IMG/VR virus record: IMGVR_UViG_3300021474_000027
Location: 1-27,403 of that record
Reading direction: 5' to 3' (one strand)
DNA length: 27,403 nt
DNA from: a virus
The translations under genes were made by a program, and so were the position numbers. Positions 1 through 27,403 of this stretch are shown piece after piece. The notes beneath the pieces were generated by a model, which saw nothing but the letters and a program-made list of their open reading frames with translations, ran no database searches and was not told where the DNA came from. Position 1 is the stretch's first letter. The number at the start of each line of letters is the position of its first letter.

Positions 1-131
1 GATAGAGCCTGCATCGGTCCTGCCGAGGCGTAGAGATAGATCGGCTGTACGGCGATGCCCTGGCCGGCGCGCGCGGGTGATAGCGCGAGGGCGAGCGTGA
101 CGGCGGCGAGGATGGCTTTGCGTCGGTTCAT
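1..131 (-). CDS. Secreted protein with signal peptide, 3' end cut by window edge
   Basis: Only the first 43 residues are visible because the gene runs off the left end. It starts with ATG at 131, four bases after the stop of the gp10-like gene. The N-terminus is a textbook Sec signal peptide: basic MNRRK, a hydrophobic run of about 15 residues rich in Ala and Leu, then a cleavage-like SPARA site before GQG. The mature part begins with GIAVQPIYLYAS. I do not recognise the family. It is one of six genes in this phage with a cleavable-looking signal peptide, several of them in the tail module, so it may be an exported or virion-associated tail protein. Confidence 0.7.
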   Translation of the reverse strand, partial: MNRRKAILAAVTLALALSPARAGQGIAVQPIYLYASAGPMQAL

Positions 132-134
132 CGG

Positions 135-1877
135 CTACGTCCTATGCTTGATCGTCTCGACGAACGCGCCTTGAAGCGCCGTGTTCATCGGCGCGGACCA
201 CGATAGCTCAAACACCCGATCGCGCGCCATGCCGAGCTTGTTCCATTTCACGCTCGTCAGATATTGCCCTTCCGACCCGAGCGATTGTTCGATGGCATTC
301 CCGAACGTCGCGCCCCGATCGTCGGACCAGCGCAGGCTGATCATCGGCGGCGCACTCGTCACGCTGCCGGCGAGCGTCCCGACCTGGATATCGGCGATGA
401 AGCTGCAATAGGTCACGCGCGAGCCGTCCTCTATTTCGTGCGGGAAGGTGCGGATGCGCGAAATCGGGTTGCCGTTGTCCGTATAGGCGGTCGAGCTCAG
501 CGCGTAGAGATTGCCGTTCTGCCAGTCGCCGACGATGTTTTGTCCGTAGGCGAAGCAGGCGCAATTCGCGCGGTGGCGGTTGAGGTTGCCGTTTGCGTCC
601 GTATATGCCCATTCGCACCATTGCCGCGTCTGGATATCAAACAGCCAAGTGGCGTTTGCAGTGGGAAAAGTGATGGCGTAGAAAATATGGCCGTCGATCT
701 GAAAGGTGAAGCCGATCGCGTCGGAAAGCCTCGCGTAGCCCTGAAATATCGCCTCGATCGCGTGCGTGGAGATCCTGATCGCGTTGTAGCCCTGGATCAT
801 CAGGACGATCGCCTGCCCCTGCCGATCTTGGCTCAGCCAGAACGCCGAGCGGTCATTCGCCGCGACGGAAAACGGGGCGACGCAGCCATGTTCGATAAAG
901 ACGCCCGGCAACGGCTGAAAGGTGAAGTCTGCGGCCCCCGAATTGATCCACGCCTCAGTCGTGAGCAGCCCGATCGGCCACAAGGTATTGTAGACCACGA
1001 TGACGCGCGCGATCGCGTCCGCCGAGCCCGACTTGGCCGCGATGTCGAGCGGATCGAACGCGGGGGCCATAGGCGAGGTCACAGTCCATGTGAACCCCGT
1101 CACGCCGCCGATAGTGGCCGACACGGCTGAGAGCACGTCATTGAGCGCATAGCCCTCGCCGCCAGTGTCGATCGTGACCCCAGTTACGACGCCGCCTTGA
1201 ACCGTGATATCGGCTGTCGCCCCGGTTCCGTGGCCTCCCGTGAGCGCAACGCCGAAATATGTATTGTCCGTGCCGCCCGTGCCGGCGTTGGAAATATTGC
1301 CTTGGCCGATGCTGGTCTGCGTCAGTAGCGCGAAACTGACTTCGGACAGGCTGATGTAGAGGTCGAACGTTCCCGGCTTGTTGAAGATGAAAAACGTCGT
1401 GTTGTAGTCGACGAAATTGGAGCCAAGAAAATTCGGATCGGAGATCGTCCCCCAGGTCCGCGGGATTGGAAGGCCGCTGATCGATGGCGGCGTGATGTCG
1501 ATGCAATAGCCGAGCGTGGTTCCATCGACGATCACAACGACGATTCCGTTGTCCGCAAACGAAACCGGCGTCGAGTTGAACGGAATCGAGCCGAGTAGGT
1601 GAAAGGCGAAATTCGGATCGACGTAATAGACTTGCGTTCCGACAACCGCATATAGATCGCCATTGGTAGCGCGATAGGTCGCGCGGTACTCGCCGACGTT
1701 GGGCGCGGTCGCGAGGAGATTGAGGCCCGGCGTCTGGAATGTCGTGACCGGAACCGGAGCTTGGCCTTCTTCCGGGTTTATTTCGGGATACAGGTTTATA
1801 CACCTTTGCGCCGACGATATTACTGACCTAGACTGGTAAGCTCCCCCCAGCAATGGTATTCGCGTGACTTGTCCCAT
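135..1877 (-). CDS. P22 gp10-like tail protein (packaged DNA stabilisation protein)
   Basis: This 580-residue protein resembles the phage stabilisation (P22 gp10) family, which forms part of the tail neck below the portal and keeps packaged DNA inside the head. Typical features are the N-terminal TRIPLLGGAYQSRSVI segment followed by NLYPE, and the C-terminal GQYLTSVKWNKLGMARDRVF. Residues of about 200-270 look like an inserted Gly/Thr/Val-rich beta domain (YFGVALTGGHGTGATADIT, then GGEGYALNDVLSA). The start is ATG at 1877. Its first 50 bases overlap the 3' end of the HNH endonuclease gene and have unusual, AT-richer codons, and the Shine-Dalgarno there is weak. An older copy of this gene's 5' end lies at 2582-2653. 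Confidence 0.8.
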   Translation of the reverse strand: MGQVTRIPLLGGAYQSRSVISSAQRCINLYPEINPEEGQAPVPVTTFQTPGLNLLATAPNVGEYRATYRATNGDLYAVVGTQVYYVDPNFAFHLLGSIPFNSTPVSFADNGIVVVIVDGTTLGYCIDITPPSISGLPIPRTWGTISDPNFLGSNFVDYNTTFFIFNKPGTFDLYISLSEVSFALLTQTSIGQGNISNAGTGGTDNTYFGVALTGGHGTGATADITVQGGVVTGVTIDTGGEGYALNDVLSAVSATIGGVTGFTWTVTSPMAPAFDPLDIAAKSGSADAIARVIVVYNTLWPIGLLTTEAWINSGAADFTFQPLPGVFIEHGCVAPFSVAANDRSAFWLSQDRQGQAIVLMIQGYNAIRISTHAIEAIFQGYARLSDAIGFTFQIDGHIFYAITFPTANATWLFDIQTRQWCEWAYTDANGNLNRHRANCACFAYGQNIVGDWQNGNLYALSSTAYTDNGNPISRIRTFPHEIEDGSRVTYCSFIADIQVGTLAGSVTSAPPMISLRWSDDRGATFGNAIEQSLGSEGQYLTSVKWNKLGMARDRVFELSWSAPMNTALQGAFVETIKHRT

Positions 1878-2484
1878 CAGAGGGATTCTTCACGAACATT
1901 CGTTCGGGAGGCCATTTCCGCACATACCTCATCTTCATTGCGCAAAAGCTGATGCCGACATGCGCCGCCGCCTCGCTGAGCGTGATGCGTCCCCACGGGC
2001 TTTCGACGTAATAGCACGACCGCCGATTTCGTGATTGGGCCGTTCTAGTTGCCCAAATGCAGTTATCTGACGAATACGGGCCGTCATTGTCCTCGCGCTC
2101 GATCGTCATGCCGTCTTGATATGTCGAGGCCATATCGTCGTAGAAATTCTCAAATGTTTGCCAGCGCTCGCAAACAACAATTCCGCGTCCGCCATAATTT
2201 TTGAACGGCTTGCCATTGGGATTACGACAGCGGCTGAGCATTCCCTTCCATACACTAAACAGCGGAGTTCCCGTCATGCCGTGCGTAGTCAGACGCGCGA
2301 CTGTCTCTTCCCTGTGCCAACAACCGCACGACCTTGCGTCGTTGGCCAGATAGCTGGCGGAATACAGCTTTTCCGTTCCACATTCGCATCGGCATAGCCA
2401 CCGACGACGCCCAGAAAGGGAGCCGTTTGCTGACAAAACTATCAGCCTGCCAAACGACTTTCCGGTTAAGTCCAATGCTCTCAT
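1828..2484 (-). CDS. Free-standing HNH/AP2-type homing endonuclease (intact)
   Basis: This 218-residue protein belongs to the free-standing phage HNH endonucleases. The N-terminal part has the DLTGKSFGRLIVL opening and a zinc-binding-looking cysteine set (WLCRCECGTEK, then SCGCW). The central part has KNYGGRGIVVCERW and the HNH-type segment IEREDNDGPYSSDNCIWAT. The C-terminus carries a helix-turn-helix-like piece (TLSEAAAHVGISFCAM), as expected for target binding. Such enzymes nick or cut an allele lacking them and spread by recombination. The last 16 codons overlap the start of the gp10-like gene in another frame and end at a TAG inside it. Base composition is lower in GC than the neighbours, a sign of separate origin. 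A frameshifted relative lies at 9150-9775. Confidence 0.85.
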   Translation of the reverse strand: MRALDLTGKSFGRLIVLSANGSLSGRRRWLCRCECGTEKLYSASYLANDARSCGCWHREETVARLTTHGMTGTPLFSVWKGMLSRCRNPNGKPFKNYGGRGIVVCERWQTFENFYDDMASTYQDGMTIEREDNDGPYSSDNCIWATRTAQSRNRRSCYYVESPWGRITLSEAAAHVGISFCAMKMRYVRKWPPERMFVKNPSDGTSHANTIAGGSLPV

Positions 2485-2581
2485 ATCCTGATATCCCTAG
2501 GCTCATCGCGTCAGCCTAACGGTATCAGAAACATTCTTATCAATCAACCATTTCGTATGAAATAGAGAGCAAACAAACAGT

Positions 2582-2653
2582 CCGCGCCGACGCGATTATC
2601 GCGCGCGACTGATAGGCGCCGCCGAGGAGCGGGACGCGGGTGACGACGCCCAA
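2582..2653 (-). pseudogene. Displaced original 5' end of the gp10-like gene
   Basis: Read from a TTG at 2653, 24 codons give LGVVTRVPLLGGAYQSRA followed by IIASAR, which matches the start of the intact gp10-like protein at 17 of residues 2-23. Similarity stops abruptly at 2582. The frame then continues through unrelated sequence to a TGA at 2540. Codons here are the GC-rich kind used in the rest of the phage, whereas the intact copy downstream is recoded at most synonymous positions. This is best read as the 5' end left behind when the endonuclease cassette (about 1810-2581) inserted. The remaining 2485-2581 shows no gene beyond the tail of this fragment. Confidence 0.8.
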
Positions 2654-2658
2654 AGTGA

Positions 2659-2883
2659 TCAGGCCGGCTTATGCTTGCGGTTGGCCAGCCATAGTTCGGC
2701 TTCTTCCAACTTCGTCACGGCCAGCGAATAATTGCGATGGCGACCGAGCGCGTCGATTTCGGCGACTATGCGATGAATCGCGATCCTAAGATCGTCAATT
2801 TTGTCGTCATGCTGGATGGATAGTCCATTGTTGAACGCCATTGGCGTTGCGGTTTGATCGTTTCCCATCGTATTATATTCCAT
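2659..2883 (-). CDS. Small two-helix protein, possible Acb2/Tad1-like cyclic-nucleotide sponge
   Basis: The protein has 74 residues, or 69 from the second ATG at 2868, which has the better-spaced GGAA. After a polar N-terminus it forms two predicted helices: one from about residue 26 (DDKIDDLRIAIHRIVAEID) and one with the signature SLAVTKLEEAELWLANRK, joined by ALGRHRNY. This SLAxTKLExAxxW signature is common in small phage proteins. I associate it with the Acb2/Tad1 hairpin fold, whose members sequester cyclic nucleotides or cyclic ADP-ribose signals of CBASS and Thoeris defence. That link is from memory and is tentative; a generic helical-hairpin protein is the alternative. It follows the fibre genes, at the end of the run cut by the endonuclease insertion. 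Confidence 0.5.
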   Translation of the reverse strand: MEYNTMGNDQTATPMAFNNGLSIQHDDKIDDLRIAIHRIVAEIDALGRHRNYSLAVTKLEEAELWLANRKHKPA

Positions 2884-2886
2884 CTA

Positions 2887-3168
2887 TTACTTCGGCGAGG
2901 GCGGGGTTGCCGGGGGCGCGTCGGCGGTCGGCTTCTTGGCGTCGCTGAGTTGCTTCGTCAGGTCATCGATCTGCTTTCTCTGCTGCTGCGCCAGTAGCGA
3001 GAGGGCCTGAATGTCTTCGAAGACGTGCTTGTGCAAGATCGAGAACGCCTCGAAATCTTGGCCGAGGTTGGTTGCTGGGTCGGGCGGCGCGGATTGCGCG
3101 AAGGCTCCGGTAGCGGTGGCGTACAGCAAGCCGCACCACAGCGACAGGGCGAGGATCGCTCGTTTCAT
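2887..3168 (-). CDS. Small secreted coiled-coil protein
   Basis: This 93-residue protein starts with ATG at 3168 directly after the TAA of the upstream fibre gene. Residues 1-24 form a Sec signal peptide (MKRAILALSLWCGLLYATA, then cleavage near GAFA/QSA). The middle, about residues 40-76, is amphipathic and coiled-coil-like, with LSLLAQQQRKQIDDLTKQL. The C-terminus is Pro/Ala-rich (PTADAPPATPPSPK). I do not recognise the family. Its position behind two signal-peptide-bearing fibre genes suggests an exported accessory or periplasmic partner of those proteins. It could instead be a spanin-like or other envelope protein, but no lipobox cysteine is present at the cleavage site. Confidence 0.65.
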   Translation of the reverse strand: MKRAILALSLWCGLLYATATGAFAQSAPPDPATNLGQDFEAFSILHKHVFEDIQALSLLAQQQRKQIDDLTKQLSDAKKPTADAPPATPPSPK

Positions 3169-4380
3169 TTAAGACGTGACTCCCTTGATAACCGTGAACT
3201 CGATCACGATCGCCTCAGAAAGGCTCCCGGCCGAATTGTTTCGGACGGTGATCGTTGCGGACCCAGTCGCCGCGCCGGCGTTCAACCCATAGGAGCCGAC
3301 CGTGCCACCGCTAATGTGGTTGAGAATGAGCGTGTCGGTCGCAGCGATCGAGGTATCGGTGAGGGTGAAGCTGACGATTGCACCGGCCGCGAGCGCCGCG
3401 TTGTTCATCGTGATTGCGCCAGTGACCTTGTTGAGCGTGACGCCGGTCGACTTGCTCGTCGCCTGAGTGACGGTCCCGCCCGCACCTGTCGCATATCCGA
3501 CACCACCTGATGGATTGTTGGAGAGCGCCTCGGCGAATGTAGCTATGCCAGCCCCATTGATGGCAAACCCGTTGCCTTGAATAGCATTTGTGGAATACGT
3601 GCCGAATAATTCAATGCCGACGCTGTGGGAACCTTGATCAAAATATGAAGTTGTCGAGCTTGTCCCATCGTAGACCGTGTAATCCTTGAGAAGGGTCGAG
3701 CCGAAGAAATATAGACCAGCATGGAATGCGAATGTCGTCGGCGACTGAGTGCCGACCTGTATTGCCGCGGAGGCTGGGAATGTATTGCTCCCCCCTGCAA
3801 TAGCTTGACAATTGGCCATGATACCAAGATATCCAGTTTGGTTAGGTAGTGGGTAATCAACATTGAAGTTGGTGCAGTCTGTCTCTAGTGAGTATCCGCC
3901 CGATGATGATCCAACTCCGCTATTTATAGTCAGGACACTATTGAGCGCATGGCCGAACGCGCTCCCTGGGTTAACAATCATCTCGGTTCCTAGCGCGATT
4001 TTATACTCTCCGGATACGCCAGAGCCAACGCTAGATGTCATTCTGATGATCGCCGCTGCTTCATTGAGCGCCGCGCTTGCGGCCGTCACATTCGAGTTTA
4101 GCGTCACCAGATTTGACGCCCCGGACCAAGATTGAGTGATGCCGGGAGTACCAGAGATATTCTGCGCCTGGACGAACGTATTTAGGTCCGACTGCGTCGC
4201 CATGCTCGCGGCGAGGTTGTTCAGCTGCGTGTTCATTACCTGGCCGGTAATCGCGCCGACGCCGTTCGTCTTGATTGTGGCGTTGATGAACGATTCGAGT
4301 TGCGCCCGCGTCATCGCGGATTGCGCGAGGGCCGGCGTGGCGAAGGCGATAAGCGCGACGGCAAGGATCGTGCGGTTCAT
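3169..4380 (-). CDS. Fibre-like virion or surface protein with signal peptide
   Basis: This 403-residue protein has a strong Shine-Dalgarno (GAGGA six to seven bases before ATG at 4380). It opens with a signal peptide (MNRTILAVALIAFATPALA/QS). Residues of about 22-66 (TRAQLESFINATIKTNG, then GAITGQVMNTQLNNLAASMA) are shared with the next fibre gene at 4425-5891, so this is a common N-terminal module. The rest is Gly/Ser/Thr/Ala-rich and probably beta-structured. The C-terminal 90 residues (from about GVTLNKVTGAITMNNAALA) resemble terminal domains seen in other phage tail fibres. The likely role is host recognition, but an export signal on a virion fibre is odd. Confidence 0.7.
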   Translation of the reverse strand: MNRTILAVALIAFATPALAQSAMTRAQLESFINATIKTNGVGAITGQVMNTQLNNLAASMATQSDLNTFVQAQNISGTPGITQSWSGASNLVTLNSNVTAASAALNEAAAIIRMTSSVGSGVSGEYKIALGTEMIVNPGSAFGHALNSVLTINSGVGSSSGGYSLETDCTNFNVDYPLPNQTGYLGIMANCQAIAGGSNTFPASAAIQVGTQSPTTFAFHAGLYFFGSTLLKDYTVYDGTSSTTSYFDQGSHSVGIELFGTYSTNAIQGNGFAINGAGIATFAEALSNNPSGGVGYATGAGGTVTQATSKSTGVTLNKVTGAITMNNAALAAGAIVSFTLTDTSIAATDTLILNHISGGTVGSYGLNAGAATGSATITVRNNSAGSLSEAIVIEFTVIKGVTS

Positions 4381-4424
4381 TTTGTATCCTCAACAAGCCG
4401 CCGTTTGCGCTGTCACTTGATTGT

Positions 4425-5891
4425 TTAGAACGATGGGATATATCTGGTGTTTCCGGAACTATCTTTGATCGTGAACCATTCCTGCACAGTCGTGTGAGAC
4501 CCCGTCGGGCCGACGGAACTCAGCGCCGTCGCCACGCTCCCATTTGCCGTGAATTGAGATGCGCCGACCACCAGCGATGACCCTGCCAATGTCAGCGTAC
4601 CTGTGCAATTTATAGGTTGGATCGTAACATTAGCCGTGGCTAGGAATGCTCCTAAGCCGCAGGTTTCTTCGCTGTCCGTAAGGGCGAAAGCGTCCCCGGT
4701 GAGTTGGATGGACCCGGTGTATATAGTTGACGATCCATTTGAAGCATGAAAATTTAGCGGCTGGCTTGCATTGTTAGCGCCCGTGCGTAGCAGAGCGCCC
4801 AACAGCACCCCAACCGTCGCGCCCCCATCCGTAGTAGAAAAGCAACTTGACCATCGGATCGATGTTGCTTGATTACTATCACAGCCAAATCCCAAAGCGC
4901 CCAGGCTGCTGAGCGTTCCATTGCCTTGAAGCTCTGCTGAGAACGCGACTCCAGTGCTCCCAGCCCCAGAGATACTGATGTCATTTTCCAGCCCGATGCC
5001 TGTCGCCGTTACTCCATTGTCGTTCCAAGCGAAGTTTCCCCCGAATGTTTGTGAGTTAATGGCTTGAGCAACGGCGAAAGAAAAGAAACCAACCGCATTT
5101 CCTTGATTCGGGGCGGTTCCCGCAGCCTGATTATTTTGGATGTAGACCCCGTAACCATCGGCGTTCTCGACAGTCGTTCCCGGATTAAGCACGACAGTTG
5201 CACGGTTGACATCGAAAAAGTGGTATGTCGATGCTATGACACTATGATATATGGTAGCCGCCGTCGTAGCCGTGGTCTGGGATAGAAACTGCGAGCCGTC
5301 AGCCGTGAAAACTCCGCCGGTAGTGAGGATTTGCGTGACAGCACCAGTCAATGCCCCACCAGAGAGAGGTAGGTCAAGCGAAGCGCCGCCAGTCAATGAG
5401 CCGGTGAACGTCGTCGCCGAGACACTAGTGAGCCCGGCAAGCGTCGTTGCCGTCGCCCCTAGCGATACGTTGGTGGAGCCGAGAATTACAGAGGAATTCA
5501 GCAAGCCAGCATTCGGCAGACCCGTCGCGTTTGTCAGCGATAGCGCAGTCGGCGTCCCCAGGTTCGCTCCCGTGATCGTCGGCGACGCCGAGAGCACCAT
5601 GCTTCCCGTGCCGGTGACGGAGTTGGCCAGCGTCACGCCGCCGTAAGTCAGCACGCCCAGCATCGTCAGCGGCTGACTCAGCGTATTGGGGTCCAGCCCC
5701 GTCGCCATGCTGGCGGCGAGATTTTGCAGCTGCCCATTTAGAATCGGGCCAGTAATCGCTCCTGTCCCATTCGCCTTGATGGTCGAATTGATGCCCGCCT
5801 CGAGCTGCGCGCGCGTTTGTGCGGTCTGCGAGAGGGCCGGCGTGGCGAAGGCGAAAGCGGAAATCGCTCCGACCAGCCGAACCAAATTCAC
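4425..5891 (-). CDS. Fibre-like protein with signal peptide, paralogue of neighbouring fibre
   Basis: This 488-residue protein starts at a GTG (5891) that overlaps the upstream stop as GTGA. The N-terminus is signal-peptide-like (MNLVRLVGAISAFAFATPAL, then SQ). It is followed by TRAQLEAGINSTIKANGTG and LNGQLQNLAASMATG, clearly homologous to the N-terminus of the 3169-4380 product. Residues of about 85-180 carry the repetitive fibre-type pattern (SASPTITGANLGTPTALSLT, then SLTGGASLDLPLSGGALTG). The C-terminal half is beta-rich with scattered cysteines. I read it as a host-recognition fibre or appendage. The two genes probably arose by duplication of the N-terminal anchor with different C-terminal receptor-binding parts. 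4381-4424 holds only the ribosome-binding site of the next gene. Confidence 0.7.
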   Translation of the reverse strand: MNLVRLVGAISAFAFATPALSQTAQTRAQLEAGINSTIKANGTGAITGPILNGQLQNLAASMATGLDPNTLSQPLTMLGVLTYGGVTLANSVTGTGSMVLSASPTITGANLGTPTALSLTNATGLPNAGLLNSSVILGSTNVSLGATATTLAGLTSVSATTFTGSLTGGASLDLPLSGGALTGAVTQILTTGGVFTADGSQFLSQTTATTAATIYHSVIASTYHFFDVNRATVVLNPGTTVENADGYGVYIQNNQAAGTAPNQGNAVGFFSFAVAQAINSQTFGGNFAWNDNGVTATGIGLENDISISGAGSTGVAFSAELQGNGTLSSLGALGFGCDSNQATSIRWSSCFSTTDGGATVGVLLGALLRTGANNASQPLNFHASNGSSTIYTGSIQLTGDAFALTDSEETCGLGAFLATANVTIQPINCTGTLTLAGSSLVVGASQFTANGSVATALSSVGPTGSHTTVQEWFTIKDSSGNTRYIPSF

Positions 5892-6304
5892 TTTGGCGTC
5901 CCCACGCCGATCTGATACGCGGTCCCATAGGCCGTTTCGCCCGCCGGATAGTCATCGACAGCGATCGTGACGCCGAGCGCGGCCGATAGGGCGGCGGCGA
6001 TGCGCTTGCCTTCTGGCGTCGCGGGCGCTAGCCAAATCCCCGAATAGCTGTTCATGGCTGGCTCGACCGTCGCCTTGTGGCCGTCGGCGCGGATGACGTT
6101 GGCGATCTCTTCCGGAAGCGCGCCGGAGCCGGGGAGCGCATAGACGGTCCAGTCGTGGCGGCCGAACATCTCAGCCGTCAGAGTGGCTCTAGGATGCCAA
6201 GCGAGCGGCGCTGACGGCAGGCGCGCCAATTGGACGCCGCCGTAGCCGAGTCCCGCCGCAAGCGCCCCTGCGAGCGCGTAGTGGGCGATGTCGTGGCGAT
6301 CCAT
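5888..6304 (-). CDS. Unknown protein with N-terminal membrane segment
   Basis: This 138-residue protein starts with ATG at 6304, three bases after the gp4-like stop. The N-terminus (MDRHDIAHYALAGALAAGLG, then YGGVQLA) is one hydrophobic segment preceded by charged residues, more like an anchor than a cleaved signal. The remainder looks like a compact alpha/beta domain with WTVYALPGSGALPEEIANVI, then IWLAPATPEGKRIAAALSAAL and IAVDDYPAGETAYGTAYQI. I do not recognise the family. In P22-type gene order this slot follows the gp4 homologue, so a role in tail or neck assembly, or in the envelope during entry, is possible but unproved. Confidence 0.6.
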   Translation of the reverse strand: MDRHDIAHYALAGALAAGLGYGGVQLARLPSAPLAWHPRATLTAEMFGRHDWTVYALPGSGALPEEIANVIRADGHKATVEPAMNSYSGIWLAPATPEGKRIAAALSAALGVTIAVDDYPAGETAYGTAYQIGVGTPK

Positions 6305-6306
6305 GC

Positions 6307-7194
6307 TCAGTACGCCCTATCGCTGAATATGTTGTAGCGCGATCCGTTCGAAGTCAGCCCGACCGGCAAGTCCAGCAACGGCACTTGCGTATTCGCCGAG
6401 CGTATCGTCGCGAGGGCCGCCTGCGCCAGCCCGAGCACTTCTTTCGACGCGTCAATCTGGTACTTAGCGGCAAACCTAATCGCGAGGTTATACTCGAAAG
6501 CTTCCTCGTATTCCGGCGGCGTCGCAAGGACCGTCGAGAGGTTCGCCAGCGTCGCGAGCACGTCCTTGACGAGGATGTGGAGTTCGAACATGCCAGCCAA
6601 GGGAATCGGGTTGACGTACAAAAACCCGCTCGGAACCGCCGCGCCGCCAGCCGGCGGGACCATCATCGTGCTTGCCGGATCGTAGAACAAGAACGCCGGC
6701 CACGAACTCATGTTTTTCAGCGCAATGCGGTTCCAATCCTCGCGCGATTGCAGCAGCATGAGGGGATAATCGACCGCATATCCGGGAGGTTGCGAAATCA
6801 GCGTGGGGGCGCCCCCGCCGAAGTCCGTACCGAAATCCTGGTTGAAGTCGGACAGGCCTCCAGTGAACGGAAAGTTGGAATTCGAGGCGCCCGGCGCGCC
6901 GCTGAAGTATTGCCGGAAGTAGCAGCCGTCCTCGAGCTTGTCGGGACGCGGGATGTTGAAGTTCTGCCCGAGTCCGACCGAATAGACGTTCAGCCCCGTG
7001 GTCGGGCAGGCGACGTCGACGGTATGGAAGACGAGCCAGCGCCGCCGGTTGAACTGGCCGATCATGGCGTTGAGGCGCGACAGGCCGAAATTGACGTCCG
7101 CAGCCAGCGGGGTCTGGCCGACGCCGATCACGCCCACGTCCTCGAGGGCGCGGAGGATTATGTCGCGGGCGGTAGTTGATGTGATGACAGCCAT
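6307..7194 (-). CDS. P22 gp4-like tail accessory factor (head completion protein)
   Basis: This 295-residue protein begins TSTTARDIILRALEDVGVI, then LNAMIGQFNRRRWLVF. This pattern is typical of the P22 gp4 / head-to-tail adaptor family, which adds to the portal ring after packaging and seals the head. The C-terminal third is helical (EEAFEYNLAIRFAAKYQI, then EVLGLAQAALATIRSANTQ), also as in the family. The start is ATG at 7194 in a TGATG overlap with the previous gene. Position downstream of coat and upstream of the gp10-like gene agrees with P22 order, although here several small genes and two fibre genes are interposed. Some gp4 proteins have muralytic activity; I see no evidence for or against that here. 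Confidence 0.75.
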   Translation of the reverse strand: MAVITSTTARDIILRALEDVGVIGVGQTPLAADVNFGLSRLNAMIGQFNRRRWLVFHTVDVACPTTGLNVYSVGLGQNFNIPRPDKLEDGCYFRQYFSGAPGASNSNFPFTGGLSDFNQDFGTDFGGGAPTLISQPPGYAVDYPLMLLQSREDWNRIALKNMSSWPAFLFYDPASTMMVPPAGGAAVPSGFLYVNPIPLAGMFELHILVKDVLATLANLSTVLATPPEYEEAFEYNLAIRFAAKYQIDASKEVLGLAQAALATIRSANTQVPLLDLPVGLTSNGSRYNIFSDRAY

Positions 7195-7454
7195 CAGGGA
7201 GACCTGAGAGCGTCGATCTTGTCCGCGAGTACGCGGAGCGCACGGGAAACGTCATCTCGCGACGCCAAAGTCACAGCGCCAGACTCGATCCCCTTGGGCA
7301 ACGGCCAGCAATCCACTTTTTCCGATCTGAAATCGGCAACGTATTGCTCGCCTCCGACGAGATCGGTTGTTATACCAAGCCGTGTCCAGCGCTGATCTGT
7401 GCCGGGCCTGAATGTCGTGATCATGCGGAAAAATAGGTTTACTTCCCTAGCCAT
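7194..7454 (-). CDS. Small unknown protein, 86 aa
   Basis: I place the start at ATG 7454 (MAREVNLFFRMITTF), four bases after the preceding stop; the longer upstream reading is an Arg-rich shadow of the neighbour. The protein has a mixed N-terminal part (WTRLGITTDLVGGEQYVADF, then VDCWPLPKGIE) and a C-terminal helix (SRDDVSRALRVLADKIDALR). No family is recognised. Its stop overlaps the start of the gp4-like gene as TGATG, so it is translated as part of the head-completion operon. Confidence 0.65.
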   Translation of the reverse strand: MAREVNLFFRMITTFRPGTDQRWTRLGITTDLVGGEQYVADFRSEKVDCWPLPKGIESGAVTLASRDDVSRALRVLADKIDALRSP

Positions 7455-7458
7455 CGGA

Positions 7459-7893
7459 TTACGCCAGCGCCACCGGGCCGAACCACGCGCCCGCTGCAGT
7501 CGTCCAGAAAATCGCCGTCTTGCCGTTGGCGACAGCAACGCCGGTCGCTCCCGCCGTGCCATTGATCGTGTCGAGCACGCCGGTCGCGAGGCTTGAAACC
7601 GTGTTGGCGAAAACCTGGGTCGACGCAACGCCTTGGTTCACGATGACGACCGAACCGCCCGACGAGGTTCCTGACGGCGGCAACATGACGCTGTCGGCGG
7701 CGGTGGCGACGACCGTCAGTCTGTTGACGCCGAGGGCGAGCGTCGGCGCGCCTGCGGCCCCGCCGCCCGCGAGTGCCGTGATGGCGTCCTGATAGTTCAG
7801 AAGGCCGTTGGAGATCGCTGCATTGAGGGCGCTGCCGGAGTGCATGGCCGGAGCGAGGGTCTTGAATGGTTGCGGTTGAACGATGCCTGCCAT
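7459..7893 (-). CDS. Probable small structural protein (beta-rich, decoration-like)
   Basis: This 144-residue protein has a good Shine-Dalgarno (GAGGG nine bases before ATG 7893). The N-terminus is polar and helical (residues 1-45). The remainder is Ala/Gly/Thr/Val-rich with alternating strands (TVVATAADSVMLPPSG, VVIVNQGVASTQVF, GVAVANGKTAIFWTTAAGAW). This looks like the compact beta domains of capsid decoration or minor virion proteins, a call made on composition and location between coat and gp4-like genes only. The C-terminal half of the 19095-19631 product has a similar strand pattern. Confidence 0.55.
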   Translation of the reverse strand: MAGIVQPQPFKTLAPAMHSGSALNAAISNGLLNYQDAITALAGGGAAGAPTLALGVNRLTVVATAADSVMLPPSGTSSGGSVVIVNQGVASTQVFANTVSSLATGVLDTINGTAGATGVAVANGKTAIFWTTAAGAWFGPVALA

Positions 7894-7898
7894 GGTGT

Positions 7899-8165
7899 TT
7901 ATCCCTCAGGTTCGGAGATGTTTTCGATTCTTGGTTCGCGGCGGCGCGCTGCGATGTCGCGCAGACGGGCGGCTTCAATGCTGGGCTTGGACGCGAAATC
8001 GGATGCGGCTGGCCCCTCGGGCTGGGGCTCGGAAATCTTCGGCGCGGCTTCGAGCTTGCGCGCTCTCCTAGCGTCAGCCTTGCGCCGATGCCATTCCATG
8101 AGCCGGGGGGCGTAGGAGTCGTCGCTTTCGCCCTCGAACCGCTCGGGCCTCGGCGGATGAGCCAT
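7899..8165 (-). CDS. Small charged protein with RPER/ESD repeat motif
   Basis: This 88-residue hydrophilic protein starts at ATG 8165 in a TGATG overlap. Its N-terminus (PPRPERFEGESDDSYAPRLM, then EW) repeats the C-terminus of the preceding gene product (GPRPERLAEGESDEDYAARL, then DKW). The rest is a charged, probably helical tail (ADARRARKLEAAPKISEPQP). I do not recognise it. The shared motif suggests either a partial tandem duplication or two proteins that bind the same partner in head assembly. Confidence 0.6.
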   Translation of the reverse strand: MAHPPRPERFEGESDDSYAPRLMEWHRRKADARRARKLEAAPKISEPQPEGPAASDFASKPSIEAARLRDIAARRREPRIENISEPEG

Positions 8166-8896
8166 CAGGCGTTAGGCGCTGCGCCTACGACGCCACGCCT
8201 ATCCGCCTGCCATTTGTCCAGCCGCGCGGCGTAATCCTCGTCGCTCTCCCCTTCAGCCAGGCGCTCGGGCCGCGGCCCAAGGCTCAGCAGGGTCGGATTC
8301 GCGGCCGTGCGCGCCTGCGCCTCGTCGAACGCCACATGGCGCTCGCCAACCTCAGCGGCAGCTTTCTTTTGCGATTCGTCTGCGGCCTTGTCCGCGTCCG
8401 TCGGCGGTCCGATCTGCTTCTCATGCTCTGCGTCGAGCAGGATATGCTCAACTCCACCGCGGCGCACGTACTTCGGATACTCACGGGGCGGCCGACGCTC
8501 GAAACCCTCGATCGCCTCGACGTACTTCATCGCGCGATGCGAGGCGCGCGGGCCGGAGAACGTCGCGGACTCGACCGTCCCGTCGGGCGCTGTGGCTTCG
8601 ACGAGCAGCGAGCCGCGGACGTGCGGGTCTTCCTTGATGTCGACGAGATAGACGGGGGCTTTTACGGCGGGCTTTGCAAGATGCGCGGTGTCGGGCGCGA
8701 CGTTCTTAGTCGCCATAGTGCGCTGCCGCTCGGCCTCGGCTTTGTCCGCCATCCCATGTTGGAATTTGGCGGCTTCCGCCCTGCGCGCCGTGTCTTCTTG
8801 TGCGCGGCGTTCGAGGTCGGCCTTTTCCTTGGCGCGCGCGGCATCCCAGTCGCGTCGGCGCTTGTCTTCGTCCATATTATCGTTTTCGTCGGCCAT
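8165..8896 (-). CDS. Charged unknown head-module protein, 243 aa
   Basis: It starts at ATG 8896 with GGAG ten bases upstream. Residues 1-60 form a long charged helix or coiled coil (KRRRDWDAARAKEKADLERR). Residues of about 78-150 look folded (APVYLVDIKEDPHVRGSLLV, then EYPKYVRRGGVEHILLDAEH). Residues of about 205-235 carry the RPER...GESDEDYAARLDKW motif repeated in the next gene. The YPKYV...G...AEHE segment is also similar to FPKWV...G...AEHE in the 8902-9138 product, linking three consecutive genes. The function is unknown; co-location with coat and gp4-like genes suggests a minor virion or assembly role. Confidence 0.6.
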   Translation of the reverse strand: MADENDNMDEDKRRRDWDAARAKEKADLERRAQEDTARRAEAAKFQHGMADKAEAERQRTMATKNVAPDTAHLAKPAVKAPVYLVDIKEDPHVRGSLLVEATAPDGTVESATFSGPRASHRAMKYVEAIEGFERRPPREYPKYVRRGGVEHILLDAEHEKQIGPPTDADKAADESQKKAAAEVGERHVAFDEAQARTAANPTLLSLGPRPERLAEGESDEDYAARLDKWQADRRGVVGAAPNA

Positions 8897-8901
8897 GGCT
8901 T

Positions 8902-9138
8902 TCAGGCTCCCTTCGAGCGCGCGAGGCGCGGGGTTGTTTGGTCACGCCTTTCGGGCGCGCTGAGCAGGTTTTCGACCTCGGGCTCGGCGTCCGAGGGCTT
9001 TGTCAGCAGTTCCAACTCATGCTCCGCGGTCAGGGCAAGCACATCCCTTCCGTCGACCTTGACCCACTTCGGGAACTCGATCGGCTCGCGGATGGCGTGG
9101 GCTTGCTGGCCGCGATGGAGGGCTGTCGCGAGGTTCAT
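8902..9138 (-). CDS. Small unknown head-module protein, 78 aa
   Basis: I choose ATG 9138 (MNLATALHRGQQAHAIREPI), with AGGA nine bases upstream; the longer reading frame to 9231 runs inside the endonuclease remnant and is unlikely. The core EFPKWVKVDGRDVLALTAEH resembles a segment of the next gene product. The C-terminus is acidic then basic (KPSDAEPEVENLLSAPERRD). The family is unknown. It directly follows the frameshifted endonuclease, so the endonuclease sits between this gene and the coat gene. Confidence 0.6.
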   Translation of the reverse strand: MNLATALHRGQQAHAIREPIEFPKWVKVDGRDVLALTAEHELELLTKPSDAEPEVENLLSAPERRDQTTPRLARSKGA

Positions 9139-9149
9139 GGGTAGGGGTC

Positions 9150-9775
9150 CTATTTTTCGTGCCAACGCATGTTGAATGAGACGCCGTCGAAAAGCCGATC
9201 CGCTGGCCATTTCGATGATAAGCGAGTGCAAATAGTCGCTCTATTGAGGCCAGAGGCTTCTGCGGCTTGCGTGATGTTCATTCGGCCAAGAGGGGTGTCA
9301 ATGATCCGGTTTGAGCTACGATTGTTGGCTTGCTCCTTGGCCGTCGCCCAACGCACGTTTCCGGGCTCGTAGTTCCCATTTCCGTCCGGATAGCGATCCA
9401 GCGTAGCCCCTTTGACCCACGTCGGGCCCATGTCTTCCCAGAACGCTTCGAATATGACCCAGAGCTCGCATACTTTAATCCCGCGAGCGCCGTACATCTC
9501 ATATGCGAAGTCTTTTGGATTTTCACACCTAGTCTTGGCGTGAAGCCAATTGCGGTAGGCTGGATGGCAGGACATGCCGTGCGTCGTGGCTTCTGCCTTG
9601 CGCATCTCCAGCGCTAAACAACCACAACTTTGTGACATACCCCGCTTCAAGTCGCCGCCGAACACGCTCTTTTCAGCGCCGCAATCCAATATTTGACTGG
9701 TCCGGGTCGGTCGGTCAGTCCCTTGACGCTCCAACGAACGAACTTTTTACCCGTAAGGTCTACGATCTTTGTCAC
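9150..9775 (-). pseudogene. Frameshifted HNH homing endonuclease
   Basis: A relative of the 1828-2484 endonuclease. Translation should begin at GTG 9775, with AGGAG eight bases upstream, giving the family opening TKIVDLTGKKFVRWSV and then GPVKYW. At about 9686 the frame is lost and this reading ends at 9647. The other frame then continues the protein from DCGAEKSVFGGDLKRG and SCGCLA through MYGARGIKVCELW, ATLDRYPDGNGNYEPGNVRW and a C-terminal helix-turn-helix (NITQAAEASGLNRATI) to 9150. Compared with WLCRCECGTEK of the intact relative, the LCRC part is missing, consistent with a small deletion that removed zinc ligands and shifted frame. It is inserted between coat and the next gene. Confidence 0.75.
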
Positions 9776-9821
9776 TAGCGATGCTCCTGTTTAGAGAAGC
9801 AACGCTAGTTGATTGGACAGT

Positions 9822-9847
9822 CTTATGTCAACTCATATTGTCATAAG
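9822..9847. repeat. Hairpin at the coat stop codon
   Basis: On the minus strand the coat stop lies within CTTATGACAA, six bases (TATGAG), then TTGACATAAG: a ten-base stem with one mismatch. There is no T-run after it, so it is not a classic intrinsic terminator. It could protect the 3' end of the coat mRNA or attenuate read-through into downstream genes. 9776-9821 holds only the ribosome-binding site of the endonuclease remnant. Confidence 0.45.
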
Positions 9848-11193
9848 ACGTCCGGAACGATCGTTGCCCATTCACCCCTTGGAACAACCGCCCCGTAGAT
9901 GACATCCAGGCGGCTGATCAAAACATCGGTCCCGATCTGGAATTGGGTCAGCGCGCGGACCGATACGCCGTCGTAATTCGCGCGGGACGCCTCTTGGAGG
10001 TTCTGCGGAATGAGCAAATCGGCAAACGCCGCCGTCATGAACTCCGGCGCGAACGCGATATTCTTGCGATACGTGATCCCCGGCAGCGTCATCAGCGAAA
10101 TCGCCGCGCCGTTGGCCGGGCAGACCGTGTTAACCGTGGTCGGCGTGACGGTCTGATACTGCACGGGAACGCCGACGCCGTTGACGATCTGCGGCGCGAC
10201 GATGCCGGGATAGATCGGAATCGAGGTCGCCCCGGTCGCCACGTTGGCCGTCACCACGAACTGCCGCAGCGATCCGGTCGAGAGGTTCGTCACGCGGTTG
10301 ACCGCGTTCACACCCGCGATCGTGATGATGTCTCCGGCATTGAGCGTGCCGGTGATCGCGTTCGTGAGCAGCGTCGTGCCGCCTGGCGCGCCCCCCTGGC
10401 CTGCGCCGTTGAGCGTGCCGGCGGTGAAGCTGCCCACGGTATGCTTCAGGATCGTCTGATCCTTGGCCCAATCGAACCCCAGCGCGTTCTTCATCGAGCC
10501 GGAACGGTATTGCTGGCTGATTTCCTGCGATGGATTGAGCAGTCCGACCAGAGAGCCGGCGATGCGCGCGTCGGAGGTCGGATCGTTGATGGCTTTCCTG
10601 CGCAACTCCGGCGAGGAATTGTCGTCGAGGAGGGCGCCGGCGAGCAGCCATGTGAACTGCGTGGGGGACAGGAGCGCGCTGCCCTGGCCGTTCGAGAAAT
10701 TCGCGGCCATGTTGCAGATGCCGCCGCCGCCGCCGAGCGGAGAAGCGCCGCCGGAGCCGAACGAGCCGGTATCCTGCACCGCGCCGTAGATGGTGGTGTA
10801 GCCGGCCTCGGTGATGCTCATCAGGTCGGCCGCGATGCCGCCCGCGAGCTTGTTCATCTTCGGGAGCATCACGCGCTCGGCGTAATCCTCGAGTTTCAGC
10901 GTGCGCTCGGCGGTCGAGAAGCCGGTGTCGACGCCGATCTGCGTCTGCAGCGGTAAAGTCGTGTACTGCTCGGTCGTGTTCTGCACGCTTGCCGCCGCGC
11001 CGACGCGCAGGGTGTAATCGTTGGGGAGACGGATTCTGACCGTGTCGCCGATCTTCGCGCCGTCGATCGCGAACATGTCGGAATATTGGGTGTTGATGGA
11101 CTTGAGAAAGCGATTGGTATTCTTGAAAATACGAACCGCCATGCGCGTCACCATGTTGATGGTGATCAAGCTGTTATTGAAACCGGAGGCCAT
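9841..11193 (-). CDS. Major capsid (coat) protein, P22 gp5-like
   Basis: This 450-residue protein, close to the roughly 430 of P22 coat, starts at ATG 11193 with AAGGA nine bases upstream. The N-terminal MASGFNNSLITINMVTRMAV and AKIGDTVRIRLPNDYTLR and the C-terminal YRKNIAFAPEFMTAAFADLL are recognisable features of the P22 coat family (HK97 fold with an inserted domain). The middle (about 270-350) is Gly/Thr/Val-rich and may be the inserted beta domain. It assembles around the scaffold encoded just upstream. The relatively long non-coding leader (11194-11415) with a large inverted repeat suggests separate control of its expression. Confidence 0.85.
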   Translation of the reverse strand: MASGFNNSLITINMVTRMAVRIFKNTNRFLKSINTQYSDMFAIDGAKIGDTVRIRLPNDYTLRVGAAASVQNTTEQYTTLPLQTQIGVDTGFSTAERTLKLEDYAERVMLPKMNKLAGGIAADLMSITEAGYTTIYGAVQDTGSFGSGGASPLGGGGGICNMAANFSNGQGSALLSPTQFTWLLAGALLDDNSSPELRRKAINDPTSDARIAGSLVGLLNPSQEISQQYRSGSMKNALGFDWAKDQTILKHTVGSFTAGTLNGAGQGGAPGGTTLLTNAITGTLNAGDIITIAGVNAVNRVTNLSTGSLRQFVVTANVATGATSIPIYPGIVAPQIVNGVGVPVQYQTVTPTTVNTVCPANGAAISLMTLPGITYRKNIAFAPEFMTAAFADLLIPQNLQEASRANYDGVSVRALTQFQIGTDVLISRLDVIYGAVVPRGEWATIVPDVL

Positions 11194-11210
11194 TGCGGCG
11201 CGTCCTTCAT

Positions 11211-11271
11211 TGATCTCGGGATGACGTGCGGCCCTTTCGAAGCCGCGGTTTGTGCTGAAAGCCCGAGATCA
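11211..11271. repeat. Long inverted repeat in the coat leader
   Basis: TGATCTCGGG (11211-11220) and CCCGAGATCA (11262-11271) are perfect 10-base inverted arms. Inside them lies a second stem, GCGGC (11228-11232) with GCCGC (11242-11246). A third copy of CCCGAGATTA is at 11349-11358, a smaller hairpin GTCGGT/ACCGAC is at 11311-11330, and CCGACGATTT is repeated at 11326 and 11399. The region 11194-11415 has no gene on either strand that I can support, so it is a structured 5' leader or operator region before the coat gene. Confidence 0.5.
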
Positions 11272-11415
11272 GCGGTTTGTCGGACGTGCCCGTTTGACGC
11301 AGCGGTGGCGGTCGGTTGCTCCGGACCGACGATTTATGGAGCGAGCGACCCGAGATTAGAGCGCCGGGAGGAAAGCGCTTTTTGTCGGCCGCTGGAGTCC
11401 GACGATTTGCCAGCG

Positions 11416-11598
11416 CTACTTTCCGAGAGTATGCGTCTTTATAGCACAGATGCGCGTTTCTTCCTCACGCGAAACATGATGCGACGTCCTGCCACAGGTC
11501 CCGCAGCGGAAGCATATTTGACGCTGCTCATCGCGATCGACGGAACCGAAGCACCAGCCGAGCCGGCAGAGCGTCAGTCTACGCAGCCACATGGGCAT
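11416..11598 (-). CDS. Small cysteine-rich, possible zinc-binding protein
   Basis: This 60-residue protein starts at ATG 11598 in a TGATG overlap with the scaffold stop. The N-terminus is hydrophobic and basic (MPMWLRRLTLCRLGWCF). The centre holds CFRCGTCGRTSHH and a later cysteine (EEETRICA), a zinc-knuckle-like spacing. No family is assigned. Its tight coupling to the scaffold gene supports it being translated, though its short length keeps confidence moderate. Confidence 0.5.
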   Translation of the reverse strand: MPMWLRRLTLCRLGWCFGSVDRDEQRQICFRCGTCGRTSHHVSREEETRICAIKTHTLGK

Positions 11599-12572
11599 CA
11601 ATTCCACCCCAACTTCTTCATCATCGGCGCGAATACGCTGTCGAACTGCTCGTCGTCGGCCTTGTCGAGATCGACCGTCGGCAACGCGGAGCCGCCGACG
11701 GGCCGGATCGGCGCGGGGACGGCGGAAACCGGGGTTTTCTTGGGCGCCTTGGCCGCTGTAGCTGCGGCTTCATCGGCGGCTTTCTGCGCCTTCACCTTGT
11801 CCGCGATGCGCGTCATCTCGGCGGTCGCTTTGGCCGCTCGGCCGGTTTTCAGATAGCCGAGAATCTCGCTCGCCTTGTCCGGGTCGCTGCCGAGTTCGTA
11901 GAGCACGTCATGAGCGGCGCCGGTCGCCAGCGCGGCCTCCTGGAAGTCCATGCGGCTCATGGCTCCCATGGCCTGAAGCGGCTGCAAGGCTGCGTCGAAA
12001 TCCTCTTTGTATGCGTCCTTGCCGGCGAAGTAGGCTTGGTCCGCGCTCGCGTTGAACGCGTCCATGCGCGCGATTTCGGCGGCGCGGGCCTCGACTTGCG
12101 TGCGGGGGACGAAGTCGGCTCCTGGCGTGTCCTTGGCCGCCGGCGTGGCATCGCCGCTCGCGCCGCGCTTGCGTAGCTCGGCTAGTTCGGCTTCGGCGAC
12201 TTCGGCGCGGGCACGGGCTTCGGCCGCGAGGCGCTCGGCGTCACGCTGCTTGGCGGTCTGCTCGGCGAGGCGGTCCTTCATCCACGCAGGGAGAGGGGCT
12301 ACAGGCTTCTTGGCGGGGCGTGCGGGCTCGGCGACGGGAGGGGTTTCGCCGGGCTCTGGCTCGGCCGGGGCTTCAGCCTCGGCTACGGCTGGCTTCTCGG
12401 CGGTAGGCTCTTCGGCTGGCGCATCCTTGCTAGCCGCGAATATCTCCGCGGCTTTCGCGGCCTCGGCGGCTTGTGCGGCCTGCGCTGCGTCGGCGTCCGC
12501 GCTTCCGCCTTCCGCGCCGCCGTCCTTGGCCGCCCATTCCGCGAGCGAGCGGTTGTCTGCGTCATCATCCAT
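11598..12572 (-). CDS. Scaffolding protein
   Basis: This 324-residue protein lies between portal and coat genes, the expected place for a P22-type scaffold. It is highly charged and Ala/Glu-rich with little hydrophobic core: an acidic N-terminus (MDDDADNRSLAEWAAKDGG), an Ala/Pro/Glu-rich stretch to about residue 90, long helices or coiled coil (about 100-140, EQTAKQRDAERLAAEARARA), a helical middle, and a short C-terminal segment (DDEQFDSVFAPMMKKLGWN) that would suit coat binding. Scaffolds direct procapsid assembly and leave before or during packaging. Sequence conservation is poor in this class, so the call rests on composition and position. Confidence 0.75.
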   Translation of the reverse strand: MDDDADNRSLAEWAAKDGGAEGGSADADAAQAAQAAEAAKAAEIFAASKDAPAEEPTAEKPAVAEAEAPAEPEPGETPPVAEPARPAKKPVAPLPAWMKDRLAEQTAKQRDAERLAAEARARAEVAEAELAELRKRGASGDATPAAKDTPGADFVPRTQVEARAAEIARMDAFNASADQAYFAGKDAYKEDFDAALQPLQAMGAMSRMDFQEAALATGAAHDVLYELGSDPDKASEILGYLKTGRAAKATAEMTRIADKVKAQKAADEAAATAAKAPKKTPVSAVPAPIRPVGGSALPTVDLDKADDEQFDSVFAPMMKKLGWN

Positions 12573-12870
12573 GCGTGTTTCTCACCGTGTAATCGGTCGG
12601 TAGGCGGACGCGCAGCGGCTGGCCGATTTTGGCTTCCCCGTTAGCGATAAGCTTGGCCCAAAGTCCATTCTCTGTGGCCATCTGGTTTTGCGACTCAACC
12701 ATCTGAGCGGCAGCCCGTTGGAAAATGGCGCGATCGCTCTCGCTCATTGGCGGCTCCAATGCGCGGATTTTGGCTCGGATCGCATCGGCCTTATCGTCGA
12801 GGCTAACCCGCTCTTCCTCGATCGCCTCGACCTGTTTCCAGTAGAGCGCGATTTGTTCGGCGTTCGTCAT
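12565..12870 (-). CDS. Small helical protein with coat-like C-terminal segment
   Basis: This 101-residue protein starts at ATG 12870 (ATGA overlap). Residues 1-75 are helical and polar (MTNAEQIALYWKQVEAIEEE, AIRAKIRALEPPMSESDRAI). The last part, AKIGQPLRVRLPTDYTVR, closely matches AKIGDTVRIRLPNDYTLR near residue 46 of the coat protein, and the underlying DNA is also similar. So the C-terminus looks copied from, or shares ancestry with, the coat N-terminal arm. It overlaps the scaffold start by eight bases. It may interact with the portal or scaffold during assembly; the function is otherwise unknown. Confidence 0.65.
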   Translation of the reverse strand: MTNAEQIALYWKQVEAIEEERVSLDDKADAIRAKIRALEPPMSESDRAIFQRAAAQMVESQNQMATENGLWAKLIANGEAKIGQPLRVRLPTDYTVRNTHG

Positions 12871-13064
12871 TTCTTGCCCTTCAGCACCTTGTCCGCCGCG
12901 CGATCGACCTTGGCTTTCAGCGCGGGCGAGGCGTATTCCGACGCGCGGGCCTTGGCGTTGCGGGCATGAGAGGCATCGTTAATTGGATAAGCCCGCTTCG
13001 ATGGCTCAGCAAACTCACTCTTCGGCAGAGATTTTCGCTCTTTCGTGGTCAGCGTTGCCATCAC
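12867..13064 (-). CDS. Small basic protein, 65 aa
   Basis: The start is either GTG 13064 (GTGA overlap) or the adjacent ATG 13061 (TGATG overlap). The sequence TTKERKSLPKSEFAEPSKRA, then YPINDASHARNAKARASEYA, is a pattern I associate with a small phage family of unknown function whose members carry a YPI.D.SHARNA core. It is strongly basic at the C-terminus (KVLKGKK). It sits between portal and scaffold genes. Confidence 0.6.
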   Translation of the reverse strand: MMATLTTKERKSLPKSEFAEPSKRAYPINDASHARNAKARASEYASPALKAKVDRAADKVLKGKK

Positions 13065-13471
13065 GCGCTCCCCTGCGCCGGCGCCGCTTCCAACGCCTCG
13101 CTCAAGTCCAGTTGGTTAGGATCGTCCGCCATCTCGAGGAACGCCTCGTAAATCGCGTCTTTCATCGTCAGCCCGACATCGGCCCGCGTCAGCATCGCGC
13201 CGAGGATTTCCCGCGCCATCGGAATGAACGTCGGCCAGTTCAGCCTGACATAGCGGCGACTGTCCTTGCCCCAATGCGCCCGGAAACGTTGCGATCGATG
13301 GCGCGTCGGATCGTCGGTCGAAAACCGCGCATCCTCTAGCTGCTCGTCGTGGAAGGCGCCGGCGAGGTCTTCCGCGGTCCGCCGCATGAGCAGCGGGATG
13401 TCTTCCGGAAATATGAGGTTTTTCGAGGCCGTCGAGAGGTCGAACTCGCGGCGGCGGCGGGATTCACCCAT
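13061..13471 (-). CDS. Unknown protein, 136 aa
   Basis: It starts at ATG 13471 with an eight-base overlap with the previous gene. The sequence is mixed, with a basic start (MGESRRRREFDLSTASKNLI), a middle with HRSQRFRAHWGKDSRRYVRL, and helical segments to the end (ADVGLTMKDAIYEAFLEMAD). I do not recognise the family. The dense head-module context suggests an assembly or virion role, but no motif supports one. Confidence 0.6.
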   Translation of the reverse strand: MGESRRRREFDLSTASKNLIFPEDIPLLMRRTAEDLAGAFHDEQLEDARFSTDDPTRHRSQRFRAHWGKDSRRYVRLNWPTFIPMAREILGAMLTRADVGLTMKDAIYEAFLEMADDPNQLDLSEALEAAPAQGSA

Positions 13472-13841
13472 GGGAAGGGTCCGGAGGGGTCAATCTCTGC
13501 CAAAGTGTCGGCTTCATCCATGCAGCATGAGTATCGGTTCCGCAGACCGCCCAATCGAAGCCCGGATAGTCACCTCCCGGCGCATATTGGATCATGAGAC
13601 ATTCAGGATCAGGATAGACTTGGCCGTTGATTTCGCCGGCCCATAGCCCGAAACCTATGATAGGTTCGTCCCTCGGCGCTGTTTCGATCGGCTGCCAGTC
13701 GTTGGCGATCCTTAGCCCGTGTTTGGCCAGCCACTTCAGCAAATCGTCGACAATCTGCGCATCGGTCGCGCCAGCGTTGTGGACTGCCGCGAAGCCGCCC
13801 GAGGAGGCCCATGCGATCAGGATTTCGCGGGGACTATTCAT
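13464..13841 (-). CDS. DUF551-like protein, 125 aa
   Basis: It starts at ATG 13841, overlapping the portal stop by eight bases. After an N-terminal helical part (DAQIVDDLLKWLAKHGLRI) comes the DUF551-type pattern DWQPIETAPRDEPIIGFGLW, later with TLWQRLTPPDPS in place of the usual HWMPLP ending. This small domain is common in phages, and its function is unknown to me. A second member is at 23764-24135. Here it may have been joined to a different N-terminal helix pair. Confidence 0.6.
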   Translation of the reverse strand: MNSPREILIAWASSGGFAAVHNAGATDAQIVDDLLKWLAKHGLRIANDWQPIETAPRDEPIIGFGLWAGEINGQVYPDPECLMIQYAPGGDYPGFDWAVCGTDTHAAWMKPTLWQRLTPPDPSHG

Positions 13842-15987
13842 CCCCCACGCTCTCCAATTCCTTCTCGTTCGCGTTCCTGACGCCGTCGAGATCGTCCTGC
13901 GGCATCAGCCCGCGGGCCGCCTTGGCCGCGTCGATCGCGATCCGGGCCGTGTCGTGCGTCTCGCGCCGCGCTTGGGCCTCGACCTGGATGCGCTTCGTCT
14001 CGGCTTCGTAGGCCTTCGTGCCGGCCGTATACGCGTCGATATCGCGCATCTCGGCTTTGCCCTTCAGCGCGATGGCGTTCTCGGCGTTGAGCTTTGTCAG
14101 CTCCGACACGACGGACATCAAATGCGTGTTTTGCCTCGTCAATTCCTGAATTTGCGCCTGTAATTGCGGCGACGGCATCAACCCGAGCGCTTGCGGCGGG
14201 ACCATGCGCTTGAGCCGCGCCGCGAGTTCGTCCGCGCCGGGGAAATCCATGTTTTTCACCGCGATATCGGCGATAACGAGGGTGAGGTCTTTGTTCGCCG
14301 CCATCAATTGCGTGAACGCGTTCTCGGCTTCCTGGCGCCGCGTTGCATAGTCCGGCCCCATGTCGGCCTCGACGTCGTAGGTTCCGACGTTCGGGTTGAA
14401 AATCGCCCGGATCGCGCCGTCTTCCTCGGATTTCTTGACCGCGAAAGCCTGTTTAGCGTTCGGATCAACGTGAATTTCCTGCTCGCTGTCGTCTTCGGCA
14501 AGGATTTTCACGATGCGCTCGGTGTCGTAGACCTTCGGAATCAGATCGACGAGCATCTTGCCGATCGCCCGTATCATCGCCGCCTTGCCGTCAGCGAAAT
14601 GATAGGTCGCGTTGTCGCCTTGCGCCTGCCGCTCGCTGATCGCCTTGCCCGACTTGGCGTTCTCGTTCTCGCCTAGTTGGGCCTGATACTGACCGCTAAC
14701 CATCATGAGATCGGTCTCGGCCAACTGCCGACCTTTGATCAAGGCTTCGGGCACTACTGGCGGCTGAATGCGCTCGGGCTTCATAAAATCGCGCCCTTGG
14801 TCGTCCTTCGACTTGACCGGCAGGTAGGCGTGTTTGCGGTTATTCGCGGTCTTCCATACCGTCTCGTGACCTTCGATCGACTCGGGGTCCAATATCCACG
14901 GCTGCAACGGCTGCGTTGCGATCGATTCCGTCGTCGCCGACGCCCAATAGTTCAGTTGCCTTTGCGCATCCTTCATCGGCCTCACATGGCCCTTGCGGTC
15001 GAGTTGCTTTTCGACGATCGTCTCTTCGCCGACGCAGCGGGCAATCGGGACATAGGCGCCGGGCCAATCGCGGCGGTCGATGATTTTCGAGCCGGCGATC
15101 GTGAACCACTTGATCACGGGAACTTCGATTTCCCGCGTTTTCTTGTCCATCGAGGCGTTGAGCGCTTCCCAGACTTCGGGGGGCAGCTTGCTCTTTCGCC
15201 CGCGGACTTCCTCGCCGGTGGCGGGGTTGATGGCCTGAATGAGAATGTCCTTACGCATCTCCTTCCGGAAATACTCGCACACCCGGACGTGGTTTTCGCT
15301 CAGCCATCCGGTTTCCAGCCCCTCGCCGAGCGAAGACGACGAGGAAACGTCGAGGTCGTTCGGATGCTTGAGCCGGTATTCTTCCTTTGGCTGGTCGTCG
15401 AAGACGAAGCCGAAATTGGCGTCGAGGCCGTCTTCCTCGTTGATGTCCGGATCGAGATAGACCGTAGTCGGGTCTTTCACGCGGCGGATGAATATGTCCT
15501 GGTCGAACGTGTCCGGCCCGACGTAATCGGTGAGAACGCGGCAATAGCCGATTCCGGTGCGCACCATGAACCGGAACGCGGTCTTGTATGCCCCCTGCGC
15601 GCCGCTGATGTATTCGATATGCCTGACGACGCCCTCATAGACCTGCGCGGCCTCGTAGGTCGCGCCATTGCCGGTCGGGCGGATGTTGACCGATGCCTTG
15701 TTCTTGAGCGCCTCGTTCTCGATCTGCAGGCAATGCACGCGCGTCTTGTTGAGGGTCAGCGTCACTTTGTCGTTGTCGGTCTGGCGTGAGGACCATGCGT
15801 AGGTCGGCCATTGCCAGCCGTTGTCGGGATCGGCGTTGACGAACATCAAATCATTGAGCGAGCGTTCGCGGGTTGTCGATTCCCAATCGACGCAGCGCTT
15901 GAAACGCTGCTTGGCCTCGGCGACGATCTTGAGATCGCCCGTGAGGTATGAGGTTTCGTCGTCCGTGCCGACGTCGTCGCCTGCCAC
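13834..15987 (-). CDS. Portal protein, P22 gp1-like
   Basis: This 717-residue protein is almost the size of P22 portal (725) and starts at GTG 15987 with AGGG eight bases upstream. The N-terminal part has AEAKQRFKRCVDWESTTRER, DNDKVTLTLNKTRVHCLQIE and KDPTTVYLDPDINEEDGLDA, typical of the P22 portal family. The middle includes KWFTIAGSKIIDRRDWPGAY and a helical RQLNYWASATTESIATQPLQ. The C-terminal 120 residues form a long helical barrel-type tail (LTRQNTHLMSVVSELTKLNA). The dodecameric portal is the entry pore for DNA and the docking site for the terminase and the gp4-like protein. Confidence 0.85.
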   Translation of the reverse strand: MAGDDVGTDDETSYLTGDLKIVAEAKQRFKRCVDWESTTRERSLNDLMFVNADPDNGWQWPTYAWSSRQTDNDKVTLTLNKTRVHCLQIENEALKNKASVNIRPTGNGATYEAAQVYEGVVRHIEYISGAQGAYKTAFRFMVRTGIGYCRVLTDYVGPDTFDQDIFIRRVKDPTTVYLDPDINEEDGLDANFGFVFDDQPKEEYRLKHPNDLDVSSSSSLGEGLETGWLSENHVRVCEYFRKEMRKDILIQAINPATGEEVRGRKSKLPPEVWEALNASMDKKTREIEVPVIKWFTIAGSKIIDRRDWPGAYVPIARCVGEETIVEKQLDRKGHVRPMKDAQRQLNYWASATTESIATQPLQPWILDPESIEGHETVWKTANNRKHAYLPVKSKDDQGRDFMKPERIQPPVVPEALIKGRQLAETDLMMVSGQYQAQLGENENAKSGKAISERQAQGDNATYHFADGKAAMIRAIGKMLVDLIPKVYDTERIVKILAEDDSEQEIHVDPNAKQAFAVKKSEEDGAIRAIFNPNVGTYDVEADMGPDYATRRQEAENAFTQLMAANKDLTLVIADIAVKNMDFPGADELAARLKRMVPPQALGLMPSPQLQAQIQELTRQNTHLMSVVSELTKLNAENAIALKGKAEMRDIDAYTAGTKAYEAETKRIQVEAQARRETHDTARIAIDAAKAARGLMPQDDLDGVRNANEKELESVGDE

Positions 15988-16112
15988 TTAGGGTGCCCTG
16001 CGCATAGCAGCCATCACGCCAAGAAAAATAAAATTCCATACGGAGTTTGGGCCTCTGCTTCGGGGTTCAGGTTCATTACCCAACCTAGCGAAGAAACCAA
16101 CGTAATTTTCAT
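15988..16112 (-). other. Possible microgene before the portal, perhaps frameshifted
   Basis: From ATG 16076 (with AGG seven bases upstream) or ATG 16112, a short frame reads NPEAEAQTPYGILFFLA and stops at 16014-16016. One extra T in the run at 16024-16028 would instead continue as FFLGVMAAMRRAP and stop at TAA 15988, exactly abutting the portal GTG. This could be a tiny membrane protein with a slippery site, a decayed gene, or a sequence error. Otherwise this interval is empty. Confidence 0.2.
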
Positions 16113-16121
16113 TTGCGGTTA

Positions 16122-16364
16122 TTAGTCCTCTCCCGTACGAGCATAACGGCAAACTTTATCGACGTTGATGTCGCCCACTTGGATCAAAGGGGAATCCCAC
16201 TTCCTTTGATCGATAGACCAAGTCGTGCCGTCTTGGCTCAACATCAAGCGCGTACCGTGCCCCTCACAAATTAGCAGGTCGCGTTCCTGATCCAGCATGA
16301 TCGCCGCATGAGCCGATGACCAGGACGACGCGATCATTATTACAAGCACCACCAAGAGCTTCAT
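16122..16364 (-). CDS. Small secreted protein with strong ribosome-binding site
   Basis: This 80-residue protein has a near-perfect Shine-Dalgarno (AAGGAGG, seven bases before ATG 16364), the strongest I see in the window. Residues 1-20 form a Sec signal peptide (MKLLVVLVIMIASSWSSAHA). The mature part has two cysteines (LLICEGHG and VDKVCRY) that could form a disulphide in the periplasm. No family is recognised. Next to a plus-strand gene and within the packaging block, it looks like a cargo (moron-type) gene acting in the host envelope. Confidence 0.65.
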   Translation of the reverse strand: MKLLVVLVIMIASSWSSAHAAIMLDQERDLLICEGHGTRLMLSQDGTTWSIDQRKWDSPLIQVGDINVDKVCRYARTGED

Positions 16365-16410
16365 ACAGCATCCTCCTTGAATTCCCTTTTCTCATCCCGC
16401 ATATGGGGGC

Positions 16411-16683
16411 ATGAGCAAATCGCTACGTAAGCCAAAGCTAACGGACGCCGAACGCCACGAACGGTTCGTGGCTATGGCGAAGGAAGTCGGCGCTACAGAA
16501 GAGGCTCCGGGTTTTGATGACGCAATCAAGAAGGTCGCGTCGACTAAGACTTCGGCGCCACGCCAGCCCCTCCCTATCTTGCCGAGTACAAAGGCTGCCA
16601 ATCGAGGTCGTCTCGATAGAGGCCTCGGCTTTCATGCGTGGCGTAGAGCCATCCCGAGCCTGTCGATCCTCGCCAAGCAATGA
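16411..16683 (+). CDS. Lone plus-strand gene, small unknown protein
   Basis: This 90-residue protein is read against all neighbours. The N-terminal LRKPKLTDAERHERFVAMAK and PGFDDAIKKVASTKTSAP look like a real soluble helical protein, and I recall similar KLTDAERH.RF proteins in rhizobial-type genomes. The first 160 bases fill a gap between minus-strand genes; the last 110 overlap antisense with the end of the 16574-16897 gene and look less protein-like. ATG 16411 is preceded closely by GGGGG, an awkward spacing. It may be a cargo gene with its own promoter, though I see no clear one. Confidence 0.5.
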   Translation: MSKSLRKPKLTDAERHERFVAMAKEVGATEEAPGFDDAIKKVASTKTSAPRQPLPILPSTKAANRGRLDRGLGFHAWRRAIPSLSILAKQ

Positions 16684-16897
16684 CCGGTTGTCCTGGAAAA
16701 GCCGGCGTCAAGAAAAGCGGTTGCCCATTCTGCCCCATGTGCTCGGGGGTAGAATCGAACTGCGGTCCGGGCCGCGCTCCGCCGACGTTCACAAACCAGC
16801 CTGCGATTTCGACTTCGGGGAGCTTCGAATCCGCCTCGTAGTTCATCCGAGCGATGTTTTTCAGGATGTCCGACATCTGGTCCATTTGGCTTCTCAT
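16574..16897 (-). CDS. Unknown protein, 107 aa
   Basis: It starts at ATG 16897 in a TGATG overlap. The N-terminus is helical (MRSQMDQMSDILKNIARMNY), followed by VEIAGWFVNVGG and a C-terminal region with LFLTPAFPGQPVIAWRG and SRGLYRDDLDWQPLY. The family is unknown. It is the last of three small genes directly following the large terminase. Its 3' part overlaps the plus-strand gene 16411-16683. Confidence 0.6.
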   Translation of the reverse strand: MRSQMDQMSDILKNIARMNYEADSKLPEVEIAGWFVNVGGARPGPQFDSTPEHMGQNGQPLFLTPAFPGQPVIAWRGSTGSGWLYATHESRGLYRDDLDWQPLYSAR

Positions 16898-17121
16898 CAC
16901 GGCGCCTCGTCCGTCCCGAGCTTCGGCTTCCGCATCACCCCGCGCAGCTCGTCGTAGAGCGCGACATCGCAACCGTGCTGTTCGCAGAAGGCGACGACGC
17001 TGGCCGGCGGCGTCTGGGCGTATGGCGCGGCGTGGGCCGGCAGCAGCGCGCCCTTGAACCGGCGGTAGACCATCGCGTCGGAGCCGGCGCTGTAGGTTGC
17101 AGCCCAGGTGTAGTCAGTCAT
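16897..17121 (-). CDS. Unknown protein, 74 aa
   Basis: It starts at ATG 17121, overlapping the previous stop by eight bases. The sequence has an aromatic N-terminus (MTDYTWAATYSAGSDAMVYR), two cysteines in AFCEQHGCDVALYDEL and a basic then acidic end. I do not recognise it. Tight coupling supports translation. Confidence 0.55.
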   Translation of the reverse strand: MTDYTWAATYSAGSDAMVYRRFKGALLPAHAAPYAQTPPASVVAFCEQHGCDVALYDELRGVMRKPKLGTDEAP

Positions 17122-17344
17122 CGAGTGACCCTATCGCGACCTTGATTTCCGGCCATCCGATTGCCTGCATCCCTATCGCGTAGTTACGAAAACCAGCGCC
17201 TCGCGCGAAGGCAAGCTGGTCTTCAAGTACGCCGCGCACGATGCCGGCGCACAAATCCTGAGCGCGTAGCTTATCCGTAAAAACGCCGTCAATAACGTTG
17301 CCGCGCATCACAACATAGACCTCGCGAGGTTCTGAACCGCTCAC
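17114..17344 (-). CDS. Unknown protein, 76 aa
   Basis: I place the start at GTG 17344, which overlaps the large terminase stop as GTGA; another GTG at 17353 is possible. The sequence has an N-terminal beta segment (EVYVVMRGNVIDGVFTDKL), a helix (RAQDLCAGIVRGVLEDQLAF) and a C-terminal strand (WPEIKVAIGSLDD), so it could be a small alpha/beta fold. No family is recognised. Confidence 0.55.
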   Translation of the reverse strand: MSGSEPREVYVVMRGNVIDGVFTDKLRAQDLCAGIVRGVLEDQLAFARGAGFRNYAIGMQAIGWPEIKVAIGSLDD

Positions 17345-18978
17345 CCCAGCCACCCCAAACTATTCGGAAACCGGCTATCCATCATCACATCTACCGTCGG
17401 CCTCGGAGACGCCGCTGCGGTCCGGTAGGCCACATTTCGTATCGACCAGGCTTCCATGATTGCGTCGGCTTCGTCCGGCGACGACCCGAGCCGCGTGCGA
17501 ATGTCTTCCTTGCTCTCGACGAGAATCTTGCCGGACCGTGGCTTCCATCGCGCGGCGGTCAATTGGGCGATGATGCGATCACCTGGGGGCAACGCAACCG
17601 GCTCTTTGGCCTTGGCCGGATCGAGCGCCTTGCGGAACTCCCAATGGAGCGCCGCGCGCTGATTGAAGTAGCCGAGTTGCGTTTCGCTGTCGCCGCCCTT
17701 TGACGCAGCCGAGAACACAACCGCGATGACGCGTATTTTGTGGTGCGTGAGAAGATGATCCCTCGCCGAGCCGCCCCATCCGCCTGTCGTGTCGATCGCG
17801 ATCGCGGCTCCGTCGCGGCGCTCCTTCAAAATCCAGTCGGCAAGCGAAGGCCCGTCAGGCGTCTCGACGCCCGGCTTCGATTTCACGCGCCCAAAGACAT
17901 TGCCTTCGTGCAGCGGGGCGATCGTCGAATTGTCCGGGCCGCCCTGCGCGGCGTCGACGCCCAACGCGAGCATGCGCTTGGCCGTGGGGTCGACCCAGCG
18001 CGCTTGCGCCTGGCGGACCCATTCGGACGGGATGACCTGCCATTCGTCGTCCTGACGCCCGCTGAGAAAGTCGCCTTTCAATAGCTGCGAGCGCAACGGC
18101 TCGGGCATGCTGTTCAACTGCGCGCGGTAATTCGTGTCGCGGAGATACGGGTTGTCGTCGAGGCGGGCTGGAATGAACGTGCGGGATAGCGGCTTGCCTA
18201 CCTCGTCGAGAGCCGGCTTATGCGCGATCTCCTCGGGCGTCGCCAAGCGCCATGTCTTGTCCGGATGGACAAAGATCGGCTCCGGACCGTTCGTCCACAG
18301 CGTTCTTAGTTGGCTCGCGTCCCCGATCGTGATGCCGTAGCGGATTTCGCCGGGGCGAGCCGGATTCGGATAGAGCGGGTCCAGCCAAGGCGCGAACCAC
18401 TCGAGGAGATAGACGCCTTCGCCGCCAATCGGGGGGTTCGAGGCCAGAACCGCACGGCAGCGATGCCCTTGCGCTGACCGAAGCCATCCGAGGACGAAGT
18501 TGACGCGATACGGATTTAGCTGGGCGGCCTCGTCGACGAAAATCAGATCGTGGTCGCGGCCTTGCCAACCGCTTTCGCTGCCAGGCGTGTCGAGATGGCC
18601 GCACTCGATCATGCGGCCGTCCGTCGTCGTCAGCTTCTTGAGGTTGGCGTTCTTGGTCGATGGATTCGGGCACAGCCTAAGCAGCCGTTCCCAAAATCCT
18701 TCAAGATGATTTGCTTGGCTGCGGAAGACGACGGTGCGCGCGTGTTCGGTGAGGGCAAGGCCGCAACCGAGGTCTGTCTTCCCACCTCCCGCCGCGCCGC
18801 CGTACAGCAGCAAATCGGCCGGCGAGAGGAACGCGTCGAGTTGCGGCCCAGGCGTCGGCAACCAGGGCCGCGAGAGTTCGGCCTCGACGATCTTGGCGAG
18901 GTCGGCCTTTTTCTCGGGCGCGAGGCCGGAGAGGAGATCGTCTAAGCGTTCGGAGGCGGTTTTCAGAGAAAGCGCCAC
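17341..18978 (-). CDS. terL: Terminase large subunit
   Basis: This 545-residue packaging motor is taken from GTG 18978; upstream residues in the same frame are a shadow of a small gene, but GTG 19038 cannot be excluded. The ATPase domain has a Walker A-like GGAAGGGKT (about 60-68) and a Walker B DLIFVDEAA (about 144-152). The RNase H-like nuclease domain has GVDAAQGG (Asp about 342), AIDTTGGWGG (Asp about 396) and SPDEADAIMEAW (Asp about 502 and 505). Together these give DNA translocation and cutting during head filling. It is preceded by the small terminase and a secreted protein gene, and followed by three small genes before the portal. Confidence 0.88.
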   Translation of the reverse strand: MALSLKTASERLDDLLSGLAPEKKADLAKIVEAELSRPWLPTPGPQLDAFLSPADLLLYGGAAGGGKTDLGCGLALTEHARTVVFRSQANHLEGFWERLLRLCPNPSTKNANLKKLTTTDGRMIECGHLDTPGSESGWQGRDHDLIFVDEAAQLNPYRVNFVLGWLRSAQGHRCRAVLASNPPIGGEGVYLLEWFAPWLDPLYPNPARPGEIRYGITIGDASQLRTLWTNGPEPIFVHPDKTWRLATPEEIAHKPALDEVGKPLSRTFIPARLDDNPYLRDTNYRAQLNSMPEPLRSQLLKGDFLSGRQDDEWQVIPSEWVRQAQARWVDPTAKRMLALGVDAAQGGPDNSTIAPLHEGNVFGRVKSKPGVETPDGPSLADWILKERRDGAAIAIDTTGGWGGSARDHLLTHHKIRVIAVVFSAASKGGDSETQLGYFNQRAALHWEFRKALDPAKAKEPVALPPGDRIIAQLTAARWKPRSGKILVESKEDIRTRLGSSPDEADAIMEAWSIRNVAYRTAAASPRPTVDVMMDSRFPNSLGWLG

Positions 18979-19091
18979 ACCAAGACGATAACGACCACAG
19001 GCAACGCAATAAACAGCGGCGTGAGGTCGATAGCGCACGCCGTTATGAGGCGTCCGTCTTTGGTCCTAAACCGAACGAAACTATCGATCAT
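18963..19091 (-). CDS. Small single-span membrane protein, 42 aa
   Basis: A short gene starts at ATG 19091, only three bases after the upstream stop, and overlaps the terminase start by 16 bases. It reads MIDSFVRFRTKDGRLITACA, then a strongly hydrophobic stretch TPLFIALPVVVIVLVW ending in RFL. A basic soluble start, one membrane helix and the tight fit between two genes support it. The role is unknown; a small holin-like or envelope protein is one possibility. Confidence 0.5.
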   Translation of the reverse strand: MIDSFVRFRTKDGRLITACAIDLTPLFIALPVVVIVLVWRFL

Positions 19092-19094
19092 CGA

Positions 19095-19631
19095 TCACTG
19101 CGACCGGAACCATGCCAACGCCGTCCCCGCGTTCGCCGTGGTCCCCGCGAAAACCCAGCAATAGCGCGTATTCGCCACAAGCGCGGTAACCGCCGTTCCA
19201 GCGATCGTCACGCCAGTTCCGGTCGGCGCGAGAGTCACAGCCGTCTGGGTCTGGGTGTCGAATATGCAGAATTGCTGTCCGTCGGCGATCGGAAGGGCCG
19301 GGAAGTTGATGGTGCCTGTCGCCAGTGTGCCGGCCGGGGTCAGGTCGAGCAGCCCGAGCCCAGCCGGGGCTGAAATCGTAAATGCCGTCACCGGCGTCTG
19401 CACCGAATACGAGATCGACCGATATTGCTGGGTCGAAATCAACTCGGTCTGCGGCTGGGCGCCCTGAGTCAGTTCGGTGTCGGCGGGGGATAGCTCATTG
19501 CCGGTGAGGCCCTGGGTCATCGGAACAGTTGGAAGGGTCGACCATAGGCCGCCGGTGGTCGCGGCGAGCGCGAGGGAAGCGGCGAGAAGCGCGGCAATGC
19601 CGGCCGCGGCGAAGGCGTGTAGGCGTTTCAT
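19095..19631 (-). CDS. Secreted beta-rich protein between terminase genes
   Basis: This 178-residue protein has GAGG six bases before ATG 19631. Residues 1-23 are a Sec signal peptide (MKRLHAFAAAGIAALLAASL, then ALA). The mature part is Thr/Ala/Gly-rich and strand-like. The C-terminal half (INFPALPIADGQQFCIFDTQ, then VALVANTRYC-type ending, with two cysteines) resembles small beta domains I recall from phage surface proteins. Its position between the terminase subunits is unusual for P22-like phages. Export suggests a role at the host surface, such as exclusion, or a virion part; I cannot choose. Confidence 0.6.
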   Translation of the reverse strand: MKRLHAFAAAGIAALLAASLALAATTGGLWSTLPTVPMTQGLTGNELSPADTELTQGAQPQTELISTQQYRSISYSVQTPVTAFTISAPAGLGLLDLTPAGTLATGTINFPALPIADGQQFCIFDTQTQTAVTLAPTGTGVTIAGTAVTALVANTRYCWVFAGTTANAGTALAWFRSQ

Positions 19632-19680
19632 GGGGAACCTCGGTTGCGGTGGGCTATCAGCGCGCGGAATTGCGCGGGGA

Positions 19681-20007
19681 CTATTCGGACGAGCCCTTCG
19701 CCAGCAACAGCGCCAGCGCGGCCTTGAGGCGGTCGTCGGTGGGCATCTCGACCTTTATAGGCGCGCCGCCTTCCTTGCCGGTGTGTTCGATTGCGGCGAG
19801 TTTCGGATGCACGTAGGGCGCGGCGTCGCGTGCGCATTGACGGCGCTCAGAACGTTTCAGTTTTGGATTGCGCATGTCGGCAAGGAGAAACTCGAGCGGC
19901 GTGATTCCGCTGGCCTTGACCGCAGCTTCACGCGCTATGCTGGCGTGGTTCTTGACGCCCTTGGCACGGCCGCCTCGGCGCTCGCCCGGTTTTGCTCCGG
20001 CAGGCAC
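19681..20007 (-). CDS. terS: Probable terminase small subunit
   Basis: This 108-residue protein starts at GTG 20007 with AAGGA eight bases upstream. A basic N-terminus (PAGAKPGERRGGRAKGVKN) is followed by helical segments: REAAVKASGITPLEFLLADM, then RRQCARDAAPYVHPKLAAIE and HTGKEGG. This arrangement, including TPLEFLL and APYVHPKLAAIEHTGK, is typical of a small-terminase-like family in phages of GC-rich hosts. It lies ahead of the large subunit, as expected. The small subunit would recognise the packaging site, often located in or near its own gene. Confidence 0.7.
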   Translation of the reverse strand: MPAGAKPGERRGGRAKGVKNHASIAREAAVKASGITPLEFLLADMRNPKLKRSERRQCARDAAPYVHPKLAAIEHTGKEGGAPIKVEMPTDDRLKAALALLLAKGSSE

Positions 20008-20062
20008 ATCGGTCTTCCTTCGTTACTACTTTTGTGAATTGTGGGGAGGCTCGGCGCGCGTA

Positions 20063-20087
20063 CGAGCCGACGTTACCGTTCGGCTCG
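20063..20087. repeat. Strong hairpin upstream of the small terminase
   Basis: CGAGCCGA (20063-20070) and TCGGCTCG (20080-20087) form a perfect 8-base stem around a 9-base loop. A second short stem GGGCG/CGCCC lies near 20190. No T-run follows on either strand. The 20008-20212 interval has no gene I can support. The hairpin could be a weak terminator behind the NusG-like gene, a late-operon leader structure, or part of a packaging site. Confidence 0.4.
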
Positions 20088-20212
20088 ATCCGACCCGCTT
20101 GCGCCAGATCGGACCTCGGTAAACCGCGCGCCGAATTCCAATGCGCGGCGCGTCCCCGCCGGTGGCTAAGGGTGTCCCAGGGCGTCTTGCGCCCAAGGCG
20201 TTAGACAGATTT

Positions 20213-20902
20213 TCAAACCGAGCCTCTTCTGGCCCAAGACGGCCTCATAGACTGCTTTTTTTTGGAAATCAAGATGCCGTGATCCTCGCTTCTCGCCAGC
20301 CGAACCCAGTCCAAGGGAACCGTCATACGGGTTTGTCGTCCGAAGCTCTGCACTTCCACGATTACCAGCGCGGCACTGAGAACTTCCACAATTTTTCCGA
20401 AGTTTAGCGCGAAAGGCCCATCGACGAGTTCAATCCAAGCGCCGACGCGGACCCATTTCGCGACAAACCCCTTCCCGTCGTCCGTCTTGCCGGTCAAATC
20501 GAATTCACCATTCCTCTCCCGTAGGCGCATATCTTCGATTACAGCCTCGCTGACGGCCATCGGACCTTCCGGGCCACTGAGTAGCATGATAGCCCCTCGT
20601 ATGGCTTCCTGGGCCTCCTTATGGCCCTGGAAGAGGTAGAACCGCGGTTCGAATGCCGACAGCGACACGAACACGTAACCTGGCATCAGCGGCCGCACTT
20701 CAGCTTCCGTGACCCGCTTGCGCCCGAACTTGCGAACCACGGGCGGCGTGCGGCTCATCGGCGCGTAGGTTTCGATGCCGAGTTCCTTGGCTCGCTGGCA
20801 GACGCGGGCTTGCGATTGCGGGATCACCGACAGCGTGTACCACAGGCGCGCCGCAGTGCGGTCGACGGAGACGCGGGGACGGGCGGCCTCGAGGGCGAGC
20901 AT
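20213..20902 (-). CDS. Phage NusG/RfaH-like transcription factor
   Basis: This 229-residue protein is taken from ATG 20902 (TGATG overlap with a tiny upstream frame); a TTG at 20920 is also open. The N-terminal NGN domain shows LWYTLSVIPQSQARVCQRAK, then TYAPMSRTPPVVRKFGRKRV and RPLMPGYVFVSL. The C-terminal KOW domain shows VRVGAWIELVDGPFALNFGK, then VEVQSFGRQTRMTVPL. Such paralogues bind RNA polymerase at the beta' clamp and suppress pausing or termination on particular operons. Lying between replication and late genes, it is a good candidate for the late-operon antitermination factor. The linker between domains (about 95-150) is long for NusG. Confidence 0.8.
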   Translation of the reverse strand: MLALEAARPRVSVDRTAARLWYTLSVIPQSQARVCQRAKELGIETYAPMSRTPPVVRKFGRKRVTEAEVRPLMPGYVFVSLSAFEPRFYLFQGHKEAQEAIRGAIMLLSGPEGPMAVSEAVIEDMRLRERNGEFDLTGKTDDGKGFVAKWVRVGAWIELVDGPFALNFGKIVEVLSAALVIVEVQSFGRQTRMTVPLDWVRLARSEDHGILISKKKQSMRPSWARRGSV

Positions 20903-20970
20903 CAGCTTTCTAACTCCCAATCGAATTTCATCAGGTGCGCGGCGTTGAATGTGATTTCACAGCAGTACAT
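20902..20970 (-). CDS. Possible 22-residue leader peptide
   Basis: ATG 20970 opens a short frame (MYCCEITFNAAHLMKFDWEL, then ES) ending with TGA that overlaps the NusG-like ATG as TGATG. Its value is the coupling: translation of this leader would deliver ribosomes to the NusG-like start. The Shine-Dalgarno is weak, so it may be chance. Confidence 0.3.
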   Translation of the reverse strand: MYCCEITFNAAHLMKFDWELES

Positions 20971-21098
20971 GTTTATACCATTTCCGTAGACTTACTCTCG
21001 CGGGGGTTACTACACACCACTAACCAGTGAGTTACGTCTATTGGTAGCCTCTTACCTACTGAGCCGGTGCAACTACCCTTGAAGGTTAGTTCTAGCTT
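20971..21098. promoter_or_regulatory. AT-richer control region between early and late genes
   Basis: This 128-base non-coding stretch is clearly lower in GC than the neighbouring genes. It holds a near-palindrome (AACTA.CCTT.AAGG.TAGTT, about 21071-21091), small dyads (CACT GGTT AGTG near 21017-21030; GGTA...TACC near 21044-21057) and a tandem 7-base repeat TCTAGCT at 21091-21104. A TATAAA lies just before ATG 20970 but has no good -35. I infer a promoter, operator or origin-flanking region; the exact role is open. Confidence 0.45.
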
Positions 21099-21806
21099 CT
21101 AGCTTCTTTGCTTTAACGTCGGAATGTAATCCGACATTAACGTCGGCATTGCTGTCGGATCGTGCTCCGACACTAACCTTGGCTTAGTGTCGCGAGCCCG
21201 TTTGTGGTTGCAGGCTGCGCATGCGGCAACGAGGTTCGCTTCGTCATTTGTACCGCCGTCGCAAACAGCAATGACGTGGTCGACGTGGAATACGTTTGCC
21301 GGCATATCTCCCTGTCCGCTCCATCGGAACATCAGCGCGGCTCCACACCAGTGACATGAGCCACGCTCTCGATCGAAAATCCGCCTTGTCTTCTCCGGCG
21401 CGTCCGACCGGCGGAAAGGGCGGACGCGCTTATCCTTAGGGACTGTGCCGCGGCGAATGTCTGGATTGCCGCCATCAGCGCCCCTTGTGCGATTGAGTTC
21501 AGCCTTCTCTTCGTCTCGCCTCATTCGTCGGCTGAATATCGTTCCGTCTTCATCCCGGCTGAAAACTCCAGATTCGTCTAACTCGCGGAAAAGTCGCTCT
21601 GTCTCTTTGCGGTCTGCGGCCGCGCAGTTTGCAAGGGATCGCATGTCAACCTGCCTACCGTTGATCAGTAGCGAACCTCTCGGCGTGGCCTCACTCATGA
21701 TCGCCAGCATTTCCATCCACAATCCGCGGGCCGCAAGAGAACAGCTATGAAGGGCGCGGTCGCCGCACCAGTCCGACATTGAGAATTTCATCCACGGCTG
21801 CGTCAT
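21099..21806 (-). CDS. Replication-initiator-like protein fused to HNH nuclease domain
   Basis: This 235-residue protein starts at ATG 21806 (ATGA overlap); a longer open frame upstream is a shadow. Residues 1-105 match the N-terminal domain of phage replication proteins: MTQPWMKFSMSDWCGDRALH, then LAARGLWMEMLAIMSEATPR and ETERLFRELDESGVFSRDED (winged-helix type). Residues of about 135-210 are an HNH nuclease: FDRERGSCHWCGAALMF, then HVDHVIAVCDGGTNDEANLV and ACAACNHKRA, with both zinc CxxC pairs and the histidine present. The short C-terminus is the repetitive stretch encoded by the hairpin array. A domain fusion or capture of an HNH element explains it. Confidence 0.75.
   Translation of the reverse strand: MTQPWMKFSMSDWCGDRALHSCSLAARGLWMEMLAIMSEATPRGSLLINGRQVDMRSLANCAAADRKETERLFRELDESGVFSRDEDGTIFSRRMRRDEEKAELNRTRGADGGNPDIRRGTVPKDKRVRPFRRSDAPEKTRRIFDRERGSCHWCGAALMFRWSGQGDMPANVFHVDHVIAVCDGGTNDEANLVAACAACNHKRARDTKPRLVSEHDPTAMPTLMSDYIPTLKQRS
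21113..21192. repeat. Hairpin and direct-repeat array, possible origin of replication
   Basis: Inside the 3' end of the replication gene lie GTCGGA-N6-TCCGAC (21118-21135), TGTCGGA-N6-TCCGACA (21153-21172) and a perfect 9-base dyad CGACACTAA/TTAGTGTCG (21168-21192). TTAACGTCGG occurs at 21113 and again at 21137, 24 bases apart. The encoded peptide is correspondingly repetitive (DPTA, MPTL, YIPTL). The layout recalls lambda, where origin iterons lie within the initiator gene beside AT-rich DNA. Confidence 0.5.
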
Positions 21807-22045
21807 CCCGCATTGACCTTCTCCAACTCCTTCACGGCCCCGATGGCGTCGATAACCACCAAACGAGCCTGGGCGGCATAAACCTTCGCCATCGCGTCGC
21901 TGCCGCGCCAACCAGCCTCCTGGAGGCTCCTGCCGAGGCTTTCGAGCAGTTCGCCATATTCGGTGAGCGCGTTGCGATAGCCCCATTGCAGCGCCTCGCG
22001 GACGGCGGCGGGGTTGGGGCGCGTGGCAATGGCTGTGTCGGTCAT
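21803..22045 (-). CDS. Small helical protein, 80 aa
   Basis: It starts at ATG 22045 in an ATGA overlap. It is almost entirely helical: REALQWGYRNALTEYGELLE, SLGRSLQEAGWRGSDAMAKV, ARLVVIDAIGAVKELEKV. No motif is recognised. Placed between the WYL-like gene and the replication protein, it may assist replication, but that is only context. Confidence 0.6.
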   Translation of the reverse strand: MTDTAIATRPNPAAVREALQWGYRNALTEYGELLESLGRSLQEAGWRGSDAMAKVYAAQARLVVIDAIGAVKELEKVNAG

Positions 22046-22257
22046 GCCGACCTCTTCCAGCTATGCACGCCGGCCATTGCGAACGCCTTGACAGCGCCGT
22101 CTTTGCCGTCCTGCGCCCAGCAAATCCATTGCTCCTCGGGATGCCATTCGGTCGAAATGAAATCGAAGCGCATGGGGACAATTCTCCGCATCGAGCGCTC
22201 GCCACGCCAATTGGTGTAGTCGATTTCGACCGCTCGCTGTTCATCACTCCGCAGCAT
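22042..22257 (-). CDS. Single-domain WYL-like protein
   Basis: This 71-residue protein is taken from ATG 22257, where GAGGGG has suitable spacing; ATG 22263 is nearly on top of it. The pattern VEIDYTNWRGERSMRRIVPM, then STEWHPEEQWICWAQD and GAVKAFAMAGVHSW, follows the order of a WYL domain (strand, turn with G, R.IVP, W...QW, D, F.M..I). WYL domains sense nucleic acids or nucleotides, usually inside regulators of defence or repair. Here the domain stands alone next to the helicase, a form I have seen in other phages of this type. Confidence 0.65.
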   Translation of the reverse strand: MLRSDEQRAVEIDYTNWRGERSMRRIVPMRFDFISTEWHPEEQWICWAQDGKDGAVKAFAMAGVHSWKRSA

Positions 22258-23764
22258 TGGCATACCCCTCGATCTGATTGTCGCGGCTACGGGCCCACGC
22301 GATATTTTCGCTTCTTACCCAGGACATCAGCGCGTTGGACGGCGCAATCGCCTCGCGCAGCAAATTTCGCGTCCGTTTGTGCCCAAAAATTTTCTCGAAC
22401 TTGAATCCGACCCACCCGTCTTTCTTCGTCCCCTGCATCCCGAGCAACTGCGAATAAATCGCCTGCTCGCCTTCCCGCGCCAGCCGCGCCAGCGCCGGTT
22501 CGCGCTTCATCCGGGGCCCGCTGGCTCCGAGTTCGCGCAACTCGCCGTCCTGCACCTGAACCTTGTTCGGACGCCGCGAGACCCAGCCGCAGCCCTCGCA
22601 CGTCAGCGATTTGTACGGGATCAGGCGCGTGCACTTCGGGCATTCGAACGGCTTCGGCGTCTCGCGCTCCGCCTCGCGCTTCTCTTTCCGTTCGGCGTCG
22701 CCATTCGACGTGCGCAGCGTGTCGTGATGAATATCCGTCACCATTCCGAGACGAAGATGGTTGTCGCTATGGTCCAAAATCGTGCATAACTCTTTCCCAG
22801 CCGCCGGCCTCAATCCACGTCCGATGCACTGCACAAACAGGATTTCGCTCTTCGTCGGTCGCGCCATGATGATGCAGCGGCAATCGACGTCGACGCCCGT
22901 TGTCATTGTGCCGATCGAGCAAATCACTTTGACCTCGCCGGCCTGGAATTGGCCGATGATGCGCGCCCGCTCCTCGCGATCCGTGTTGGCGTCGACATAA
23001 GCCGACGTCACGCCCACAGACGCGAACTGCTCGTGAAGCGCCTGCGCGTGGCCTCTATCCACCGCAAAGCACAGCGTCGGCTGGTCGTCACCCTTGTCGA
23101 GCCAGGTCGTGACCACGTCCGCGACGATCTTCGCGCCGGACATTTTCTCGCTAAGCTGGCCTTCGTGATAGTCGCCGGCGATGATCTTGACGCCAGATAG
23201 ATCAGGATGTGTGGGAGCAAATACCCGGAATTTCGAAAGGTCTCCAAGTTCAATCAGTTCAGCAATCGATGTGGGTATAATCAAATCATCCCAAAAGTCT
23301 CCCATTCCCCTCGACCAAGGCGTTGCGCTCAAAGCTACAAAGATTTTATCCGGGCATTCAGTCATCCAACGATCGATAGCTTCGAACCTCAAATGCGCTT
23401 CGTCGACGATAACGAACGAAACATCAGGAAACCCTCGCCTCGCGATCGTCTGGATGCTGCAAATCTGAATTGGCGCGTGTGGTCTTCGCCATGGATGGTC
23501 AGATTGAGTTACCCCCATGTCGCCGGGATTGATCCCGTTCTGTGAGAATCGTTCGAACGTCTGATCTATGAGTGAAACCATCGGCACGCACACGGCCACT
23601 CTGTTGCGCTTCGCTAGCGCGCTTGTGATGATGTGCGCGGCTAAAACAGTTTTTCCGAACCCCGTGGGGGCCTGGATGACGGGGCGCTTGTGTCCTGATC
23701 GGAGCGACGCGCGGAGAAGTCCCATCGCGTGCTCTTGAAGCGGCCTGAGAGGGAACAGCGGCAT
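22244..23764 (-). CDS. DEAD/DEAH-box superfamily 2 helicase with C-terminal zinc finger
   Basis: This 506-residue protein starts at ATG 23764 (TAATG overlap). Helicase motifs in order are: I APTGFGKT (32-39), II DEAH (111-114), III SATPW (136-140), a motif V region around SIGTMTTGVDV (273-283) and VI QCIGRGLRP (302-310). A zinc ribbon follows with C365, C368, C379 and C382 (CPKC...CEGC). The C-terminal 100 residues are helical. Such phage helicases unwind DNA or remodel forks in replication or recombination. It is the largest early gene and sits beside the replication-initiator-like gene, as in many podoviruses and siphoviruses of proteobacteria. Confidence 0.85.
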   Translation of the reverse strand: MPLFPLRPLQEHAMGLLRASLRSGHKRPVIQAPTGFGKTVLAAHIITSALAKRNRVAVCVPMVSLIDQTFERFSQNGINPGDMGVTQSDHPWRRPHAPIQICSIQTIARRGFPDVSFVIVDEAHLRFEAIDRWMTECPDKIFVALSATPWSRGMGDFWDDLIIPTSIAELIELGDLSKFRVFAPTHPDLSGVKIIAGDYHEGQLSEKMSGAKIVADVVTTWLDKGDDQPTLCFAVDRGHAQALHEQFASVGVTSAYVDANTDREERARIIGQFQAGEVKVICSIGTMTTGVDVDCRCIIMARPTKSEILFVQCIGRGLRPAAGKELCTILDHSDNHLRLGMVTDIHHDTLRTSNGDAERKEKREAERETPKPFECPKCTRLIPYKSLTCEGCGWVSRRPNKVQVQDGELRELGASGPRMKREPALARLAREGEQAIYSQLLGMQGTKKDGWVGFKFEKIFGHKRTRNLLREAIAPSNALMSWVRSENIAWARSRDNQIEGYANAAE

Positions 23765-24135
23765 TACGTCGCCCCCTCCGCATCCGCACTCGCCGGCATC
23801 GGCCGCTCAGGAACCGGCATCCAATGCGTCACAATCGTCGCATCCGGTCCACGGTCGTCGGGGTCGAAGCACTCTTCGCCTTCGTCATCGTAAAACGTGC
23901 GTCCCTCGATGTACCGGCCTTTTTCGAGCCAATATTTGCCATTGCCGCTAGAGTGCGCGTTCGCGATACGGCGTGGCTTACCACGGTCCATCCTACCAAA
24001 CGGCTTGCCTGGAACGACCCATAGGTCGATCGGCTTGTACGGCTCGCGCGCGGCGGTTGCGATCGGTTGCCACGAGACGCTTGCCGGCATCGGCCGCGGA
24101 TCGGCCGGCGCTTGCTTGATCGAGACGAAGCTCAT
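23764..24135 (-). CDS. DUF551-like protein, 123 aa
   Basis: It starts at ATG 24135 (ATGA overlap). The domain pattern is VSWQPIATAAREPYKPIDLW, then an acidic loop EGEECFDPDDRGPDATI and the characteristic THWMPVPERPMPAS ending. This is the DUF551 type, of unknown function, and this copy keeps the usual HWMP ending. The other copy in the window (13464-13841) has a diverged end. The central KYWLEKGRYIEGRTFYDDEG segment may be a small inserted hairpin. Confidence 0.6.
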   Translation of the reverse strand: MSFVSIKQAPADPRPMPASVSWQPIATAAREPYKPIDLWVVPGKPFGRMDRGKPRRIANAHSSGNGKYWLEKGRYIEGRTFYDDEGEECFDPDDRGPDATIVTHWMPVPERPMPASADAEGAT

Positions 24136-24401
24136 GTCGATTTTTGCTCCCTACTTGTAGGTCGTAAAAATCGACTTGGGGCTCTTGACGCCACCCCAGG
24201 AGCCCGCCAAGCCAGCCCCTTCTCCGCGAGCCACCCCGCATGCGCGGCAACGCGCCGAGCCTTCCACGCCCGGTAATAGTCGCCCGTGCAACCACGGCAG
24301 AGCGTCTTCAACCCGTCGCTGAAATGCGACGACTGGCCGAAACATTCGAGCGGCTTTGCCTGTTTGCAGGTGGCGCATGTCTTGCTGGGGAGATGTTTCA
24401 C
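24132..24401 (-). CDS. Small zinc-finger protein, 89 aa
   Basis: I choose GTG 24401 (GTGA overlap). The N-terminal half has a four-cysteine zinc site: KTCATCKQAKPLECF, then LKTLCRGCTGDYYRAWKARR. This finger with a following basic helix is common in small phage proteins and at the front of some HNH nucleases, but the HNH residues themselves are absent here. The C-terminus is basic and low in complexity. It probably binds nucleic acid. Confidence 0.65.
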   Translation of the reverse strand: MKHLPSKTCATCKQAKPLECFGQSSHFSDGLKTLCRGCTGDYYRAWKARRVAAHAGWLAEKGLAWRAPGVASRAPSRFLRPTSREQKST

Positions 24402-24691
24402 GCGCGCACCTTTGCCTTTGGAGGCGCGTCGAGCGAGAACGTCACGCCCGGTTTCCACTCGCGAAGGCTTCCCTTGCCAGGAGGGTCGAGAGGCTCTCCC
24501 AACGCCAGCATCATCCGCTTGGTTTCCGCCGCCGTGAGTTCATGATGGCCGGGCTTTTCTGAAACATGGCCATCAGCGCGAACCCAGAATTTGAAACGAG
24601 GAAATTCAGACGCAGGCCATTTTGGCCGCCGAGATTTGGCTTCCGCTTGCTGATCGAGAGATAGATAATCGAAGTTGACGAATCCCATCAT
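24398..24691 (-). CDS. Small unknown protein, 97 aa
   Basis: The start is ATG 24691 (ATGA overlap, immediately followed by a second ATG); the longer upstream frame is a shadow. The sequence FVNFDYLSLDQQAEAKSRRP, then FPRFKFWVRADGHVSEKPGH and TAAETKRMMLALGEPLDP, suggests a small alpha/beta protein. I do not recognise it. It lies within the chain of overlapping early genes. Confidence 0.55.
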   Translation of the reverse strand: MMGFVNFDYLSLDQQAEAKSRRPKWPASEFPRFKFWVRADGHVSEKPGHHELTAAETKRMMLALGEPLDPPGKGSLREWKPGVTFSLDAPPKAKVRA

Positions 24692-24981
24692 GCCACCCCC
24701 GCCTCGACCGGCTCGCAAGCCGGCGTCCGCCCCGACGCAACCTCGACTAGCAGGCCGCTCGGCTCGTAGAACTCGGTCCAGGGGATCGCGCCCAGGCCGC
24801 CGTCGTGGCGGGTCACGCGGACGAGGCCGCAGCGCGTGCATACTCTAGTTGTTCTAAGGTTGCTTGGGCGCGAGGGATCGCCCCATCGGTGACGAGGGCG
24901 CTCGCTCACACAGTGGGCAGAGCATGTGCAGGGCCACTTACCCGGCTCTTGGCATCCCCAGTGCTTGCACATCGCTTTCAT
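24688..24981 (-). CDS. Cysteine-rich small protein, 97 aa
   Basis: It starts at ATG 24981 (ATGA overlap with the methyltransferase stop). Two clusters suggest zinc binding: MKAMCKHWGCQEPGKWPC with TCSAHC following, and TTRVCTRCGLVRVTRHDGG. The C-terminus has an aromatic WTEFYEPSGLLVEV. No family is assigned; a nucleic-acid-binding or regulatory role is plausible. Confidence 0.55.
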   Translation of the reverse strand: MKAMCKHWGCQEPGKWPCTCSAHCVSERPRHRWGDPSRPSNLRTTRVCTRCGLVRVTRHDGGLGAIPWTEFYEPSGLLVEVASGRTPACEPVEAGVA

Positions 24982-25967
24982 GCGGCCTCCCGTCGCGTTT
25001 CAACCCATGCGCTCACGAATTGCGCTGCAACTTGCGGGACGATCGCGTTGCCATAGGCGCGCAGGCGTCCCATTCGGTTGGGAACCCCATCAGCCAGCAA
25101 ACGAACTCCGGGTTTAACGCGCCTCCCGCTTGTGTCGCCAGGCCGTGCGCAGATGTCGTATTCATCCCAGAATTGTTTGGCCCTTTCCAATCGTTCGCTT
25201 GGGGCGTCGCCCATCCTTTCACGATCGCATCGACGCTCTTGGCAGACTGATGTTTCGGATTGCTGCTGACACCCCGAGCCCCATGCGGGCCGTCCATCGT
25301 GTCCGGCGTCGGCCAGCCTCGTAGAACCATTCTGACTATGAACTGCGTGTCCACCTGCCGTTTCTTGCCGTCCTCCGTCAGCCCCGTTAACGACATTCCG
25401 CCCTTCGGCGAACGCCCTCCGTTGGGAACTGTGGGCGTCGGCCAGCCAATAAATTCGTGCCCGCTGGTGTGGCGCGCCGACGCCCGCAGCGCACAGATCG
25501 GAAGCCCCGCAGGCATATCCCACGTCTTCCAAGTCAGCACGTACTCCGGCGAGCCATTCACGTCCGTCCTTGCTCGCAACCTGCTCTCCAAAGACGATTG
25601 AAGGTCTGCGCTCTGCGATGAGGCCGAAAAAAGCGGGCCAGACGTGACGTTCGTCGACATGGCCTTTTCGCTGTCCAGCGACCGAAAGCGGCTGACAAGG
25701 ACATGATCCGGTCCAGGCGTGAGCTTCGTCGGGCCAACCAGAGAGACGGAGCGCGTAGGGCCATCCGCCAATCCCGGCGAAGAAGTGACATTGGGAATAT
25801 CCCACAAGGTCGGCTGCTCGCACATCTAGGATGCTCCGTTCGTCCACGTCGCCATCAGCTATCAGTCCCTTCGCAATGAGGTTGCGAAGCCACTGCGCGG
25901 CGAACGGATCAATCTCGTTGTAGTAGGCCAGGCGCTGGATCGCGGCGATGCGGGGGAGGGCGGTCAC
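24978..25967 (-). CDS. C5-cytosine DNA methyltransferase
   Basis: This 329-residue protein starts at GTG 25967 (GTGA overlap). Conserved motifs are: I HFFAGIGGW (61-69, AdoMet binding), IV GSCPCQPLS (87-95, with the catalytic Cys 91), VI FGEQV (126-130, Glu 128; ENV in most enzymes), VIII HQRARIYW (167-174) and X RAYGNAIVPQVAAQF near the end. Between VIII and X lies a variable region rich in LADA/GDA repeats that would be the target-recognition part. It methylates cytosine at C5, probably to shield phage DNA from host restriction. A second long reading frame lies wholly inside this gene (25013-25825), and the repeats in the two frames coincide. Confidence 0.85.
   Translation of the reverse strand: MTALPRIAAIQRLAYYNEIDPFAAQWLRNLIAKGLIADGDVDERSILDVRAADLVGYSQCHFFAGIGGWPYALRLSGWPDEAHAWTGSCPCQPLSVAGQRKGHVDERHVWPAFFGLIAERRPSIVFGEQVASKDGREWLAGVRADLEDVGYACGASDLCAAGVGAPHQRARIYWLADAHSSQRRAFAEGRNVVNGADGGRQETAGGHAVHSQNGSTRLADAGHDGRPAWGSGCQQQSETSVCQERRCDRERMGDAPSERLERAKQFWDEYDICARPGDTSGRRVKPGVRLLADGVPNRMGRLRAYGNAIVPQVAAQFVSAWVETRREAA
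25013..25825 (-). CDS. Overlapping gene nested inside the cytosine methyltransferase
   Basis: A 270-codon frame, shifted by one base from the methyltransferase and on the same strand, starts at ATG 25825 with GGAG eight bases upstream. It looks like a true protein: MCEQPTLWDIPNVTSSPGLA, then GSPEYVLTWKTWDMPAGLPI (91-110), three repeats GWPTP (127), GWPTP (170) and GWATP (204), and LNPEFVCWLMGFPTEWDACA (237-256). I recall similar proteins, with SPEY.LTWK.WDMP, WPTP repeats and a LNP...WLMG.P.EW end, near phage C5 methyltransferases. Its GWPTP repeats are the LADA/GDA repeats of the other frame. The function is unknown; the alternative is conservation forced only by the methyltransferase. Confidence 0.55.
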   Translation of the reverse strand: MCEQPTLWDIPNVTSSPGLADGPTRSVSLVGPTKLTPGPDHVLVSRFRSLDSEKAMSTNVTSGPLFSASSQSADLQSSLESRLRARTDVNGSPEYVLTWKTWDMPAGLPICALRASARHTSGHEFIGWPTPTVPNGGRSPKGGMSLTGLTEDGKKRQVDTQFIVRMVLRGWPTPDTMDGPHGARGVSSNPKHQSAKSVDAIVKGWATPQANDWKGPNNSGMNTTSAHGLATQAGGALNPEFVCWLMGFPTEWDACAPMATRSSRKLQRNS

Positions 25968-26593
25968 GATGCCACCAGCGAAGCTTGCGGGCGATCGGTG
26001 ACTCGAAATTTCAGGCCCTCAAAATCTTCTCTTATCGGAATCCATCTAAAGCCAGGGTTTGCGGCAAGTCTCGCCAGGACGCAGATATCGTAAACGGCGC
26101 CGCTATGGCTCACCGACGCAATTTGCGTCATCACAGATCGAGGCCAGAAATAACCGCCGCGCCCGCAATTGAAGCGGGGGGACAAGCGTCCAGCCTTGGC
26201 TATCCGACGAAGCGTCGACGCCAATACGTCGCCAGTGGATTCCTCAAATACGGACACGACTACGTCGCAACCGCTTTCGGATTCGACGCGTTGATAATGT
26301 TCGAAATGGCGAAGGTCGATGCCATGTTCCAACTGATCCGTCATGCGTGTGAAGTCGGCGTGGTCTTTTGTCTTGACCTCAACCCAGTGCCGTTTTCCGC
26401 CGCGGACAACGTCTAAATCGGGGATCACGAGCGCCAGCTTCGGCCCCTGCATCTTCGGAGATTTGTTGCCGTCAGAACCGCCGTAGTCGTAGGACGGAAT
26501 CACGAAATATCCGCAGCTACGCATGATGAGCGCAACGATCCGCTCGCCAATCCTGCCGCGCTTGAATTCCTCGCGATCATGCAGCGAACTCAT
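25964..26593 (-). CDS. PD-(D/E)XK nuclease-like protein
   Basis: This 209-residue protein is taken from ATG 26593, in an ATGA overlap with the upstream methyltransferase. The first 80 residues suit a PD-(D/E)XK fold: FKRGRIGERIVALIMRSCGY (helix with Glu), LALVIPDLDVV (Asp) and KRHWVEVKTKD (E-x-K). A helical HGIDLRHFEHYQRVESESG and a strand VVVSVFEES follow. The C-terminal 70 residues are less clear (FNCGRGGYFWPRSVM). It sits between two DNA methyltransferase genes and overlaps both, so a restriction-like or DNA-degrading partner is an attractive but unproved reading; a resolvase or repair nuclease is the alternative. Confidence 0.6.
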   Translation of the reverse strand: MSSLHDREEFKRGRIGERIVALIMRSCGYFVIPSYDYGGSDGNKSPKMQGPKLALVIPDLDVVRGGKRHWVEVKTKDHADFTRMTDQLEHGIDLRHFEHYQRVESESGCDVVVSVFEESTGDVLASTLRRIAKAGRLSPRFNCGRGGYFWPRSVMTQIASVSHSGAVYDICVLARLAANPGFRWIPIREDFEGLKFRVTDRPQASLVAS

Positions 26594-27403
26594 TCCGGCC
26601 TCACAATCAAACCGATCTGCGAGAACGATTCTCGAAACTTTCGCGAATCCGCGCCGAAATAGAAGAATACTTGGCCCTGCGTCGGAGAGCATTCCTCGCC
26701 AGACGGGGCCACGAATCTAACCCGCCCGCGAAGCAAACAAATAGCCGAAGCCGAAACGGCGGCAGTGTGAAACCATCCTGTGTCGGTATAATTGTGGGTC
26801 ACCATTACGGCTTCTGTGACGCGTCCGGATTGGTACTCGGATTGAAGCTTTTCAACGAAAGGCTCCATCGTCGCACGAGCGTAGGGGGGGTTTAGCCAGA
26901 CTCTTCCGAACCATTCTCGCGCCAGGCCGTCATCCGCGACGGTGAAAAACTTGCTAGCCTTGATCCATTCTTGCGCGATTTCGTTTGAAGCCGGGTCGAG
27001 ATCGATAGCGCCAAGAACTTCGCGCGCTCTCTCGACGTATTCGGCGGGCGTATACCACTCGTTTTCGCCAGTGAAGATCGCCTTGGAATAGCTCGGCGAA
27101 CTCGTCGTCATATCCGTTACGCGCGCCTTCGCGTGCTCCACACGGGTCTCGAACTTGTCCTCGGAGAGAGCGGCGAGGCGTTGCCATTTGACCGATTGCG
27201 TGTCTGTCACGCCCATCTCGGCCAGCGTCATTGGCTTGGCGACCTCAGCGCCTACCGCTTGCGGTCGAGAGGGGGTAGGATTCTGATAGGGCTGGCCGCC
27301 CTTCGCCTTCGGAATCTTGGCCAGCAATTCTCCCGCCCTTCGCTCCGCGCGCAATCTGATTTCGGTGGCATGCCGAATCAAAGAGCTGTCTTTTGCCTGC
27401 CGA
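26590..27403 (-). CDS. Phage adenine-N6 DNA methyltransferase, 5' end cut by window edge
   Basis: The frame is open to the right edge, so at least 270 residues are seen and the true start is outside; a TTG at 27381 is probably internal. The N-terminal part (RQAKDSSLIRHATEIRLRAE, then RRAGELLAKI) is a helical domain common in phage proteins. After a linker (about 60-110) comes the phage Dam-type domain: NEWYTPAEYVERAREV, AIDLDPASNEIAQEWI, FFTVADDGLAREWFGRVW and the catalytic NPPY in WLNPPYAR. This order fits the DNA N-6-adenine-methyltransferase family. It likely protects phage DNA or regulates it, and it heads the modification block. Confidence 0.8.
   Translation of the reverse strand, partial: RQAKDSSLIRHATEIRLRAERRAGELLAKIPKAKGGQPYQNPTPSRPQAVGAEVAKPMTLAEMGVTDTQSVKWQRLAALSEDKFETRVEHAKARVTDMTTSSPSYSKAIFTGENEWYTPAEYVERAREVLGAIDLDPASNEIAQEWIKASKFFTVADDGLAREWFGRVWLNPPYARATMEPFVEKLQSEYQSGRVTEAVMVTHNYTDTGWFHTAAVSASAICLLRGRVRFVAPSGEECSPTQGQVFFYFGADSRKFRESFSQIGLIVRPE

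Follow-up and report, generated by a model that had tools for sequence, protein, structure and literature searches.

An HNH endonuclease gene flanked by a probable replacement start and a probable displaced start of the gp10-like head gene in a P22-like phage

Introduction

How does an endonuclease gene come to lie across the start of an essential phage head gene, with a truncated second copy of the same start just beyond it? This arrangement was noticed in a virus record of 27,403 nt (IMGVR_UViG_3300021474_000027; this whole stretch is called the window below). Phages often carry free-standing homing nucleases, yet what these enzymes target and where they cut is, to our knowledge, established in few cases. 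A stump that stops at the target break would reveal the target gene and the approximate cut site from sequence alone.

Results

Organization of the locus

The window contains P22-type genes for the portal, the major head protein, the terminase, a gp4-like protein and a gp10-like protein, and nearly all of its genes lie on the minus strand. The gp10-like open reading frame matches PHROG 578 ('head closure Hc3') with an E-value of 2e-99. It is an essential head gene, and we take its product to be the packaged DNA stabilisation protein. The endonuclease falls into the phage HNH families PHROG 374 (E = 2.7e-61) and PHROG 3377 (E = 1.4e-44) and has no Pfam match at 1e-3. The coordinates in the preliminary description all proved correct on re-check, and the parts are as follows.

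135-1877, minus strand: gp10-like head-closure gene (580 aa, PHROG 578), the target with the restored start, ATG at 1877
1734-1877, minus strand: putatively imported gp10 5' tract, codons 1 to ~48 (from GC3, codon use and nucleotide identity to L054 and L014)
1828-1877, minus strand: 50-nt dual-coding overlap of the HNH 3' end and the gp10 start (from ORF coordinates)
1828-2484, minus strand: HNH endonuclease gene (218 aa, matches to PHROG 374 and PHROG 3377), the mobile part
2485-2581, minus strand: AT-rich leader of 97 bp (GC 40%) between the stump and the HNH start (from the sequence)
2582-2653, minus strand: displaced, putatively native gp10 5' end (the stump), 24 codons with a TTG start (from tblastn)
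2659-2883, minus strand: upstream gene (74 aa), with 5 nt between its stop and the TTG at 2653
6307-7194, minus strand: gp4-like tail accessory factor (PHROG match), which in relatives lies directly before gp10 or HNH-gp10

The HNH gene ends with a TAG inside gp10 codons 16-17, bearing out the earlier claim that its stop lies within the restored start. The AlphaFold model of the HNH protein has a mean pLDDT of 90.4, with values of 49-61 for the last 18 residues, and the last ~17 codons, which overlap the gp10 start, are predicted to encode a disordered tail. No solved HNH structure is among the matches listed for this model. A second HNH gene of the window lies at 9150-9734 on the minus strand (PHROG 374, E = 2e-44); its closest relative in our set, at 65% identity, is located just upstream of gp4 in L054, and no flank duplication was detected around 9150-9734.

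A second, truncated gp10 start

When gp10 was searched against its own record by tblastn, a second copy of its start was found at 2576-2653 (E = 2.1e-6). This stump reads TTG-GVVTRVPLLGGAYQSRAIIASA from 2653 to about 2582, where homology to gp10 is lost after codon 24, and its reading frame ends at about 2540. Over residues 2-24, the stump and the restored start share 17 of 23 residues, of which 4 keep the same codon and 13 do not, confirming the duplicate with 17 identical residues and differing codons that had been described. At the nucleotide level 45 of 72 positions are identical, and the longest identical run is about 9-10. In a survey of HNH gene flanks (see below), the window scores 93 for flank duplication against a null mostly at or below 51, so the duplicate is beyond chance.

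Two trivial origins of the duplicate can be weighed here. As the window is a 27.4-kb virus record and probably a metagenomic fragment, the two copies might reflect an assembly chimera; however, they are too unlike to be mis-joined, and the same architecture is present in the complete genome of Calothrix NIES-4101 (L351) and in Comamonas sp. NoAH 11 (L371), which makes a chimera very improbable. A group I intron or other spliced element, with 2653-2582 as exon 1 and exon 2 beginning at codon 25, would account for the fact that the gp10 body could resume in frame where the stump ends. Such an element has next to no chance of being right: no Rfam match was found in the window at the gathering threshold, the gp10 ORF is uninterrupted and has a full in-frame start with its own ATG before codon 25, and 17 of 23 exon residues would not be encoded by an intron.

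The stump begins 5 nt past the stop of the 74-aa gene, and from this spacing the gene appears to have once abutted the native gp10 start. The 74-aa protein shows a weak match to the Acb2/Tad1 hairpin family (Pfam PF24729, 26.3 bits, under the cut-off of 27) and is conceivably a candidate anti-defence relative; no relatives of it were found in the viral contigs searched.

Origin of the two starts

The two copies differ sharply in composition. GC3 is 0.92 in the stump and about 0.8 in the gp10 body; in the restored gene it is 0.50 for codons 1-24 and 0.54 for codons 25-48, then 0.83. A-ending and similar codons make up 46% of gp10 codons 1-24 versus 7-8% of the body (Fisher p = 2.5e-6). The gp10 proteins most like that of the window among relatives without an HNH gene at gp10 are those of L014 (77% identity) and L054 (70%; counted here as HNH-less at gp10, its HNH gene being elsewhere, upstream of gp4). 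Nucleotide identity to these two is 0.50-0.57 over window codons 1-48 and 0.64-0.73 over later codons, and over this same 48-codon tract L014 and L054 share an identity of 0.61-0.65. Of the starts from HNH-less loci, those of L063 and L019 come nearest to one window copy or the other; they agree with the stump at 41 and 39 of 51 nt, respectively, and with the restored start at 34 of 51 in both cases. The contrast in GC3 and codon use, together with the closeness of HNH-less relatives to the stump, therefore points to an imported start of ~48 codons and a native stump; the polarity of the stump is indicated by these relatives. The preliminary description had the replaced part end at codon 24, which is wrong, because the foreign tract runs to about codon 48. 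Its proposal of a cassette that brought its own gp10 start while the native start was kept as a truncated stump is supported.

Across the compared genes, gp10 genes next to an HNH gene tend to have a lower 5'-end GC3 relative to the body (-0.113 vs -0.008 without HNH, p = 0.017), which fits import as well as selection. Looking for a close cassette donor by DNA pattern led to the L056 contig alone; a DNA search of phage records returned only short HNH-core matches, with the gp10 side unmatched. No gp10 relatives with the clade-specific patterns were found in genome contigs, and no close HNH-less relative with the window gene order was found in viral or genome contigs. The ancestral left flank described below is therefore a reconstruction.

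The gp4/gp10 junction in relatives

We gathered 110 gp10 loci by a gp10 profile search combined with portal- and HNH-based searches, 96 of which are distinct, long gp10 genes. At most loci gp4 immediately precedes gp10. The junction is polymorphic: an HNH gene lies directly before gp10 in 12 distinct cases from P22-like phages, namely the window and 11 other contigs in which gp4 ends 0.5-1.3 kb ahead of gp10 with the HNH gene in the gap, and 84 distinct gp10 loci lack it. A duplicate of the gp10 start is found at none of the 11 other junctions with HNH (best upstream score at most 46 vs 93 in the window) and at none of the 84 loci without it; nor do any of these 84 carry the recoded start, an occurrence that would have spoken against the earlier interpretation. 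Among loci examined closely, the HNH stop overlaps or abuts the gp10 start in L056, L058, L066, L168 and L169; L056 and L169 have an overlap like that of the window, with the HNH stop near gp10 codon 17. The HNH-bearing L195 and the HNH-less L190 have gp10 starts that are 89% identical, which means that an HNH gene can be present without a strongly divergent start.

In a tree of 159 HNH proteins, four junction HNHs (L056/L163, L076, L096 and L169) form one clade (SH-aLRT 99) that spans phages with different gp10s; the other junction HNHs, including that of the window, fall outside this clade, mostly without a resolved placement.

The window departs from the usual gene order on its left side. 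Relatives have gp4 directly before gp10, but 4.4 kb with tail-fibre-like genes separate the two in the window, so simple insertion at the usual site does not describe the left side, and the 'complete picture' of insertion, remnant and restored target drawn earlier is not supported. As L048 and L229 show, gp4 and gp10 can also be apart in phages that lack the HNH gene.

We note several further features around this junction. The tail-fibre-like genes of the window lie at 3169-5891 on the minus strand, and a relative of their N-terminus is downstream of gp10 in L015. Between gp4 and gp10, L010 (phage ctNMl277) has an annotated endonuclease that lies on the other strand at 2472-2960 (-), perhaps another nuclease type at the same junction. 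The gp10 genes of L054 (18639-20511) and L063 (19725-20703) each have a large insertion near residue 500; in L054 a further ORF of 429 aa, located 1.6 kb downstream, holds the gp10 3' end (residues 511-580), and Rfam gave no intron match.

Exchange of one block between two near-identical phages

L168 and L169 are nearly identical phages: they agree at 98.7% of positions over the 2.36 kb that end with the gp4 3' end, and downstream at 95.5% over 2.75 kb, where the alignment is clean from gp10 codon ~45. Between these stretches, the gp4 3' end and the HNH gene cannot be aligned, and the HNH genes differ. Codons 1-48 of gp10 are 74-79% identical, versus 93-97% for later codons. On this alignment, the swapped block consists of the gp4 end, the HNH gene and the first ~45 gp10 codons. 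HNH and gp10 start thus travel together, as expected from co-conversion during homing, and the block length fits the foreign tract of the window. Thus, both the GC3 and codon contrast and the L168/L169 comparison identify the replacement gp10 end as foreign.

A 26-nt block, AACCTGATCGCAGGCGCGCAACGCTG, is identical within the otherwise divergent swapped gp10 starts (L168:3104-3180 and L169:3998-4074); it covers codons ~15-23 from the L168 ATG, which is equivalent to the point at which the window stump stops, and may reflect a crossover point or a target-site effect.

Flank duplications at other HNH loci

HNH flanks were compared at the protein level for 168 and then 264 distinct loci, with random pairings as the null. 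The best null pairing was 51 for the 168 loci, apart from two at 134 and 124, and 50 for the 264 loci, apart from 132, 73 and 64; these outliers are presumably tandem HNH genes. Flank-duplication scars are present at 8 of 264 loci (about 3%), the window and seven more. In the 5' type, to which the window belongs, a stump precedes the HNH gene and the restored start is at the HNH end; in the 3' type, a restored end precedes the HNH gene and the displaced end lies in or after the HNH frame.

L104, 5' type: endolysin-like gene, stump MLTLEMMQRRWPHGD, restored MLTLEIMHRRWPAGN; no Pfam match, lysozyme/chitinase-like on our reading
L371, 5' type: RusA, Comamonas sp. NoAH 11, stump MITLTLPYPVSA fused in frame to HNH
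L351, 5' type: Mu-F-like gene, Calothrix NIES-4101 complete genome, score 51
L111, 3' type: NinX
L357, 3' type: Rha
L105, 3' type: 640-aa gene without Pfam match, score 50
L381, 3' type: 190-aa gene without Pfam match

By score, L105 and L351 are at the edge of the null, and their case rests on the matching gene ends. For L104, HNH-less relatives with an alignable start are nearer to the stump (35 vs 28 and 32 vs 26 of 45 nt). The polarity of the native end as judged from relatives concerns these two loci only, being shown for L104 and indicated for the window. In L371 (2962-3558), the HNH ORF opens with the truncated, putatively native rusA start, and the nuclease seems to borrow the start codon of its victim. 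Flank matches at L110, L128, L081, L231 and L335 were rejected as chance (low-complexity or frame-shifted), and that at L264 comes from two tandem HNH genes. A gapped match of low identity at L366 (score 87) is outside the eight scars.

These results bear on whether the nuclease drives the exchange. P22-like phages are mosaic and fibre modules shift around gp10, so two phages could have recombined with the HNH gene as a mere passenger at a gene boundary. We consider this unlikely, because the L168/L169 block is tightly bounded around the HNH gene, scars recur beside HNH genes at unrelated targets, and unrelated HNHs recur at the gp4/gp10 junction.

Recoding of the replacement start

As a rival view, selection may have favoured changes at the recognition site in the gp10 start of the cassette, leaving only native copies open to cutting. 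The different codons at 13 of the 17 shared residues would agree with such evolved immunity, as would CCATTGCTGGG, which is common to the gp10 starts of the window, L151 and L169 despite their different HNHs and is absent among the HNH-less starts listed. However, codon identity between the window copies is 0.21 (18 codons), and ordinary gp10 pairs of similar protein identity have a mean of 0.39 (sd 0.15), with 11% as low as 0.21; recoding beyond ordinary divergence is therefore not supported. The odd codons can be put down equally well to a lower-GC donor and to the coding overlap with the HNH 3' end, and L195 has little recoding. Selection for immunity is thus possible, but we lean against it. 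We are similarly doubtful of a broader reading, that intronless HNH elements carrying a recoded target end form a recurrent class in phages, in which the target is broken, healed and immunised in a single event, 5' or 3' stumps mark the far flanks joined without homology, and recoding is selected for self-immunity.

Discussion

A replacement gene end and a displaced native end both flank the window nuclease, and we think that this locus probably arose by homing with co-transfer of the donor gene end, in which the far side was joined without homology and the native stump was left. The HNH gene would be a homing endonuclease gene of the free-standing kind, resident at the P22-like gp4/gp10 junction, and its product would cut the gp10 5' region of phages that lack it. 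Repair would copy a donor block in which the HNH gene is accompanied by its flanks, among them the first ~45-50 codons of the donor gp10; this block would be fused in frame to the gp10 body of the recipient, as is shown for L168/L169 and strongly indicated for the window. Where gp4 is beside gp10, both flanks could recombine homologously and no trace would be left. In the window ancestor, gp4 was presumably already 4.4 kb away and the gp4 side of the donor had no partner. It would then have been joined to the broken end without homology, with the native gp10 start staying behind. Homology on the gp10 side without homology on the gp4 side would thus join the stump to foreign leader DNA, as observed. 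The stump would end at or near the cut, which its end places around codon 24. The divergent replaced start would plausibly also protect the new copy from cutting; in homing generally, donor sequence replacing the target is assumed to be protective for the recipient (PMC12724721).

Such stumps show how selfish nucleases can enter conserved, essential genes with no intron or intein involved, and how these nucleases drive mosaicism in structural genes on a fine scale. In phages, exchange boundaries are known to harbour nuclease genes (PMC10448857). The free-standing seg and mob endonucleases of T4 (PMC2988022) resemble the window HNH in being intergenic and intron-free with the target next door, in co-converting their flanks and in frequent ORF overlap, but the available part of that source does not describe a retained truncated native gene end or a duplicate. 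In ShiLan (PMC11855218), an intronless HNH ORF likewise lies out of frame within a coding sequence, that of a phage methylase, with the HNH stop at the insertion end; unlike in the window, the methylase gene reads straight through the insert, and a word search of the paper found no report of gene-end duplication. PMC2248197 was rejected as a precedent, as its topic is tail fibre domain duplication rather than gene-end replacement. Certain mitochondrial introns or former introns also carry foreign DNA homologous to part of the gene they enter, and partial foreign gene replacement by homing has been proposed for them; the window has no intron.

The closest known systems are the mORFs of fungal mitochondria, in Allomyces macrogynus atp6 and in Glomus atp6, atp9, cox2 and nad3 (PMC3630166). 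There, as in the window, a conserved gene has received an endonuclease ORF together with a divergent substitute for one of its ends; its native end lies displaced beyond the ORF, and many differences are synonymous. The fungal cases are mitochondrial and concern carboxy-terminal, 3' ends, with a LAGLIDADG enzyme in Glomus atp6, whereas the window has a phage HNH-type enzyme, a 5' end and an overlap between HNH and target. Gene-end replacement is thus known from fungal mitochondria, and we found no phage variant with a retained stump in the literature searched, outside which most subscription journals lie. The parallel between the two settings points to gene-end replacement as a general solution to the same problem.
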